Assembly: GCF_003584165.1 (NCBI RefSeq)
Contig: NZ_QXFJ01000009.1
Span: 1 to 64,000, forward strand
DNA: 64,000 nt
Origin: Flagellimonas aequoris
GTDB taxonomy: Bacteria > Bacteroidota > Bacteroidia > Flavobacteriales > Flavobacteriaceae
Direction: 5' to 3'
Part shown: positions 1-64,000 of the stretch, piece after piece
Position numbering within the stretch: position 1 is the stretch's first letter
How the letters are laid out: each line of letters opens with the position of its first letter
Program-made: the position numbers and the translations under genes
The notes under the pieces: model-generated
Databases searched by the model: none
What the model was told of the DNA's origin: nothing
The model's input: only the letters and a program-made list of their open reading frames with translations

Positions 1-30
1 TGGAAACGCCGGACATAGTATACCACCCTC

Positions 31-99
31 GCCGGGTTAAAGTGACCATAGCTGGCCGGACGAAAGTGACCCACCCCCGCCGGGCCAAAGTGACCCACC
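31..99. repeat. IS21 left-end transposase-binding repeats
   Basis: Three direct copies of an 18-19 base motif lie at about 31-48, 56-74 and 80-98, each reading GCCGG followed by four variable bases and AAGTGACC. The same motif appears inverted at the right end of the element. IS21-family elements carry such multiple terminal repeats as IstA-binding sites. Confidence 0.8.
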
Positions 100-154
100 T
101 TTAGATTAGATCTATCTGTAAAAAGTCTAAGTGCTTTTTTTGTTAAAAAGCACC

Positions 155-1699
155 ATGGCGAACAAGCAGATAGACATGCGAAAAACAAAACTGATTTACA
201 AACTGTACACCTCCGGTACGAGCAAGCGTGGGATAAGCCAACAATTGGGCATATCCCGTGTCACGGTCAGGAAGTACATCGAATTCTTCAGGCGGTACCG
301 TTTTACCGCCTACGAAGTGGAGAAGATGACCCTAGAGGAACTCCACAACCTTTTTAAGGACGGGCAAAAGCGCAAGAGCCAACGTTTGCTGACCTTAAGG
401 CAGTACTTTCCCTATTTTGACAAAGAGCTTCGCAAGACCGGGGTGACCAGACAATTGTTATGGGAAGAATATTATGCCAAGCACCCCGATGGCTTCAAGC
501 TCTCACAGTTCAAGTATTGGTACGCCGAATGGCGCAAGGAGACCTCTCCGGTAATGCACATGGAGCACAAGGCCGGCGACAAGCTCTTTATAGACTTCAC
601 GGGAAAGAAACTCCATATTGTTGACAGGGACACCGGTGAACTGAAGGAACTGGAGGTGTTCGTGTGTATACTCGGTAGCAGCCAATACACTTATGTAGAG
701 GCCTGTGCAAGCCAAAAACTGGAGGACTTCATCCGCTGCACCGAGAACGCACTATGGTTCTACGGCGGCGTACCAAAGGCCTTGGTGCCGGACAACCTTA
801 AGTCGGCGGTTACCAAGAGCAGCCGTTACGAGCCCAAGGTCAACGAGGTGTTCGCCGACTTTGCCGAACACTACGAAACGGCAGTACTGCCCACACGTAC
901 CTATAGGCCAAGGGACAAGGCCATAGTGGAGAACGCCGTGAAGATAATCTACACCAGGGTGTTCGCCCCTTTACGGAACCAGGTCTTCCATAGCATGACC
1001 GATATCAACATCGCGATAAGGGAACTGTTGGAAAAACACAACGCAATGTCGTTCAGGGGAAGGGAATATTCCAGGTGTTCGCTTTTTATGGAGATCGAGA
1101 AGGACGAACTGATGCCGTTACCGGCGAAACGCTATGAGGTAAAACGCTATGCCCAGGCCACCGTACACAAGAACAGCCATGTTTATTTTGGGAAGGACAA
1201 GCATTATTACAGCGTGCCCTACAGGCATATAGGCAAACAGGTCAAGCTGGTCTATACCGACAGTATCGTCGAGATCTACCATAAGCACGAAAGGTTCGCC
1301 GTACATACAAGGAACAGGAAGAAATACGGCTATACCACCTTGGCCGACCATATGCCCTCGCACCATCGTTTCATAAGCGAGTGGAGCAGTGAAAAGTTCA
1401 TCGATTGGGCAAGCGATATCGGCGGACACTGTAAAGGGTACATCATTGCCATCCTGGAGAAGAAGCAACACCCGGAACAATCCTATAAGTCCTGTCTGGG
1501 CGTGCTCCACCTTGCCAAAAAGTACGGAAGGGAACGTCTTGACGGTGCCTGTAGGCGTGCCGCGGAATATGGTGCGTACAATTACAATATGGTCGAGCGC
1601 ATCCTGAAAAAGGGGTGGGACCAGATCGATGAAGGTATCGACGGGGACATGGAAATGCCCGAGCACAACAACATAAGGGGAGGAAAATACTACGAATAG
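155..1699 (+). CDS. istA: IS21-family transposase IstA
   Basis: DDE-type integrase/transposase that cuts and joins the element ends, working with IstB. The N-terminus has a helix-turn-helix (GISQQLGISRVTVRKY) that should bind the terminal repeats. The catalytic triad, counted from the ATG, is Asp147 (in FIDFTGKK), Asp213 (in VPDNLKSAV) and Glu259 (in AIVENAV), with the D-D and D-E spacing expected of the rve fold. A C-terminal beta-barrel-like region follows. I chose ATG at 155 (MANKQIDMRKT); an in-frame GTG at 131 would add eight residues of no obvious value. Length (about 514 residues) is normal for IstA and nothing looks broken, so the element may be active. Confidence 0.95.
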   Translation: MANKQIDMRKTKLIYKLYTSGTSKRGISQQLGISRVTVRKYIEFFRRYRFTAYEVEKMTLEELHNLFKDGQKRKSQRLLTLRQYFPYFDKELRKTGVTRQLLWEEYYAKHPDGFKLSQFKYWYAEWRKETSPVMHMEHKAGDKLFIDFTGKKLHIVDRDTGELKELEVFVCILGSSQYTYVEACASQKLEDFIRCTENALWFYGGVPKALVPDNLKSAVTKSSRYEPKVNEVFADFAEHYETAVLPTRTYRPRDKAIVENAVKIIYTRVFAPLRNQVFHSMTDINIAIRELLEKHNAMSFRGREYSRCSLFMEIEKDELMPLPAKRYEVKRYAQATVHKNSHVYFGKDKHYYSVPYRHIGKQVKLVYTDSIVEIYHKHERFAVHTRNRKKYGYTTLADHMPSHHRFISEWSSEKFIDWASDIGGHCKGYIIAILEKKQHPEQSYKSCLGVLHLAKKYGRERLDGACRRAAEYGAYNYNMVERILKKGWDQIDEGIDGDMEMPEHNNIRGGKYYE

Positions 1700-1723
1700 G
1701 AACAATACTTAAAAACAGAACAT

Positions 1724-2461
1724 ATGAACGAAAAAACAATGCAATCGATGAAAGAAATGAGGCTCTATGGAATGCACAGGGCCTTCACCACAACAATGGA
1801 AACCGGCGGTCCGTCCACCGGTTACACCAACGATGAACTGATCGCCTATCTCGTCCAGAGCGAATGGGACGACCGTCACAACCGTAGGATAGAGCGATTG
1901 ACCAAGTCCGCAAGGTTCAGGTATACGGCCGTCATGGAAGCTATAGACTACCGACCGTCGCGCCAACTGGACAAGAACCTGGTCCGGCGGCTCGGTTCCT
2001 GCGGGTTCATCCAAAAAAGGGAGAACATACTTATTACCGGTAGTACCGGCGTGGGCAAAAGTTACCTGGCATCGGCCATCGGCCACCAGGCCTGTTCCAT
2101 GGGGTCAAAAACGATGTACTTCAATACTGCGAAGCTCTTTACCCTGCTCAAGACATCAAAGGCAGACGGTTCCTATCCAAAACAGATAAACAAACTTGAA
2201 AAACAGGACTTGCTCATCTTGGATGACTTCGGCCTTAAACCATTGGACAACATCAATAGGCATGCACTTATGGAGATCATCGAGGACAGGCACGGCAAAA
2301 AATCCACTATAATAGCATCACAATTGCCCGTATCAAAGTGGCACGACATTATCGGGGAGAAAACACTGGCCGATGCCATCCTCGACCGTTTGGTGCATAC
2401 AGCCCACAGAATAGATATAAAAGGAGAATCAATGAGAAGAAAATTGAAAAATAAAAACTAA
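1724..2461 (+). CDS. istB: IS21-family helper ATPase IstB
   Basis: DnaC-like AAA+ ATPase that assembles on target DNA and recruits and activates IstA. Visible motifs are Walker A (GSTGVGKS), Walker B (LLILDDFG) and a sensor-like IIASQLPVSKW segment. At 245 residues it is the usual size. It starts 24 bases after istA, in the same direction, as in other IS21 elements. The start ATG at 1724 opens MNEKTMQSMKEMRLYGM, a typical IstB N-terminus. Confidence 0.95.
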   Translation: MNEKTMQSMKEMRLYGMHRAFTTTMETGGPSTGYTNDELIAYLVQSEWDDRHNRRIERLTKSARFRYTAVMEAIDYRPSRQLDKNLVRRLGSCGFIQKRENILITGSTGVGKSYLASAIGHQACSMGSKTMYFNTAKLFTLLKTSKADGSYPKQINKLEKQDLLILDDFGLKPLDNINRHALMEIIEDRHGKKSTIIASQLPVSKWHDIIGEKTLADAILDRLVHTAHRIDIKGESMRRKLKNKN

Positions 2462-2498
2462 GTTTAACCCAAGGATAGATCAAATCTGGGCAGTCCAT

Positions 2499-5400
2499 TT
2501 GCCATGGTCAGTTTCATCCGGCGAAGGTGGGTCAGTTTACCCGGCTTATCCAGTTTTAACACGTTCCGCAATTGAAAAACCGATAAGTTATACAAGTGAT
2601 TTTGTTAAAATTAGATCATCACACTTTATTGAATCGCGAAGAAAAATATACACTTCAGACTCAATTAAATACATTCAAGCCACGATAAGGGGGGACAACG
2701 AGGAATATATTCCAAATAAAGAGGTACAAGAAAACCTTACGTTTTTCCTTCAAAATATTTTTAGGAAAAAAAGTTTTAGAGAAGGTCAATTACCTATCCT
2801 TAATAGAGCAATACAGGGAAAAAGTGTAATTGGTTTACTTCCAACAGGAGGGGGTAAATCATTAACATATCAATTGGCCTCCATTCTTCAACCTGGGGTT
2901 ACCATGGTCATTGATCCTATTAAATCTTTGATGCAGGACCAGTTTGATAGTTTGGTTAAAAATGGAATTGATTGCTGTAATTTCATCAATTCAAAACTGG
3001 ATAGGTTTGAAAGAGAAGTTGAAATTGATAAATTAACCAAAAGCAATATTTTATTCTCTTTTATTTCTCCTGAAAGGTTGCAAATAGATAGTTTTAGAAC
3101 AACTCTTCAATCCATGCATGATAATTCAGTCTATTTTAGTTATTGTGTTATTGATGAAGTTCATTGCGTTTCAGAATGGGGTCATGATTTTAGAACATCA
3201 TATTTAAGTCTGGGGAAAAATGCCCTGGAACACTGTAAGACTAAAAATTACCCAAACCAGTTAGTCCCCTTGTTTGGTCTCACTGCTACAGCTTCATTCG
3301 ATGTTCTTTCCGATGTTGAAAGAGAACTTTCAGGAGATGGACAAATGGAGTTGGACGCAGAAGCAATTGTTCGCTTTGAAAACACGAACCGAAACGAGCT
3401 TCAGTATCAAGTCATTGAAGTAAAATCGGATTTTGACAAAAAGGACCCAATCACAAAAAAACTGCCTAGTGGAAATAAATTGACATTTTCTGTTTCTCCA
3501 ATTGAGGGGGCTATTAAGAATAAAATTGCTGAAGACAAACAAGCTAGAATAGTTGAGCTATTAACCGAGATTCCAAAACAAATTGAGTTTTATAATAATC
3601 AAAGTGATGAGCTAATTGCTTTAGCTAAGAAAAGAGTTTTCGATGATTCTCAATTGCGTTTGGCAGATATTGCAATTTCGGAATTTAATCCAGATTCTTT
3701 CTACGAGCAACAAGATATTGATGAGTCATCGTTTTTTGAAAATGGGGGTATTGTATTTGTACCACATAGAACATGGTATCAGGGAGTAACCGACCAATTC
3801 AAATTTGACACCTACGATCAAAAGGTATATGATGATGAGGGTAATATAATTCATGATTTTGGCGATTTCATTTTAGATGATAATGGCAATAAAGTTAGAT
3901 TGACGCTCTCAAAAAGAAAAGGCATTGCCGATACTATTCAAAAATCAAATTCAAAGTATGCGGTGGGAATCTTCATGGGAAGTTCTGATGAAGATGATAA
4001 AACTGGTAAGGAAATTGAAGCTTCATCTTTCTCAAACCAATCAAAGTTCATTAACAGTGAGCAAAATATCATGGTTGCTACTAAGGCTTTTGGAATGGGT
4101 ATTGACAAGCCAAATGTTCGGTTTACCATACACTTTAATTTTCCAAGTTCAATAGAAAGTTTCGTTCAGGAAGCTGGCAGGGCTGGTCGTGACAGAAAAA
4201 TAGCATTAAGTTCGATTATATTCAATCAGCAACTTATATACTATTTCAATTCCGATTTTTATAAAGGAATAAAGGACCATTTCACAGAGGACGTTTATAA
4301 AAAATTGTCTTTGTTTAAGGGTGAACGTTTTCTTGAAGATGATTTGCGGATTATTTTAAATGAGGTAGGACTCAACAACTTATTTGATGAAGAAGTTTTT
4401 AAGGAACATATTGGAATAATCAATGTTGATAGGGACAATTTAAAATACTTCCATGATAACTCTTTCAAGGGTGAAGAAAAGGAAAAGGTTGTTATATATG
4501 AACTTCTTAACCGTATAAGTTTTCCGAATTCTAATCAGATTAAAAGTCTATCGGAACAACTTGAAGAAGTTACTGGATTGGATGAAGTTTATTTGTCCTT
4601 AAATAATAATTGGTTAAATGTTAATGCAGGTTTTCGCCAGAAAATAGGAGGAATTAATCTTAATAATTTCCGCTATAGCTTTCACTTTTCAGTTTTTGAA
4701 AGAAATGTTGCGGAACAAATATTAAATTCTTTAGTTGTCATTATAAAAGCTTCCTTTGTCAGCTACGAAGATACTACACTACTTATCAATTGGCTTAACC
4801 AAGCAATTGCCACGGAATTTGAAGATGGTATTGAGAAAAAATTGGAAAATATTGAAACTGGTGATGTTGTCAACCCAGAAATTGAAATTCATTTCAATAA
4901 CAAATATGCTGATAAGAAAATTTATATTCGAGAATTAACGGCAAAACTTCAGTCATCAATAAGCGAGCGGATTAACCAACAGAATGTCGAAGATTGTTTA
5001 TGTCCTGATTATATGGAATTCATTGGCAACCTTGCTGATAAAAGGCCCGATTTACAAATCAATGACCTTGATGATCAGGTTTTAAATAAAGCCTTGGTGA
5101 TATTTTATAGTCCTAGAACAAAAGCAGACACCGACAAAGCTCTGTTTCGTCTTTTATCCATAGGGGTTATTGACGACTATACAGTAGATTATAACAAGAA
5201 AACGTATACACTTAAAGTTGTTAAGAAAGCAGAAGGAGAATATAAAAACCGCCTATTTAATTACATAAAACGTTACTACTCTGAAATTCGGGCAAATCAA
5301 GAAATTCAAAAAGTTTCAGAGTATCGGGGCAATACTGAAATTCAGAAATGCTTAGGTTTCTTGACCGATTTTATATATCGAGAAATTGAACGAAAACGCC

Positions 5401-6008
5401 TAAGAGCGATTGATGATATGATTTTTGCTTGCAGAATAGGACTGCAAAAAGATGGAAATGAAGAATTAAAGGATTTCATTTTTATGTATTTCAATTCCAA
5501 GTATGCAAAAAAAGACTATACAATTAATGGTGAGGAATATTCCTTGACGGTTGATACAAATGACGCTAAGGATTTTAGTTTTGATAATGTTTGGAAGTAT
5601 ATTGAAGCAATAAAAATTGATGATGGTTCCGAAAAGGACAATGTTAAACATTTGAGGGGAGCTTGTTTGAGATTACTAAGGACAAATCCTGAAAATGGTG
5701 CTTTATTGGTTTTAAAATCATTTACGCTGTTTGTCTTGGGCTTTGGCACTAATGAAGTTTTGTATAAGGAAACAAAAGACGGATTTATAGAAGGGTTTAA
5801 GTCATTCAGAAGGCATTTTCCAGAAATGCAATTTCAAGATTTGATCAATAACATTCTTTTATTCAAAGAACAAACTTTACAGTTTGCCAATAATAAAGAT
5901 GAAGTGTTGTTGGTGATGGATGAATTCATCCATTTATTATATGTTGACTTTCATAAAGATTGGCTAGCTAAATTTAATGATAGATATTTAAAAGGTTATG
6001 ACAGATAA
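2499..6008 (+). CDS. RecQ-like superfamily 2 helicase, 5' end replaced by IS21
   Basis: A RecQ-type ATP-dependent helicase. It shows Walker A (GLLPTGGGKS, 112-121), a DEVH box (219-222) followed by the RecQ aromatic loop SEWGHDFR (225-232), motif III (LTATAS, about 262), AFGMGIDKPNVR (about 527) and arginine-finger motif VI (QEAGRAGRDR, 557-566). About 240 residues lie between the two RecA lobes, longer than in housekeeping RecQ, and about 600 residues of unrecognised, mostly helical sequence follow; I see no RQC zinc site or HRDC domain. The first roughly 17 codons, including the TTG start at 2499, are read from the IS21 right-end repeats. The native start and any N-terminal domain are therefore lost or lie beyond the IS; no in-frame ATG precedes the Walker box. 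It overlaps the next gene by 11 bases. Probably a defence helicase by context, but this is inference. Confidence 0.8.
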   Translation: MPWSVSSGEGGSVYPAYPVLTRSAIEKPISYTSDFVKIRSSHFIESRRKIYTSDSIKYIQATIRGDNEEYIPNKEVQENLTFFLQNIFRKKSFREGQLPILNRAIQGKSVIGLLPTGGGKSLTYQLASILQPGVTMVIDPIKSLMQDQFDSLVKNGIDCCNFINSKLDRFEREVEIDKLTKSNILFSFISPERLQIDSFRTTLQSMHDNSVYFSYCVIDEVHCVSEWGHDFRTSYLSLGKNALEHCKTKNYPNQLVPLFGLTATASFDVLSDVERELSGDGQMELDAEAIVRFENTNRNELQYQVIEVKSDFDKKDPITKKLPSGNKLTFSVSPIEGAIKNKIAEDKQARIVELLTEIPKQIEFYNNQSDELIALAKKRVFDDSQLRLADIAISEFNPDSFYEQQDIDESSFFENGGIVFVPHRTWYQGVTDQFKFDTYDQKVYDDEGNIIHDFGDFILDDNGNKVRLTLSKRKGIADTIQKSNSKYAVGIFMGSSDEDDKTGKEIEASSFSNQSKFINSEQNIMVATKAFGMGIDKPNVRFTIHFNFPSSIESFVQEAGRAGRDRKIALSSIIFNQQLIYYFNSDFYKGIKDHFTEDVYKKLSLFKGERFLEDDLRIILNEVGLNNLFDEEVFKEHIGIINVDRDNLKYFHDNSFKGEEKEKVVIYELLNRISFPNSNQIKSLSEQLEEVTGLDEVYLSLNNNWLNVNAGFRQKIGGINLNNFRYSFHFSVFERNVAEQILNSLVVIIKASFVSYEDTTLLINWLNQAIATEFEDGIEKKLENIETGDVVNPEIEIHFNNKYADKKIYIRELTAKLQSSISERINQQNVEDCLCPDYMEFIGNLADKRPDLQINDLDDQVLNKALVIFYSPRTKADTDKALFRLLSIGVIDDYTVDYNKKTYTLKVVKKAEGEYKNRLFNYIKRYYSEIRANQEIQKVSEYRGNTEIQKCLGFLTDFIYREIERKRLRAIDDMIFACRIGLQKDGNEELKDFIFMYFNSKYAKKDYTINGEEYSLTVDTNDAKDFSFDNVWKYIEAIKIDDGSEKDNVKHLRGACLRLLRTNPENGALLVLKSFTLFVLGFGTNEVLYKETKDGFIEGFKSFRRHFPEMQFQDLINNILLFKEQTLQFANNKDEVLLVMDEFIHLLYVDFHKDWLAKFNDRYLKGYDR

Positions 6009-6741
6009 TAAAGAACTCTATTCGGCTCTATTTGATTTGGAAAAGGAATTGAACAGTCTCAAATCGGCAAAACAACAAATAGAAGAAGTTATCGCTATAG
6101 GTAATAATGTTGTAAAAGGTTTTGAAGTTCTAAATAATAATTATAGCGAATATTTGTCGGGCTTAGGGGATGATTATCAATCTAAGTTGGAATTGCTCGC
6201 GAATACAGTTGCGGAGATAAAAACCAAACAAGCTACTTTTTCTGAAGAACTAAAAGATATATCAAGTAGCTTTATCAAAAAGCAGTCTGAATCCAACGAA
6301 TTGAACCAAAAAAACTTGATGTTATCCACCAAATCCTTAATTGATGAGTTGATAACATCTTTAAATAACACAATAAACTCAACAACCGAGGTTTATCAAA
6401 ATCAGAATCAAAAGATTAACGAACAACTGGATTTTTATAATTCTTTTGTAAGTAAAGTGGAACAATTGACAACGATAATTGGAAGTGTTGATTTTCCGAA
6501 TAGATTGGACAAACTTGATAATACAGTAAGTGCAATTAATATAGGGATTCAGAATAACCAAGCAAAACTGGATGAGCTAAATAATTCTGTTAGAAAGGAA
6601 TTGGGAGAAACAGTCTCAAAAATTAATCAAGGCTTTGAGAATTTGGAAGACCACATTAAAACAAAAAGTCGAAATACAATTATTGCAGTTGGTATAGGGA
6701 TTGTATTAAGTCTTGGTATTTTATTTAAGTTACTTATGTGA
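5998..6741 (+). CDS. Tail-anchored coiled-coil membrane protein, partner of the helicase
   Basis: A 247-residue protein of unrecognised family. Residues 5-220 are almost entirely heptad-like helix rich in Lys, Glu, Asn and Gln, with no enzymatic motif. Residues about 226-246 form one hydrophobic helix (IIAVGIGIVLSLGILF), so it should be anchored at its C-terminus with the coiled coil in the cytoplasm. There is no signal peptide. The ATG at 5998 overlaps the helicase stop by 11 bases, indicating translational coupling and a joint function. A likely role is to hold the helicase at the membrane or to transmit a signal or oligomerise; all are inferred. Codon use is as AT-rich as the helicase gene, so the two arrived together. 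Confidence 0.8.
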   Translation: MTDNKELYSALFDLEKELNSLKSAKQQIEEVIAIGNNVVKGFEVLNNNYSEYLSGLGDDYQSKLELLANTVAEIKTKQATFSEELKDISSSFIKKQSESNELNQKNLMLSTKSLIDELITSLNNTINSTTEVYQNQNQKINEQLDFYNSFVSKVEQLTTIIGSVDFPNRLDKLDNTVSAINIGIQNNQAKLDELNNSVRKELGETVSKINQGFENLEDHIKTKSRNTIIAVGIGIVLSLGILFKLLM

Positions 6742-6779
6742 TTGCCAAGATTTACAATTAAGTGGATAGGGCGGTCAAT

Positions 6780-6807
6780 GTATACCACGGCCGGATGAAA
6801 GTGAGCA
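6780..6807 (+). mobile_element. Solo IS21-like terminal sequence (remnant)
   Basis: GTATACCAC at 6780-6788 is directly followed by GCCGGATGAAAGTGAGCA (6790-6807). The first string also occurs at 18-26 beside the IS21 left end, and the second closely matches that element's terminal repeats, in the left-end orientation. No transposase gene follows; the Fic gene begins 130 bases on. It therefore looks like a stranded end of a second related IS, left by deletion or one-ended transposition. Confidence 0.5.
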
Positions 6808-6867
6808 GTTCAATTAATCCGCTTTTAGTAGTTTTCAGTAACCATCTCTTCCATTTACATCTTTTGG

Positions 6868-6936
6868 GCTATAAAAAATTAATTTATAGCTCATACTTTT
6901 ACTATTTTTGAGCTATAAAAATTAATTATTTAGCTC
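6868..6936 (+). promoter_or_regulatory. Paired palindromic operators and -7 element of the Fic gene
   Basis: Two related AT-rich palindromes precede the Fic start codon. The first has arms GCTATAAA and TTTATAGC (6868-6890); the second has arms GAGCTA and TAGCTC (6910-6936) and ends on the base before the ATG. They share a core near GCTATAAAAA-TTAATT and sit about 42 bases apart. A Bacteroidota -7 element (TATTTTTG, 6903-6910) lies between them and touches the second, so a bound protein would block transcription. The winged-helix C-terminus of Fic is an obvious candidate autorepressor; that is inference. Confidence 0.6.
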
Positions 6937-8046
6937 ATGACAGCTTTTAAATGGAACTGGCAACAAAAGGACTGGCCTAATTTCAGATATGATGAGGCAG
7001 CTTTGGAGCACCTAGAATATCAGTTTGTCCAAACTAGTGGAGTAGCTCTAGGCTCCATTAAACATATTGATGAGGAAGACAAAAATGAGCTTTTAATTGA
7101 AGTTTTGTCGGATGAAGCTCTTACTACATCGGCAATTGAAGGGGAATATCTTGACCGTGGGAGTATTCAGGAATCCATCAAAAAAAACTTAGGACTTGAA
7201 ACGGAAAGAAAGAAACTTCCCCAAGCTGAATATGGAATATCTGAAATGATGGTCAATCTATATCGTACATATGCAGTACCATTGACCCATGAACAACTTT
7301 TTGAGTGGCATCAGATGCTCTCCAATGGCAGAAGGGATTTAGTGGATATTGGAAGATATCGTACCCATGAAGATCCAATGCAAGTTGTTTCAGGACGCCT
7401 CGACAAACCGACGGTACATTATGAGGCACCTCCCTCATCACAAATGACGAATGAAATGGAAGCTTATGTTCGTTGGTTCAACGAAACCCACACGACAAAC
7501 AAATCCAAAATGCTTCCATTGGCCAAGTCAGGATTGGCACATTTTTACTTTTTGGCCATCCACCCCTTTGAAGGCGGAAATGGACGTATTGCTAGAGGGA
7601 TTTCAGAAAAATCGATTTCCATGGATTTGGGCAGACCAGCACTTATATCCCTATCACAGACCATCGAGTCCAATAAAAAAGAATACTATTCTTCCATCGA
7701 AGCCCATAATTTCAAACTAGACCTTACTGAATTCCTACTATACTTTGGGGAAACTATACTTGCAGCACAACAACACACCATCAAAACCATTGACTTTTTG
7801 ATTCAAAAAGCCAGGTTCTTTGATCAATACTCCCGTTTGATGAACGAACGCCAGCTAAAAGTAGTCCAACGTATGTTCAAAGCAGGATATAAGGGATTTA
7901 AAGGAGGGCTTAGTGCGGACAATTATATTCGTATAGCCCAAACATCTGCATCAACGGCCACACGTGATTTAAAGGATTTGGTCAACAAATCCATATTAGT
8001 CAAATCTGGTGAACTCAAAAGCACCCGGTACTCACTAAACCTATAG
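6937..8046 (+). CDS. Fic-family protein adenylyltransferase (DUF4172-Fic-wHTH)
   Basis: A 369-residue Fic protein that should transfer AMP, or another nucleotide moiety, from a nucleotide to a protein hydroxyl. Order: N-terminal DUF4172-like region (FKWNWQQKDWPNF), an inhibitory-helix motif TSAIEG (64-69, the T/S-xxx-E-G/N type), the Fic core with the complete motif HPFEGGNGR (catalytic His209), and a C-terminal helix-turn-helix region (IAQTSASTATRDLKDL). Because the inhibitory motif is N-terminal in the same chain, it belongs to the self-inhibited class and needs no separate antitoxin; none is seen nearby. It stands alone between an IS remnant and an integrase on the opposite strand, inside the mobile island. 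Two palindromes immediately upstream suggest autoregulation. Confidence 0.92.
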   Translation: MTAFKWNWQQKDWPNFRYDEAALEHLEYQFVQTSGVALGSIKHIDEEDKNELLIEVLSDEALTTSAIEGEYLDRGSIQESIKKNLGLETERKKLPQAEYGISEMMVNLYRTYAVPLTHEQLFEWHQMLSNGRRDLVDIGRYRTHEDPMQVVSGRLDKPTVHYEAPPSSQMTNEMEAYVRWFNETHTTNKSKMLPLAKSGLAHFYFLAIHPFEGGNGRIARGISEKSISMDLGRPALISLSQTIESNKKEYYSSIEAHNFKLDLTEFLLYFGETILAAQQHTIKTIDFLIQKARFFDQYSRLMNERQLKVVQRMFKAGYKGFKGGLSADNYIRIAQTSASTATRDLKDLVNKSILVKSGELKSTRYSLNL

Positions 8047-8094
8047 TTCAAAAACGAAGTTTAATTTTATTTGACAATCATACACGTTTTCGTT

Positions 8095-9357
8095 TTATGA
8101 AATTCCCCAGGCCTCTTTCAATTTTTGTGCGGCCTCATAGTTTGAAATTTTGAGATAACGGCGGAAAGCCTTTTCTGATTTATGGCCTGAAATTTTCATG
8201 ATGAGTTGCACATCAATACCATTTAGGTAAGCATTGGTGCAAAAAGAACGCCTACAGGTATGGGAACTTATCAATTTATATTTCTCCAAAAGTTGGGCTT
8301 CTTTAATTGTTCCCCGTTTATGTTCAATTTCTACTTTTTGGTGAAGTTTGGCCGAATCCCCAAGTTCCTTTATGCGCCTGTTGAAAGTGAATGAATCAAT
8401 ATCAGGGGCATATCCATCATATTTTCTCAAAATGCTCTTGACTTGGGAACGAAGTGGCACTACAATTCGGCCAGAAGTCTTCTTTTGTCGGATATTCAAA
8501 AACCCATTATCATCCAAATACTCAGGTCGAATCCTTGAAATATCAGAAAACCGAAGCCCTGTCAAACACCCAATTACAAAGAAGTCTTTTACTTTCCTCA
8601 ATTCTTCATCGGCTTTACAATCTACGGCTGCAATAGCCTGAATTTCATCATCGGACAAATAGATGTGATCCACTTCTTCTTGGACTACCTTGAATGCCGA
8701 AAGATCTATGAGCTTTATACGGTTTCTTCGCATACGGTCGTTTAAGAAAGCCTTTAAGTTTTTAACCAACTTGCCTATGGTGTTGTTCTTCATTCCGACA
8801 CCCCCATTCTTTAATGGAGCATGGTACGCTAGGTAATCCGTCCATTCTTGATAGAAATGATAATCAAAGGCATTGAAATCGATGATGATTCCCGAAAATT
8901 CCTGGAAACCCTCCAAATGCTTTCTAAGTGAATTGTAATCCTTGATAACATCTTTGACCACCTTGCTCTTTTTACTTTCTAGATAATGGTCAAATTCAGT
9001 AAAAAAGTCTTGGACAGGTTTTGAATTGATGGACGGTTCACCTTCTTCAAATTGTTTCTTGAACATCTTTTTTGAAAGTGGCCTGCCCTGATTTCGATAG
9101 CTGGAAACAATTTGATTGGCCAAGCTGTCCATTTGGGTAAGTTGGACAAATTCAGAACCCACTTCCTTTGATTTTTTAAGGAACGATTTATCCTTGTTCC
9201 AATACTTCATGGCAATTTCAATTCCCGTATCGATTTGGATTCTTACATGACGATTTTCATAGTATCTTAATTTGATACTATGGGTGCCATTTTTGTTTGG
9301 TAATTCTGAAATATAAAAATTGTAATTATACATTTGCGTGCTGCATTCGTGCTGCAT
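8095..9357 (-). CDS. Tyrosine-type site-specific integrase
   Basis: A 420-residue phage-type recombinase with an N-terminal arm-binding region, a SAM-like core-binding region (about 120-225) and a C-terminal catalytic domain. The catalytic residues appear complete: Arg in CLTGLRFSDISRI, Lys in QKKTSGRIVVPL, the HxxR motif (SHTCRRSF), His in KISGHKSEKAF and the nucleophile Tyr in RRYLKIS. This arrangement is typical of Bacteroidota mobile-element integrases. It lies at the right edge of the AT-rich island and reads back into it, so it probably inserted the island. ATG at 9357 was taken; another Met lies eight codons in. No tRNA target is visible next to it. Confidence 0.92.
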   Translation of the reverse strand: MQHECSTQMYNYNFYISELPNKNGTHSIKLRYYENRHVRIQIDTGIEIAMKYWNKDKSFLKKSKEVGSEFVQLTQMDSLANQIVSSYRNQGRPLSKKMFKKQFEEGEPSINSKPVQDFFTEFDHYLESKKSKVVKDVIKDYNSLRKHLEGFQEFSGIIIDFNAFDYHFYQEWTDYLAYHAPLKNGGVGMKNNTIGKLVKNLKAFLNDRMRRNRIKLIDLSAFKVVQEEVDHIYLSDDEIQAIAAVDCKADEELRKVKDFFVIGCLTGLRFSDISRIRPEYLDDNGFLNIRQKKTSGRIVVPLRSQVKSILRKYDGYAPDIDSFTFNRRIKELGDSAKLHQKVEIEHKRGTIKEAQLLEKYKLISSHTCRRSFCTNAYLNGIDVQLIMKISGHKSEKAFRRYLKISNYEAAQKLKEAWGIS

Positions 9358-10193
9358 TTTTCATGAAAAGTAGTGTTTTATGATGTAAAATAAAAATCAA
9401 TATTCAATTAAATAATTGATTATCAGTAAAATACTGTATGTTAATGATATGTTAAAAATGTAGGGCAGCATCCCGTCCAGACCGCTTACCAAAATCCTAA
9501 TTAGTTACTTAATAACTAGTTAGGATTTTTTGGTTTAATAACTGTACGATTCCTGTATGGTAAAAATCCTCTAACTTCCTTTTCAAAGTTAATTTTCACC
9601 TATCGCTGCTCTCTATGTGTGTGTAGCTCGAACAGTAGTTTTAGTTAATTTTCAATTGGTATTAAATCGGTGGATAAACTAATTTTCAATGTACTCAAAA
9701 GGAGAAAATCAGTAAAATATCTGGTTATAGCGTTCAATTAAAGGGCTTTGGGGATACTTGGATATATTGACTTCATCGGTTTTTTTATTTTGTTATCCAC
9801 GGTTTGATTAATTTCATTTTGAGTTGAAAGTTTCAAATTCAAAAAACCAAACCTTTATCTGTAGATACCCCGATCTTTAGGACAGGTTTTCTACAAAAAA
9901 ATTATTATTATCAAGCCGCTCTTTAAAATAAGTCGATTAGTCCTTTTGTAGATACCCCAAAAATTTGGGAATGTAAGTCAAGGAATAAATTTCCTGGAAA
10001 AAAAGTATAATAAAAAGGGTCACATTTCTAATTGCTGATGTAGAAGCACAAAGATTTTCACATTTTTTTAAGAAAAAAAGCGAAAATACTCCCTCTCAGT
10101 CAACAAATAATCCTTCTCGGATACAAAGTAATCCCTTACAGATCCATAAACCTCTTTAATTTTATCATTGTAAATCAAACGGTTACAAATAAA
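9358..10193. other. Non-coding island junction
   Basis: No convincing gene in these 836 bases. They hold the integrase leader, a long hairpin (9491-9530), and a 12-base direct repeat TGTAGATACCCC at 9860-9871 and 9947-9958, 87 bases apart. Composition is very AT-rich up to about 10190 and then changes sharply to the more GC-rich MauE-like gene. The right boundary of the integrated island (attachment site) is expected here, but I cannot identify its core without the other end. Confidence 0.6.
9491..9530. terminator. Long near-perfect hairpin, possible terminator or attachment-site structure
   Basis: Two 17-base arms with a single mismatch flank the loop CTTAA, ending in a run of T. The 5' arm begins AAAATCCTAATTAG and the 3' arm ends TTAGGATTTTT. 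It sits about 130 bases upstream of the integrase start, where no gene ends on the plus strand. It may be a bidirectional terminator or a structure at the island edge. Confidence 0.5.
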
Positions 10194-11909
10194 ATGAAAT
10201 GGATCGTAAAACATAGAAGGATTATTGTGGAGGTCATATGTCTGTTGTACATCATCCTTTTTGCTTATGCCGCTGTCAGCAAACTGTTGGATTTTGAAAG
10301 TTTTCGCATTCAATTGGCCCAGTCCCCCCTTCTTACCGCACATGCGGATTGGGTGGCCTGGACGGTTCCCCTTTCAGAACTCATCGTGGCCGGAATGCTT
10401 TTTGTTACCCGGCTGCGGTTTTGGGGGCTGAATGCTGCCTTTTTCCTTATGGTCATGTTTACCACCTATATTGTCATCATCCTGAATTTTACCGACTTCA
10501 TCCCCTGCTCCTGTGGTGGTGTTCTGGAGGATTTGGGATGGACCGAACATTTGGTCTTCAATCTCCTTTTTGTGCTTTTGGCACTGATCGGCATCCTTCT
10601 ATTGGACCCAAAGGGCAGCTACAGGAGAAACAAAGGCCAACAGCGGAACAATCCTTCGGAACCAAAAAAATTGATGGGCAAACCGCTTGTAATCATAGTG
10701 GCACTTGCCTTGGGAAGTATGTCCCTGGTGACGGGCCTATTTCTATGGAGCGAGAATATGGTCCACCATCGGAACAATTTCACCCGACGTTATCCCCACC
10801 ACCCCATAAAACGCACCCATGAACTGGATCTGGGCTTCAATTCCTATTATTTGGCCGGAGCTGGCCAGGGCAGGATATTTTTGGCCAATCCCACTTCCCC
10901 GCTCCATATGGTGGTCAGTGATACCACTTTAAGGGATACGCTACACATCCAAATGAAGATCCCCCATGAAAACATAGGTTTTCGATCCATCAAGACCGTT
11001 GTATACCCTCCCTATTTCTATTTCATGGACGGGACGGTACCCATTATATTCAGGGGCAGTACCGATACATGGACCGCTAATCCCATATTAAGGGGCAAAG
11101 CCTATTTTTCATTGGCAATACCACTGTCCCCCAACACTTTTGCCATACGGGCACGCAGTACCCAAAACAACGAAAATGAACTTGGACTGGTCCGGTTGGG
11201 GGACAGCATCCCATTGTCGTTGAAGCCCGACCTCCTACAAAAACAGGTGGACGGCGTCTTTGATACCGATGGGGTATTGTTGCACGACCCGATATCGAAC
11301 CAAGTGGTATATGTCCATTATTATCATAACAAGATCATTTTGGCCGATACCCTATTACAAAGAACACACTATGGTCGGACCATCGATACCATCAGTTTTC
11401 CCCAGATAAAGGTGGCCACGCTTCAAAAGAGCAATCAACGAAAAATGGCGGCCCCTCCCTTGATCGTCAACAAAAGGGCCGCGGTCAGCAATGGCCTTCT
11501 CTTTGTCCAAGGAAATCTCCTGGGCAGGAACGAATCCGAATTTATGTGGAAAAGGGCCTCGGTCATAGACGTTTACAATTTGATGGATTCAAGCTATGTC
11601 CTCAGTTTTTATGTGCACCATATACGGAAAGAACCCCTTAAGGATTTTTTGGTCGCCGAGGGAAATTTCATAGGGATCTTTGACCGGACCTTGGTCACCT
11701 ATAAACTGCAAGGGCCGCCTTTTGATACCATAAGGGCAAATGCCCAAAAAGATACACTTGCAATAATGCAGGATTCGCGCCAAAAACCGGCACAGCTCGG
11801 GCAGGCAACCCAAAGTGCCGGACAAAGATATCCGGATGCCCCACCTCAAGGTACAAGGCCTATCACCTTGTTGTTGGAGCTGAACAAAAGCATGGGTCTT
11901 AATTTTTAA
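10194..11909 (+). CDS. MauE/DoxX-type redox membrane protein with periplasmic propeller-like domain
   Basis: A 571-residue membrane protein. Residues about 10-140 are a MauE-like four-helix domain (IVEVICLLYIILFAYAAVSK at the first helix) with a CSCGG cysteine motif at about 104, as in membrane partners of thiol-disulfide systems. A fifth hydrophobic helix (PLVIIVALALGSMSLVTGL, about 164-182) leads to a roughly 380-residue C-terminal region of beta-strand character with repeated hydrophobic-aromatic blocks, resembling a beta-propeller and predicted to face the periplasm. The stop is 10 bases before a small four-cysteine secreted protein, so the two should be co-transcribed. Likely role: moving electrons or disulfides to that small protein, or sensing or anchoring it. 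The fusion is the unusual part. Confidence 0.7.
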   Translation: MKWIVKHRRIIVEVICLLYIILFAYAAVSKLLDFESFRIQLAQSPLLTAHADWVAWTVPLSELIVAGMLFVTRLRFWGLNAAFFLMVMFTTYIVIILNFTDFIPCSCGGVLEDLGWTEHLVFNLLFVLLALIGILLLDPKGSYRRNKGQQRNNPSEPKKLMGKPLVIIVALALGSMSLVTGLFLWSENMVHHRNNFTRRYPHHPIKRTHELDLGFNSYYLAGAGQGRIFLANPTSPLHMVVSDTTLRDTLHIQMKIPHENIGFRSIKTVVYPPYFYFMDGTVPIIFRGSTDTWTANPILRGKAYFSLAIPLSPNTFAIRARSTQNNENELGLVRLGDSIPLSLKPDLLQKQVDGVFDTDGVLLHDPISNQVVYVHYYHNKIILADTLLQRTHYGRTIDTISFPQIKVATLQKSNQRKMAAPPLIVNKRAAVSNGLLFVQGNLLGRNESEFMWKRASVIDVYNLMDSSYVLSFYVHHIRKEPLKDFLVAEGNFIGIFDRTLVTYKLQGPPFDTIRANAQKDTLAIMQDSRQKPAQLGQATQSAGQRYPDAPPQGTRPITLLLELNKSMGLNF

Positions 11910-11919
11910 ATTTATTATT

Positions 11920-12192
11920 ATGAGAAAAAATCTTTTAAAAACAATCATGCCCGCTATAGCAATCGTTTTTGCCGTGGCGGCCGCCTTTGCCACACAGGTA
12001 AAGACTGAAAGCAGTTCCGCCCTAGTGGATGCATATATCCCTATGGGGCCTGGACAACCTTGTCAAAGCACTCCGATCCAATGTGATACGGATGTGAAGG
12101 ACAACATTTGTACTTACGGTGACCAAGATGCCTTTGGGTTGGCAAATGATGGCGATCTGACCAGTTGTAGTATTGATCTCTATAGGGATTAA
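11920..12192 (+). CDS. Small secreted four-cysteine protein, DUF6520-like
   Basis: A 90-residue protein with an N-terminal hydrophobic signal-like helix (MPAIAIVFAVAAAFATQ, residues 10-26) and a short polar exported part with Cys48, Cys55, Cys64 and Cys83. Four cysteines are enough for two disulfide bonds. It resembles the small DUF6520-type proteins of Flavobacteriia (family call from memory). It starts 10 bases after the MauE-propeller gene and is followed by a strong terminator, so the pair is a two-gene unit. A plausible reading is that the MauE domain oxidises or reduces this protein. It could be a signal peptide-like factor or a structural protein; the function is unknown. Confidence 0.7.
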   Translation: MRKNLLKTIMPAIAIVFAVAAAFATQVKTESSSALVDAYIPMGPGQPCQSTPIQCDTDVKDNICTYGDQDAFGLANDGDLTSCSIDLYRD

Positions 12193-12225
12193 ATAGCTAT
12201 GATCTGGTAATTTGGCTGTGCAGTA

Positions 12226-12260
12226 GGGGAGCACCGGGAAATCGGTGCTCCCCTTTTTTT
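12226..12260. terminator. Bidirectional rho-independent terminator
   Basis: An 11-base-pair perfect stem (GGGGAGCACCG / CGGTGCTCCCC) with loop GGAAAT and a T run after it. It lies between the convergent four-cysteine gene and the S9 peptidase gene, and can end the former; on the other strand the run is weaker. Confidence 0.85.
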
Positions 12261-12268
12261 CAAGCATT

Positions 12269-14962
12269 TTATGGCTCTTCTTTGAGCATCCATTCCTTTT
12301 TTGGTTGGTCCTTTAGATAATGGCCTATCCATGCATTGATGCGACCACTGAGATCTTTTCGCTTTTCCATGTTCCGGATAGCATGTTTTTCCCCGGGATA
12401 GACCAAAAGCACATGGTCCTTTTTCAAACGCCTTAATGCCAAATAGAGTTCCACGCTCTGTGTCCAATGTACATTGCGATCATCCTTCCCGACCCATCCC
12501 AGCAATGGCGTATTGATGGAATGAGCTTGGTAAACCGGTGAGTTCTCGATAAAACCTTGAAAATTTCCCACAAAACTATTGCCCATTCGTAATTGATGGT
12601 GCTCGTACCGCCAAGCCTCCCCAAGACCCCATGCCTTGCCAATGGAAAGGTAACTACTGACCAGATCGGTAATCGCAACCCCCGCAATAGCTGTTGCAAA
12701 AATGTCCGTTTGGGAAATGATATAGGTGGTCTCAAAACCACCGAAGGATGCCCCATACAATCCAATCCTTTCAGGGTCGGCCAGACCCATATCAACCACC
12801 TTATTGACAGCAGAGACCACACAATCCAACGCACTCTCCCCAGGCTTGCCGATCTCGTACCGGATATCCGGGTAGAGCACCAAATACCCATTGGAGGCAA
12901 GGGCCGAAGTATTCATTATTTGATACTCCGATGGGGGCACTGCCTCATTCAATCTATACTGTTGCTCCTCATAGATGTGCACCATCATGGGGTATCTTTT
13001 CCCTGGTTCATAACCCGAAGGATACACCAATACCCCTTCAATTTCTTCACCCTCCTTGTTCTTATAACCGATCAATGAAGACCTGCCCCATTCATAGTCC
13101 GATTGAAAGGTATTGGGGTCAACCAAGATCTTGGGGTCTTGGCCCATTTTTAAGTGAACCAGTCGGGTCGGCTCTTCAAAAGTTTCTTCCAGATAAATAT
13201 AATCGTGGGTATCCTTTGCCTTTTTCAATCCATATATCCGCTTTGGTTTGTAAACCAAGGTCTGCAGGCCCTTTTTCTTGTTCCAAAAAAAATAACCGGA
13301 ACCTAGGTCGTCCCCCGATCCTTTCAAGACCAAACCCCTACTGCCATCAAAGTTACCATCCATAAAGTTGGAAAAATAATGTGTGGTGCCAAGTTCCAGG
13401 GCGGCGTCCCTATAAATCCGATATTGTATGCTTTTTTCCTTTCCCTTGGTCAGCCGTTTGTGTCGTTTGCCATCAGGCGAAATCTGCCAAATGTCATATC
13501 GGTCATAGACCAAAATCATGTTCCCTTTCTTGTCCCATCCGGGACTGCCGTAGGGCACTTCATCCTCCTCCCGCCCATAGTCCAAAAAAGACCATTCCGA
13601 TTTCAGGTTTTCGGTGAGGTTGACATGGACTCCCTTTTTAACATGGTACACCCACCAATCCCCGTTCTTGAAATACTTGAGGTAGCTCCCGTCCTCCGAC
13701 ATGCCCACATACTTGCCCCAATAGGGCAGCTTTTCTTGCAACAGACGCTGTTTTCCCGTGGCCAGTTCCTTTAGGTAAAAGTCCTTATCGGCATCCCGCT
13801 TGAATTGAGGCTCATTGTCCCACGGATTATATATCAGGGCATGATCAAACTTTGGGGTGGGAATCGCATAGGGATGCCCTGATGTGGACAGTTGCAGCGT
13901 TTTTTGGGTCTTGGGCCACCATGCCCAAACACGAACCTCATCAGGGAACAGGCCCAATAGCTGCCTTCGGGGATAAATCAATGGATCCTGGGCGTGCCAG
14001 AGTTCCACCATTTCGCCATCGGTTGGTCCTTTGGAGTCCAAGGAACCTTTTTGGGGCTCCAGTCCAAATAAAACCTTGGAATCGTCGGGGGCGACCAACA
14101 AACGGTAATCGGCCACTTTTAATCCCCATTTATCAAAAGAACCCTCTCCATCCAACCGGAACCAATTCATTGAGGAACCAATGATATGGAAATAAAGTCC
14201 CAGGCCATCTTTGGTTTCACCATCCTTCTGAAGGAAAGCGATACTGTTGCCGGAAGGACCCCACACCAATCGTTGGAAGGGAAATCTGGATTCCCGTAAT
14301 TCAACGGGTTCCCATTCACCGGGTCCCAAATCCAAAAGTTGAAGTGCATATGTCCCTTTTTCCCTTGTGATATAAAGGAGCTTGTCTCCCTTAGGGGAAA
14401 TAAGATGGGAATCCACTTCCTTTAGATCAAATGTCCTTTCCGTTTTCAGGGACCTGAATTCAAGATCATATCCGCTTTTTTCTGCTCCCATTTTTTTTAT
14501 CAGGAGCCCCGTACCATTCAATACCATTTCATGGCCCAATATGGGGCCAATGTCCTTTACATCCCCATTGCCGAGATTCTGTAATCGCAATGACCCTTCC
14601 TTGGATATGACCGCTTTATCGCCATCGGCCGTGAATTCCAATTGTCCCCCGCCCGGATGGACATACTGGGTATCTCCTTCCGTAGATTGGATAAAAAGGG
14701 TATCCTGCCCATAATCGTACTGCTTTGTGTAGGAGACCCATTGGCCATTATCGGAAATTTGGTGCAGGAAAAGGGTGCTCCACCGATGGTAGTCCTTTGG
14801 GGTCAGGGACTTTTTCGAGGTTACCTGCCCCCATAAGGGGCAGGTGGCTAACATCAATAAAATAAATGAAAACAAAACCTCTCGGTTTACCTTTGGTTCC
14901 CTTTCTCCGTTTCCTGGAATAAGAGTCAATATTCCCTTGTTTTGATCTGTTCTAATAACCAT
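12269..14962 (-). CDS. S9-family prolyl oligopeptidase-like serine peptidase
   Basis: An 897-residue exported serine peptidase. A hydrophobic segment (VLFSFILLMLATCPLWGQ) after about 28 residues looks like a signal peptide with a long n-region, so the true start could be later. Residues about 50-600 are repeating beta-propeller-like blocks; the C-terminal 250 residues are an alpha/beta-hydrolase with nucleophile Ser739 (GASFGG), acid Asp near 828 (WVGKDDRN) and His860 (GEKHAIRN). Such enzymes cleave short, often proline-containing, peptides. The start codon overlaps the susD-like stop by 11 bases, placing it last in a susC-susD-peptidase operon. The set therefore most likely captures peptides at the outer membrane and digests them in the periplasm. 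Confidence 0.88.
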   Translation of the reverse strand: MVIRTDQNKGILTLIPGNGEREPKVNREVLFSFILLMLATCPLWGQVTSKKSLTPKDYHRWSTLFLHQISDNGQWVSYTKQYDYGQDTLFIQSTEGDTQYVHPGGGQLEFTADGDKAVISKEGSLRLQNLGNGDVKDIGPILGHEMVLNGTGLLIKKMGAEKSGYDLEFRSLKTERTFDLKEVDSHLISPKGDKLLYITREKGTYALQLLDLGPGEWEPVELRESRFPFQRLVWGPSGNSIAFLQKDGETKDGLGLYFHIIGSSMNWFRLDGEGSFDKWGLKVADYRLLVAPDDSKVLFGLEPQKGSLDSKGPTDGEMVELWHAQDPLIYPRRQLLGLFPDEVRVWAWWPKTQKTLQLSTSGHPYAIPTPKFDHALIYNPWDNEPQFKRDADKDFYLKELATGKQRLLQEKLPYWGKYVGMSEDGSYLKYFKNGDWWVYHVKKGVHVNLTENLKSEWSFLDYGREEDEVPYGSPGWDKKGNMILVYDRYDIWQISPDGKRHKRLTKGKEKSIQYRIYRDAALELGTTHYFSNFMDGNFDGSRGLVLKGSGDDLGSGYFFWNKKKGLQTLVYKPKRIYGLKKAKDTHDYIYLEETFEEPTRLVHLKMGQDPKILVDPNTFQSDYEWGRSSLIGYKNKEGEEIEGVLVYPSGYEPGKRYPMMVHIYEEQQYRLNEAVPPSEYQIMNTSALASNGYLVLYPDIRYEIGKPGESALDCVVSAVNKVVDMGLADPERIGLYGASFGGFETTYIISQTDIFATAIAGVAITDLVSSYLSIGKAWGLGEAWRYEHHQLRMGNSFVGNFQGFIENSPVYQAHSINTPLLGWVGKDDRNVHWTQSVELYLALRRLKKDHVLLVYPGEKHAIRNMEKRKDLSGRINAWIGHYLKDQPKKEWMLKEEP

Positions 14963-16340
14963 CGTTCTGGGGGTTTAGGTTCGGGTTGGCCAAAAGCTCG
15001 GATTGTGGTATGGGGAACAGCAGATGGTACTCCTGCCAGTTCGGTTTTAACGGTCCAAGTACCTCCCCTGCTTTTTGAAAGCGTTTCAGATCGAACCAAC
15101 GATGGCCGAACTCCGTAAAGAGCTCATATCTTCTTTCCTGAACAAGGGCAGCCTCCACACCCATCCTGTCGAGACTTTCCAGATCCGAAAGGCCTGCACG
15201 GCCACGGATCTTGTTCAGGTCCGCTATGGCCCCATCAAAATCTCCCAATTGCATCCTGGCCTCTGCCCTGATCAAATAAAGTTCCCCCAATCGCAATACC
15301 ACCGAGTGCTCCACGGAGCTTCCAGTAGGTGCATTGGCCTTGTACTTGTAGGGATGGTACCAAACCGTGGTACCATTCGTTATGCCCCTGGTCCAATGAA
15401 CGACCCGTTGGTCTCCGGGAGCGAACCCGTCCATAAAGGATCGGGTAAGGGCACCTTGGTTGATAGGGGGTCCCGATTCAAATATATAGGTCTGGGCCTC
15501 CAGGGTATTTCCTTCGGACGATACTGGTTTCAACTGCCATAAGGTTCCCTTGCTCCCTTTCAAAAAAACCTCGTCCAGGTCTTCCTCCCATAAATAAAGA
15601 TCTGTCTTGTCCAGTACATCATCTGAAAGGGTCAGTGCCGTGTCCCAATCACCAGAATATAGGGCCGCCCTGGCCAAAAAGCCCACGGCCGCATATCGGT
15701 TCACCCTGACCCTATCCGGCGTCACATAAGATTCAGGGAGCAGATCGATGGCCCTTTCCAGATCCGACACCAATAGTTCGTAAATCTCGGAACTTCCCAA
15801 TTTACTGATCTGGGCATTCTCACGATAGTCCGTTCTGGTCACGTAGGGTATGTCCCCGAAAAGTTGGGACAGGTAAAAATGGATAAAACCCCTCAGAAAA
15901 AGGGCTTCTCCCTGTAGTTGTTCCCTATCCAATTCGGTAAGCGCAGTGTTATCTTCCAAGCCTTCCAAAATGGAATTACAGGCATAGATAAGGTTGTAAC
16001 TATTGTTCCATAACGTAGCCAGCTCCGGTTCCGTGGCCAATACGGAATGGATATTAAAATTGTAGATGGTTCCAATGCCGTCACCATAATGATCCAGCTC
16101 ATCCGCGTAATGTCCCAAAAGATTTCCAATGCCCCGGGAACCGCCAGTGATCAAGGTCTGACTTCGCAGTCCTGCGTAAATGTTCGCCAAGGCTGCCGTG
16201 GCCGTGGCCCTATCGGTAAATACGGCCCCATCCGTCAATTGGGAGGGTGGCAGGTCCGTTTCCACAAAATCCGTGCAGCCCGATATCAGCAATGACCACA
16301 CCAAAAGATAAAGGTGATATATTGTTCGTTTTATTTTCAT
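14952..16340 (-). CDS. SusD/RagB-like outer-membrane nutrient-binding lipoprotein
   Basis: A surface lipoprotein that caps the SusC-type transporter and binds its substrate. The lipobox is LLISGC after a short hydrophobic leader (MKIKRTIYHLYLLVWS), followed by the typical FVETDLPPSQLTDGAVF start of SusD proteins and helical TPR-like segments (ATAALANIYAGLRS; FLRGFIHFYLSQLFGDIPYV), and ends near LFPIPQSELLANPNLNPQN, a standard SusD C-terminus. I place the start at 16340, because the frame extension to 16439 runs through the susC gene and lacks a signal sequence. It starts 17 bases after susC and overlaps the peptidase gene. Confidence 0.93.
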   Translation of the reverse strand: MKIKRTIYHLYLLVWSLLISGCTDFVETDLPPSQLTDGAVFTDRATATAALANIYAGLRSQTLITGGSRGIGNLLGHYADELDHYGDGIGTIYNFNIHSVLATEPELATLWNNSYNLIYACNSILEGLEDNTALTELDREQLQGEALFLRGFIHFYLSQLFGDIPYVTRTDYRENAQISKLGSSEIYELLVSDLERAIDLLPESYVTPDRVRVNRYAAVGFLARAALYSGDWDTALTLSDDVLDKTDLYLWEEDLDEVFLKGSKGTLWQLKPVSSEGNTLEAQTYIFESGPPINQGALTRSFMDGFAPGDQRVVHWTRGITNGTTVWYHPYKYKANAPTGSSVEHSVVLRLGELYLIRAEARMQLGDFDGAIADLNKIRGRAGLSDLESLDRMGVEAALVQERRYELFTEFGHRWFDLKRFQKAGEVLGPLKPNWQEYHLLFPIPQSELLANPNLNPQNDGY

Positions 16341-16357
16341 CTGAATGCTATTTTGAG

Positions 16358-19300
16358 TTAGAAAGTAAGTTGTGTGCCCAATGTGATCTGCCGTAGCGGG
16401 GGCAACCGCCCCACCCCGATGAATTCGGGATCGCCCCACTTATAGGAGGTCCATGTCCAAAGGTTCTGCCCCTGGAGGTAGACCCTGCAGTCCATGCCCT
16501 TGGTCAACTTGGAGGGAATCCTATAACTGATCGAGGCTGTTTTCAATCGGACAAAGGAACCATCGGACACAGCCTTGTTACTGCTACTGTATCGGTAAAA
16601 GGCAGATATGGCATCTGCATTATTGCCCGTGGTATACCGTTGTAACGTCGCTCTTTCTCCTACCTCCTGCCATCGATCCAGAACATCCACGGGTCTATTG
16701 TTCATCGAACCGGGGAAACCACCATTGTAGAGATAGTTCCATTGTTGCTGCTTGGTGAACTGGAAAAGAAAATCCAATTCAAATCGGCCAATGCCGATAT
16801 TGTTCGCCAAACCCCCATAAAGATCAGGATCCATATCCACTGTCCATTGTTGGTCGTTGGGCGATGAAATAACACCGTCCCCGTCATTGTCCCTGAATTG
16901 ATAGACTCCCGTAGTGGGGTCCACACCAGTACTGAAATACAGTTTACGTATCCCAAGGGATTTTCCCACCACAAGACTATTGGCGTAGGTAGAGGCCTCC
17001 AGTCCCGGAAAAGAAATCAATTTGTTCTCGGGAAGACTCAGGTTCAGGGAGAGCTGCCACTTTACCCTTGGGGTATGTACCAAACGGGAAGTGACTTCCA
17101 TCTCCACCCCCTTGTTCTGGACAATGGCATCCAAATTGGCCTGGAGACTGGTGAATCCCGTAGTTCCAGGCATGGGAATGCCCACCAATTGATTGGAGGA
17201 TCGGTTGCGATAATAATTGCCCGCCAACAGGATACGGTCCTTCCATAGACCGAGTTCCAGACCGACCTCCAATTTATCATTGCGTTCCCATCCAAAATCG
17301 GGATTGAACAGACGGGTAGGCTGTAGGACACTGACCCCATCATAATTGGTGCCCCCCAAACTATAGGTCTCCCAAAATTGATAGTCCCCGATCTGATCGT
17401 TACCCGTGGTGCCGTAGCTTCCCCTCAATTTACCATAGCTGATCACAGGAAGGGCCTCTTTTATAAAATTCTCCTCCGAGAACAGCCAAGCGGCTCCAAC
17501 GGCCCCAAAGTTGGCAAACTGGTTTCCTGGACCAAACCGGGAGGAACCGTCCCGTCTGGCCGTTAGGTTAAGGATATATTTTTGTAGATAGTTCAGGTTG
17601 ATCCTGCCAAAAATGGCCTGGTACCTGTACTCCATCCCAGAATCCAAATTGACGTTCAGGGTGGTGGCCGCTGATATGTCCCCAAGGAGTTCGTTGCTTG
17701 GAAACCCTTGTGCATAAAGTCCCAATTGATGCTGGTCTTGCTGTTGGAAAGTACTTCCCAACAATACATCCAATTGTAATGGCCCCATACTTCCTTGCCA
17801 TTGCAATTGGGGTTCCACGATCCATGAGCTACGGGACGATGTTCCCCTGTATATCGATGAATATCTGCTATCGGCACCAAAGGCGGGATTATATCTTGTC
17901 GAGGGCAGTACCCTGTTGTCATCCATCCTTGCATCAGTGTACCCCAAGTTCAACTTGGCAGTGACTCCTTTGAGGACAGTATAGGAGGCGGTCCCATTTG
18001 TGGTCAGGGTCTTGGAATTGGAGGAAAAACGGCTCTCCAGATCGGCAAGCGGATTGTTCCAAGTATTGTAGGCCCAGTTCAGTTCCCCATCGTCATCATA
18101 AAGGGCAGGGGCATTGGGTGCCAAGCTTCTTGAAATACGGGTAAGATCTGCTGCGGGGAGATTGTTGTGGTCGACAACGTAGTTTCCAGAGAAGTGGAGT
18201 TTGAAACGTCCATCCTCGGAACTATGGTCCAGATTCAACAATACACTTCCCTTTTGATATCCTGATTCACCGGGAAATACGGTATTCTCCTTTTGGTAAG
18301 TCCCGCTCATCAGATAACGGGTACCATTGCTGCCACCGGATACGGATGCCTGTGCCATGGTCCTGTTCACGGTTCCCCCGATCAGTTCCTTTTGCCAATC
18401 GGTGTACCGGTCCTGATCCCAAGTCCCGTTCACATCATAAGCATTGGCGGGGTAGTCCCCAATGCCATCATTGGCAAAGGCCTCCCTTCTCATCTCCAAG
18501 TACTGTGGTGTGCTCAACAGGTCCATGAACCGGGTGACCCTGCCCAGACTGGTATTAAGGTGGATATTAAGCTCCGCCTTGCCCGACCGACCCTTCTTTG
18601 TGGTGATCAGCACCACCCCGTTGGCGCCTCGGGATCCATAAATGGCGGTGGCATCGGCATCCTTCAGCACCTCGATCTTTTCTATATCCGTGGGATTGAT
18701 ACCGTTGAGCGGGCTAATGGTCCCTCCAAGGATGCCCGAGGTCTGGGAGTAATTGATGGGATCCGAGGCAAAGGGCACCCCATCCACAATATAGAGCGGG
18801 TCGTTTCCTGCACCGATACTGTTCCGTCCCCTGATCTGTATGTCGAACCCTGCCCCTGGCAGGCCCGAGGTCTGGATGACGCTTACCCCTGGCATCCGTC
18901 CCTGTAGGGCGGCCAGTGGATTGGAGACAGGCTGTTTTTCGAATTCGGAAGCCGTTACCTTGCTGATGTTCCCCGTACGTTCCTTTTCAGTAACGGTATA
19001 GTAGCCCGCATTGAGCACCACTTCCCCCAACTGGGTCACATCCTCCTTCAGCATGACAGCAATTTCGTCCCTACCCGAAATGGGCACGGAAAGTGTCTTG
19101 AAGCCGACCATGGAAAAGACCAATACATCGGTAGGAGAAGCTTGAATGGAAAAGGAACCGTCCAAACCGGATATGGTCCCGATATGCTTGGACTCCACCA
19201 TAAGGTTCACCCCGGCCAGGGGGTTCCCCGAAGTATCGGTCACAGTGCCGGAAACGGTGGACTGTGGTGGTTCCAAGCTATGGCCCGCCTGCATTTTGTG

Positions 19301-19378
19301 TGCTAAAAAGGGCACTAAAAAGATATATAGTAGCAGGAACCATGACGTCCTGCAAAAGCATTTTGGTGATTTCTTCAT
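16358..19378 (-). CDS. SusC/RagA-like TonB-dependent transporter
   Basis: A 1006-residue outer-membrane transporter driven by TonB. Order: signal region, a carboxypeptidase-regulatory-like domain (about 38-118, STVSGTVTDTSGNPLAGVNL), a plug with PLAALQGRMPGVSV, IQIRGRNSIG and PLYIVDGVPF, an ADATAIYGSRGANGVVLITTK segment (all SusC hallmarks), then the beta-barrel ending in aromatic residue Phe. First gene of a susC-susD-S9 peptidase operon. The peptidase partner makes oligopeptides a likelier cargo than glycans, because no glycoside hydrolase or sulfatase is near. No matching -7 box was found on its strand in the 300 bases upstream, and no regulator is adjacent. Confidence 0.94.
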   Translation of the reverse strand: MKKSPKCFCRTSWFLLLYIFLVPFLAHKMQAGHSLEPPQSTVSGTVTDTSGNPLAGVNLMVESKHIGTISGLDGSFSIQASPTDVLVFSMVGFKTLSVPISGRDEIAVMLKEDVTQLGEVVLNAGYYTVTEKERTGNISKVTASEFEKQPVSNPLAALQGRMPGVSVIQTSGLPGAGFDIQIRGRNSIGAGNDPLYIVDGVPFASDPINYSQTSGILGGTISPLNGINPTDIEKIEVLKDADATAIYGSRGANGVVLITTKKGRSGKAELNIHLNTSLGRVTRFMDLLSTPQYLEMRREAFANDGIGDYPANAYDVNGTWDQDRYTDWQKELIGGTVNRTMAQASVSGGSNGTRYLMSGTYQKENTVFPGESGYQKGSVLLNLDHSSEDGRFKLHFSGNYVVDHNNLPAADLTRISRSLAPNAPALYDDDGELNWAYNTWNNPLADLESRFSSNSKTLTTNGTASYTVLKGVTAKLNLGYTDARMDDNRVLPSTRYNPAFGADSRYSSIYRGTSSRSSWIVEPQLQWQGSMGPLQLDVLLGSTFQQQDQHQLGLYAQGFPSNELLGDISAATTLNVNLDSGMEYRYQAIFGRINLNYLQKYILNLTARRDGSSRFGPGNQFANFGAVGAAWLFSEENFIKEALPVISYGKLRGSYGTTGNDQIGDYQFWETYSLGGTNYDGVSVLQPTRLFNPDFGWERNDKLEVGLELGLWKDRILLAGNYYRNRSSNQLVGIPMPGTTGFTSLQANLDAIVQNKGVEMEVTSRLVHTPRVKWQLSLNLSLPENKLISFPGLEASTYANSLVVGKSLGIRKLYFSTGVDPTTGVYQFRDNDGDGVISSPNDQQWTVDMDPDLYGGLANNIGIGRFELDFLFQFTKQQQWNYLYNGGFPGSMNNRPVDVLDRWQEVGERATLQRYTTGNNADAISAFYRYSSSNKAVSDGSFVRLKTASISYRIPSKLTKGMDCRVYLQGQNLWTWTSYKWGDPEFIGVGRLPPLRQITLGTQLTF

Positions 19379-19753
19379 TGTGTTGAGTTCGTTTGATTAA
19401 AGTGTTGGTTTGTATTCCACTGTCCAAAAAGTCAGCATAAAGCCGTAACTCCCAGAGGGACATCAAGGTCCGGACATAGGCCATCCCGCCCAAGTACAAA
19501 ATGCAGTTGGAAATAGGGTTCCTTAATGAATAATGACTATGATCTCGCGATATGGCCGGTTGTCCAAAAAGTGTAATCGTAGATTATGGGACAAAGAGTT
19601 ATCGTGGGCCGGAAAAAATCTATCGTGTATCCCATAAATATAGCCTTAGGGATTAAATGGGACTCTTTGGTTTGATTGGGTATAAACGTTCAGCAACCGA
19701 AGGCCCATCGGAAAAGAAGCCAATGCCATGGATGATGGTTGTGCAAAATAAAA

Positions 19754-19794
19754 AACTCGTTTTCATATCGATTAATTGAAAACGAGTCTCTTTT
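19754..19794 (-). terminator. Rho-independent terminator, minus strand
   Basis: An 11-base-pair stem (AACTCGTTTTCA / TGAAAACGAGT) with an 11-base loop. Read on the minus strand it is followed by a long T-rich run, so it would end a transcript coming from about 20000. No protein gene is seen there, which points to a non-coding transcript over the hairpin at 19814-19896. Confidence 0.6.
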
Positions 19795-19813
19795 AGTATA
19801 TAGAGCCCTAAAA

Positions 19814-19896
19814 CTATAGCAGGGCCCTATCAACCGCACCGCAAGGTTCCGACGCCTATCAGAAACGGAATTACGATAGGGCCCTCGGTGCTATAG
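19814..19896 (-). ncRNA. Candidate structured RNA (nested hairpin)
   Basis: Outer arms CTATAGCA and TGCTATAG (8 pairs), then GGGCCCTATC and GATAGGGCCC (10 pairs) after a four-base bulge, then an inner GGTTCCG / CGGAATT stem with two wobble pairs. This fold is GC-rich inside otherwise AT-rich DNA. A minus-strand terminator lies 20 bases on. Strand and transcription are inferred; it could instead be a small non-autonomous repeat. Confidence 0.4.
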
Positions 19897-20117
19897 CGGT
19901 ACGAATGTACACAAAATATCACCTCGGGCATTAACCTACCGTCTCGCTCTGATTTACAAATTGTCGGAATTCGCAGTCGAGACTCTTTTGTTAACACCTG
20001 ATTTTCGAATCTATTCAAGATATAGTTTGTTATATATCAATTATAAATAGATTTTCACATACAATATTAGTAAAAATATTTTATTTTTTCTTATAATTAT
20101 TATATATATTCTGATTT

Positions 20118-20138
20118 ATATCACATATAATGTGATAT
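20118..20138. promoter_or_regulatory. Palindromic operator candidate upstream of 20203
   Basis: A perfect inverted repeat with nine-base arms (ATATCACAT / ATGTGATAT) and three bases between them, 64 bases before the gene. TCACA/TGTGA half-sites are typical of dimeric HTH regulators. It could control the downstream small gene, possibly by self-regulation. Confidence 0.45.
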
Positions 20139-20202
20139 TTGATTGATTGTGAACAGCATAGAGTGATCTTAGATTCAATTTTAAGAAATCAATCATGCTA
20201 TT

Positions 20203-20574
20203 ATGGTTAAAAAAACAGATAAATCAGAAGAAAAAAACTCAGCCAAGTTCGAGAAAAGAGTAAATCCATATACTCTGCTAGAATCTCTTAGAAATCTTAA
20301 GTCTCGCTTTGCGACCGGGGATGTGCAATCTATGAAAGAGGTTTCCGGTGCCTATGCTACTGGAATGCCTTTTGCGTTGGGCATAAGCTATGAAACAATG
20401 ATTAATCGCTATCACGATCCTAGGAAGTTAACACTGGAAGATATACTGAACACTGCTGACATTACAAGTACAGAATATGAAACAGTAATGAATGTTGCGG
20501 TACGGGAGGCTATAAAGAACCACACCAAAAGGGATATTTCAAAACTTTTACCAAAAGATGAGGGAAACCATTAA
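20203..20574 (+). CDS. Small HTH-like protein of unknown function
   Basis: A 123-residue protein with a Lys-rich N-terminus and no signal or membrane segment. Residues about 40-95 (SMKEVSGAYATGMPFALGIS; YHDPRKLTLEDILNTADI) read like the compact helix-turn-helix proteins common in Bacteroidota, in which a short region including LGI is followed by a basic patch and a second helix pair. I do not recognise a named family. It stands alone behind an AT-rich region with a palindrome, and the next gene is on the other strand. A DNA-binding regulator is likely but not shown. Confidence 0.6.
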   Translation: MVKKTDKSEEKNSAKFEKRVNPYTLLESLRNLKSRFATGDVQSMKEVSGAYATGMPFALGISYETMINRYHDPRKLTLEDILNTADITSTEYETVMNVAVREAIKNHTKRDISKLLPKDEGNH

Positions 20575-20999
20575 AGAACATCCCTTAGACCTAAATCTAT
20601 ATTAAAACCTACAAAAGATATTGTCCAAATTTCCAGAAACATGGCAGGCTTCAAACGGTTATTTAATCGATTTTTTTGAATGCTCCAATTACTCGAGAAT
20701 TCTAATCTAAAATTCTTATAATTCCGTTCGCACTCACCATTAAACTTTCCTTAAGAACAAGATTACGACACCCAAAATCTCAAATTATTTTGTGGTATTC
20801 TTGATAGTGGCAATTTCTTTAGGGCACACAAGTCCCAATAATAAATCTTTCCCATGAGGAGCATATACAAAAGAAAAAGAGGCGTTATGCCACTTTTATA
20901 TAAGGGCAAAATACAATTGGTAACAAAGCGCAGTAAAAAATTGGTCCCGTAACCAAAAATTAAAGATTTGCAGCTCCCCAACAGACGGGTTACCATTCT
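20575..20999. other. Non-coding interval, nothing recognised
   Basis: Between two convergent genes. A 77-codon minus-strand frame in it (20763-20996) is hydrophobic but has no plausible domain; I see no other feature. Confidence 0.5.
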
Positions 21000-22583
21000 T
21001 TACTCCTGATTTGACCTTAAGGGTGGGTTCATCCAAAATATGGTTTCCTTTTCCCCAGAAACCGCTTTGCTACTGAAAATCGGTTTATCGTCCGGCATAA
21101 ACTCTCCGTTAAAGGGAACCATTTTTCCCTTGTTGATGTTCTGCACAAAGAATTCCCTGTATTGTTCATAATCCTTCGTGTGGACCGCGTTGATAAGCTC
21201 CCCTTGCAAATTGCGAACATCCTTCAACTCAATTTCAAGCAACTTATTGAGGGAATCTCCCCGAGTATCCATTTCTTTCAGGGTGGTGACCATATCCTTC
21301 AACTCATCTTCATCCATCCGTGGATATAGCAGTACCGAATTTCCTTCTTTTTCCATCAACCTAAAGCTTAACCTCTTCCCCTTGTATCTTATATTATAGG
21401 TCCTCTGTTCCAACGCAGATCTGGTCTCTGGCTCCGTGTTGAAATTCACCGCCAGACATTTTCTGTTGATGTCCATGACCACATCTTCCACAATAAAAGC
21501 AGGTGGTAACCGCAGCTCAAATGTGTTGTGGAAGGAAATATAGTTCAAGTACATTTGGTCATCCTTTTTTCTGTACTCCAAAACCACTTCAAAAATCAAT
21601 TGGTTGCCCATAAACTGGTTTCCTTTTTTCTCGGTCTCCCTTGTCACGTTCTTGTTGAACAGTGCATATTCCATTTTATAAATGGAAAAATCGAATTGGG
21701 ACACATATAGTTTGCCTGTTGCAAGATTATCCTGGCAGTTCCGTTTAAACTCGATCACATATAAGGGTTCCCCATCAAAATTTATGGGATCCATCTTGGA
21801 GAAGGTATGATGGGGGATGAAATCGATTTGCAACACGTTCACAAAATCATAGGAATCCACCAGATAGTTTCTGATGGCATCATGGACCCTTAGAATGGTG
21901 AACTCGTTCCCTCCATAGGGTTTTAAAAAGGCCTTCTCTATCATTTTTTGGCCCGTTCGGTAATCATAGCTTTGGCGGGCAAGGGTATCCACTTTAAAAG
22001 TCTTGTTGATTCGTTGGTCGTACATCTGGACCTTTGTAGCGGTTCTATCCATACTGTGGAAACCAGGGTCAAAAACCTCCAATATGGCCTCGTTGAGGTT
22101 GATGTAGTTTCCTTCATCCACTTGATAGTCCCGATAATATCCCACCAACGAAAAGGGTGCGTTTGGATAGTTTTTCGGAATGTTCTCTATTGCCTTTTTT
22201 ACAATTTCTTGGGCCCCATAACGTTTGGTACGTTTTCCAATGACCACGGTCTCATCCAAGTTGAAGATTTCCTCTTTCACCGAAATGATGTTCACTTGAT
22301 CCACATTCAGGTCGGACAGCTTTACTTCCAAGGTCCTGTACCCCAAACAGGAAATTTCGAGGACATCGCCCAAATCCAAATATTCATCCGGAACAACAAA
22401 ACTGCCATCTGCATTGGTGATGACCCCTACCGATTTTCCTTTAAGCCTTACCGTGGCAAAAACAACAGGTTCCCTTGTTGCCTCATCAACGAGCTTCCCT
22501 GTGATGAAATTTTTCTCTTGGGAAAAGAGCCCTAATGGCGCATACAGCATTAAGACAAGAAGGATAAGTTTTTTTAGATTCAT
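21000..22583 (-). CDS. Secreted protein with carboxypeptidase-regulatory-like domain
   Basis: A 527-residue exported protein: signal peptide (LILLVLMLYAPLGLFSQ) then a CarboxypepD_reg-like beta-sandwich at about 25-110 (ITGKLVDEATREPVVFATVR; TNADGSFVVP) of the kind that precedes TonB plugs, and about 400 residues of unrecognised mainly beta sequence with GLAKYVIEFKRN-like strands. There is no barrel or plug, so it is not a TonB receptor. It follows the S41 peptidase gene by eight bases on the same strand, so the two probably form one transcript. Role unknown; likely at the outer membrane or cell surface. Confidence 0.75.
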   Translation of the reverse strand: MNLKKLILLVLMLYAPLGLFSQEKNFITGKLVDEATREPVVFATVRLKGKSVGVITNADGSFVVPDEYLDLGDVLEISCLGYRTLEVKLSDLNVDQVNIISVKEEIFNLDETVVIGKRTKRYGAQEIVKKAIENIPKNYPNAPFSLVGYYRDYQVDEGNYINLNEAILEVFDPGFHSMDRTATKVQMYDQRINKTFKVDTLARQSYDYRTGQKMIEKAFLKPYGGNEFTILRVHDAIRNYLVDSYDFVNVLQIDFIPHHTFSKMDPINFDGEPLYVIEFKRNCQDNLATGKLYVSQFDFSIYKMEYALFNKNVTRETEKKGNQFMGNQLIFEVVLEYRKKDDQMYLNYISFHNTFELRLPPAFIVEDVVMDINRKCLAVNFNTEPETRSALEQRTYNIRYKGKRLSFRLMEKEGNSVLLYPRMDEDELKDMVTTLKEMDTRGDSLNKLLEIELKDVRNLQGELINAVHTKDYEQYREFFVQNINKGKMVPFNGEFMPDDKPIFSSKAVSGEKETIFWMNPPLRSNQE

Positions 22584-22591
22584 AATTCATT

Positions 22592-24226
22592 TTATGATTT
22601 TGCCAATTCCAGTGCTTTTTCCAACACCTCATCCCTGCCATCCCTCAACCCTTGAATAGTGGGACGTACCTCCACGTCGACTTTTACCCCTTTACGCTGT
22701 GTCTCGGTACTATCAGGATAAAAAATGCCAATACCCGATATGGTGGTTTTTATTCCGCCTCCCAATTCCAATGTGGAAACATTCCCATCGGCACCCGCTG
22801 TTTGACTGCCAACCGTTATCACATTGTTTGAAGTTTGCAATGCCATCGTCGTAAACTCGGCATGGCTCTGGGTAATTTCGTTCACCAAAAGGATGATCTT
22901 CCCTGCATAGTACTCATTGTTTTTTGGATTTCCACATTGCATTCCTTCACGCCATTTAAATCTTCCGGGATAGTCAAGATCAGGTTGTATCACCTTGAAA
23001 AAATCCCTTTTTTCGGGAACTAGGTAAGATGCAATAAGGTACAAGGTTCCTTTGGGATAATTTCTAATATCAAAAATAATGGCCTTGGTATTCAGAAGCT
23101 CTTCCATCATTTCCGCAACATCATCATGGGTTAATTTACCCATATCCACATAACCCAAATTTCCATTCAACACTTTCCATTTATCTGGCTGTTTTGGCAA
23201 AATATCACTGACCACATAATTTTGAACATCAACGTTCATCACTTCCCCATCCCTTTGAAAGGTTATTTTTTTGGTGGATGGTTCCGTGGAGCGGATGATT
23301 TCATATCCCAAATTTCTAAACTTACTGGCTGGATTGGACCCCCATACAAAATCCATATGGTTTTGGATCATATTTTCGACGGTCACATCATCCACGGCAA
23401 GAATAACATCGCCTCTTTTTATTGGCGATTGTTGGGCCAAAGAATCATTATAAAAACCCCTTACCACCAATTGTTCATCAATAAATTGGGTTTTCATGTT
23501 TGGGTAATAGTAATTGTTTTGCGAAGCAGTGAATCCGCCATGGGCATCATCTATTTTAACAATCATTTGTAATAAGGCATCATGGAAATCCTGCTCAGAA
23601 CGGGCAGTTTCTAATTTTGCAATGGTTTCCAACAACACCGTGTCCCACGGCTGATCCGTTTGGTATTTATAGGGAAAGAAGTATTCCACATAATTCCAAT
23701 ATTTGAAAGCAATCAACAACCTCATATCTGGATTGGACCAATCCAGATTCTTATATTCCGGCTCATTTTTTAAAGCAATATTGCCCACTTGTTTGTAGGG
23801 AGCATATACATAGTGTTGCTTCCCTTGAAATCTGTTTTGCTCAATAAACTTAAGTTTATCCGAGAGTTGAGAAGTAAAAGTATCCGGGTTGTTAAACCAA
23901 GAGAGATCGAAGTTCTTATCAAAATATGTTTCATCGCTATTCTTGTCACACTTTTTACATGGGGGGACTTCTCCAAGTCCGGCAATCCAATTCAAATAGA
24001 TTTCTGATAATGCCTCCTTACTATCGGCTGACTTTACCTTGGGTAATATTTCTAAGAGTTGGTTGTCCCAATCAAATTTTCCATCGGCCACCTGAGGATG
24101 GTAGTATTTTAGAAAGCCCCAAATTTTTGCAGTCGAGGCCAATTTTTCGGTTTCAGAAATCTGTTGGGGTTTGGCGATTCCTTGAAATGTCAACAATAAA
24201 AATAAGAACAGTAAGTGTTTAGACAT
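22592..24226 (-). CDS. S41-family (tail-specific protease-like) peptidase
   Basis: A 544-residue exported peptidase with signal peptide (LLFLFLLLTFQGIAKPQ). An N-terminal helical region has a CKKCDKN cysteine pair at about 78, a central PDZ-like stretch (SPIKRGDVILAVDDVTVENM, about 270) and the C-terminal S41 core with an IIFDIRNYPKGT segment and the nucleophile region ITQSHAEF. The Lys expected after the nucleophile in the CtpA subgroup is not evident (GSQTAGADG), so it fits the tricorn-type subgroup better. It likely cleaves unfolded or short periplasmic proteins. First gene of a two-gene unit with the downstream CarboxypepD_reg protein. Confidence 0.85.
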   Translation of the reverse strand: MSKHLLFLFLLLTFQGIAKPQQISETEKLASTAKIWGFLKYYHPQVADGKFDWDNQLLEILPKVKSADSKEALSEIYLNWIAGLGEVPPCKKCDKNSDETYFDKNFDLSWFNNPDTFTSQLSDKLKFIEQNRFQGKQHYVYAPYKQVGNIALKNEPEYKNLDWSNPDMRLLIAFKYWNYVEYFFPYKYQTDQPWDTVLLETIAKLETARSEQDFHDALLQMIVKIDDAHGGFTASQNNYYYPNMKTQFIDEQLVVRGFYNDSLAQQSPIKRGDVILAVDDVTVENMIQNHMDFVWGSNPASKFRNLGYEIIRSTEPSTKKITFQRDGEVMNVDVQNYVVSDILPKQPDKWKVLNGNLGYVDMGKLTHDDVAEMMEELLNTKAIIFDIRNYPKGTLYLIASYLVPEKRDFFKVIQPDLDYPGRFKWREGMQCGNPKNNEYYAGKIILLVNEITQSHAEFTTMALQTSNNVITVGSQTAGADGNVSTLELGGGIKTTISGIGIFYPDSTETQRKGVKVDVEVRPTIQGLRDGRDEVLEKALELAKS

Positions 24227-24428
24227 GTTGGATGGATTAGTGGTTCGGATTAAATATAACCATCTTTATTACAGCCGATTAAACACCTATTCAACTTTAA
24301 GAACAATTAACGAAATCTTATGGAACTTTAAGTTTCCATTAATACTTCGTCCCTACATCAGAAGATTACATATCTGTTAGTATAGAAGCATCCCACAAAC
24401 GTTATAAAAAACATAAAACCCAGCAAAA

Positions 24429-24460
24429 TTGGGATTTACGGGCCATTTGCCCTATCTTTG
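24429..24460 (+). promoter_or_regulatory. Bacteroidota sigma-A promoter of the proline operon
   Basis: A -33 TTG (24429-24431) and a -7 TATCTTTG (24453-24460) with 21 bases between, a full match to the Bacteroidota consensus TTG / TAnnTTTG. It reads into the GNAT-rpsU-proC-proB-proA unit and leaves a roughly 220-base leader. The 180 bases before it show no gene. Confidence 0.75.
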
Positions 24461-24465
24461 CAGCG

Positions 24466-24567
24466 ATGAAAATCAAACTCCACGAGAGAAAAAATAGCAG
24501 GATCCTTAGTTTTGAATATCTGGTTTTTCGTAACCAACCGGACAAATTCATCCCACCTACCCTTTGA
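24466..24567 (+). CDS. Possible leader peptide with proline codons
   Basis: A 33-codon frame beginning just downstream of the promoter and read in the leader of the proline-biosynthesis unit. Its last 11 codons include three prolines (NQPDKFIPPTL). Leader peptides rich in the end-product amino acid control some amino-acid operons by attenuation in other bacteria, but I see no clear terminator-antiterminator after it. The frame may be chance. Confidence 0.25.
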   Translation: MKIKLHERKNSRILSFEYLVFRNQPDKFIPPTL

Positions 24568-24693
24568 CCAACTGCCCTTTTCGGGTACCCTTGCGATGTA
24601 AAACATCCACGATTTTTGTGGCGGTTGAACAGCGTCGCCCCCATTGTCACCAGTAACTAAAATCCAAAAATCGCTATCGTACAACAAAAGATC

Positions 24694-25137
24694 ATGGTAA
24701 TCAAGACCTATGATGCCTATACACGGCTCTCCACCATGGAGGCCAATCGGTTCACCAACTTCCTTTTTGAGCACCAAGAGGGAAAAAAAGCCACCAAAAC
24801 GGCCATAAGAAAAGCCATCCAATATTCCACCAAGGACATACCGGGCTTGGGCGGTTATGTGTTCTCCATGGAAGAAAAGGAAGAAATCCTGGGACTGGCC
24901 GTGGTAAACAAAACAGGCATGGGCGATTACATCCCGGAAAACTTTTTGGTGTTCTTCGTGGTGCACCGTAACCATAGGGACCAAGGCATTGAACAAAAAT
25001 TGCTGGAGTACACCCTTCAGTATTGCAAAGGGGATGTGGCCATCCATATCACTGGCGAGAACCAGTGTCCCAACAAACAGTTTTTTGAAGAATATGGGTT
25101 CAACGAGACCCACACGGAAATGAGATTGAACAGATAA
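24694..25137 (+). CDS. GNAT-like N-acetyltransferase
   Basis: A 147-residue protein with the fold signature of GNAT acetyltransferases: a central strand FLVFFVVHRNHRDQGIEQKL with the acetyl-CoA loop RNHRDQGI in the place of the R/Q-x-x-G-x-G/A motif, and a C-terminal NKQFFEEYGFNETHTEMRL typical of the family. It should transfer an acetyl group from acetyl-CoA to an amine; the substrate is not indicated. It leads the operon before the bS21-like gene (8 bases apart). ATG at 24694 gives MVIKTYDAYTRLS. Confidence 0.75.
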   Translation: MVIKTYDAYTRLSTMEANRFTNFLFEHQEGKKATKTAIRKAIQYSTKDIPGLGGYVFSMEEKEEILGLAVVNKTGMGDYIPENFLVFFVVHRNHRDQGIEQKLLEYTLQYCKGDVAIHITGENQCPNKQFFEEYGFNETHTEMRLNR

Positions 25138-25145
25138 ACATACAT

Positions 25146-25343
25146 ATGCTAAAAATTGAAGTAAAACCTGGAGAAAGTATCGAAAGAGCCCTCAAGCGCT
25201 ACAAAAGAAAATATAGGAATACAAAGCGCTTGGAGCAAATTCGGGACCGTCAGGAATACACCAAAAAATCAGTGGAAAAAAGAAAAACAAAGAAAAAAGC
25301 TCAATACAAGGAAAAATACCTGAGGGATCAGGAAAACAGTTAA
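25146..25343 (+). CDS. rpsU: Divergent ribosomal protein bS21
   Basis: A 65-residue, strongly basic bS21-family protein. The signature VKPGESIERALKRYKRK matches the bS21 start (VKEGENIDRALKRYKRK in Bacteroidota), and the C-terminus is a Lys/Arg helix. It differs from the usual flavobacterial form in the middle (NTKRLEQIRDRQEYTKKS), so it may be a paralogue rather than the housekeeping copy. bS21 sits by the 3' end of 16S rRNA and, in Flavobacterium, helps hide the anti-Shine-Dalgarno; a variant could change which mRNAs are translated. It sits between a GNAT gene and a small CxxC gene, upstream of proC. Confidence 0.8.
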   Translation: MLKIEVKPGESIERALKRYKRKYRNTKRLEQIRDRQEYTKKSVEKRKTKKKAQYKEKYLRDQENS

Positions 25344-25371
25344 ACACAAACCTATTATCAACAACAACAAA

Positions 25372-25563
25372 ATGAAACTTTCAAGGATTAAAAGGGAAAC
25401 CAAATATGAAAAACGCTACAGCGTTAAAATGGGCGAACTGACCACCCAGGTCACGTACATCAAAAGGTACATCCTAGGGCTACCCGTACGCACTTTGCAC
25501 AAGTACCGCGAAACCTATTATGGAAAAGTGAAAGACTGCAAGGACTGCAAAATAACCGCATAA
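25372..25563 (+). CDS. Small basic protein with C-terminal CxxC
   Basis: A 63-residue basic protein, unrecognised, without signal or membrane helix. It ends DCKDCKITA, a single CxxC pair that could bind a metal with a partner or be redox active. It lies 28 bases after the bS21-like gene and 29 before proC, so it is probably expressed with them. Its small size and charge suggest an RNA- or ribosome-associated role, but this is inference from context only. Confidence 0.6.
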   Translation: MKLSRIKRETKYEKRYSVKMGELTTQVTYIKRYILGLPVRTLHKYRETYYGKVKDCKDCKITA

Positions 25564-25592
25564 ACGTTTTAAAAACCTTTTAGCAAAAAACA

Positions 25593-26399
25593 ATGAAAGT
25601 ATTAGTCATTGGCGCAGGTAACATGGGGCTTACCTATGCCACAGGTATGTCCAAATCCAAACTGCTGAAAAAGCGGAATATTATGGTTTTGGACAAATCA
25701 AAAGAGAAAATGGAAGAAGTGGGCAAGATTGCCCATTTTGATGCAATGGAACGTTTGGAAGACTGTGTCCCCAAGGCGGACATTATCTTTTTGGCCGTAA
25801 AACCCTATCATGCCGAAGACCTTTTCAAACGCATGAAACATTTGGTAAACCCGGAACAATTGTTCATTTCCATCATGGCCGGGGTGACCATCAAATTTAT
25901 CCAAGAAGCATTGGGCATCCAAAAAGTGGTAAGGGCCATGCCCAATCTGCCCGCCCAAGTGGGCAAGGGACTCACCAGCTATGTTTCCGCGGAGGAAGTA
26001 TCCCGTTTGGAACTCTTTATGGTGGAAGGCCTTTTGGATACCACAGGGAAATCCCTTCGGGTAAAGAGCGAGAAATATATTGATGCCTCTACCGGCATCT
26101 CCGGCAGTGGACCCGCTTATGTGTTCTATTTTATGCAGAGCATGATGGAAGCCGCCCTTCAAATGGGATTCTCGGAAAACGTATCCAAAGTACTGGTGAG
26201 CCAGACCTTTACCGGGGCCGTGGAGCTGTTCAACCAGAACAACCTTACCCCCGACTCATGGATGGAGCGTGTGGCCTCCAAAGGAGGAACCACCCGTGCC
26301 GCTTTGGATTCCATGCAGGACAACAACGTGAACGAACTGATCAAGGAAGCTGCTTTTGCAGCCTTTAACCGTGCCGTGGAACTCGGCGAAGAATACTAA
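25593..26399 (+). CDS. proC: Pyrroline-5-carboxylate reductase
   Basis: Last step of proline synthesis: reduces 1-pyrroline-5-carboxylate to proline with NAD(P)H in the cytoplasm. The Rossmann start is KVLVIGAGNMG (residues 2-12), followed by FLAVKPYHAEDL, the RAMPNLPAQVG segment, and SGSGPAYVF (about 170) with ASKGGTTRAALDSM near the end, all ProC signatures. At 268 residues it is a normal length. Stop to the proB start is 3 bases. The gene order proC-proB-proA puts all three proline enzymes in one transcript. Confidence 0.97.
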   Translation: MKVLVIGAGNMGLTYATGMSKSKLLKKRNIMVLDKSKEKMEEVGKIAHFDAMERLEDCVPKADIIFLAVKPYHAEDLFKRMKHLVNPEQLFISIMAGVTIKFIQEALGIQKVVRAMPNLPAQVGKGLTSYVSAEEVSRLELFMVEGLLDTTGKSLRVKSEKYIDASTGISGSGPAYVFYFMQSMMEAALQMGFSENVSKVLVSQTFTGAVELFNQNNLTPDSWMERVASKGGTTRAALDSMQDNNVNELIKEAAFAAFNRAVELGEEY

Positions 26400-26402
26400 A
26401 AC

Positions 26403-27173
26403 ATGTACAAAGAACTCGTGGTCATCAAAGTGGGAACGAACGTGATGACCAATAAGGACAATAGAATAGTTCGACCCGTGCTCAATGGTTTGGTTCAACA
26501 AATTGCCGAATTGTATGAGCGCGATATCATGACCATTTTAGTCTCCTCTGGATCGGTAATCGCCGGTAAGGAGGTCTTGGGCAAGGCCAAGATCAAGGAC
26601 AAGACCCAGCGTAGGCAGGTGTATTCGGCCATTGGGCAACCAAGGATGATGCGCCATTATTACAACATCTTTAGTGATTATGGGATGAAATGCGCCCAAG
26701 TGCTCCCCACCAAAAGGGATTTTAACCCCGGGGTACACCGCGACAACATGATCAGTTGTATCGAAGGGTTGCTGTCCGAAGGTGTAGTGCCCATTGCCAA
26801 TGAGGATGATGCCGTTTCCGTGGCCATGTCCATGTTTTCGGACAATGACGAACTGGCCACTTTATTGGCCCAGTTGATGAATGCAGACAAACTCATCTTG
26901 ATGACGGACATTGATGGTCTGTATGATGGTCATCCAGAGAAGGAAGATTCCAAGGTGATTGAAAAAGTCCAGCCCAAGGAAGACCTCGACAAATACATCG
27001 AGAAAGGAAACAAGGCCGAAGGCGAAGGCCGTGGTGGCATGGGCTCCAAATTGAACTATGCCCAAATAGCCGCGGCGAACAACATCCCGTCCTATATCGT
27101 GAACGGGAAAAAGGAAAATGTAATCATAGATATTGTAGAAGGAAAAAAAGTGGGAACCGAAGTTTCCCTTTAA
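26403..27173 (+). CDS. proB: Glutamate 5-kinase, short form without PUA domain
   Basis: First step of proline synthesis: phosphorylates glutamate to gamma-glutamyl phosphate; the usual feedback-control point. It consists of an amino-acid-kinase domain only: VVIKVGTNVM at the start, VSSGSVIAGKEVL, PIANEDDAVS, and the nucleotide loop DIDGLYDG and GRGGMGSKLNYA. At 256 residues it lacks the C-terminal PUA domain of the 367-residue E. coli enzyme. It is packed between proC (3 bases) and proA (1 base). Confidence 0.97.
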   Translation: MYKELVVIKVGTNVMTNKDNRIVRPVLNGLVQQIAELYERDIMTILVSSGSVIAGKEVLGKAKIKDKTQRRQVYSAIGQPRMMRHYYNIFSDYGMKCAQVLPTKRDFNPGVHRDNMISCIEGLLSEGVVPIANEDDAVSVAMSMFSDNDELATLLAQLMNADKLILMTDIDGLYDGHPEKEDSKVIEKVQPKEDLDKYIEKGNKAEGEGRGGMGSKLNYAQIAAANNIPSYIVNGKKENVIIDIVEGKKVGTEVSL

Positions 27174-27174
27174 A

Positions 27175-28383
27175 ATGATAGCAATGAAGTTATTAAATAC
27201 AGCACTTAAGAACAACGTTTTACAAGATATGGAACAAATCCTGGATCAAAACCGGGAAGCATTGCTCCAAGCCAACCAAAAGGATCTGGATGCCTTTGAC
27301 CGCGACGACCAAGCCCTTTATGACCGTTTGGTGGTCAATCAGAAAAAGATAGACCAAATGATACAAGCCGTAAGGGAGGTTAGGCTGCAGGAAGATCCTG
27401 TCAACAAAGAAATCTCGACAAGGGAATTGGACAACGGCTTAAAGATCATCAACAAGACGGCTCCCTTCGGGACCATCATGATCATTTACGAATCCCGGCC
27501 CGACGTAACCATTGAAGCTGCCGTGTTGGCCTTTAAGGCCAACAACAAGATTTTGTTGAAGGGTGGTAAGGAGGCGTATCACAGTAATAAGGCATTGGTG
27601 AAATTTTGGCATCAAGCCTTGGCTAAAAACGATTTACCGTCAGACTTTATCCAATTCATGGAAATGGACCGAACCCAGACCCAGGCCTTTTTGAAAAACC
27701 CCGACCAACAACTCGATTTGATTGTGCCCCGCGGTGGGGAACGGCTCATCAATTTTGTTAAGGAGCATGCCAAATGCGCTGTTTTGGTCAGTGGTCGCGG
27801 GAACAATTTCCTCTTCGTCCATAAAGAGGTGGATTGGCAAAAGAGTTTGGAAGTCATCCTGAATGCCAAGACCCATAAAATTTCGGCCTGCAATGCGCTG
27901 GACAAAATTTTGATAGATACGCGAATTGAAGATTACGAAGGAAAACTCAACGAACTAAGACAGATCCTTGTAGAGAATGGGGTTTCCATTCTAGTGGATG
28001 AAAAGGTGAAGAAAACCTTGAAGAATGAAGAAGTCATTTCCGATGAGTCCATCTGGAAAGAAGAATTCTTGGCCATGAAGTGTGTTATCGGTGCCATGGA
28101 CAATTTGGATATGGCCATACAAAAAATCAATAAAAATTCGGGTGGACATTCGGCGACTATCATGACACAGAACAACAGTGTGGCCCAAACCTTTATGGAA
28201 AATGTGGACTGTGCGGCCGTATACCAGAATGCATCGACCCGGTTTACCGATGGCGGGCAAATGGGAGTCGGGGCCGAGCTGGCCATCAGTACGGACAAAC
28301 TGCACCACAGGGGACCACTGGGTTTAAAGCAGCTGGTCACGAACAAATACTATGTATTTGGGGATGGGCAGATAAGGGTCTAG
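27175..28383 (+). CDS. proA: Glutamate-5-semialdehyde dehydrogenase
   Basis: Second step of proline synthesis: reduces gamma-glutamyl phosphate to glutamate semialdehyde with NADPH; an ALDH-fold enzyme. Motifs are IIYESRPDVTIEAAVLAFKANN, LIVPRGGERLINFV, the catalytic-Cys segment KISACNALDKILID and STRFTDGGQMGVGAELAIST. At 402 residues it is full length. ATG at 27175 follows the proB stop by one base; the next Met at 27184 (MKLLNTALKNN) is equally likely as the start. A strong terminator follows. Confidence 0.97.
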   Translation: MIAMKLLNTALKNNVLQDMEQILDQNREALLQANQKDLDAFDRDDQALYDRLVVNQKKIDQMIQAVREVRLQEDPVNKEISTRELDNGLKIINKTAPFGTIMIIYESRPDVTIEAAVLAFKANNKILLKGGKEAYHSNKALVKFWHQALAKNDLPSDFIQFMEMDRTQTQAFLKNPDQQLDLIVPRGGERLINFVKEHAKCAVLVSGRGNNFLFVHKEVDWQKSLEVILNAKTHKISACNALDKILIDTRIEDYEGKLNELRQILVENGVSILVDEKVKKTLKNEEVISDESIWKEEFLAMKCVIGAMDNLDMAIQKINKNSGGHSATIMTQNNSVAQTFMENVDCAAVYQNASTRFTDGGQMGVGAELAISTDKLHHRGPLGLKQLVTNKYYVFGDGQIRV

Positions 28384-28401
28384 TATGGATCACATAGCAT
28401 A

Positions 28402-28430
28402 TAAAAGGAGGCCAAAAGCCTCCTTTTTTG
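28402..28430 (+). terminator. Terminator of the proline operon
   Basis: Nine-base stem AAAGGAGGC / GCCTCCTTT with loop CAAAA and a run of T, 18 bases after the proA stop. Confidence 0.9.
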
Positions 28431-28474
28431 TTTAAAAACTGAATTGTGGTTCATTTCAATCATATAAAAGATGC

Positions 28475-28503
28475 TTGTCTTATTGGCAATTTTCCTATCT
28501 TTT
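28475..28503 (+). promoter_or_regulatory. Promoter of the YegP-like gene
   Basis: TTG at 28475-28477 and TATCTTTT at 28496-28503, 18 bases apart; one base off the TAnnTTTG consensus. It lies 53 bases before the start codon. Confidence 0.5.
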
Positions 28504-28556
28504 ACTGGGCATTTTTTAAGAAAATATCTAGATTTATTATTCAAAACAAATAAAGT

Positions 28557-28889
28557 ATGGGAAAATTTGAAATCAAAACAGATAAATCTGGTCAGTTCAG
28601 GTTTAATTTGAAGGCCGGCAATGGTCAGGTTATTTTGAGCAGCGAAGCATATACCACCAAATCTGCCTGCGAAAACGGTATCGAATCGGTAAAAAAGAAC
28701 TCTCAGGACGACGGTAAGTTTGAGAGAAAGACTGCAAAGGACGGAAGCCCTTATTTCAATCTTAAGGCATCCAATGGCCAAGTTATCGGGGCCAGTGAAA
28801 TGTACTCCAGTACCGCAGCCATGGAAAATGGTATCGCTTCGGTTAAAAAGAATGCCCCTGATGCTTCGGTAGAGGATATTTCCGCTTAA
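28557..28889 (+). CDS. YegP-type (DUF1508) protein, two tandem repeats
   Basis: A 110-residue cytoplasmic protein made of two copies of an about 50-residue DUF1508 unit: GKFEIKTDKSGQFRFNLKA...SVKKN (2-50) and GKFERKTAKDGSPYFNLKA...SVKKN (53-102). Each repeat is a small beta-alpha module with the shared NGQVI and AxENGIxSVKKN blocks. Role unknown; it is a small, often abundant conserved protein. It stands alone with its own promoter and terminator. Confidence 0.9.
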   Translation: MGKFEIKTDKSGQFRFNLKAGNGQVILSSEAYTTKSACENGIESVKKNSQDDGKFERKTAKDGSPYFNLKASNGQVIGASEMYSSTAAMENGIASVKKNAPDASVEDISA

Positions 28890-28911
28890 CCCAAAAACAA
28901 AAAACTCAACT

Positions 28912-28938
28912 AAACAGCCTAACAAGGCTGTTTTTTTA
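28912..28938 (+). terminator. Terminator after the YegP-like gene
   Basis: Eight-base stem AAACAGCC / GGCTGTTT with a six-base loop and a T run, 22 bases after the stop codon. Confidence 0.88.
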
Positions 28939-29141
28939 TGCCCAAACTTTGCTTCCCATTGGAAATTTGTTCAAATTTCCAAAAAAGGGTAAGGCCACAT
29001 AACCAAATGGCCCAATCATTGGTTCAAAAGGGCCATGCACCGACCAACCACTTTACATGCCATTCTTTGACTTTATGGTTGCTTAATAACGCGTCAAAGT
29101 CCATTGAAAAAACATGACCTTATCGATGCCATGAAACGACT

Positions 29142-29723
29142 CTAGTCCTTTTTGTTGATGAGCCCCTTGGTGAACTCGTTTAAGGTTTCCACCTTTTCCT
29201 CAAAATTGCCTTTGAGCGTCTTACGGTATTCATTAAGGTTTTGGACCAGGTCATCAATATTATCAGGAATCACATCCTCAAAGAACTGACGTAATCTTTT
29301 GGCCGTGGTGGGGGATTTTCCATTGGTGGAAATGGCCATTTTCACATTGCCCTTCGTCACAATGCCTCCCATATAAAAATCACAAAAGGGTGGATTGTCC
29401 GCCACATTCACCAAGATGCTACGCTCCTTGCAATCATGATATACCTCTTCATTTACTTTGGGATTATCGGTACAGGCAATCACCAAGTGTTTCCCCTCCA
29501 AATATTCCTTTTGATATGCAGCTTGTACCAATTCAAGGGTATATTTTTGGGCCAGTTCCTCGGTATCTTTCAAAAATTCCTTGGCTACCATCTGCACCTG
29601 GGCATTGGGACTGGACTTCAACAAAAAGGTCAGCTTTTCCAGACCAACATTGCCCCCCCCCACAATCAATACGTTGAGCTGGGATACTTTTAAGAAGATG
29701 GGATAGAGTTCATTCCGTTCCAT
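29142..29723 (-). CDS. Siroheme synthase-like precorrin-2 dehydrogenase (CysG N-terminal / Met8 type)
   Basis: A 193-residue single-domain enzyme that oxidises precorrin-2 to sirohydrochlorin with NAD, and in some relatives inserts iron. Visible features are the Rossmann motif LIVGGGNVGLEK, the NAD-binding VIACTDNPKVN stretch, and NVADNPPFCDFYMGGIVTKGNVKMAISTNGKSPTTAKRLR, whose FCDFY and GKSPTTAK segments are the strongest family signatures. Siroheme serves nitrite and sulfite reductases; none is near. I chose the Met at 29723 (MERNELYPIF); four further residues upstream are possible. No methyltransferase half is fused. Confidence 0.9.
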   Translation of the reverse strand: MERNELYPIFLKVSQLNVLIVGGGNVGLEKLTFLLKSSPNAQVQMVAKEFLKDTEELAQKYTLELVQAAYQKEYLEGKHLVIACTDNPKVNEEVYHDCKERSILVNVADNPPFCDFYMGGIVTKGNVKMAISTNGKSPTTAKRLRQFFEDVIPDNIDDLVQNLNEYRKTLKGNFEEKVETLNEFTKGLINKKD

Positions 29724-29823
29724 AAAACCTTTCAATTCATTCTTACTGGAACCTTGGTTCTGGTTTCAATGATAAAGATACTGACAATTTACGTAGGCTT
29801 ATTTGAAGGAAGCAGTGTAACTG

Positions 29824-30750
29824 CTAGAAAGTTGGTTCCTCCAGTTGTTTTTTGGCCGTTTTAAATTCATACCGAATAAACAATTCGTGCGATCCTCCGG
29901 TATAGCTGGCCAAATTGGATGATGTGAGATCGTACGCATATCCGGCACTCAGGTTTGGATTAATCTGCATCCCCAACAAGGTGGCAAACGAATCGTCCCA
30001 ACGATAGGCCAGTCCAAAGGTGAAGGTTTCCTTGAGCAAGGCATTGACCGAAATATCGGCGATCATCGGAGCACCGGGCACCCATTTTACAAAGAAGGCG
30101 GGTTTCAACTTTACTTCCGGTGTAAGATCCACAACCTTCCCCCCTATCACATAATAATGTAACCGCTCCGCGGCGATTTCCTGTTCCTGGCCATCATAGT
30201 GCTTTTGGGAGAAAAAATTGGGCACGGCAAAACCTAGGTAGCCTTTGCCCGAATTATAATAGATCCCTGCACCGATGGTAGGGAAAAATTTGCTTTTGAT
30301 ATTATCCTGAAAAGCCACATCGGCATCCTCCGTCAATCCTTTGGAGAAATCCACATCGAAGATGCGCCCTCCCACTTTCAATCCGAAGGATAGCTGTCTA
30401 TTGGTACTGTCCAATTGAATGGTATAGGATACATTTCCATCCAAAAAAGTCTCCGAAGAAGGCCCAAGGGCATCATGGGCCAAAATACCACCAACCCCAA
30501 TTTTGTTCTCCAAGGGAGTGTCCACAGAAAGTACCTGGGTATTTGGGGAACCATTGATACCTACCCATTGGGAACGGTGCATGAGCAAAGCGGTCAAGTG
30601 GCCATTGGAGCCTGCAAAAGCAGGGTTCACACTCATGGTATTGTACATATACTGGGTAAATTGGGGATCTTGCTGGGCCGAAACCGAACACATCCACACC
30701 ATAAGGACGGGCAAACAAAGCTGCCTTACTATTTTCACCGTATGTTTCAT
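29824..30750 (-). CDS. PorP/SprF-type outer-membrane protein of type IX secretion
   Basis: An outer-membrane protein of the PorP/SprF family, about 308 residues from the Met at 30750 (MKHTVKIVRQLCLPVLMVWM signal). The hallmark beginning is QQDPQFTQYMYNTMSVNPAFAGS, followed by HRSQWVGINGSPNT, then beta-strands ending in YEFKTAKKQL. PorP/SprF proteins carry type B cargo proteins through the type IX secretion system and hold them at the cell surface. It lies directly after the DUF11-repeat protein on the same strand, the usual arrangement of a cargo and its PorP partner. An earlier Met at 30765 is possible; the open frame starts at 30789. Confidence 0.92.
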   Translation of the reverse strand: MKHTVKIVRQLCLPVLMVWMCSVSAQQDPQFTQYMYNTMSVNPAFAGSNGHLTALLMHRSQWVGINGSPNTQVLSVDTPLENKIGVGGILAHDALGPSSETFLDGNVSYTIQLDSTNRQLSFGLKVGGRIFDVDFSKGLTEDADVAFQDNIKSKFFPTIGAGIYYNSGKGYLGFAVPNFFSQKHYDGQEQEIAAERLHYYVIGGKVVDLTPEVKLKPAFFVKWVPGAPMIADISVNALLKETFTFGLAYRWDDSFATLLGMQINPNLSAGYAYDLTSSNLASYTGGSHELFIRYEFKTAKKQLEEPTF

Positions 30751-30767
30751 CGTAAAAAATATCATCC

Positions 30768-33700
30768 TTATCTGTTTATATACAACCAATCCGTTCGTGG
30801 TTCCGATCCGTCACCCAAATCCAATACATAGTAATATGTCCCTACCGGAAGTTGATCCTCCTTTTGAACAATGGCCCGACCGTTGGGTGTGCCATCCCAG
30901 TCATTTTTGTAGGAGCGGGTCTCAAATACAATATTCCCCCATCTGTTATACACCTGCAACGAATTATTGGGGTACTGGGCAATACAATCAATTTTGAAAT
31001 AGTCATTGACCCCATCGCCATTGGGTGAAAACTCGTTGTAGACCACCAAGCAAGTGGGCACCACATAGGCCACAGCAAAGTTGTTGGAATCATCCGTATC
31101 CCACTGATCCACATAGGCCAAACTTGCCGTGTTCACATAATCTTCAATATCCAAGACTTTGGCGGTGACTTCCAACGTAGCCGTTTCCATTGGTTGTAAC
31201 ATTGGAATCTCCCAAATACCTGAATCATCATATGTACCTGTAGACGCTACAGAACTTACCAATTGATATCCCAAAGGCAATTGGTCTTCAATACCGATCA
31301 CGGTGGCCGGAACGTTGCCTTGATTAGTCGCTGTTATAGTGAACACCACTTCATTGCCCATGCTGGGGGACATATTGTCCACCGTTTTTGTAAGGGCCAT
31401 GTCTGTGGTTTGAGGAATGACAAAGGCACTGGCTTCATCATCATCTACAATACCATCCGAAAGGTCATCGGCTTCCACTCCAATGGAAGGATCACTATCG
31501 GGATCCATAAAATTGCTTGCTGTGATGTACGCATAGTTCACATATTCATCTTCTACACCGGTTGGCGCATTTACCACGGCCAAGACTTCCAAACTCTCCG
31601 TATCTTGATCTAAAATGGTCCGGTTGATGTTCCATATTCCAGAACTGGGATTATAAACCCCAGCAGTAGAAGTGTGGGATTGATAGCTATACCCTTGCGG
31701 TAATAGGTCGGTCACCATCACCCCGGAAGCATTGGTTGGCCCATGATTGGTTACACTGACCACAAACCTTACCACATCGCCTACATTCGGGGATGCATCA
31801 TCCACGGTTTTGGAAAGAGACAAGTCCGACAACCCTTGTGGAACGGGTATCACGGTATCTTGATCGTCTTCGGAACTTAGGTTGTTATTCGGGGTAGAAT
31901 CTGGATCATAGGTGTCCAACGCAATCAACTCGGCTGTATTCTTGTACTCCCCACTGGATAAAACAATCGCTCTAATTTGGAGTGTCTCCGATATGCCGTT
32001 GGTCAAATTGGGCAAATCCCATGACCCGGCTATTTCATCATACATTCCGGATGTAGTAGTTGCAGACACAAAATTGTATCCGTTGGGCAATTGATCTTCT
32101 ATCACCAAGCCTGTCGCATCATTGGGACCATCATTGGTCACTACTATGGTAAACAGAATTTCATCGCCTGCATCAGGATTCATATTATCCACTGTCTTGG
32201 TCACAGAAATGTCGGTCACATGCCTTGGATTGGTCGCCTGTTCATCCTGATCATCCTCAGAAGGCACATTGTTATTGGGGGTGGAATCCAAATCGTAAAG
32301 TATGGCCGCAATGACTTCCGCAATATTGTTATAATCTCCCGAAGGGTTTACTTGAACCATCAAGTTCAACTGCAATTGATCACCTGCCGCAATATTTCCA
32401 ACATTCCAACGCCCATTATTTGGGTTGAACGACCCTCCGGAATCCTCGGAAATAAAGGTGTACCCTGATGGTAACCTATTTTCCACCATGACCCCAATGG
32501 CATCACTGGGTCCTTCATTCCACAAGGTCAAGATAAAAGTGACATTGGTGCCTACATCGGGTGTGGTATTGTCCACGGAAACATCCAAATTTAAATCAGC
32601 CGAAGGAATGGGTGTGGTTCCCGCATTATCTTGATCGTTCTCAAAGAAATTGTTGTTGTTCGGGGTGGAATTGGGGTCCAGATTATCCGAAGCAACCACT
32701 TCTGTCACGTTGAAATAGTCCCCATCCGGATTGACCGTTGCCACGATGTTCAGGGTTTCCGTATTGCCATCCACCAAGGTGCCGTTCAACGTCCACATGC
32801 CTGTTGCTGCACTATACGTTCCTGCTGTTGAACTGTGTGACACATAGGAATATCCTGTGGGGAGTTGGTCGATGATTTCCACGCCCGTGGCATCGCTGGG
32901 TCCATAATTGGTGATGCTGATGGTAAAAATGACCTCTTGCCCCACATAAGGACTCAACACATTGACGGATTTGCGCAATAACAGGTCAGAAACGGGCACT
33001 ACAATCGGTGTTATGGTCTGTTGATCATCTTCGGTCTCACTATTGTTTCCTGGGGTAGAATCTACATCGTCCTCGGTAACGTTGGTCAGTTCAGCTGTAT
33101 TGGAATAGATTCCGGTTGGCAACACTTCCACTGTGACATCCAACGTTTCAGAAGTCCCATTTGGCAAACTGCCCACAGTCCAGGACCCGTTGGAAGCATT
33201 ATATGTTCCGTTTGAGGCCACGGCGTTCACAAATTGGTATCCAGAAGCCAACGCATCTGTTACCACAACATTGGTGGCATCACTGGGGCCATCATTGGTG
33301 ACGGTTACCATAAACACAATCTCCGCGCCTACTTCAGGAATAAATTCATCCACCGTTTTGGTCACTGAAATATCCACTATCGGATTTGGAACCACTATCA
33401 CTTCATCTTGATCATCTTCACCGGGCACATTATTATTGGGGGTAGAGTCGACATCAGTTTGGTCATGTCCGATGATTTCTGCAACATTGATATAATTACC
33501 GCTCGCATTTACATTGGCCAGAATATTTAAACTTTGCGATGTTCCATTGGCCAAAGTGCCTACATTCCAAATTCCTGTCACCACGTCATAGCTACCACCA
33601 CTATTATCCGAAATATAGGTGTAGCCTGAAGGCAATAAATCGGTCACTTCAACTGATGTGGCATCACTTGGGCCATCATTGGTCACCGTTAAGGTGAATC

Positions 33701-34910
33701 TCACATTATCACTCACCAAAGGTGGAGATTTGTCAATTTGCTTGGTCAGGGAAAGGTCGATTACCTCCTCTGGTGCCACGGTCACATCCCCTTGATCATC
33801 CTCGGAAGAAACCCCATTAGCTGGAGTGGAATCCGAATCATAGGCATCGGAAGCGATTACTTGAGAGGTATTCGTATAAATACCCGTTGGATTGACCGTT
33901 ACGCTAATCACCAAAGTTTCGGTGGCCCCATTGTTCAAAGTGCCCACTTGCCAGTATCCATTGGCAGCGTTAAAAGTCCCCGCGGTTGCGGTGTATGAAT
34001 CAAAACTGAATCCGGACAACAACTGATCTACAACAATCACATTCGTAGCATCATCGGGGCCGGAGTTGGTCACGGAAATTTCAAAACTTATCTGGTCCCC
34101 AACAAAAGGGTTAAGGATATTGCCCACCACCGATTTGGTCAAGGATAGGTCTGCCTGCAAAGGGGCGGCCGTAACAGTAGCTTCATCATCTTCGCTTTGG
34201 TCGCCATCATCGTTGTTCGGGGTACTGTCCAAATCAAACTGATTGGCAGCCGTTACTTCCGCAATATGGGTAAACTCACCCGAAGTGCCCGTGGGGGTCA
34301 ATACTGTAGCGTTGAAGGATAGGGATACCGTATTGGTGCCCAAAGGAACCGAAAGTCCTATCCAAGAAACTTTATCGGTAATAGCGCTGTACGAACCTCC
34401 ATTATCGATTGCCGTTACGCTCCCAAATCCACTTGGAACCAAGTTGCTTACGGAAACCCCAGTGGCATCCACATCTCCCAAATTGCTCAGGTTGATGGTA
34501 AAAGTGACCACATCCCCAATTTCGGGTGAAATATCACTTGCCAAGGCTTCTATTTGAAGGTCCACTCCAATGATGGAAACGGCAGCTGTATCAGAATTGG
34601 TATCGCAAGTAGCATCGGAAACGGTCCATTCAAAAATATAAGTGCCGGGTACCGTATTCGTTACTTCCGTGGTCGGGTCGCTCGCATCTGCAAAACCCAC
34701 AATGGTCGGGCCAGATAACTGCGTCCATGTACCTGTACCCACCAGGGGAGGTGAGGCATTCAAAAAAACTGGGGAAACCTGTGTCAAAGTTTGATCGGGA
34801 CCTGCATCAACGGAGCACAATTGCCCATACCCCATTTGCATGAAAGCGAACAGAAAAAGAAAGGCCAATAGGAAATTGCATGGTTTTTTCCGGGGTTGGG
34901 GTTTGTTCAT
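30768..34910 (-). CDS. Surface protein with nine DUF11 repeats and T9SS type B sorting domain
   Basis: A 1380-residue secreted protein. After a signal peptide (LLAFLFLFAFMQMGYGQ) come one immunoglobulin/PKD-like region (about 30-112), then nine DUF11-type beta-sandwich repeats of about 128 residues, each beginning near xDLSLTKTVDxxxPxxGD and holding TNxGPSDATxVxVTDxLPxGY, and a C-terminal CHU_C-type domain with EFSPNGDGVNDYFKI and VYNRWGN, the T9SS type B signal. It will be exported by type IX secretion and displayed or released with the aid of the PorP/SprF gene immediately downstream. A long adhesin or stalk is likely. Each repeat has an S-x-EDDQ acid-rich linker, possibly calcium-binding. 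Confidence 0.93.
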   Translation of the reverse strand: MNKPQPRKKPCNFLLAFLFLFAFMQMGYGQLCSVDAGPDQTLTQVSPVFLNASPPLVGTGTWTQLSGPTIVGFADASDPTTEVTNTVPGTYIFEWTVSDATCDTNSDTAAVSIIGVDLQIEALASDISPEIGDVVTFTINLSNLGDVDATGVSVSNLVPSGFGSVTAIDNGGSYSAITDKVSWIGLSVPLGTNTVSLSFNATVLTPTGTSGEFTHIAEVTAANQFDLDSTPNNDDGDQSEDDEATVTAAPLQADLSLTKSVVGNILNPFVGDQISFEISVTNSGPDDATNVIVVDQLLSGFSFDSYTATAGTFNAANGYWQVGTLNNGATETLVISVTVNPTGIYTNTSQVIASDAYDSDSTPANGVSSEDDQGDVTVAPEEVIDLSLTKQIDKSPPLVSDNVRFTLTVTNDGPSDATSVEVTDLLPSGYTYISDNSGGSYDVVTGIWNVGTLANGTSQSLNILANVNASGNYINVAEIIGHDQTDVDSTPNNNVPGEDDQDEVIVVPNPIVDISVTKTVDEFIPEVGAEIVFMVTVTNDGPSDATNVVVTDALASGYQFVNAVASNGTYNASNGSWTVGSLPNGTSETLDVTVEVLPTGIYSNTAELTNVTEDDVDSTPGNNSETEDDQQTITPIVVPVSDLLLRKSVNVLSPYVGQEVIFTISITNYGPSDATGVEIIDQLPTGYSYVSHSSTAGTYSAATGMWTLNGTLVDGNTETLNIVATVNPDGDYFNVTEVVASDNLDPNSTPNNNNFFENDQDNAGTTPIPSADLNLDVSVDNTTPDVGTNVTFILTLWNEGPSDAIGVMVENRLPSGYTFISEDSGGSFNPNNGRWNVGNIAAGDQLQLNLMVQVNPSGDYNNIAEVIAAILYDLDSTPNNNVPSEDDQDEQATNPRHVTDISVTKTVDNMNPDAGDEILFTIVVTNDGPNDATGLVIEDQLPNGYNFVSATTTSGMYDEIAGSWDLPNLTNGISETLQIRAIVLSSGEYKNTAELIALDTYDPDSTPNNNLSSEDDQDTVIPVPQGLSDLSLSKTVDDASPNVGDVVRFVVSVTNHGPTNASGVMVTDLLPQGYSYQSHTSTAGVYNPSSGIWNINRTILDQDTESLEVLAVVNAPTGVEDEYVNYAYITASNFMDPDSDPSIGVEADDLSDGIVDDDEASAFVIPQTTDMALTKTVDNMSPSMGNEVVFTITATNQGNVPATVIGIEDQLPLGYQLVSSVASTGTYDDSGIWEIPMLQPMETATLEVTAKVLDIEDYVNTASLAYVDQWDTDDSNNFAVAYVVPTCLVVYNEFSPNGDGVNDYFKIDCIAQYPNNSLQVYNRWGNIVFETRSYKNDWDGTPNGRAIVQKEDQLPVGTYYYVLDLGDGSEPRTDWLYINR

Positions 34911-35129
34911 AGTTTAGTTGATGAGGTTGTCCTTACGTAGTAAGACATACCCAAACATATCAAGAACGCCCGTAAAATGGGAAGTTATGTTGTATTACGG
35001 CGATCAAATGTTGTGAAACATCGGATAAACGATGAAAGCCAACCTTTTAATTTGATTCCTTTTGTTGGGCCATGACAATCAACTCAGATTCTATTCTTAT
35101 GCAAAACCATTGATTACAAATAGATTACC

Positions 35130-35161
35130 ATAAAAAAAGCTCGCCAATTTGACGAGCTTTA
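35130..35161 (-). terminator. Terminator of the small repeat-protein gene
   Basis: Eight-pair stem AAAGCTCG / CGAGCTTT with a 7- to 8-base loop; on the minus strand a T run follows. It lies after the 115-codon frame. Confidence 0.7.
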
Positions 35162-35195
35162 TGTTTTGAAAGGATTGAATAGCTTTTTAAGAATT

Positions 35196-35510
35196 TTACT
35201 TTTCTGGTTCCCAATAATTTCCTCTCTCTGGACGTGCGTTTTTTGCCAGACCACCGGTTAGTTTTCGTCTTTCCCTAAAAACAATGGGCATGGTCTCACA
35301 GACATCCTCAAATGGCCTTCGGTTCTTTGCCAATGGACCCATTATCGGCTTATGGTCATGATCTTTGATTACCCATATGGATTGTGGTTTTGGGTTCTTC
35401 CATGGCTTTCTATTTTTAGCCCTTGGTCCTGTTAAAATATCTTCTTGGCCATAGGCAAAGAAAGCTCCCAAAATCATCATTAAAAAAGTAATATAAAAAT
35501 TATAGGCCAT
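35196..35510 (-). CDS. Small secreted protein with three AKN-R-P repeats
   Basis: A 104-residue protein from the Met at 35510 (MAYNFYITFLMMILGAFFAY), which gives a clear signal peptide; the open frame reaches 35543. Three copies of a short motif are seen, numbered from 35543: TGPRAKNRKPW (38-48), MGPLAKNRRPF (68-78) and TGGLAKNARPE (96-106), about 30 residues apart. The exported part is basic and proline-rich with few hydrophobic residues. No family is recognised. It is a single-gene transcript with its own terminator. It could bind an acidic polymer or an RNA-like surface, or be a cell-wall protein; this is speculation. Confidence 0.65.
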   Translation of the reverse strand: MAYNFYITFLMMILGAFFAYGQEDILTGPRAKNRKPWKNPKPQSIWVIKDHDHKPIMGPLAKNRRPFEDVCETMPIVFRERRKLTGGLAKNARPERGNYWEPEK

Positions 35511-35703
35511 ATATTTTACGATATTATCAATTAATAGTCGCAAAAATATAAATATTTCAATTTCGGTGATAGATAATTATTTGTTAAAATGACCAATTTC
35601 CATGTCAAATATTAGTTAATCCAAAAAGGGGATTTCCCAATGAAAACCAAACAGGATTTTAAATGGAATATAACGTAGAAGTGATTTTGTCTAGGGTTTT
35701 TAG

Positions 35704-35741
35704 AAAAAAAAGAGGCCACGATAATACGGCCTCTTTTTTGG
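35704..35741 (-). terminator. Terminator of the nrdB-nrdA unit
   Basis: Stem AAAGAGGCC / GGCCTCTTT with a 10-base loop and a T run on the minus strand, 17 bases beyond the nrdA stop. Confidence 0.85.
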
Positions 35742-35757
35742 TTTAGGTTGTAGTTAG

Positions 35758-37548
35758 TTACGCTTCGCAACTGGTGCATTCCTTTTTTTGCTTGAACTTC
35801 TGTGCAGCGTTCATACTGTGTTGGTAGTAAAGCGACTTTAATCCAAGCTTCCATGCTGTTACATGGATCTTGTTGATTTCCTTGGTCGGCATTTCGGGGT
35901 GTACGATGATGTTCACCGATTGCCCCTGATCAATATGGTTCTGTCTGTTGGCAGCTTGGTAAATAATATCCAACTGATCTAGCTCAGAATACGTTTTGAA
36001 CACAGCCTTTTCTTCCTCGGTCAAGAAATCCAAGTGTTGTACCGAACCGTCCATATCGCGGATGCTTTTCCAAACCTCGTTGGTATTCTGTCCTTTTTCT
36101 TCCAAAAGGTCCATCAAATATGGGTTTTTGATGGTCACCTTGATCTTGGCGATATCCTTCACATAACAGTTGGACCAAATCGGCTCAATTCCTTGGGAAA
36201 CCTGACCCAAAATAAAAGCTGAGGAAGTGGTTGGGGCAATGGCGTTCAAGGTCGCATTTCTTCTGCCATACCCCTTCAACACTTCGGGTTCACCAAAACG
36301 CTCGGCCAATTCGCCAGAAGCTTTGTAGGAACGCTCTTTGATGGTCCTGAAAATTTCACTGTTCAGGTTATAGGCATCCTGACTATCAAAAGCCAAGCGC
36401 TTGGATTGCAACAAAGAGTGCCAACCCAATACACCCAATCCCAAGGCACGGTTCTCCTTGGCAAAGTTGTAGGCCCTTTCCATGAACAAGAAGGTTTGCC
36501 TATCATCACGATCGGAGGAATCCCGAAACGCCTCCAGTTTTTCAACAAATTCGGTGATTACGGCATCCAAGAAATATACCATGGTCTCCACGGCATCCGT
36601 GTTTTTCCATTTGTCATAATGCAACACATTGATGCTGGACAACACGCATACAAAAGACCAGTTATCATTAGATGGCAACATGATTTCGGTACAAAGGTTA
36701 CTGGCATGGATCCTGTGGTCCTTGTCCTTGTACACGTCTACTGCGCCATTGTTGGCATTATCGGAAAAGAAGACATATGGATATCCCATCTCTCCCCTTC
36801 GCTGCAACACTTTGGCCCAAACGGTCCTTTTGTCCACATCACCAGCAATCATTTCCTCCATCCATTGGTTGGTTACGGTAACGCCGTGGGTCAATTGTTG
36901 AATGGGGTTCCCTTCGGTACCGATTTCCAAGAACTCTAAGATATCCTTATGATCAATGGGCAGGTATGGGGAAAATCGGCCGCGACGCACCGACCCTTGA
37001 CTTACCACATCTACCATGGATTCGAACAATTGCATAATGTGCACCGCACCGGAAGCCTGACCATTATTCTTTACAGGCGCACCCCTATGACGGATTTTCC
37101 CAAAATACCCAGAGGTACCACCACCCAATTTGGACATCATCCCTACCTCGGATTGCGTATACAAGATATTTCCCATATCATCATCAATATGCGAACCAAA
37201 ACAACTAATGGGCAAACCACGTCTTTTCCCAAAGTTGGACCATACAGGCGATGCCAAGGAAAAATATCCTTCGGACATATAGTTGTAGAACTTATCGGAA
37301 TAGCCAGGCATCTGTAATATCTGCTCGGCACGATCCCCAATTTCACGGATACGTTGCTCGGGTGTCACTCCTTCGGTCAGATAGCCCGATGCCAAAAACT
37401 GGCGGCTATATTCGTTCAACCATTCAAATCCGCCCTGTTCTTCCTTTGTCTTTGCTTTTGCCAAAGTATCCTTTCTGGCGTTGATAAGATCTTGGGTCTT
37501 GTCTATCTTTTGGTCAGTAATGTGGGGTACGTTTGTTTTGTTCTCCAT
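35758..37548 (-). CDS. nrdA: Class I ribonucleotide reductase, alpha subunit without ATP-cone
   Basis: Catalytic subunit that makes dNDPs from NDPs using the radical from NrdB. Segments seen: LASPVWSNFG, PISCFGSHIDD, LGGGTSGYFGKIRHRGAP, NLCTEIMLPSN (active-site Cys), and the C-terminal CTSCEA, a CxxC for reduction by thioredoxin or glutaredoxin. At 596 residues it is shorter than the E. coli enzyme (761) because the N-terminal ATP-cone is absent; the cone is on NrdB instead. It starts two bases after the nrdB stop. The order nrdB-nrdA is unlike the usual nrdA-nrdB. Confidence 0.96.
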   Translation of the reverse strand: MENKTNVPHITDQKIDKTQDLINARKDTLAKAKTKEEQGGFEWLNEYSRQFLASGYLTEGVTPEQRIREIGDRAEQILQMPGYSDKFYNYMSEGYFSLASPVWSNFGKRRGLPISCFGSHIDDDMGNILYTQSEVGMMSKLGGGTSGYFGKIRHRGAPVKNNGQASGAVHIMQLFESMVDVVSQGSVRRGRFSPYLPIDHKDILEFLEIGTEGNPIQQLTHGVTVTNQWMEEMIAGDVDKRTVWAKVLQRRGEMGYPYVFFSDNANNGAVDVYKDKDHRIHASNLCTEIMLPSNDNWSFVCVLSSINVLHYDKWKNTDAVETMVYFLDAVITEFVEKLEAFRDSSDRDDRQTFLFMERAYNFAKENRALGLGVLGWHSLLQSKRLAFDSQDAYNLNSEIFRTIKERSYKASGELAERFGEPEVLKGYGRRNATLNAIAPTTSSAFILGQVSQGIEPIWSNCYVKDIAKIKVTIKNPYLMDLLEEKGQNTNEVWKSIRDMDGSVQHLDFLTEEEKAVFKTYSELDQLDIIYQAANRQNHIDQGQSVNIIVHPEMPTKEINKIHVTAWKLGLKSLYYQHSMNAAQKFKQKKECTSCEA

Positions 37549-37550
37549 AA

Positions 37551-38825
37551 TTAAAAAAGGTCGTCGCTGGTTATACTTTGTGTTCTCTTGCTATAGTTGA
37601 TGGATCTTTTTACAAAAAAGTCTCCGTGTTTGGTTCCAATGATCTCGTCGTCGAACCATTCGGTCTGGGCCAATAATTTTTGGTCGATTTCGAAAATTTT
37701 CGGAATACCGATGCTTTCCAATGAATTGTTGAAGCGGTTCTTGATGAATTCGTTCACCACTGCCTTGGGCAGAAAATCCAATTCACCTTCCTCAAAGATC
37801 CAATCCACAATCTTGCTTTCGGCCTCAAATGCGTTTTCGCAGATTTCTTGAATCATGCTGTTATATTCCTTATCAAACCACTCTGGGCGTTCTTTTTTGA
37901 TGATGTTGATGACATCGATACCAAAATCGCCATGGATCTGTTCCTCTTTGGAGGTAGCCTCCACCACATTGGAGATTCCCTTCAATACATTTTTGTGTTT
38001 GTTGAAGGCCATGATGATCAGAAACTGGGAGAACAGGGAAACGTGCTCTATGAACAATGAAAAGAGCAAAATAGATTCCGCATATTCCTGATTGTTCTCG
38101 CTTTTGGCATTTTTAAGGGCAGTCTCCAAATACTGCACCCTTTTCATGATCACCGGTTTTTTCTTCAGGTTTTCGAATTCCTGGTTCAAGCCCAAGATTT
38201 CCAAAAGATGGGAATAGGCATCGTGGTGCCTCACCTCACTTTCCGCGAAAGTGGCCCCAACGGAACCGATTTCAGGTTTGGGCAAACGGTGGTAAATATC
38301 ACCCCAGAAGGATTTTACGGCCACCTCGATCTGTGAAATGGCCAACATGGTATTCTTGATGGCACTACGCTCCACATCTGTCAACCCCGACTTAAAATCC
38401 TGGATATCGCTGGTAAAGTTGAATTCGGTATGGATCCAATAGGAGTGGCGAATGGCAGGCACATATTCATATAGTTGAGGGTACTCATAAGGCTTTAGGT
38501 TGATACGCTTTTCAAAGATATCGGTCTCGCGCATTTGGGCCCTTTTGTTCCTATAAATGATATAGGCTTTGGCCACATCGTGGAACTCACTGTTCATGAG
38601 TTCATTCTCCACTACGTCCTGTACCTCTTCGACGGTTGGCACATAGTGCGCGTCCAAATTTTTTCTTTCCAACAATGTCTTTTCAACATTGCTGGCAATG
38701 TTTTGCGCATCGTTGATCTGACCATGGTCAACAGCTGTCATGGCTTTCAGGATGGCATTTGTAATCTTGTGTAAATCAAAAGTCTGTGTACTAAAATCCC
38801 TTTTAGTGATATGAGAAATTTGCAT
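37551..38825 (-). CDS. nrdB: Class I ribonucleotide reductase, beta subunit with N-terminal ATP-cone
   Basis: Radical-generating subunit, 424 residues, about 80-90 longer than an ordinary NrdB. Residues 1-92 are an ATP-cone (ITKRDFSTQTFDLHKITNAI; VPTVEEVQDVVENELM), normally found at the start of NrdA. The ferritin-like part has metal ligands Glu197 and His200 and the equivalent of the radical Tyr at 204 (EVRHHDAYSH). ATP or dATP binding to this cone should switch activity by changing oligomers, as described for the flavobacterium Leeuwenhoekiella blandensis. The metal (iron or manganese) cannot be read from the sequence. Start ATG at 38825. Confidence 0.95.
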   Translation of the reverse strand: MQISHITKRDFSTQTFDLHKITNAILKAMTAVDHGQINDAQNIASNVEKTLLERKNLDAHYVPTVEEVQDVVENELMNSEFHDVAKAYIIYRNKRAQMRETDIFEKRINLKPYEYPQLYEYVPAIRHSYWIHTEFNFTSDIQDFKSGLTDVERSAIKNTMLAISQIEVAVKSFWGDIYHRLPKPEIGSVGATFAESEVRHHDAYSHLLEILGLNQEFENLKKKPVIMKRVQYLETALKNAKSENNQEYAESILLFSLFIEHVSLFSQFLIIMAFNKHKNVLKGISNVVEATSKEEQIHGDFGIDVINIIKKERPEWFDKEYNSMIQEICENAFEAESKIVDWIFEEGELDFLPKAVVNEFIKNRFNNSLESIGIPKIFEIDQKLLAQTEWFDDEIIGTKHGDFFVKRSINYSKRTQSITSDDLF

Positions 38826-39188
38826 GCGGAAAATTGTTTGGAGTTGTGTTATATAGCTCGATTGTAAAATTCATATTTTCTTTACTTTGATTTTACATCG
38901 CCCGATTTAGGTTCTCAACACTTTTATCAACATTCACTTTTTTCAGGCTAAAAAAATCATGGGAACAAACGTAAAATCGAGCCTCTGAAAAAAATCTGAT
39001 AGGTGTCATACGACCCGAAGATTTTTCCACAAGGTTATTAACACCCAAATCTTTATTGCTCTAAAAATCCATGATGTTTTTAATCCTGTCGATTAAAAAA
39101 GTGGGTTCGTAGAATGCTTTTCGTACTACGTCTATTCCTATAAAATAGCATTGGTGATTGCCCGAATTTTGAATCAAAATGTATCGCA
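38826..39188. other. Divergent intergenic region between nrdB and the efflux operon
   Basis: No gene. On the minus strand TACGTTTG (38966-38973) matches the TAnnTTTG -7 element and lies 140 bases before nrdB, but no TTG is well placed, so it is a weak promoter candidate. No clear NrdR box was seen. No plus-strand consensus promoter for the efflux operon was found. Confidence 0.4.
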
Positions 39189-40520
39189 ATGAAGATTCAG
39201 GCAACCGTGTTGTTTCTTTTCATGGGACTCTTTTTGAGTGCACAGGAACCCGATTCCTTATCCACAAAAAAAGTATGGTCCCTGGAAGATTGCATTTCCT
39301 ATGCACTGGAAAACAACATTACCATAAAACAGGCAGCGCTGGAAAAAAACAGCTCGGAGGTAAACCTTACCCAATCCAAATATGCCAAACTCCCTAATTT
39401 GAGCAGTAGCGCTTCCCAAAATTTTTCATGGGGTTCCACCATCGATCCCATCACCAGTGATTTTGTGTCGCAACAGATCAAGGCCACCAATTTGGGGCTG
39501 AGTACTTCGGTAACCCTTTATAACGGAAGCCAGTTGAGCAATACCGTAAAACAGAACAGATTAATGGTGGAACAGAACGAACTTTATGTGGAAGAGGCCC
39601 AGAACAACATCTCCTTAAGTATTCTGGAGGCCTACTTGCAGATCCTATACAATAAGGAAAGTATGGAAGTGGCACAAAACAATGTGATTGCCTCCGAAAA
39701 AGAAGTTGAAAGAGCCAAGGCAAGATTGGATGCAGGCACCATTACCATGATCGATTATACCGACGCACTGTCACAGGCTGCCACCAACAAAACCAACTTG
39801 ATCAGTGCCAAGAACAGCTATGCCCAACAAATAATTGTCTTGAAACAATTGTTGGAATTGGACCCTTCCATGGAACTCGAGATAGCATCTCTGGACAATC
39901 CTTTGTTGGAAGGCCAGGCCGTACCCAGTAAATTGGATGTGTACCAAAATGCCATCGGAACCTTGCCAGAAATTAAGGCTTCGGAACTTGGGACCACCAT
40001 CAACGAGAAAGACTTGGATATTGCCAAGGGAGGGTTTTTGCCAACGCTCTCCTTGACCGGAAGTCTTGGTTCTGGATACACCAGTACCAATGACCTCACT
40101 TTTACAGATCAGTTGGATGTCAACTTTAACCAAAGGATAGGACTGTCACTAACAGTTCCCATTTTCTCTCGATATCAAAACAAGGCACAAGTTGCCAACG
40201 CCAAGATTGGGATAGAGCAATCCAAGCTACAATTGCAAACAGCTAAAAAATCGCTCTACCAAAAAATTGAAACGGCATGGCAAAATGCCCAATCTGCCCA
40301 AGAACAGATAGAAGCCGCCAAAGTTGCCAGCGAGGCCGCCCAGGAGTCCTACAAATTGGCGCAACGAAAATACGAACTCAACGCATTGAGTACCACGGAT
40401 TTGGTCATCAGCCAGAATACCTACACCAATGCACAATTGAATTATCTCCAAGCCAAGTACATGGGGATATTGTACAACGAACTACTCGATTTTTACCAAG
40501 GAAACGAAATTAAATTATAG
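39189..40520 (+). CDS. TolC-family outer-membrane efflux protein
   Basis: The outer-membrane duct of a tripartite efflux pump, 443 residues. A signal peptide (TVLFLFMGLFLSAQ) precedes two helical hairpins of TolC type with LEDCISYALENNITIKQAALEKNSSEVNLTQSKYAKLPNLS and RAKARLDAGTITMIDYTDALSQAATNKT blocks repeated in the second half (RKYELNALSTTDLVISQNTYTNAQLNYLQAKY). First of six genes in one direction, with a five-base gap to the adaptor gene. Confidence 0.93.
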   Translation: MKIQATVLFLFMGLFLSAQEPDSLSTKKVWSLEDCISYALENNITIKQAALEKNSSEVNLTQSKYAKLPNLSSSASQNFSWGSTIDPITSDFVSQQIKATNLGLSTSVTLYNGSQLSNTVKQNRLMVEQNELYVEEAQNNISLSILEAYLQILYNKESMEVAQNNVIASEKEVERAKARLDAGTITMIDYTDALSQAATNKTNLISAKNSYAQQIIVLKQLLELDPSMELEIASLDNPLLEGQAVPSKLDVYQNAIGTLPEIKASELGTTINEKDLDIAKGGFLPTLSLTGSLGSGYTSTNDLTFTDQLDVNFNQRIGLSLTVPIFSRYQNKAQVANAKIGIEQSKLQLQTAKKSLYQKIETAWQNAQSAQEQIEAAKVASEAAQESYKLAQRKYELNALSTTDLVISQNTYTNAQLNYLQAKYMGILYNELLDFYQGNEIKL

Positions 40521-40525
40521 ATCCA

Positions 40526-41776
40526 ATGAAGAAAAAAACCAAATTGATATTGGGTATCAGTGCTGTAATTGGCTTGACCATTATAGCTTATATGGCATTT
40601 TCATCTGATAATGTTTCAGAAATTCAGGTGGAAACCGTCCTTGCCAAAAAGGGTGATGTAACCACCATGGTCACTGCAACGGGTACCATTGAGGCCACCA
40701 CCCAAGTGGATGTGGGTACGCAGGTCTCCGGTGTGGTAGAAAAAATCTATGTGGATTTCAACAGCGAGGTCACCGAAGGACAACTGCTTGCCGAACTGGA
40801 CAAGACCAACCTAAAAGCTGCGCTTGAACAAGCCCAGGCTGCCTATGACAATGCCGTAAACGAAAGGGACTACAAAAAGAACATTTACGAAAGACAAAAG
40901 ACCCTCTATGAGAATCAAGTGCTCAGTAAGGCAGACTACGATGATGCCCTTTACGAATTCAATGCCTCCAAAAGTGCCGTAGTCCAAAAGCGATCCGATT
41001 TACAAAAAGCACAGGCCAATTTGGGTTATGCGAACATTTACTCGCCCATAAACGGGGTAATCCTATCCCGTGATGTGGACGAAGGGCAGACCGTGGCCGC
41101 AAGTTATAGCACCCCTACCCTGTTCACCATTGCCAAAAATTTAAAGGAAATGCAGGTAGAGGCCGATGTGGATGAAGCCGATATTGGCCAAGTGGAAGAA
41201 GGCCAGCGCGTAACTTTCACCGTGGATGCCTATCAAGGAGAAATCTTTAACGGAACAGTGACACAAGTGAGGCTGAATCCCACTGTAAGTTCAAACGTAG
41301 TGACCTATACCGTGGTCATCAAAGCGGACAATCCCGATTTGAAATTGAAGCCAGGACTTACCGCCACCATTTCCATCTATACCTTGGAACTCAAGGATGT
41401 GCTCACCGCAGAGGCCAAGGCCGTAAACTTTCATCCTAACATGCCGCTTTTGATGGCCTATGAAGAACAACAGGGCATTGAATCCAAACGCCCAGGGCCA
41501 GGCAATGGGCCCAATAATGCACCTGGTAATGACGATCCACCGCAAGAAGACGCCACCATGCTATGGGTACTCCAAAAAGACCAATCCATAGTCCCCAGAA
41601 AAGTGGAGCTTGGGGCCAGCGATGGAGTCAACGTACAGATTATTAGCGGGGTTGAAGAAGGCGATGAATTGGTGTACAGCTTAAAATCGGTACAATCGGG
41701 TGAAGTACAAGCGGCCCAAGACAGTGGTAGCCCTTTTATGCCCAAACCACCAGGAAGGAACAACAAGAAGAGCTAA
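40526..41776 (+). CDS. Periplasmic adaptor (MacA/HlyD type)
   Basis: Membrane-fusion protein, 416 residues, linking the inner-membrane transporter and the outer-membrane duct. An N-terminal anchor (ILGISAVIGLTIIAYMAFS), a lipoyl-like domain split by a coiled-coil hairpin (VSGVVEKIYVDFNSEVTEGQ; ALEQAQAAYDNAVNERDYKK) and a beta-barrel (YSPINGVILSRDVDEGQTVA) are in MacA order. The Pro/Gly/Asn-rich insert near 320 is variable. Next gene is the ATPase, 8 bases on. Confidence 0.93.
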   Translation: MKKKTKLILGISAVIGLTIIAYMAFSSDNVSEIQVETVLAKKGDVTTMVTATGTIEATTQVDVGTQVSGVVEKIYVDFNSEVTEGQLLAELDKTNLKAALEQAQAAYDNAVNERDYKKNIYERQKTLYENQVLSKADYDDALYEFNASKSAVVQKRSDLQKAQANLGYANIYSPINGVILSRDVDEGQTVAASYSTPTLFTIAKNLKEMQVEADVDEADIGQVEEGQRVTFTVDAYQGEIFNGTVTQVRLNPTVSSNVVTYTVVIKADNPDLKLKPGLTATISIYTLELKDVLTAEAKAVNFHPNMPLLMAYEEQQGIESKRPGPGNGPNNAPGNDDPPQEDATMLWVLQKDQSIVPRKVELGASDGVNVQIISGVEEGDELVYSLKSVQSGEVQAAQDSGSPFMPKPPGRNNKKS

Positions 41777-41784
41777 AAACGGCC

Positions 41785-42531
41785 ATGGGAAAAACAATCA
41801 TCGAAATAAACGATCTGAAGCGTGATTTCCGAATGGGAGAGGAAGTGGTACATGCCCTGAAGGGCGTATCACTCGATATCCACGAAGGTGAATTCGTGAC
41901 CATCATGGGGTCCAGTGGTTCCGGAAAAAGTACCATGCTCAATATTTTGGGTTGTTTGGACAATCCTACTTCTGGCAGTTATCTGATTGATGGGGTACCT
42001 GTGGCCCAACTCAACAAGAATGAACTTGCCACCATCCGGAATGAGAAAATCGGGTTCATTTTTCAATCGTACAATCTTTTACCAAGGACCACCGCAATTG
42101 AAAATGTGGAACTCCCATTGATCTATAACAGTAAAATCTCACCCGAAGAACGTCACCGGCGTTCTAGCGAAGCTTTAAAGATGGTAGGGCTGGAAGATAG
42201 AATGGATCACACCCCTGCTCAATTATCGGGCGGGCAACAACAACGGGTGGCCATAGCACGATCATTGGTAAACGACCCGGTCATCATCTTAGCGGATGAG
42301 GCCACAGGAAACTTGGATACACGAACGTCTTATGAAATCATGGCATTGTTCCAAGAACTCAACAGAAAAGGAAAAACCATAGCCTTTGTGACCCATGAAC
42401 CGGATATTGCTGCCTTTAGTAGTCGAACCATCATTTTAAAGGATGGTCATGTCATTAAGGACGAAATGAACACCAACGTCAATGATGCTGCAAGGGAACT
42501 GGCTACTCTGCCTAAAGAAGACGAAGAATGA
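41785..42531 (+). CDS. ABC transporter ATP-binding protein (MacB type)
   Basis: The ATPase of a MacB-like exporter, 248 residues, encoded separately from the permease. Walker A GSSGSGKS, Q-loop FIFQSYNLLPRTTAIENVELPL, signature LSGGQQQR, Walker B VIILADEAT and the switch His (FVTHEPD). The usual LolD/MacB family layout. Its last bases overlap the permease start by four. Confidence 0.96.
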   Translation: MGKTIIEINDLKRDFRMGEEVVHALKGVSLDIHEGEFVTIMGSSGSGKSTMLNILGCLDNPTSGSYLIDGVPVAQLNKNELATIRNEKIGFIFQSYNLLPRTTAIENVELPLIYNSKISPEERHRRSSEALKMVGLEDRMDHTPAQLSGGQQQRVAIARSLVNDPVIILADEATGNLDTRTSYEIMALFQELNRKGKTIAFVTHEPDIAAFSSRTIILKDGHVIKDEMNTNVNDAARELATLPKEDEE

Positions 42532-43754
42532 AAACCAGGATCTTAAATCTGATAAAAATAGCACTCAAGGCCATCGTCTTGAACAAAATGAGGACTTTGC
42601 TCACCATGCTGGGCATTATCATCGGGGTGGCCTCGGTCATTGCCATGCTCGCCATCGGTGAAGGCTCCAAAAAAAGCATCAAGGATGAAATCTCCAAAAT
42701 GGGATCCAACATGATTAATATCCGGCCCGGTGCCGATATGCGGGGCGGGGTACGCATGGGAGGCAGTGAAATGCAATCCTTGAAATTGGAAGACTATGAG
42801 GCCTTAAAAGAAAAAGCCACGCTATTGTCCTACGTTACCCCACAGGTAAATGGCAGCGGACAGTCCATCAATGGGGCCAACAACTGGCCGACTTCCATTT
42901 ATGGAGTAAGCCCAGAATATCTGGACATTAAGATCTGGGAGCTTTCCGAAGGAAGTATGTTTACCAGTGCAGAGGTGAAATCTGCCGCCAAGGTGGCCGT
43001 GGTAGGCAAGACCGTGGTGGAAAACCTATTCCCGAACGGGGAAGATCCCATTGGTAAGATGATCCGTTTCAACAGCATTCCTTTTAAGATCATTGGGGTT
43101 TTGGAAGAAAAAGGAGAGAGTAACTTTGGCCAAGATCAAGATGACATCATCATAGCTCCCTATACCACGGTCCAAAAACGTATTTTGGCCATCGACTACA
43201 TTCAGTCCATTGTGGCATCTGCCGTAAGTGAGGAAGAGGCCGAAGCTGCGGTTGACGAAATAACTACTATCTTGCGGGAACAACATCACATTGGCAGCAA
43301 TGATGATAATGATTTCAACGTTTTTTCCATGGATGAACTCATTTCCACGTTCAGTTCCACCAGTGAAATGCTGACCGTGCTCTTAGTGGCCATAGCCAGT
43401 ATTTCCTTGTTGATCGGTGGCATTGGAATCATGAACATCATGTACGTTTCGGTCAAAGAAAGAACACGGGAAATAGGACTTCGAATGGCCGTTGGGGCCA
43501 AAGGGGCCGATATTTTATTACAATTTTTGATAGAGGCCGTGCTGATCAGTGTTACCGGTGGGATCATTGGGGTGTTGCTCGGTTTTGGGGCCACCTTGTT
43601 CATCCAGGGCGTATTGGGATGGCCTACCATCATTACCCCCTATTCCGTAATCATTTCCTTTGCCGTGTGTGCTATTACAGGGATTTTCTTTGGATGGTAC
43701 CCAGCGAGAAAAGCATCTGCCCTTGATCCAATATCTGCTTTACGATATGAATAA
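42528..43754 (+). CDS. MacB-like FtsX-family permease
   Basis: The membrane half of the exporter, 408 residues. One N-terminal helix with LLTMLGIIIGVASVIAMLAIGEG, a periplasmic MacB core domain (about 60-280) and three C-terminal helices with LLVAIASISLLIGGIGIMNIMYVSVKERTREIGLRMAVGA and LLGFGATLFIQGVLG, typical of FtsX/MacB permeases. It forms a mechanotransmission pump with the adaptor and TolC-like duct; the substrate may be a peptide, lipid or antibiotic. It overlaps the ATPase gene. Confidence 0.94.
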   Translation: MKTRILNLIKIALKAIVLNKMRTLLTMLGIIIGVASVIAMLAIGEGSKKSIKDEISKMGSNMINIRPGADMRGGVRMGGSEMQSLKLEDYEALKEKATLLSYVTPQVNGSGQSINGANNWPTSIYGVSPEYLDIKIWELSEGSMFTSAEVKSAAKVAVVGKTVVENLFPNGEDPIGKMIRFNSIPFKIIGVLEEKGESNFGQDQDDIIIAPYTTVQKRILAIDYIQSIVASAVSEEEAEAAVDEITTILREQHHIGSNDDNDFNVFSMDELISTFSSTSEMLTVLLVAIASISLLIGGIGIMNIMYVSVKERTREIGLRMAVGAKGADILLQFLIEAVLISVTGGIIGVLLGFGATLFIQGVLGWPTIITPYSVIISFAVCAITGIFFGWYPARKASALDPISALRYE

Positions 43755-43766
43755 CCCGAACATAAC

Positions 43767-44801
43767 ATGGAGCATATGAAAAACAAATGGCGCAAAGTTT
43801 TTTTCCATGTTATGGTATGGGTAGTCCTGTTCAGTTTCCCATACTTGTTGAGCTATGATACGGAACAGGCCTTTAAGCATGTACTGATTTTTTCATGGGT
43901 ACCCCTGTTCCTATACATGGTAGTCTTTTATTTGAACTATCTACTTTTGGCGGACCGACTCTTTTTTCCAAAGAAAATAGTGTGGTTCGTCTGCATCAAT
44001 ATAGCTGTGATTATTGTATTGATCTTTTTTAGGGAATGGTTCACGGATTTCTTTTTCCCCAGACCCATGGATGGAGGCGACCGTAAGGGACCACCGAGGA
44101 CCATGATCATCTATGTTCAGACCCTTTCCTTTTTGGTGCCCATCGTGTGGGCCGTAGCGCTACGGGCCATGGAACGTTTGATCAAATCGGAAGTGGAAAA
44201 GAAAGAAGTGGCACACCAACAGCTCAAATCAGACCTTCAGCATTTGCAGTACCAGTTACAACCACACTTTTTCTTCAATTCGTTGAACAACATCTATGCC
44301 TTGGTGGACATATCTCCCGAAGAGGCCAAGGACACCATCCACAGTTTGGGGAAGTTGATGCGCTACCTGTTGTACGAAACCCATACCGAAAAAGTCCCCC
44401 TAGCCAAGGAAATCGACTTTATGGTCAAATACATTGAATTGGGGAAATTGCGATTGACGGACAAAACCAAGGTGGAATATCATTTCCCGGAAGTGGATCC
44501 AACAGTACAGGTACCCCCCCTTCTTTTTATTTCATTGATCGAAAATGCTTTCAAACATGGGGTTTCTGCCCAAGAGGAAAGCACCATCAATTTTACAATG
44601 GAACTGAAGGATGATAAGATAATTTTTAAAGGCAAGAACACGGATTTCCCAAAATCCCATACAGACCAAAGTGGTTCTGGAATCGGTTTAAGGAACCTTA
44701 AAGATCGTTTGGATCTATTGTATCCCAACAAACATTATTTTGGAAATGAGATTGTTTCGGGACAGTTCCATATCATCGTGGAAATTCCATTGAACGCCTA
44801 G
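43767..44801 (+). CDS. LytS-type sensor histidine kinase
   Basis: A 344-residue membrane kinase with four N-terminal helices (MVWVVLFSFPYLL; LIFSWVPLFLYMVVFYLNYLLL; IVWFVCINIAVIIVLIFF; IYVQTLSFLVPIVWAVALRAM) and no periplasmic sensor of size, then a His_kinase region whose phospho-acceptor is His167 (QLQPHFFFNSLNN) and a HATPase domain (LFISLIENAFKHGV; GSGIGLRNLKDRLDLLY). It is the sensor partner of the LytTR regulator two bases after it. It sits in the efflux operon, and may sense the compound pumped or envelope stress. Confidence 0.92.
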   Translation: MEHMKNKWRKVFFHVMVWVVLFSFPYLLSYDTEQAFKHVLIFSWVPLFLYMVVFYLNYLLLADRLFFPKKIVWFVCINIAVIIVLIFFREWFTDFFFPRPMDGGDRKGPPRTMIIYVQTLSFLVPIVWAVALRAMERLIKSEVEKKEVAHQQLKSDLQHLQYQLQPHFFFNSLNNIYALVDISPEEAKDTIHSLGKLMRYLLYETHTEKVPLAKEIDFMVKYIELGKLRLTDKTKVEYHFPEVDPTVQVPPLLFISLIENAFKHGVSAQEESTINFTMELKDDKIIFKGKNTDFPKSHTDQSGSGIGLRNLKDRLDLLYPNKHYFGNEIVSGQFHIIVEIPLNA

Positions 44802-44803
44802 CC

Positions 44804-45526
44804 ATGGAGAAAAGAACTTTGACCTGTATCGCCGTTGATGATGAGCCAATGGCCCTCAAATTGATTGAGGGTTACATTGCCAAGACCCCTTTCTTAGAAC
44901 TGAAAAGTTCCTTTTCCAATGCCATTGCCGCGCTGGAATATTTCAACCAAAACCCTGTTGACCTCATGTTTTTGGATATACAAATGCCCGATTTAAGTGG
45001 TATGGAACTCTCCAAGATTATCAAGGAGAAGGCTAAAGTGATCTTTACTACGGCTTTTGACCAATATGCTTTGGAAGGTTTTCGAGTGGATGCGGTGGAT
45101 TATTTGTTGAAACCTTTTGACTATGCCGAGTTTTTAGTGGCTGCCCAAAAGGCCCACGACCGTATTGCCATTTCAAAACCAAACCCGGGAACTATAACCA
45201 ATAAGGAGTTTCTGTTTGTGAAATCGGGCTACAAACAATTGAAAATTGCCTTGGATCAAGTACTTTATTTTGAGGGATTGAAGGATTATGTCAAAATATG
45301 GGTCAAGGGAAACCCTAGTCCCATTCTTACCTTGATGACCCTAAAATCTTTGGAAGAAGAGCTCCCTGCCAACCGATTTATGCGAGTGAACCGATCATTC
45401 ATTGTTGCCTTGCCCCACATTGAGGAAGTGGAACGAAACCTCATCACCATCAACAATAACCAAATCACCGTTTCTGAGCAGCATAAGGAGAAGTTCTTGG
45501 AATACGTGCAGAACAATTCACTTTAA
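44804..45526 (+). CDS. LytTR-family response regulator
   Basis: A 240-residue cytoplasmic regulator: receiver domain with Asp58 (MFLDIQMPDLSG) as phospho-acceptor, Lys in LLKPFDYAEF, and a C-terminal LytTR DNA-binding domain (DYVKIWVKGNPSPILTLMTLKSLEEELPANRFMRVNRSFIVAL). It acts with the kinase just upstream; likely targets include the operon it sits in. The LytTR binding site was not identified. Confidence 0.94.
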   Translation: MEKRTLTCIAVDDEPMALKLIEGYIAKTPFLELKSSFSNAIAALEYFNQNPVDLMFLDIQMPDLSGMELSKIIKEKAKVIFTTAFDQYALEGFRVDAVDYLLKPFDYAEFLVAAQKAHDRIAISKPNPGTITNKEFLFVKSGYKQLKIALDQVLYFEGLKDYVKIWVKGNPSPILTLMTLKSLEEELPANRFMRVNRSFIVALPHIEEVERNLITINNNQITVSEQHKEKFLEYVQNNSL

Positions 45527-45655
45527 TGGTACTTCCACTTCTTTTTGTAACGGTCCCGAAAACATGATCCCATTTTTATAAAAAATTATCCGCAAGGGTG
45601 ATGACATTTCATGATGATTTCGATATGGGTATATAACCTGTATCTAAAGTCCATT

Positions 45656-46846
45656 ATGAAAACACTATTCTTTACTTTCATTTGCCTTGTCCTAGCCTGC
45701 AAGGAAAATCCCCAAGACCCCTATGGTTCCACCAATGATGATCGCCTAGACGAGGAAAGCGCATGGAACGATAACACCACTGATCAAAAAGAACCCTTTT
45801 TCCAAACCAGTCGAAAAAAAACGCATCAATTGCGGGATGCCCGTACCGGAATGGTGGTGCAAAGCACTGAATATCCTTCTAACTGGAAAGTGATTTCCAA
45901 ACCGATTTACACCCTTGATCAAAAAATACCAGACTTTCTCGTACAAATTGAAGGACCCAATCACTTAAAAACCTTCAACACGCCCACCAATTTCCACGTA
46001 TCCTATCAAAGCCAACAATTGACCCAGATGATGTCTCAATATGGTATGGCATCCTTGATCCGACCCATGGTGGGCAACCAGCAGCTTTTTAAGGAAGATG
46101 TGGAACCCCGAATGCAGAATAGCGGCTACTCCTTTGTACGTCAACGCCCAATGCCGGAAGACGAAGCCTATGTGCGCCAAAAAATGCAGGAGAACGGATT
46201 CGGACAAGGCTATTTGGAGTACACCGCCACGGAATGGAAGAATCAAAACGGCCAGAAAGCTTTGGCCCGCATCATAAAAATAGCCATACAACAACCCCTC
46301 ATGAACAATGAGATGATGACCATGTGGCTCTATACCACGGATTATGTTTTTGTGGATGAAGGGCAGTTTGAAGCGACCCTTGACCAACTCCATAAATCGA
46401 CCGTGAACACCCAAGAAAACCCCCAATGGAAACAATATTTAGCGCAATTGAACCAACAAAGGGCCATGGAGAACCAGCGAAAAATGCAAATCGCCTCACA
46501 ACAGCACCAACAACGCATGAATGCCAGATGGGCGGCTTTTAATGCGCACCAAGAGAATATGAGAGCCATTTCAGCGGCCCAGGATGCCAACCATGCCTCG
46601 TTCATGAACCGGAATTTTGGAGCCGGTAGTGATACGGGCCAACGCCAGTTCCTGAACACAATCAACGAACAGGAGACGGTTTATAATCCCCTTACCGGAA
46701 ACAACTACCAAGTAAATGCAGGATCTACGGAATACTGGATGGACAGTGATGGCAACTACATCCAAAACAATGACCTCTTTTACACCCCTAATGGCGATAT
46801 CAACCTCAACAACAGGGAATGGGTAAAAGTGGGCAATGCCTATTGA
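45656..46846 (+). CDS. Lipoprotein of unknown function with Gln/Met-rich coil
   Basis: A 396-residue lipoprotein from ATG 45656 (MKTLFFTFICLVLAC lipobox), chosen over the longer frame at 45611 because it supplies the signal. After an acidic region, residues near 60-270 are a globular part; 280-340 is a Gln/Met/Asn-rich helix (QQHQQRMNARWAAFNAHQ), and the C-terminus has YNPLTGNNYQVNAGSTEYW and YIQNNDLFYTPNGD, similar to short blocks in other Bacteroidota secreted proteins. No enzyme motif is seen. Confidence 0.7.
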   Translation: MKTLFFTFICLVLACKENPQDPYGSTNDDRLDEESAWNDNTTDQKEPFFQTSRKKTHQLRDARTGMVVQSTEYPSNWKVISKPIYTLDQKIPDFLVQIEGPNHLKTFNTPTNFHVSYQSQQLTQMMSQYGMASLIRPMVGNQQLFKEDVEPRMQNSGYSFVRQRPMPEDEAYVRQKMQENGFGQGYLEYTATEWKNQNGQKALARIIKIAIQQPLMNNEMMTMWLYTTDYVFVDEGQFEATLDQLHKSTVNTQENPQWKQYLAQLNQQRAMENQRKMQIASQQHQQRMNARWAAFNAHQENMRAISAAQDANHASFMNRNFGAGSDTGQRQFLNTINEQETVYNPLTGNNYQVNAGSTEYWMDSDGNYIQNNDLFYTPNGDINLNNREWVKVGNAY

Positions 46847-46895
46847 TGACATTTTTAATGAATTACGATATATAAAAAACCAAAATACCGAACAC

Positions 46896-49430
46896 ATGAA
46901 AAACACATGCAAATTCCTGTTCCTTACCCTGTTGCTCTGTATGACAATGGGATGCAGTTCCAAAGATGACATCACCATTCCACCTGACGACGATACGTCA
47001 CAAACAGATGATGATGACAATGGCTCCAGTAGTTCTTTAACCTATGAGCTGATTGATATTCAGATAGACCTACCAGATGGCATGAATCTGGATATTTCAA
47101 ACACTTACGTAGAATCCCTGTTGAGTGAATACGAAATTAAATCAGATTATACGGCCAGCATCAATGTCCTAAAGGACAAAAAAAGTCTGGTCTATTTAAG
47201 AAACACTGATGGTGAAATCATTCTCATGGGGTTCATTTCCAAAGAACATCCTATATTGGACGCCCGATCAACTCTTGATGCTTCCCTCTTTTTTCGACTT
47301 GGAACTGTGTTCAGACTACCTGAGATAAAGGAAAAATTCCTAAACGAATTCAGGGACCTGACCGAAATCGAACCCTTTGTCTCTGAATTGGAGGAAATGT
47401 ACAAAACAGATGCCCTGGTCTTAAAGTCGGATACTTTCAAAAGCTGGCTAAACGATGTAGCCGGTAAGTTAGTGGATAACAAAAAAGTAATCGACATACA
47501 AGACAAAGTCCTTATAGCCAACAACAGTATCAAAAGCGGCATTAAGGTGGCACAGAATAGCGGCAATGTTCTCAGTGTGGATGTCACCAATTATTACCGC
47601 AGGCGGGCACGTGCCTTTTTCTATAAAGTGGCCGTGAAAAAAAACGGGGAATTTGAGACACTGTTGGATTTGGATCAAGTAATCACAAGTCATGAAACCT
47701 CCCTTGAACCGAATATTGAACTGGATGTTTCGCCAGTAACCGGCATAACTTCCATTCAAGGGGGCACCATTGATGTGATCATAGGCAATGGCTCGGATGT
47801 TGGGTTCAAAACCAGTGGTCCCACAGAACTGGAGCTTTTAGATAATGATGAAGCCTCAAAATATATAATAAGGGTATTGGGGCCCGGCCGAAAAAGTACC
47901 CTTATCCATACCAAGGAGGAAGGTGACGCCTTGTTACAAATGCAGTTGGAAACCTTTCTTCTCGATTTTCTGGTTCCCTCCGTTACGACCATGCTCGGTA
48001 TTGGCGATATCGCCGATACTTATATTGGCTTCCTGGATATAGACACAGGCAAAGAGCTGTTGAATGCTGCATTGGCATCTACCCCAGGAGCCCTCGACGC
48101 CCTTGACGACGGAAACTTAGTTACTGCCGTGTACGAGTTTGGAAAAGCTCTTATTGGCAATGCTGTGGGTACTGAAAAGTTTTTTGAAGTAGTTTTCGTA
48201 AAACCGTTGAAATCGATGGGCATGTATACAACAGTCGAAGACTTGAAGGGAAAATTGGCCGCTCCCCTAACGTTCACCAATGCCCTTCTTACAAGTTTTG
48301 ACGGCTATCGTATTATCGACGATATTTATAGATCCTCCCAACTCGAACGATACGAATCCACTGTAACCCGCAGCAAAGTGCGTATCTCCCCATATGAAAA
48401 GGGCATCGTACTTGGCGAACAAGTCGAATATGAGGCGACTTCTCCGGATATTGATGAGACCACAACCGGCAATTACTATTATAAATGGAGGACCACTGCG
48501 ATATATGGTGAATTAACAGAAAATTATGGCGCAAAGCAAATCACATATAAAAGCAACCCTGACTATGGAACATTGCCCCAAAATGCCCATGACAGTATTT
48601 ATGTGGATATCTACCAAAAAGGGGAAGGGGGGCTTCTCGGCTCTCTTGTTGGAAAAGATTCGACCATAGTGAACATTAGTCCCACAAAATACAAGATCCG
48701 GCCCGATGGGATTACCATTGATGGCGATTCAAAACTAACCCTAAGGGTTGTAGACCCTGATAATGTACCTATTGCCAATAGTGACAGCCTGTACTATAAA
48801 ATCGTTTGGCAAACACAAGGAAATTACGGGAAACTCAATGGAACTGACATAAGCCTTACCACATATGTAAAAGACGGATCCTCTGTATACTATGAAACTT
48901 TTGACCAGGAAACTGCGAGTGCCGCCGAATTAGTTTCGGCCAAAATTTATTCCAGCACTTCAGACCTATTTAACGGGGATGATTCAGAATTGACATTAGT
49001 TGATGAAATTGAAGCCACTATAAATATAGAAAACAGGGATGATGTCCTCATCTATTACACAAAAGTAGGTTTCGACAAACAAGACTCTCCATTGACAGGG
49101 TTTCCGGATTATACCCATTGGGAGTATTGGAGTGAGTGGAAATGGAACTCATCCGAAGCGGTCATTCCCGATGGATATGAAGTGCAGCAGGTAAGTATGA
49201 GGATCATAGAGCGGATTCCCGATCTAAACCCTTCGTGTTCTTATACCTCCAATACTTGGAGCTTGGAGCCCGGGGAATCCATGGAGCCTACCTATACGGT
49301 ATACTGTGGTGGATCGGGATTCAATGTGGGGCCCGATCTCAATCAGGGAACATTGGCTTATATGGAAAGCCTATATGGCTCTGTTAAAGGCTATGCAAAG
49401 GTCACCGTGTACTTAAGGGTAAAAAATTGA
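46896..49430 (+). CDS. Large lipoprotein of unknown function
   Basis: An 844-residue lipoprotein from ATG 46896 (MKNTCKFLFLTLLLCMTMGC), with a very acidic Asp-rich linker after the lipobox. Residues about 70-420 look mostly helical, with a long central stretch rich in Leu and Thr, and about 500-844 is beta-rich (Tyr/Thr/Asp repeats with YEATSPDIDETTTGNYYYKW). Two conserved cysteines (PSCSYTSNTW, VYCGGSG) lie near the end. No family recognised. It precedes the sigma/CHAT cassette and may be its substrate or part of its regulon, but that is guesswork. Confidence 0.7.
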   Translation: MKNTCKFLFLTLLLCMTMGCSSKDDITIPPDDDTSQTDDDDNGSSSSLTYELIDIQIDLPDGMNLDISNTYVESLLSEYEIKSDYTASINVLKDKKSLVYLRNTDGEIILMGFISKEHPILDARSTLDASLFFRLGTVFRLPEIKEKFLNEFRDLTEIEPFVSELEEMYKTDALVLKSDTFKSWLNDVAGKLVDNKKVIDIQDKVLIANNSIKSGIKVAQNSGNVLSVDVTNYYRRRARAFFYKVAVKKNGEFETLLDLDQVITSHETSLEPNIELDVSPVTGITSIQGGTIDVIIGNGSDVGFKTSGPTELELLDNDEASKYIIRVLGPGRKSTLIHTKEEGDALLQMQLETFLLDFLVPSVTTMLGIGDIADTYIGFLDIDTGKELLNAALASTPGALDALDDGNLVTAVYEFGKALIGNAVGTEKFFEVVFVKPLKSMGMYTTVEDLKGKLAAPLTFTNALLTSFDGYRIIDDIYRSSQLERYESTVTRSKVRISPYEKGIVLGEQVEYEATSPDIDETTTGNYYYKWRTTAIYGELTENYGAKQITYKSNPDYGTLPQNAHDSIYVDIYQKGEGGLLGSLVGKDSTIVNISPTKYKIRPDGITIDGDSKLTLRVVDPDNVPIANSDSLYYKIVWQTQGNYGKLNGTDISLTTYVKDGSSVYYETFDQETASAAELVSAKIYSSTSDLFNGDDSELTLVDEIEATINIENRDDVLIYYTKVGFDKQDSPLTGFPDYTHWEYWSEWKWNSSEAVIPDGYEVQQVSMRIIERIPDLNPSCSYTSNTWSLEPGESMEPTYTVYCGGSGFNVGPDLNQGTLAYMESLYGSVKGYAKVTVYLRVKN

Positions 49431-49474
49431 AACCATAACGATCAAATGACAGATGAGCTAGTAATTTTTTATAA

Positions 49475-49507
49475 ATTCCCCATGCTTTCCAACAAAGTAT
49501 GGGGAAT
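49475..49507 (+). promoter_or_regulatory. Hairpin covering the sigma-factor start codon
   Basis: A 14-pair stem with one G-U pair: 5' arm 49475-49488 (ATTCCCCATGCTTT), loop CCAAC, 3' arm 49494-49507 containing ATG 49499-49501. In the mRNA the ATG would be buried. It could act as a translation control element for the sigma factor or as an imperfect terminator for the gene before, though no T run follows. Confidence 0.5.
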
Positions 49508-50074
49508 ACACACCAAAAGGTAGACAGAACGGTCAATGGTTTCAGAAAGAACGACTCGGAAACGATGCGGGCTACCTACCAAGAGGTGTACCCAAAAGTA
49601 CGCGCCCATATACTAAAGAACAATGGCAGTGAAGATCAGGCCAAGGATATTTTCCAGGAGGCATTTATGGCCTGTTGGAGGAATATCAAAGATGGTAAGT
49701 TTTTGGAAGGAAATGTGTCCGGATACCTCTTTACCATTGCCAAGAACAAATGGACCGATTTTTTACGGTCATCGGATTATAAAAAAACCATCAACACGGA
49801 TTCACAATCCTTTTTAACCGTGGTACAAGATGACCCCATACCCAAGGAAGACATCCTTGAGGAAGAACAGAACAGAAGTGCCATGCAAACCGCTTTGTCC
49901 CAATTGGGGGAAAATTGCAAGTCCCTCCTCAAGATGTTTTACTTTGAAAGGAGGTCCATGGAAGAAATCTCAAAAGAGATGGGAATGGCTCCCAGTTCAG
50001 CACGCAACCAAAAATACCGTTGCATGGAAAAACTGAGAAGCCTAAGTCTACAAATCAAGAACAATGAACGATAG
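49499..50074 (+). CDS. ECF-type RNA polymerase sigma factor
   Basis: A 191-residue sigma-70 family protein with regions 2 and 4. Region 2 is at about 22-95 (DQAKDIFQEAFMACWRNI; SGYLFTIAKNKWTDFLR), and region 4 has the HTH with FYFERRSMEEISKEMGMAPSSARNQKYRCMEKL at about 145-180. Such factors direct polymerase to a small regulon and are held by an anti-sigma partner. The next gene, overlapping by 11 bases, codes a TPR membrane protein that may be that partner. Start ATG at 49499 sits in a strong hairpin; a Met 20 codons on would cut into region 2. Confidence 0.93.
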   Translation: MGNTHQKVDRTVNGFRKNDSETMRATYQEVYPKVRAHILKNNGSEDQAKDIFQEAFMACWRNIKDGKFLEGNVSGYLFTIAKNKWTDFLRSSDYKKTINTDSQSFLTVVQDDPIPKEDILEEEQNRSAMQTALSQLGENCKSLLKMFYFERRSMEEISKEMGMAPSSARNQKYRCMEKLRSLSLQIKNNER

Positions 50075-50792
50075 CTCATACATATCACAAGAACACCAAG
50101 AAACCTTTGAAAGGTATCTGATGGACCAAATGGGCGATCAAGAACGTTCCCGGTTTTTGGAAAATTTGGAGCAAGATGCCCAATTGATGCATCAATTCAA
50201 GGAATTCAAGGCCTTGTTCCATAGCGTTGAGGAGACTGCGCTTCGCGAGAGTATGGAATCCTTTCATTCCGAATTGGAATCCCCATCCGAAAAAATAACG
50301 AAAGGCCGCGATTTTCCCATCTATAAAATTGCCGCAGTCATTACTGTTTTGGTAGCCATGGGTCTATGGTTCCTCTACCAGAAAGACCCCAATGAAAAAC
50401 TCTACCAAGAATATTTTACTGCGGACCCAGGGCTACCCACGGTCATGGGCAATAGCAGCAACTATGCTTTTTACGAAGCTATGGTGGATTATAAACAGGG
50501 CCATTACAAAACCGCCATCAGCAAATGGCAACAGTTATGGGCAGCGAAAAAGGACAACGACACCCTTAATTATTTTTTAGGTTCCGCGTATTTGGCAGAC
50601 GGGGAGGCAACCAAGGCCATTTCCTTTTTTGATCGTGTTGTGGAAAACGAGCAAGCCTCTTTTAAAAATGAAGCTGCTTTTTACCAAGGACTTGCCCATT
50701 TAAAAAATGGCGATCCACAAGCGGCATTAAAAAGTCTTGAAAAAGCCCAAGATGAAAAAAGTCGGGAATTGATAAAAAAACTTAAGAACTGA
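50064..50792 (+). CDS. Membrane-anchored TPR protein, likely anti-sigma or transducer
   Basis: A 242-residue protein with a cytoplasmic N-terminal segment of about 85 residues, one transmembrane helix (IAAVITVLVAMGLWFLY, about 90-106) and a periplasmic TPR-like C-terminus (YKTAISKWQQLWAAKKDNDTLNYFLGSAYLADGEATKAISFF). The N-terminal part (FERYLMDQMGDQERSRFLENLEQDAQL) resembles anti-sigma N-termini, which bind the sigma factor. It overlaps the sigma gene by 11 bases and is six bases before the CHAT gene. The arrangement is like a sigma/anti-sigma pair with a periplasmic protein-binding domain. Confidence 0.75.
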   Translation: MNDSSYISQEHQETFERYLMDQMGDQERSRFLENLEQDAQLMHQFKEFKALFHSVEETALRESMESFHSELESPSEKITKGRDFPIYKIAAVITVLVAMGLWFLYQKDPNEKLYQEYFTADPGLPTVMGNSSNYAFYEAMVDYKQGHYKTAISKWQQLWAAKKDNDTLNYFLGSAYLADGEATKAISFFDRVVENEQASFKNEAAFYQGLAHLKNGDPQAALKSLEKAQDEKSRELIKKLKN

Positions 50793-50798
50793 TCGGTT

Positions 50799-53700
50799 AT
50801 GTACAAGGGCCTATCACATTTCTATCTGATGTTTGCCCTTTTGTTGCAGACATCGATGTTTTCCCAACAACATCCCGCCTTAAAAAAACTGGATAGCCTC
50901 ATATCCATTGATGCCTTTCAGGAAGCTCAAGCCCTTATTGTACAAGAAATCGGGAAAGATCCAAAAAATACCCAATTGAATTTGGGGAAATTAGTCTACC
51001 CCCTTGCCAAAACCGAATTCCTGCAAGACCGCCGAACCAGCTTTCCAAAGGCGCAAAAACTTTTGAAAGACCTGGAGAGTGGTCATCAACCGGATTCCGT
51101 TCGTTTTGACGCCCTCATGGGTATGGGCCTTGCCCAAATAGACCAAGGAAGTGTGATCCAAGCCAATGAAACGGTCCTTCGGGCCAACACCATTGCCACG
51201 GCCATGCAGGATCCGCAAAGAAAACTTACATCGGAATACTATTTGGGTGAGATTGGTTTAAAGTTGGGGGATTTTGACCAACTCATGGACCGGACCGAAA
51301 AGGCGCTCCGAGTGATGAACGACCATCCAAAATCCAGATTCCGATTGGCCCCAAGAGTCTTGAATTACAAAGCATCACTCATGCATTTTATGGGAATACC
51401 CGATAGTGTCAACTATTATTTTGAAAAAGCCATCAAAAGCATTGACACCGACGATGAAGACCCCGAATATCGATATTACCTTCCGAGTGTGATCTACGGC
51501 AACTGGACTTTGGCCAAACAAACGGCTGGAGACTATCAGGCAGCCATGGAATTTACCCTAAAGTGCATTTCCAGTTACAACACCTTCCTACAAAAGACAC
51601 ACAATCACCCCCTAACCGAAAAGGTTCAGGGCAATCTTTCCATTGCCTATAGGAACCTGGGTAGCCTTTACAACGATTTGGGTGACAAGGAAAAGGCGAT
51701 TCAAGTGGCCACATTGGGTTACCATCATGCCAAAAAATACTTTCTTCCCAACACCGTACAATATTTCAGTGCAGTGCTGATGATGGGGGAAGCCTACCTT
51801 TATGGGGAAAATCCTGAAAAGGCAAGAAAATACCTGGAGGAGGCCAAGGCATTATTGCAGACCATCCCCGGGGACAATTGGCTGTATGCAGCAAACCTGT
51901 ATTCGGTTTTGGGCGATCTTGAAAAAAAGGACGGGAGTATATCCCAGGCCATCACCTACTACCAAAAGACTTTGGAGGCGTATGAAAGCAGTAGTCCTGA
52001 CGCGTTCAGTCAAAATGTGGTCTATGCCCAGTTCAACTTGGCCCAGTCCTTTGCCGATAATCATCAGTTCGAAAAGGCCGAAAATCTGATTGACGAAACC
52101 TATGCCGAAACGGCAAAAATATATGGTACAGAAAGTTTTTTGGCCAAAACGGCACTGCTCACCAAAATTCGGATTTCTTATTTGAAAGGGGATTTTGAGA
52201 AGACTGTTCAACTATGCGAACAATTATTACCTTCCCAAGAAAACGAAACAGAAGGTCAGGAACGGCTTTACCAATGGGGGGATCGCGCCGAGATTTTATT
52301 GTATTTGGCAAAATCCAAATTCCAACTATTACCCCATTCCTTGAAGAATCTCCAAGATTTGGCGCAAACCATAGATGGGGCAACAGCTTTTGTAGAGAAA
52401 CGAAAATCATTGGTCTCCTCCCAAGAAGATGTGGCCAGTCTCATCGAAAACAATAGGGAAATTTTCAATTTTGCCAAAAAAGTGTATCTGGCACTGTACC
52501 AACAGACCCATGACGACAAATATCTTGAAAAGGTCATGACCCTAAACGAATCTTCCATTTATAATCGGATCAGGGCCAGACTGAACCTTGCCAACAATGG
52601 CTTTTCCCCAGTTAAAATCTGGGAGAAGGAAAACCAGCTACGTGAACAGATCGATGCCTTTTTCAATCTTCAGGAAGATCAGACCCAGTTCAACGCGGCA
52701 AAATGGGACTCTCTTTCCACTGCGTGGCAAGACCATTTGACCTTGCTTCAACAAGAATATCCGGAATACTACAAGATGAGGTACGCTTCCATTTTGGAGC
52801 CCTTAAAAAACCTGAAAGAACAAGTACCCTCGAATACCACACTTGTTCGCTATTTTTCGGATGGGGAAGATGCCTATGCCTATGTGTACCATGGAGGTGA
52901 GGCAAGATTGACTCCTTTGGGAAATCTTAGAAACCTATGTATTTCCTCGATTTCAGATTACAGTATTCCCGAAAACGAACTGTTCGATTGTCTGCACCAA
53001 CTTTATGTAAAGCTGTGGAACCCTTTTGAAGAACAGGTAAAAACAGAAAATGTCATCATTTTTCCGGATGGTGAACTTTTTAATCTGAGCTTTGAACTGC
53101 TCACACCACAAAAAATAGGATCTCTAAAAGAATTGGCCACCAACAGCCTTTTGTCCAAACACAATATTTCATACAACTATAGCCTGTTCATGTTGGATCA
53201 ACAACAAAAGGTCCTGGAATTTGAAAAGAATTTCATTGCTTTTGTACCAGAGTTTGGTACACAAATGAAAAATGAATATGAAATGGCCATCGTGGACTCC
53301 CTTTACCTAGACAAGACTTATCTTACCTTATTGCCTCAACCCTTCAGCTATGATCTGGCCAAAAAATTCGAAAAAGTATTCCATGGTGATGCATTTCTCA
53401 ATGAAAAGGCGTCCAAGCAAGTGTTTTCCAAAATGGCCAAGGAACACAAAATCATCCATATTGCTACCCATGCCGAATCTAACAATATTAGCCCGGAACT
53501 TTCTCGTTTGGTCTTTGCCAAGAACACTTCGGATACGCTAGACATTAACGACAATTATCTCTACACCTATGAGATCTATAACGAGAACCTAAGTTCCAAT
53601 CTTGCCATATTAACAGCCTGCGAAACCGGCAAACCTACCTATCAACCTGGGGAGGGAATGATTTCCTTGGCCCATGCCTTCAACTATGCAGGCAGTGAAA

Positions 53701-54029
53701 GTATTTTGACCAGTTTGTGGCAGATCGATGAAAAATCCAGCGCGGAAATCCTGGCTTCCTTTTACGATTATCTTTCCAAAGGGAAACGCAAGGACGAAGC
53801 CATACGTTTGGCCAAGTTGGATTATTTGAAGCAATCCGAAGGCCGTACATTACACCCCCAATATTGGGCGGGTCTGGTGCTGATGGGCAACATTGCCCCT
53901 ATTGACCTGCACCAACCTATGCATTGGATGGTTTGGGTCATTTCAATAGTCGTGGTTTTGATTCTTGCCCTGACTTTCTTCCGCAAAAAGAAAACCCCCG
54001 CAAATACGGGGGCAAACTCAAACAACTAA
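50799..54029 (+). CDS. TPR-CHAT caspase-like peptidase, membrane-anchored
   Basis: A 1076-residue exported protein: signal peptide (LSHFYLMFALLLQTSMFSQ), many tetratricopeptide repeats (about 60-520), a helical linker and a C-terminal CHAT domain (about 650-1030) whose caspase-type dyad is His891 (HIATHAESN) and Cys941 (LTACETGK), followed by a transmembrane helix (WVISIVVVLILALTFF, about 1045-1062) and a basic tail. The protease domain therefore should lie in the periplasm, anchored at its end. CHAT proteases are activated by partner or TPR contact. It is the third gene of a sigma-TPR-CHAT cassette, so the protease may cut the TPR anti-sigma protein. Confidence 0.85.
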   Translation: MYKGLSHFYLMFALLLQTSMFSQQHPALKKLDSLISIDAFQEAQALIVQEIGKDPKNTQLNLGKLVYPLAKTEFLQDRRTSFPKAQKLLKDLESGHQPDSVRFDALMGMGLAQIDQGSVIQANETVLRANTIATAMQDPQRKLTSEYYLGEIGLKLGDFDQLMDRTEKALRVMNDHPKSRFRLAPRVLNYKASLMHFMGIPDSVNYYFEKAIKSIDTDDEDPEYRYYLPSVIYGNWTLAKQTAGDYQAAMEFTLKCISSYNTFLQKTHNHPLTEKVQGNLSIAYRNLGSLYNDLGDKEKAIQVATLGYHHAKKYFLPNTVQYFSAVLMMGEAYLYGENPEKARKYLEEAKALLQTIPGDNWLYAANLYSVLGDLEKKDGSISQAITYYQKTLEAYESSSPDAFSQNVVYAQFNLAQSFADNHQFEKAENLIDETYAETAKIYGTESFLAKTALLTKIRISYLKGDFEKTVQLCEQLLPSQENETEGQERLYQWGDRAEILLYLAKSKFQLLPHSLKNLQDLAQTIDGATAFVEKRKSLVSSQEDVASLIENNREIFNFAKKVYLALYQQTHDDKYLEKVMTLNESSIYNRIRARLNLANNGFSPVKIWEKENQLREQIDAFFNLQEDQTQFNAAKWDSLSTAWQDHLTLLQQEYPEYYKMRYASILEPLKNLKEQVPSNTTLVRYFSDGEDAYAYVYHGGEARLTPLGNLRNLCISSISDYSIPENELFDCLHQLYVKLWNPFEEQVKTENVIIFPDGELFNLSFELLTPQKIGSLKELATNSLLSKHNISYNYSLFMLDQQQKVLEFEKNFIAFVPEFGTQMKNEYEMAIVDSLYLDKTYLTLLPQPFSYDLAKKFEKVFHGDAFLNEKASKQVFSKMAKEHKIIHIATHAESNNISPELSRLVFAKNTSDTLDINDNYLYTYEIYNENLSSNLAILTACETGKPTYQPGEGMISLAHAFNYAGSESILTSLWQIDEKSSAEILASFYDYLSKGKRKDEAIRLAKLDYLKQSEGRTLHPQYWAGLVLMGNIAPIDLHQPMHWMVWVISIVVVLILALTFFRKKKTPANTGANSNN

Positions 54030-54045
54030 CTAACTTCGAGAAATC

Positions 54046-54813
54046 TTATCCCCCGGTATTGTTCGGAATATTGGGATTGTTATCATCGGGATCCTCATTG
54101 GCGGGAACACCATCCTTATCATTATCCACAAAGGTTCCGTCCCTTCCCACAAATAGCTGGAAGTTTATGGGGAAAAACGTATCCATGACCTGGGTTTCAT
54201 ATTCGCTTGTGGGTGCCGTGGTGACTGATATGGCCGAAAACGTACCCCCTGCCGCATATGTGGAGCGCACCCAGATTTGGGCAGTAATGCCATCAAAACG
54301 GAGCAATCGGGCCGTGAACTGTGAAGAGATACCTTCAAACGTATTATTTGCCGTGGTCGTGCACAGCACTTCTGGGGTACCGGAAAATCCGTAATGGGCA
54401 AAAATCCCATTGATCTCATTGGCGATGATACTTGTGGCAGATACCTGACCAGCGGCTTGGGTATTGGGAATCCAGCGGAATACCACCATATTATCATCAC
54501 GTACTAGGTTGACCCCAAGTGTAGCGGTTTGGGCATCGGTCACCTCAAAGGCGGTAAAACCTTTGGGGTAGGTAAATCCGATGAGGGGCTGCAAGCTGTG
54601 GATAAACTGTCCGCCCGGATTTTTGATGACAGGTACTTGGGCCAAAGGAGCGGGAATGGAATGGGCAAACTCCCAATAAATACCGGTGATCCCAGATACA
54701 TTGGCACAAAGACCTTGGGGCTCCGCACTGAGTTTCCCGTTATCGGAATCCGAACTACAGCCAAGGCAAAAAAGGAAAATACAAGTGGCAATTAAAGTTT
54801 GAATGGTTTTCAT
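54046..54813 (-). CDS. Lipoprotein with C-terminal acidic calcium-like motif
   Basis: A 255-residue lipoprotein (MKTIQTLIATCIFLFCLGC lipobox) of no recognised family. The end holds DNDKDGVPANEDPDDNNPN, an Asp/Asn-rich loop resembling thrombospondin type 3 calcium-binding repeats. The middle is mostly beta-strand. It faces the CHAT gene tail to tail, only 16 bases away. Confidence 0.75.
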   Translation of the reverse strand: MKTIQTLIATCIFLFCLGCSSDSDNGKLSAEPQGLCANVSGITGIYWEFAHSIPAPLAQVPVIKNPGGQFIHSLQPLIGFTYPKGFTAFEVTDAQTATLGVNLVRDDNMVVFRWIPNTQAAGQVSATSIIANEINGIFAHYGFSGTPEVLCTTTANNTFEGISSQFTARLLRFDGITAQIWVRSTYAAGGTFSAISVTTAPTSEYETQVMDTFFPINFQLFVGRDGTFVDNDKDGVPANEDPDDNNPNIPNNTGG

Positions 54814-54889
54814 GATGATGCTTTTCCTTCTTATCGAGCTAAAAGAAGAATGTCATCAATATTTTTGGAATAACTGGGGAAAAGGCATA

Positions 54890-54916
54890 AAAAAAGCCGA
54901 GAAAATCTCGGCTTTT
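54890..54916. terminator. Perfect 12-pair hairpin terminator
   Basis: AAAAAGCCGAGA and TCTCGGCTTTTT with loop AAA. It can terminate in both directions, though no plus-strand gene ends within 800 bases. It lies before the integrase gene and near an inverted repeat; a role at an element boundary is also possible. Confidence 0.7.
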
Positions 54917-54951
54917 TCTGTACCTTGGGTGTGAATCCTCACATAATATTG

Positions 54952-54988
54952 TTTGATATAAATTGCATTTAATTGACTGTATATCAAA
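54952..54988. repeat. Inverted repeat upstream of the second integrase
   Basis: Nine-base arms TTTGATATA (54952-54960) and TATATCAAA (54980-54988) with 19 bases between. Two tandem copies of CGTCACTTTT (55050-55070) follow, ending just before the integrase start. These are plausible integrase arm- or operator-binding sites. Confidence 0.45.
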
Positions 54989-55072
54989 TATTTGAATCAT
55001 TTTCTTTACTTGTAAGTTTTCCCTTCATTTCGTATTTTTAGACAAAAACCGTCACTTTTACGTCACTTTTTT

Positions 55073-56137
55073 ATGTCAGTACAACTTCGAAGCAGAACAT
55101 TAAAATCAGGAGCAAAAAGCCTCTATTTGGACATCCATCACAACGGTGAAAGATGGAGAGAATTTCTTAAAATAAAAATACTGCCCAAGGATCCATCCAA
55201 AATTGAAAAGAAAAGAATTGCCGAAAGAATTCGGGTCAACAGGGAATTGGAAGTTTTGTCCGATGAAACAGGACATATTCCACAGCACCTAAAGAAGATC
55301 AATTTTTTTGTTTTTGCTGAAAAATACATTCAAGATTATAAAAATAAGGACGTGCGCATTATTGCAAGCTCTGTGGAGAAATTTAAAGAGGCTGTCAACA
55401 ATCCGAGGTTAACCATTACGGGAATTGGTCCTAAAACCATGACATTATACAAAGATTATTTAATACATGATGCAGGTCTTGCCGGCGAAACGGCACATAA
55501 CTATTTCACAAGGTTCAAAAAAGTTCTAAAAGCCGCAAAAATTCAAGGTTACCTAAATGAAATGCCAACAGCCGAGATAAAATTTACAAATCCCAACAAA
55601 GACGATACATTAAAAAAACAAGTATTAGATAAGGATGAACTTCAAATACTTGCCAATACCGAATGTGGAAATACTTCCGTAAAAAGAGCCTTTCTATTTG
55701 CTTGCTTTACTTCCCTTGGCCTTGCGGAAATCCGAAAGCTCAAATGGAAAAATATAAACAAAGGCCGATTGATAACCACTAGAAACAAAACTGGGGAACT
55801 GATAAATAACAGACTCAATCAAACAGCTCTTGATATCTTGGGCAAACCAGGGGAAAAAGATTCTTTTATTTTCAATATCCAATCTTTAAGTGATAATGGG
55901 GCCAACAAAGCAATACGCTACTGGGTCAATAGGGCTCATATTGAAAAGCACATTACCTTTTATTGTGCCCGTCATACTTTTGCCTGTCAATTACTTATCA
56001 ATGGGGCCAACCTCAAAACTGTTGCCGATGCCATGGGTCATAGCTCAACCAGAAGTACTTTGAAATACCTTAATCATGTTCAGCAATTGCAGGATGAAGC
56101 AATTGATAAATTGCCCAGTATTAAATTTCACCACTAA
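55073..56137 (+). CDS. Tyrosine recombinase-like protein with altered catalytic residues
   Basis: A 354-residue tyrosine-type recombinase with an N-terminal SAM-like region and a C-terminal catalytic domain. The second Arg (Arg300, YCARHTF), the conserved His323 (MGHSSTRS) and the nucleophile Tyr332 (LKYLNH) are present, but the first Arg is Gly216 (CFTSLGLAEIRKL aligns with TGLRxxEL) and the His of HxxR is Tyr297. The nearby Arg220 may compensate. It stands alone, with host-like genes on both sides. Either the recombinase is compromised or it belongs to a variant family. Confidence 0.85.
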   Translation: MSVQLRSRTLKSGAKSLYLDIHHNGERWREFLKIKILPKDPSKIEKKRIAERIRVNRELEVLSDETGHIPQHLKKINFFVFAEKYIQDYKNKDVRIIASSVEKFKEAVNNPRLTITGIGPKTMTLYKDYLIHDAGLAGETAHNYFTRFKKVLKAAKIQGYLNEMPTAEIKFTNPNKDDTLKKQVLDKDELQILANTECGNTSVKRAFLFACFTSLGLAEIRKLKWKNINKGRLITTRNKTGELINNRLNQTALDILGKPGEKDSFIFNIQSLSDNGANKAIRYWVNRAHIEKHITFYCARHTFACQLLINGANLKTVADAMGHSSTRSTLKYLNHVQQLQDEAIDKLPSIKFHH

Positions 56138-56170
56138 AATAGCTTGACATTTTCATGTAAATAAATAACA

Positions 56171-57418
56171 TTAGTTGGGCTCTTTATATACCAATTTGTT
56201 CAAATCGACCTCACCTATCTTCTTTGTCAGTTGGGCATCCGAAAACAGCTCCAGAATTGGATCAAGAAAATGGTAAGTATAATTGGCGCTATAGACAAAT
56301 GGGTTGGCTGTGTCAAATCCTTTGAAAACAGACCTAACCTTCATGGTCATCTGTAGTAGCACAGTTTTGTCATTGATTAAGGATTCGGCTTTATCGGGAC
56401 TCATTTTGAACAATACATCCCCATTGATGTAATCCACTTGTTCGGTCTTGTTGTAAAACTGTTGTCCATATGGCGTATTAGGTAAAAATTCACCAAAATA
56501 CTCCACAGAGGAAACTCCCAATGGGGGTCTTTTGATAGGTAACCGTATCCAAAAACCTCCTTTGTCAAAATCATATTGGCCTTGGAATTTTATCGCATGG
56601 ACCAATTGAAAATCCTCAGTTCCATCTGTGTAAAAACTTTCGCTCCATTTTAAAATGATATCCAAATACTTCTCCACAAAAGATACATATCGCTCATTCT
56701 CCGTAAAATCATCCGCCTGGTGACCTCCCCATTTACGGACCAAGGCACTCTTACCGGTTCCACTCCAATCGTTCATAAAGTATTCCTTTTTTAGGACATC
56801 GTTTCCCATATCAAATGCAAATTCCTTCAATACTTTTTGGGCCAAGCTCGACTTTGCTTCTTCCTCAATGATCTTTCCTTTTGTCTGCTGCGTTAGGGCA
56901 GTCCTGTCCATCACTTTAAAATGTTCCTTCAAACTATGGATACGCACCAAATGGGCAAACCCAGCATACCCGGTACCCATCAGATTCCTTTTTTCACCGG
57001 CTTCCTTGGAAAGGTCCACTTTTTTGGGATTGTCCTGCATCATATAGGAATCTATGGCCCCAAATCGGGGAAGGCCCTTGAATTTCTGAACCACAATATC
57101 CTTAAAGGCTTGGTTAGGGGATTTATAAACCAGGTAATCATCCTCATTGTAAGCTATGGCGGTATTCTGTTGTGTAGCTTTCTGTTCTGTTTTTTGGGCC
57201 TCGGGTAGTGTTATGGCCTCAGTTTGCGTATTCGTTCCATTTCCTGAATCTTGTTTTCCATCCAAAATATCACCCACTTTCTTATCGGCCTTTTTAATAA
57301 TTTTTTCCTCGGCCTGCTGCTTCAATTTTTTAAAAAACTGACCGTTCATGTCCTGGGGCAATGTCATCAGCAATACCCCTACAATCCATAAAACTTGTTT
57401 CGTACGATTACATTTCAT
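56171..57418 (-). CDS. Secreted tandem-paralogue family protein, copy 4 (long N-terminal region)
   Basis: A 415-residue exported protein. After a signal region (LWIVGVLLMTLPQDMNG) come QFFKKLKQQAEEKIIKKA, a short amphipathic helix and a Thr/Gln linker, then a roughly 300-residue domain shared with the next three upstream genes: GLPRFGAIDSY, MDRTALT, WGGHQADDF, FVEKYLDIILKWSESFY, QYDFDKGGFWI and LTKKIGEVDLNKLVY. No known family comes to mind. It is the last gene of a five-gene minus-strand operon, four bases after its neighbour. The linker makes it similar to copy 3 rather than to copies 1 and 2. Confidence 0.8.
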   Translation of the reverse strand: MKCNRTKQVLWIVGVLLMTLPQDMNGQFFKKLKQQAEEKIIKKADKKVGDILDGKQDSGNGTNTQTEAITLPEAQKTEQKATQQNTAIAYNEDDYLVYKSPNQAFKDIVVQKFKGLPRFGAIDSYMMQDNPKKVDLSKEAGEKRNLMGTGYAGFAHLVRIHSLKEHFKVMDRTALTQQTKGKIIEEEAKSSLAQKVLKEFAFDMGNDVLKKEYFMNDWSGTGKSALVRKWGGHQADDFTENERYVSFVEKYLDIILKWSESFYTDGTEDFQLVHAIKFQGQYDFDKGGFWIRLPIKRPPLGVSSVEYFGEFLPNTPYGQQFYNKTEQVDYINGDVLFKMSPDKAESLINDKTVLLQMTMKVRSVFKGFDTANPFVYSANYTYHFLDPILELFSDAQLTKKIGEVDLNKLVYKEPN

Positions 57419-57422
57419 TTGA

Positions 57423-58616
57423 TCAATCTTTAAATTTAGCGGTCCTCATATCCACTTCCCCCATCTTTTTGGTTAGGGGGGCATCCTTATAAAACTCCAT
57501 TGCTGTACTTTCCAACTCAAACTCCCAATCCACATGGGTAGTATTAGTAATACGAGGTGTCACCTTAACCTTGAACACCACAAACACGGGTGATCTGGAT
57601 TGAAGGTTAAATTCTTTGGCCTCTGTTGGGTCTACGGACAAAAAAACCCTTTTTGATGTGTTCTTTAAGGTTTTTTCATTCTCAGTGTAGGCCAAAAAAT
57701 TGGAATTATGAAGTATAAAGTCCCCGCCTATAGAGAATATGTTGCCGATCCAATAGCCTTTATCCTTAAAATCATATTTTTCAGCTACCGCTCCCCTAGC
57801 CACGAAGTAGGCGACTTGGCTTCCATTTTCATAGAATGTTTCACTCCAATCCCGAAGTGCCTCATAATGATTTTTGATAAACTTTGAATAACTGCGATTT
57901 TGGGCAAATTCATTGTTCCGTGTCCCTCCCCAGCTAGGTACAATGGTTCGTTCACCCACGGCATTGGTAAAATTACAGGGGGCCTTTGCTTCGGGGTCAC
58001 AAAAGTATTCTTGCATGTTTTCATCCGAAAAAATATCCTTTACGAGCATCAACAAATGATGTTGGGCCTTATTGGAGTTCTTTGCCTTTAGGTCATTGTC
58101 CGCATAATTGTATGAAGTGAGTTTTGACCGATCCATATCCTTGAAAAGGTCTTCCATAAATTTAAGCTCCAAGAGTGCCCGATAGGCTTTGCTATGGGTA
58201 TGGGCCGTAACCCCCCTATAATAATAAACATCCCCATATCGGGGAAGTCCCTTGTGCGATTGTATGACCACATCCATAAAATCCTTGTTGGGGGCCTTAT
58301 AGGTGATGATATTATCGTCCTTAATTTCAGGCGATTTATTCTGGGTTTGATTTCCTTTCGGTATGCTGTTTGGGGATTTTTTGTTTGTTGATGCAGGCCC
58401 AATCTTTGGACTTGGTTTCTCTTTTTCTGGAGCCGATGTCTTTTCCCCTTCCCCATTCAATAACTCATCGGTTTTTTCACTGGCCTTATTTACGATTTTA
58501 TCCTCCACATTCTTTTTCAGTTTTTTTAAAAACTGTCCTTGGACCGAGATTGGCACCAACAGACCAAGAACCGCAACAAGCAATATGGATTTGGTTTTTA
58601 TATCTTTCATTTTCAT
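57423..58616 (-). CDS. Secreted tandem-paralogue family protein, copy 3
   Basis: A 397-residue exported protein with a signal peptide (SILLVAVLGLLVPISVQG), an amphipathic helix (QFLKKLKKNVEDKIVNKA), a Lys/Pro-rich linker of about 60 residues and the shared domain: KGLPRYGDVYYYRG, MDRSKLT, WGGTRNNEF, FIKNHYEALRDWSETFY, KYDFKDKGYWIGN, LTKKMGEVDMRTAKF. Four bases precede copy 4. A disulfide may form between the Cys residues at FCDPEAKAPCN. Function unknown. Confidence 0.8.
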   Translation of the reverse strand: MKMKDIKTKSILLVAVLGLLVPISVQGQFLKKLKKNVEDKIVNKASEKTDELLNGEGEKTSAPEKEKPSPKIGPASTNKKSPNSIPKGNQTQNKSPEIKDDNIITYKAPNKDFMDVVIQSHKGLPRYGDVYYYRGVTAHTHSKAYRALLELKFMEDLFKDMDRSKLTSYNYADNDLKAKNSNKAQHHLLMLVKDIFSDENMQEYFCDPEAKAPCNFTNAVGERTIVPSWGGTRNNEFAQNRSYSKFIKNHYEALRDWSETFYENGSQVAYFVARGAVAEKYDFKDKGYWIGNIFSIGGDFILHNSNFLAYTENEKTLKNTSKRVFLSVDPTEAKEFNLQSRSPVFVVFKVKVTPRITNTTHVDWEFELESTAMEFYKDAPLTKKMGEVDMRTAKFKD

Positions 58617-58626
58617 AGCTTAGATT

Positions 58627-59658
58627 TTATCTAGTTTTGAATACCATGGTATTGATGTCTATTTCCCCCACTTTTTGGGTAAGGCCATCATCCGAGTACA
58701 GTTCTATGATGGGACTGTTCAAACTGAAGGTGGTCTTGAGCTGGTCTGCACGATAATTTTCCACTCCATTCAGATAGCCGGTCACATCCAACACCAAATA
58801 GAGGTATTGGTGCTTTTCAGAAAAGTGCTCTGCTTCCTCTGGCGGCATTTTGAAGAGAATGGAGGTGCCATTGGGATGCATCAAATTTCTTTCGGCGGAG
58901 TTGGATGGTTGGAGTCCATACCAATGTAACAAAAAGCCTCTGTTGTAAAACTGATGGGTATTGAACCAATAGCCCCCTTCCTTAAAATCGTAGGTGCCCA
59001 AATTGGTCCGTGCCACATAGTATCCCTCTAAAACATTGTCAGGATAAAGGGATTTTCCCCACTTTTCCACCATCGGAAATTTTTCCCCCACAAAAGCGGT
59101 ATACGCACGCAATTTCTGAAACTCCGATGCTCCCCTGCCTCCCCATGGCCTTTGGTTCCTTGGTTCGTTATAATAGCCTTCTTGGGGAAACCCTGGAACA
59201 CAATCCCCTTCTTTTGGGTTGCAGAAAAACCGAATCAACTGTTTTGTGTTGCACAATGCATTTGCCAAGGCCAGTACATGCTGCTGGGCGGTAAGGGATT
59301 TCAACTCTTCCTCATACATATTTTGCTTTCGTTCGGTAAAAAGATCTTTGTCCATTACCGCAAACATGTCTTCCTTAAACCTCATCTTCAAAAGCTCCAT
59401 AAAGGCGTGCTTACTCGCCATATGGTGGCTGGACCGTTTGTCCATTTCAAAATACCCTTCTTCCCTAGAGCTTATATAGGTGCCATCGGCCTTCACAAAA
59501 TATTCATCCTGTACCCCAAAGCGGAGCTTCCCTTTGTGGGTCTGTAACGATAGGGAAATAAAATCGGCACTGGGTGGATCAAAAACCTTTTCCATTGGTT
59601 GGCCCCACCCTACTCCTTGGCATACAATTATTATGATTACAAAAAGTAAATTCTTCAT
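58627..59658 (-). CDS. Secreted tandem-paralogue family protein, copy 2
   Basis: A 343-residue exported protein, without the linker of the later copies: the signal (LLFVIIIIVCQGVGWG) is followed almost directly by FDPPSADFISLSLQTHKGKLRFG, then MDKDLFT, a Cys segment FFCNPKEGDCVPG, WGGRGASEFQKLRAYTAFV, EKWGKSLY, TYDFKEGGYWF and LTQKVGEIDINTMVF. The short form shows the domain proper is about 310 residues. It begins three bases after copy 1. No catalytic motif stands out. Confidence 0.8.
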   Translation of the reverse strand: MKNLLFVIIIIVCQGVGWGQPMEKVFDPPSADFISLSLQTHKGKLRFGVQDEYFVKADGTYISSREEGYFEMDKRSSHHMASKHAFMELLKMRFKEDMFAVMDKDLFTERKQNMYEEELKSLTAQQHVLALANALCNTKQLIRFFCNPKEGDCVPGFPQEGYYNEPRNQRPWGGRGASEFQKLRAYTAFVGEKFPMVEKWGKSLYPDNVLEGYYVARTNLGTYDFKEGGYWFNTHQFYNRGFLLHWYGLQPSNSAERNLMHPNGTSILFKMPPEEAEHFSEKHQYLYLVLDVTGYLNGVENYRADQLKTTFSLNSPIIELYSDDGLTQKVGEIDINTMVFKTR

Positions 59659-59661
59659 AGA

Positions 59662-60681
59662 TCAATTGGTTTTTAATATGAGGTTTGCAAGGGAAAGCGT
59701 CATAAAATGTTTTGTAAGGGCTTCGTCCTCATAAACTTCCACATCGCTGTCCACGTGGGAATAGTTAAACTCTACAGGGTCATAAGGAAAGGCCATCGGT
59801 TTGCCCGAACGTTTCAATTTTATCTTTTTCACCAAATACAAACGGTTGATGCCTTCCTTCAAGAACCGTTCGGCGCTCTGTTTGTCGATTTTGAGAAAAA
59901 ATTGAAGATTGTTCTTTCCATTGATTTTCTTCAAAAGTTCATGCTCATAGGCCGCAACAGGCTCAAAGACCACTCTTTTGGCCCCACCTTGCTTTGGGGT
60001 AAAAACATCGTTCAGATTAAGATAATGCCCTACCCAATACCCTAATTTGTCAAAGTCATACCCCCTTCCAACATGAAGTGTGGATACATGGTATCCTACC
60101 ATTTCATCATTTTTGAAAAACGATTGGCCCCACCTTTGAAGTGGCTCTAAACATACCTCAACAAAAGAGGTATAATTGCGAAGCCTCTCAAACTCGTTTT
60201 TTCCTTGATTAGTTTGGTTGCAGGCATTGTCCAAACAAAGATTCGGACCTACTTGGGTCCGTAAAAACTGCTGTAGATATGCGGAATTCCGTTGTTCCTG
60301 TGATGTATTGGAACTGACCACGGTCAAACGCTCGCGGTCCAGGTCACTCATAAAGGGTTCCAAATATTTCAACCCCACCAAAATGGAAAAATTCAAGAGA
60401 CCGTTTCTTTCCTTTTTGTTCTGTTCCATCACATGAGCCCCATCATTTCCCCGTGCGGGTCTCATCGCGGGCGTGGCACCCGTATTCTTAACCATATGGC
60501 TGTTAAATGCCCCAAATCGAGGAAGGCCCATATGGGCCTGTAGTTTAACAGGAGTAAACTTCTCGGAAGGTGGATCGAACACAATCAGATTGTTGGCACT
60601 TGGGGCCTGTGCCTCTAATTCAAGCAACCCCAAGATAGCCAACAATACCCCCAAACTTATCTTATGTATCATTTTCTTCAA
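59662..60681 (-). CDS. Secreted tandem-paralogue family protein, copy 1
   Basis: A 339-residue exported protein with a signal peptide (ISLGVLLAILGLLELEAQ) and the domain: FDPPSEKFTPVKLQAHMGLPRFGAFNSHM, LDRERLT, a Cys pair CLDNACNQ, EFERLRNYTSFVEVCLEPLQRWGQSFF, GYDFDKLGYWVG and LTKHFMTLSLANLIL. It has lost the WGG block found in the other three copies. It starts 9 bases after the lipoprotein gene, in the same direction. Confidence 0.78.
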   Translation of the reverse strand: MKKMIHKISLGVLLAILGLLELEAQAPSANNLIVFDPPSEKFTPVKLQAHMGLPRFGAFNSHMVKNTGATPAMRPARGNDGAHVMEQNKKERNGLLNFSILVGLKYLEPFMSDLDRERLTVVSSNTSQEQRNSAYLQQFLRTQVGPNLCLDNACNQTNQGKNEFERLRNYTSFVEVCLEPLQRWGQSFFKNDEMVGYHVSTLHVGRGYDFDKLGYWVGHYLNLNDVFTPKQGGAKRVVFEPVAAYEHELLKKINGKNNLQFFLKIDKQSAERFLKEGINRLYLVKKIKLKRSGKPMAFPYDPVEFNYSHVDSDVEVYEDEALTKHFMTLSLANLILKTN

Positions 60682-60690
60682 TATGAATCG

Positions 60691-61230
60691 TTACTCCCAC
60701 GTTATCACTCCATCCATAGTCAAAATCTTGTCATCATCGGTATTGATTACCGTGGTACCTTCAAAAGTGACTTTTTTGGCTTCGAAATCAACTTCAAACC
60801 CATCTCCACAGGCCATAAAGAATCCTTGATAGGGGGAGGAACACGCATGTGGATATTCTTCCCCGTTCTTTACAATGGTCATGGAAATGGTCTTGTCGAT
60901 ATCGGGTGACCCCCCAGTGGAAAAATCCGCAGCTACGATCACAAAACCGTTCAGGTCATTACTATAGACCAGTTCGTTATCTACCACTGTAATGTTATCG
61001 GAAAGTAATATGACGGATTTGTCCGTTCCTGTCAATGATGCATTGCCGACCTCAATGTTCCCTACGGTCAAAGAAGTCCCCAAAACCCCAGTCTCCTCCC
61101 CGGACAACTGGATGGTTCCCTCAACCTTTCCGGATTTCCCATTCTCTGGTTCATCGCCATCGTCAGAATTACAATTTGTGAACATGATAAGTGTAAAAAT
61201 GGAAAGGAAAAACAACTGCATTTTTTTCAT
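60691..61230 (-). CDS. Lipoprotein heading the tandem-paralogue operon
   Basis: A 179-residue lipoprotein (MKKMQLFFLSIFTLIMFTNC) with an acidic linker (DDGDEPENGKSGKVEG) and a beta-rich domain with a Cys pair (HACSSPYQGFFMACGDG). No known family. It is the first gene of the five-gene minus-strand operon and may be a surface partner of the four secreted paralogues. Confidence 0.72.
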   Translation of the reverse strand: MKKMQLFFLSIFTLIMFTNCNSDDGDEPENGKSGKVEGTIQLSGEETGVLGTSLTVGNIEVGNASLTGTDKSVILLSDNITVVDNELVYSNDLNGFVIVAADFSTGGSPDIDKTISMTIVKNGEEYPHACSSPYQGFFMACGDGFEVDFEAKKVTFEGTTVINTDDDKILTMDGVITWE

Positions 61231-61392
61231 AGTATAAAATGGTTATGGTGCGTAGAAAACACCAAGCTATATATTCCCCATAGCCTATGCCACGACCACT
61301 TATTCACCGTTGTAAATATGAACATGAGCGTTGTCTTTTGTTGAATTACCGCAATACATCATGAACGGGACAGCATATTGAGTCAAAACCTT

Positions 61393-61400
61393 TAAATTTG
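61393..61400 (+). promoter_or_regulatory. -7 element of the kinase/regulator pair
   Basis: TAAATTTG matches TAnnTTTG, 20 bases before the kinase start. No TTG lies at the expected -33 distance (one is 12 bases off), so it is a weak call. Confidence 0.4.
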
Positions 61401-61420
61401 ATTTTGACCAATCACCCGCC

Positions 61421-63211
61421 ATGCCAGATTCCTTTAAAAAGTTTTTTTTAGTCCTATTGTTCTTTCCCCTTTTCGGAATTTCCCAACAAAGCGTATTGGA
61501 TTCGTTACAACAGGAATTGGCCACCCATTCGGCAAAAGATTCTGTCCGCGTTTCTTTATTGATAAAAACTGCTGGGGAAATGACCTATTCCAATCCCAAG
61601 GAAGCTTTTCCTTTGGTAGATGAGGCCATTGCCATATCCTCCGAAACAGATTGGAACAAGGGGGAGAGTTACGCATTGAGACAGAAGGGAAACCTGCATT
61701 ATGTTATGGGAGATGACCTAGCCGCACTGGATGTCTACCAAAAAGCGCAACATCTTGCCCAATCCATAGGGGACAGGTCACTTGAAGCGTCGTTGTTGAG
61801 CAATATCGGAAACATTTTTGCCGATTTAAAACAGTATGATAGGGCCTTGGAAAATTATGAAGCCTATTTGACCTCTGCACAAACGTTGGGCAATGTCCCT
61901 GATGAAATAAAAGCACTGTCAAACATTGCAATCATCTACAACGACACTAAAAAATATGAAGAAGGAGTGGCCAATCTTGAAAAGGCCCTAAAATTGTCCA
62001 AACAGGAAGAAAATGACCTCTTTGTGGCCGCCATTACCAATAACTTGGCCCTAGCTTACAAAAAACTCGAAGATTACCCAAAGGCACTCTTGCATTATCA
62101 GGAAGCGGCAGATCTTGCCCACCAGATCGGGAACAAATACATTGAAGCTTCTGCTCTGAACAGCATAGGAACGGTTAATATCATATTGAAAAACTATGAC
62201 TTGGCTGCCTTAAATGGAAGGAAAGCCCTTGACCTATCACAAGAGATCGAAGCCGTGGAATGGCAAGCGGATTCCTGGAAAGTATTGAGCGAGGTATACG
62301 AACATGAAGGAGAAATGGCAGAAGCCCTCCATGCTTACAAAGAGCATGTACGTCTTCAGGACAGTGTTTTAAGCGAGGAAAAAAAATCTGAGCTGACCCG
62401 GAAGGAAATGCAGTTCAAAATGGAGAGGCAACAGGCCGAGGCCGAGGAGGAAATCAAACGACAACATCTCGTCAAAAATGGTTATTTGGCTGGGGCCATC
62501 CTTCTGGCACTGATCTCGATTGCAAGTTATTTTCTATATAAACGCAGACGTGATGCCTTGGAAAAAAGAAAGGTGGCCGAATTCAATGTCAAGGTAGCCG
62601 AGACAGAACTCAAGGCCCTACGCTCACAAATGAATCCCCATTTTATTTTCAACTCCTTGAACTCCATTAGCGATTTTATTTCAAGGAATGATATAAAACA
62701 GGCCGATGAATACTTGGTGAAATTCTCCAAACTTACCCGTGCCATCCTTGAAAATTCTGAAAAGAAATGGATTACCCTCGAAGAAGATCTAGAGCTCACG
62801 GAGCTTTACATGCAACTGGAAGCCATTCGACTGGAAAACCATCTGGAATACAGCATAACCGTAGACGAGGACATTGAGCCGGACAACACCTTGGTTCCCC
62901 CGATGATTCTACAGCCCTTTATTGAAAATAGTATATGGCATGGTATTGCCCCCAAAGAGAATACTGGGAAAATTGATATCCAAATCAAGAAAAAGGGAGA
63001 CATGCTCTTATGCGTGGTGGAGGATAATGGGATCGGTCGGGCCACCGCTTCTATGGATACAAAGGAGAAAAGTTCTTTGGGCGTAAAGATCACCACCAAC
63101 CGTATCGAGATCATCAACCATATTAAAAACACGGAAGGTTCCATCGACTTGATAGACAAGAAAGAAGGCCTGCGTGTGGAAATAAACCTACCTTTGGAAC
63201 TTCAATTCTGA
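61421..63211 (+). CDS. TPR-containing LytS-type histidine kinase
   Basis: A 596-residue membrane kinase with a signal peptide (FKKFFLVLLFFPLFGISQQ), about five or six TPR-like helical pairs (about 60-330, periplasmic), a transmembrane helix (LAGAILLALISIASYFLY, about 352-369) and a cytoplasmic LytS-type kinase: His407 (SQMNPHFIFNSLNS), then PFIENSIWHGI and an EDNGIGRA nucleotide-binding loop. The TPR array probably binds a periplasmic protein or peptide. It is followed by its LytTR regulator after seven bases, and reads away from the tandem-paralogue operon. Confidence 0.93.
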   Translation: MPDSFKKFFLVLLFFPLFGISQQSVLDSLQQELATHSAKDSVRVSLLIKTAGEMTYSNPKEAFPLVDEAIAISSETDWNKGESYALRQKGNLHYVMGDDLAALDVYQKAQHLAQSIGDRSLEASLLSNIGNIFADLKQYDRALENYEAYLTSAQTLGNVPDEIKALSNIAIIYNDTKKYEEGVANLEKALKLSKQEENDLFVAAITNNLALAYKKLEDYPKALLHYQEAADLAHQIGNKYIEASALNSIGTVNIILKNYDLAALNGRKALDLSQEIEAVEWQADSWKVLSEVYEHEGEMAEALHAYKEHVRLQDSVLSEEKKSELTRKEMQFKMERQQAEAEEEIKRQHLVKNGYLAGAILLALISIASYFLYKRRRDALEKRKVAEFNVKVAETELKALRSQMNPHFIFNSLNSISDFISRNDIKQADEYLVKFSKLTRAILENSEKKWITLEEDLELTELYMQLEAIRLENHLEYSITVDEDIEPDNTLVPPMILQPFIENSIWHGIAPKENTGKIDIQIKKKGDMLLCVVEDNGIGRATASMDTKEKSSLGVKITTNRIEIINHIKNTEGSIDLIDKKEGLRVEINLPLELQF

Positions 63212-63218
63212 CCTCGCC

Positions 63219-63971
63219 ATGTTAAAAGCCATTATCGTTGATGACGAACAGCACTGCATTTCCCGATTGACGGGTCTTCTGCAGGAAGTTGGCCCGGATA
63301 TCAAAATACTGGCGAGTTGTAACACCATTTCAGAGGCTAAAATGCATATAGAAAAATATAATCCTGATGTGCTTTTTTTGGATGTCCAGCTCGGGAGTAC
63401 TACCGGGTTTGATTTACTGTCCCAACTAAACCATCTTGATTTTGAACTGATCTTCACTACTTCTTTTGACACTTATGCCCTAAAGGCCATCAAATTTTCT
63501 GCCTTAGATTATTTGTTGAAGCCCATTGCAAAAGAAGACCTCCATGAAGCACTACAAAAAGTGAGGGAGAACAGAGACCTCAAAGAGACCACAAAAAAAA
63601 TTGATGTGCTTTTCCATAATTTTAAGGAGGGGTCGGGACATTCCAAACGAATTGCCATCCCTACAGTGGATGGATTTGTTATGGTGGACACCAATGACAT
63701 GGTCCGACTACAGTCCGATGCCAATTATACCCACATCCATACCTTATCGAACAAAAAAATCACGGCTTCCAAAACCTTAAAATATTTTGAGGGCATTCTT
63801 GATGGCAGCAACTTTTTTAGGGTACACAAGTCCCATTTAATCAACCTTTCCTTTGTGGAGCATTATCTAAAAGGAAAAGGAGGCTATATTACCTTGACCG
63901 ATGGGGCCAAAATAGAAGTGGCTGTAAGACGTAGAGACGAACTCATAAAAAAACTTATTCCAAATTCCTGA
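63219..63971 (+). CDS. LytTR-family response regulator
   Basis: A 250-residue regulator with receiver Asp55 (LFLDVQLGS), the Lys of LLKPIAKEDL and a C-terminal LytTR domain (VRLQSDANYTHIHTLSNKKI; FFRVHKSHLINLSFVEHYL). It is the partner of the TPR kinase just upstream (seven bases). Probable targets are the pair itself or the divergent lipoprotein/paralogue operon. Confidence 0.93.
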   Translation: MLKAIIVDDEQHCISRLTGLLQEVGPDIKILASCNTISEAKMHIEKYNPDVLFLDVQLGSTTGFDLLSQLNHLDFELIFTTSFDTYALKAIKFSALDYLLKPIAKEDLHEALQKVRENRDLKETTKKIDVLFHNFKEGSGHSKRIAIPTVDGFVMVDTNDMVRLQSDANYTHIHTLSNKKITASKTLKYFEGILDGSNFFRVHKSHLINLSFVEHYLKGKGGYITLTDGAKIEVAVRRRDELIKKLIPNS

Positions 63972-64000
63972 TACAAAATTTAGGTATCGTGATTATCAAT

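Follow-up and report, generated by a model that had tools for sequence, protein, structure and literature searches.

A number of defence systems pair DNA-processing enzymes with a component in the membrane, and the defence system Shango contains a RecQ-like helicase, SngC. To our knowledge, the stationing of a helicase-nuclease at the membrane has been little studied. PsyrTA is the same pair as RqlH-RqlI, and RqlI, as far as we know, is not a membrane coiled coil, unlike protein B introduced below. The RecQ-family helicase RqlH is genotoxic and is kept in check by RqlI, encoded in the same operon; its toxicity is ascribed to its phosphoribosyltransferase domain (PMC4670107). For Zorya, the inner-membrane complex ZorAB is proposed to recruit a soluble nickase (PMC13192584). 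The window analysed here, a stretch of 64,000 nucleotides from Flagellimonas aequoris, carries the larger part of a RecQ-type helicase gene (gene A), followed by a gene for a tail-anchored protein (gene B). We found no description of this pair in the open PMC literature, which omits most subscription papers, and no name for it in the family libraries searched. We consider it fairly probable that the pair forms the core of a mobile defence system directed against phages or plasmids, in which a nuclease-helicase would be stationed at the membrane with B as its tether.

The two genes and the insertion that disrupts the first are arranged as follows.
1-2552, forward strand: IS21-family element inserted within gene A (istA 131-1699, istB 1724-2461; Pfam IstB_IS21 and rve)
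2553-2559, forward strand: right copy of the 7-bp target-site duplication, identical to the 7 bases that stand before the IS copy of contig C8
2553-6008, forward strand: 3' part of gene A, RecQ-type helicase and C-terminal region (1151 codons and stop)
5998-6741, forward strand: gene B, intact, encoding a coiled-coil-like protein with a single membrane helix at the C-terminus
6679-6735, forward strand: C-terminal membrane helix of B (hydropathy 2.56, residues 228-246)

Contig C8 opens with an identical 2552-bp copy of the IS21 element, and the outer flanks of both copies carry the 7-bp duplication. Beyond the C8 copy, on the minus strand (L049:2553-3780), lie the first 407 codons of gene A, which are in register across IS21 with the half in the window. 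Given the identical copies, the duplication and the matching register, gene A is, judging from the sequence, a nuclease-RecQ helicase gene split by a single IS21 insertion. With the halves of A apart, the A-B pair of this genome is probably not functional as described. The gene start that the preliminary description had placed at 2499 does not hold, since this TTG sits in the IS21 element, whose right end is 2552; native sequence begins at 2553, and the 407 codons that come before it are elsewhere. Both the disruption and the nuclease-like N-terminal half of A had been overlooked there. Its account of the two frames themselves was borne out: they overlap by 11 bases (5998-6008), are AT-rich (G+C of 32.9% for A and 30.9% for B, against 44.0% at 10-64 kb of the window), and B has by hydropathy one hydrophobic helix, at residues 228-246, and none elsewhere. 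B itself appears to be long, helical and coiled-coil-like, a call resting on weak matches to coiled-coil families and on its sequence.

To follow the pair across genomes, we scanned 80 loci and kept 20 as relatives of A since their match reached the C-terminal region (two of them, L062 and L066, being 5'-incomplete). By a fixed rule, a tail-anchored next gene, B lay downstream of A in 19 of these 20 relatives. The same rule was satisfied by none of 53 ordinary RecQ frames, namely those with downstream room among the other 60 scan loci, which were taken as RecQ without individual proof, and by 1 of 411 genes encoding 300 aa or more. In a sample of Bacteroidota genomes, B followed A at all 21 evaluable loci, 18 times with a membrane helix and three times with an amphipathic tail. 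The fixed rule itself was satisfied by 16 of the 23 sample rows; among the others, L140 and L145 have a membrane helix on direct reading, L146, L150 and L151 (two rows, A there being broken into two frames) encode a helical protein with an amphipathic tail, and L143 ends at the contig end. The three relatives with an amphipathic tail instead of a membrane helix belong to one family of bacteria. The length of B ranges among relatives from 114 to 501 aa, with the anchor always at the C-terminus, and across 40 loci the divergence of the A core tracks that of B's first 70 residues (r = 0.67, reached in 0 of 2000 permutations, with the kinship of loci ignored).

A is patchily distributed (23 of 395 genomes, its own included), and intact pairs occur in Bacteroidota, Pseudomonadota and Bacillota. 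Pairs are also found as cargo on four plasmid records of three species and on phage contigs, one of which carries head genes and an integrase; the viral collection comprised eight loci, with B examined at L152, L154 and L155. Two loci occur twice among the scan, plasmid and sample sets (L130 = L050, L137 = L042). Taken over scan, sample, plasmid and viral loci, and against the 53 controls, this linkage strongly supports the two-gene unit proposed in the preliminary description; genomes with both genes adjacent were found widely, and a lack of conservation as neighbours did not arise.

Within A, the motor consists of two recognisable lobes.
2784-3308, forward strand: helicase lobe 1 (PF00270 DEAD; residues 96-270, Pfam E 1.6e-16)
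3309-3881, forward strand: inter-lobe insertion, the region between both Pfam lobes, of variable length among relatives
3882-4193, forward strand: helicase lobe 2 (PF00271 Helicase_C; residues 462-565, Pfam E 5.1e-12)

The large insertion noted earlier is thus present between the DEAD and Helicase_C lobes, and the C-terminal part of A is, as had been stated, without a Pfam family above cut-off. Motif III and motif IV are 156 residues apart in the window's A and 75, 80, 90 and 148 residues apart in four relatives, the pattern being undetected in two further ones; the Walker A pattern searched for is missing in 3 of 44 A proteins. The RecQ family provides the best structural and profile matches (structures of E. 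coli RecQ, RECQL5 and BLM; TIGR00614 and TIGR01389), Foldseek matches RecQ cores at E 7e-18, and the window's A passes the TIGR00614 cut-off with 226.5 against 219.8 bits. A and RecQ have both motor lobes in common, whereas A is set apart by its separate clade, the lack of zinc, RQC and HRDC domains, a nuclease-like N-terminal domain, a C-terminal tail and its partner B. In a tree of 43 of the 44 A proteins and 20 of the 55 RecQ controls, from which DpdF, PsyrT, SngC and L044-L047 were left out, the A proteins form one clade separate from ordinary RecQ with support of 100/100. The RecQ zinc cysteine cluster after motif VI, sought with one pattern, occurs in none of 44 A proteins and in 50 of 55 controls, and Pfam gave no RQC, HRDC or zinc domain in the window's A (up to E 1) or in four intact relatives (up to 0.5). 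On contig C30 the same genome has another RecQ-like frame, 633 aa long. The separate clade, the absent zinc cluster and this other frame rule out A as an ordinary RecQ repair gene, an outcome that the preliminary description had envisaged. RecQ-like proteins of 1600 aa from the same genus (L044-L047) were put aside as another family on the basis of their N-terminus and of a next gene that is not B-like.

The N-terminal half of this genome's A, on C8, carries a D...ExDG nuclease-type motif as defined by a loose pattern, which is found in 31 of 44 A proteins and absent from 13. The Pfam family DUF559 (cut-off 20.6 bits), tried on four relatives of A with the N-half of this genome outside the test, scored above the cut-off in G011, a genome of the same genus (31.2), and in Rhodothermus (27), and below it in Haliscomenobacter (13.8) and Salinibacter (18.2). 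Against PADLOC models the N-half had no match at 0.001, and Foldseek returned none for the N-terminal model at E 0.001. In a structure comparison with TnsA and methyltransferase matches that is informative mainly for residues 40-442, residues 130-241 of this model align with TnsA at Z 6.0, a level that unrelated folds also reach; VC1899 aligns over the motif-bearing residues at Z 5.6, and both matches to this restriction-endonuclease (PD-(D/E)XK) fold may stem from a common arrangement of elements; and residues 268-433 give a Rossmann-like match (methyltransferases, Z up to 7.2) too weak for naming.

That most A proteins have such a motif of their own bears on the role of B, for which the preliminary description had pointed to helicase plus membrane effector as a frequent defence architecture. 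In an effector reading, A would sense foreign DNA and trigger oligomers of B that breach the membrane, in a form of abortive infection. A protein made up of a coiled coil and a single membrane helix would suit an oligomerising effector, and the defence neighbourhood described below also speaks for this reading. However, the amphipathic tail at three loci suits peripheral anchoring better than pore formation, B varies in length around an anchor that stays at the C-terminus, and the nuclease-type motif resides in A. We therefore do not favour B as an effector over B as a tether, given the three relatives devoid of a membrane helix, and regard a killer role as unlikely.

Among named systems, the first PADLOC match of the window's helicase is DpdF. 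The model concerned, PDLC02868, picks up the window's helicase at 9.3e-53 and, in G011, the N-terminus of A at 2.5e-26; since one model covers both, it was probably built from A-type proteins, which would make its DpdF label a probable mis-assignment. The window's A lies far under the NCBIfam DpdF equivalog cut-off (121.3 against 550 bits), the N-half of A from this genome does not match PDLC02868 at 0.001, and no dpd genes are named around four annotated plasmid loci. The match to Shango SngC amounts to 17.4 bits over 80 residues. Zorya resembles A-B in mode of working only: B matches the ZorA coiled coil weakly (0.0027) and has no MotA/ExbB-type Pfam match, and ZorC, ZorD and ZorE models are not among the matches listed for A. 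RqlH-RqlI shares with A-B a RecQ-type helicase and a partner in one operon. By analogy, free A could be genotoxic and B could restrain it by sequestration at the membrane, as a toxin-antitoxin or self-control pair. The constraint of RqlH by RqlI (PMC4670107) and the two-gene layout with short overlaps or gaps agree with this, but in four intact A proteins Pfam found, up to E 0.5, no phosphoribosyltransferase, the domain to which that source attributes toxicity, and we consider such a pair improbable, the least probable of the readings considered here.

Downstream of B, the variable cassette ends and the flank shared with the same-genus genome begins.
6807, no strand: right edge of the variable cassette (6807-7744 is 95.8% identical to G011)
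6937-8046, forward strand: Fic protein, part of the flank and not of the system (PF02661, PF13776; a near-identical truncated copy lies beside G011's A-B pair)
8095-9357, reverse strand: tyrosine recombinase, flank (PF00589)

G011 holds a different A-B pair at the same site, between flanks that are 96.7% and 95.8% identical. The mobile island with an IS, a Fic protein and an integrase, as read earlier, was recovered by Pfam in all three components. The preliminary description had also missed three other genes that belong to this AT-rich cassette. The SNF2 gene of the cassette matches DpdE models at 4.7e-43 and DrmD models better, at 1.3e-123. An Hsp70-like protein was considered as a core part and rejected, being present in 1 of 296 Bacteroidota genomes, its own (E 1e-8); at L136, a weak Hsp70-like relative (26%, 2e-12) lies beside a SNF2 gene adjoining A-B.

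The neighbourhood of A was compared with that of ordinary RecQ genes using PADLOC. At E 1e-15, 163 families were matched by 133 neighbours of A and 13 by 130 neighbours of ordinary RecQ, figures that are numbers of families, many of which may be hit by a single protein, and that set A against control loci mostly from other phyla. The A side comprised 133 of 140 neighbours, at most four per locus, after removal of the A and B pieces of L151, two repeats and two long proteins, and was drawn without L130, L137 and the own, plasmid, viral and G011 loci; the control side comprised the first 130 of 155, at most three per locus. The defence-like context expected from the preliminary description is thus supported, and by guilt by association the pair looks like defence genes. 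Alternatively, A could be a DNA-repair or replication helicase of mobile elements without any role in defence, to which its RecQ-type motor, its carriage on plasmids and phage, and the AlkB-like and DUF1848 proteins that adjoin it at some loci would be suited. The patchy occurrence, the lack of a zinc cluster, the PADLOC signal relative to the control and the exchange of cassettes at one site in G011 argue against this, and we hold it to be quite unlikely, more so than a killer role for B.

In the tether reading that we favour, A would combine a nuclease with a RecQ-type DNA motor that bears a special tail at its C-terminus, and B, a membrane-anchored coiled coil, would hold it at the inner membrane, docked via this tail. 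The regions of A concerned are the following.
5121-5216, forward strand: helix and beta-hairpin that resemble a winged helix (model elements H855-867, E873-877 and E882-886; conserved columns nearby in A2 and A3)
5436-6005, forward strand: C-terminal tail of A, helical, where B is proposed to dock (helices in the model; position in the window by homology)

The first of these looks like a winged helix from the order of its model elements. At the membrane, A would load onto foreign DNA as this enters or replicates and then unwind it, and its N-terminal nuclease would cut the unwound DNA; in lineages without the nuclease motif, A may instead pass the DNA to partner enzymes. In F. aequoris the system is broken, IS21 having left the helicase half with B and cut off the nuclease half. 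Linkage, architecture, membrane-anchor features, disruption, mobility and the defence neighbourhood are observed in this picture, and the defence function, DNA as its target, cutting, docking and the sequence of steps are inferred. A compact two-gene system of this kind would allow the contribution of membrane tethering to be tested by one anchor swap.

The tail also occurs outside A. In the Rhodothermus genome G150, an SF1 helicase unrelated to A has a tail matching that of a Rhodothermus A (28%, 7.7e-10, 193 columns, in a comparison set of four sequences), and their B partners match as well (29%, 1.3e-7, in the same set, with coiled-coil composition a possible contributor). The A profile has no match in G150, the home of this SF1-B pair. 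A Picosynechococcus relative of the SF1 helicase has no B annotated downstream, and no SF1 helicase with B' was matched in viral contigs. Together with the swap to an amphipathic tail in one bacterial family, the tail match, the B-partner match and the SF1 pair in a genome devoid of A raise the possibility, which we advance tentatively and rate as somewhat short of even, that the A tail and B form a portable membrane-tethering module put onto differing DNA motors. In most lineages these would be SF2 engines of the RecQ type, usually with a nuclease; in Rhodothermus the motor would be a UvrD-like SF1 engine. If so, DNA-surveillance helicases stationed at the membrane would constitute a class with a common anchor and not a common engine. 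The tail profile A7 matches 4 of 296 genomes; in two of them the helicase is the SF1 one, in the other two it is of A type, and in this set the variant of SF1 helicase and B is confined to one genus. The two SF1-helicase genomes are assigned, by way of G155, to the genus of the R. marinus genome.

The two overlapping frames claimed in the preliminary description are both present, the helicase frame at 2499-6008 and a second frame at 5998-6741, with an 11-base overlap. They belong to A, a gene for a nuclease-like and RecQ-type helicase protein, and to B, which encodes a coiled-coil-like protein with a C-terminal membrane helix. However, the TTG at 2499 is not the start of the helicase gene. The window starts at base 1 of contig C9, and the following element runs to 2552, placing this codon inside it:

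131-2461: istA and istB of an IS21-family element (Pfam assignment); right end of the element at 2552

From 2400, the initial 153-158 bases were found repeated elsewhere in the genome by sequence search, because they are the end of this element. With the N-terminal part of an intact relative as query, a genome search located the missing N-terminal half of A on contig C8 (34% identity, E 2e-40). The element of the window also opens C8, there in reverse complement and with complete identity across 2552 bases, and a 7-bp duplication (GTTTTAA) occupies the bases outside both IS ends on C8 and C9. According to the coordinates, the C8 part of A minus the duplication makes up exactly 407 codons, and the part in the window opens on a codon boundary. 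The simplest reading is that a single IS21 insertion separated the nuclease-like half of A from its helicase half; the A-B pair is broken in the Flagellimonas aequoris genome. In the same-genus genome G011, the Fic frame is shortened at a contig start (L043:1-934) bearing an IS21 end 95% identical to the window's, marking a further IS21 insertion into this island.

The motor lobes of A are RecQ-like by profile and structure comparison. An ordinary RecQ repair gene, the alternative raised at the outset, was rejected: one fully supported branch separated 43 A rows from 20 ordinary RecQ rows, and the zinc cluster occurred in 0/44 A proteins versus 50/55 ordinary RecQ proteins. At the N-terminus, a D...ExDG motif was present in 31 of the 44 and absent from 13, the DUF559 cut-off was passed in two of four tested, and the structural model aligned with TnsA across the motif residues, albeit with a modest Z score. 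A zinc-ribbon pattern opens three A proteins.

Intact A proteins (1243-1476 aa) are encoded on plasmids of Haliscomenobacter, Salinibacter and two Rhodothermus marinus strains, each followed by a gene for a small protein with a single C-terminal membrane helix. In a scan of named genomes, 20 of the 80 loci returned held clear A relatives, spanning Bacteroidota, a Kapaibacterium, Bacillota and Pseudomonadota. Under a fixed rule, the gene that follows A on its strand was tail-anchored in 19 of these 20; the exception, L058, has a B-like frame that opens and ends after 47 codons. Of 395 genomes from the phylum, taken in the search tool's wide sense, that were searched with an A profile, 23 carried A, own genome included. 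Among the 22 other loci, B was tail-anchored in 18 (16 by the fixed rule, L140 and L145 by reading), while three had helical proteins with an amphipathic tail and one lay at a contig end. The same rule selected 0/53 ordinary RecQ frames and 1/411 genes of at least 300 aa. Conservation as neighbours, a check set beforehand, was thus borne out, and the A-B pair is real and widespread. Four loci of the same genus (L044-L047) encode 1600-aa RecQ-like proteins without a B-like next gene.

Eight loci were found in a viral collection, and the three examined all carried the full pair, in one case (L155) downstream of head genes and an integrase. In G011, flanks 96.7% and 95.8% identical to the window's enclose a different A-B pair, whose A falls on a different tree branch, and the cargo differs and includes KwaB-like and GmrSD-like genes. 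The window and G011 are therefore one site with exchanged cargo.

Upstream of A on C8 lies a tightly packed cassette, almost abutting and on the strand of A:

L049:3780-13168 (contig C8), minus strand: RecD-like helicase, SNF2 helicase and Hsp70-like protein

The RecD-like helicase (1505 aa) matched PADLOC (a defence-system profile library) candidate PDC-S68, and the top model for the SNF2-family helicase (1052 aa) was DrmD. The 543-aa protein had no Pfam match above cut-off and appears Hsp70-like from reading its N-terminus; its gene was detected in just 1/296 genomes. G+C content was 30.6-32.9% for A, B and these three genes, versus 44.0% for window positions 10-64 kb. Two further AT-rich dips occur in the window, at 20001-21000 (32.7% G+C) and 35001-36000 (36.3% G+C). 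At L136:12069-16615, a weak Hsp70-like relative and an SNF2 gene (37% identity) are convergent to A-B.

Divergence of A and B was correlated across 40 loci (r 0.67, 0/2000 permutations as high, relatedness not corrected). A variant of the pair occurs in Rhodothermus:

L137:1501-5116 and L163:7413-11019: SF1 helicase with an A-like C-terminal tail, plus a tail-anchored B homologue

Pfam matches to this helicase were weak and below cut-offs; its motor motifs, judged by eye, look UvrD-like. In genome G150, which carries the SF1 pair and where the A profile search found no A, the SF1 tail matched the A tail over 193 columns (7.7e-10) and the B homologue matched over 113 (1.3e-7). For the R. marinus plasmid copy, the SF1 tail scored 37.4 bits against a maximum of 27.3 in 500 shuffles, a control on the tail alone. 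Most simply read, these sequences suggest that the A tail and B form a tether whose engine is exchangeable. Some B relatives lack the membrane helix and end in an amphipathic tail:

L146:6286-7071, L150:10018-10818 and L151:5748-6209: B relatives without membrane helix, amphipathic tail at the end

The helix is present in L147, which shares its genus with two of these loci. Amphipathic membrane tails are known from MinD and FtsA. That such a tail replaces the helix in some relatives favours B as a tether over B as a killer.

The A-B pair is undescribed in the libraries and papers searched. The suspected defence pair held up in part: the pair is conserved, and its neighbourhood is PADLOC-rich, with 163 families matched by 133 A-neighbour proteins versus 13 by 130 ordinary-RecQ neighbours, an excess of only rough size because taxa and neighbours per locus differ between the sets; against it, the pair is broken by IS21 in its own genome. 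A-B is probably a membrane-tethered defence system of the helicase-nuclease type, for which we infer defence activity, substrate, cutting and docking. PADLOC model PDLC02868, labelled DpdF, matches the N-terminus (in G011) and the helicase of the A family, and Dpd calls based on it may therefore be wrong.

Directly upstream of A, a DUF1848 protein adjoins it in seven loci (L055, L058, L060, L061, L063, L064 and L065), assigned by PADLOC in all seven, by Pfam in the four tested and also by length and place in the other three. In five of the seven, A lacks the D...ExDG motif. DUF1848 is a PADLOC component of a reverse-transcriptase (DRT) system. Two A neighbours matched CARF_2OG in PADLOC, one being AlkB-like by Pfam. 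An AlkB-like 2OG-Fe(II) oxygenase abuts A at L059:6571-7263, and L131:5147-5758 is probably a second. On the Haliscomenobacter plasmid, DrmE-like, helicase-related and DUF1998 genes adjoin A-B (L039:17443-25401).
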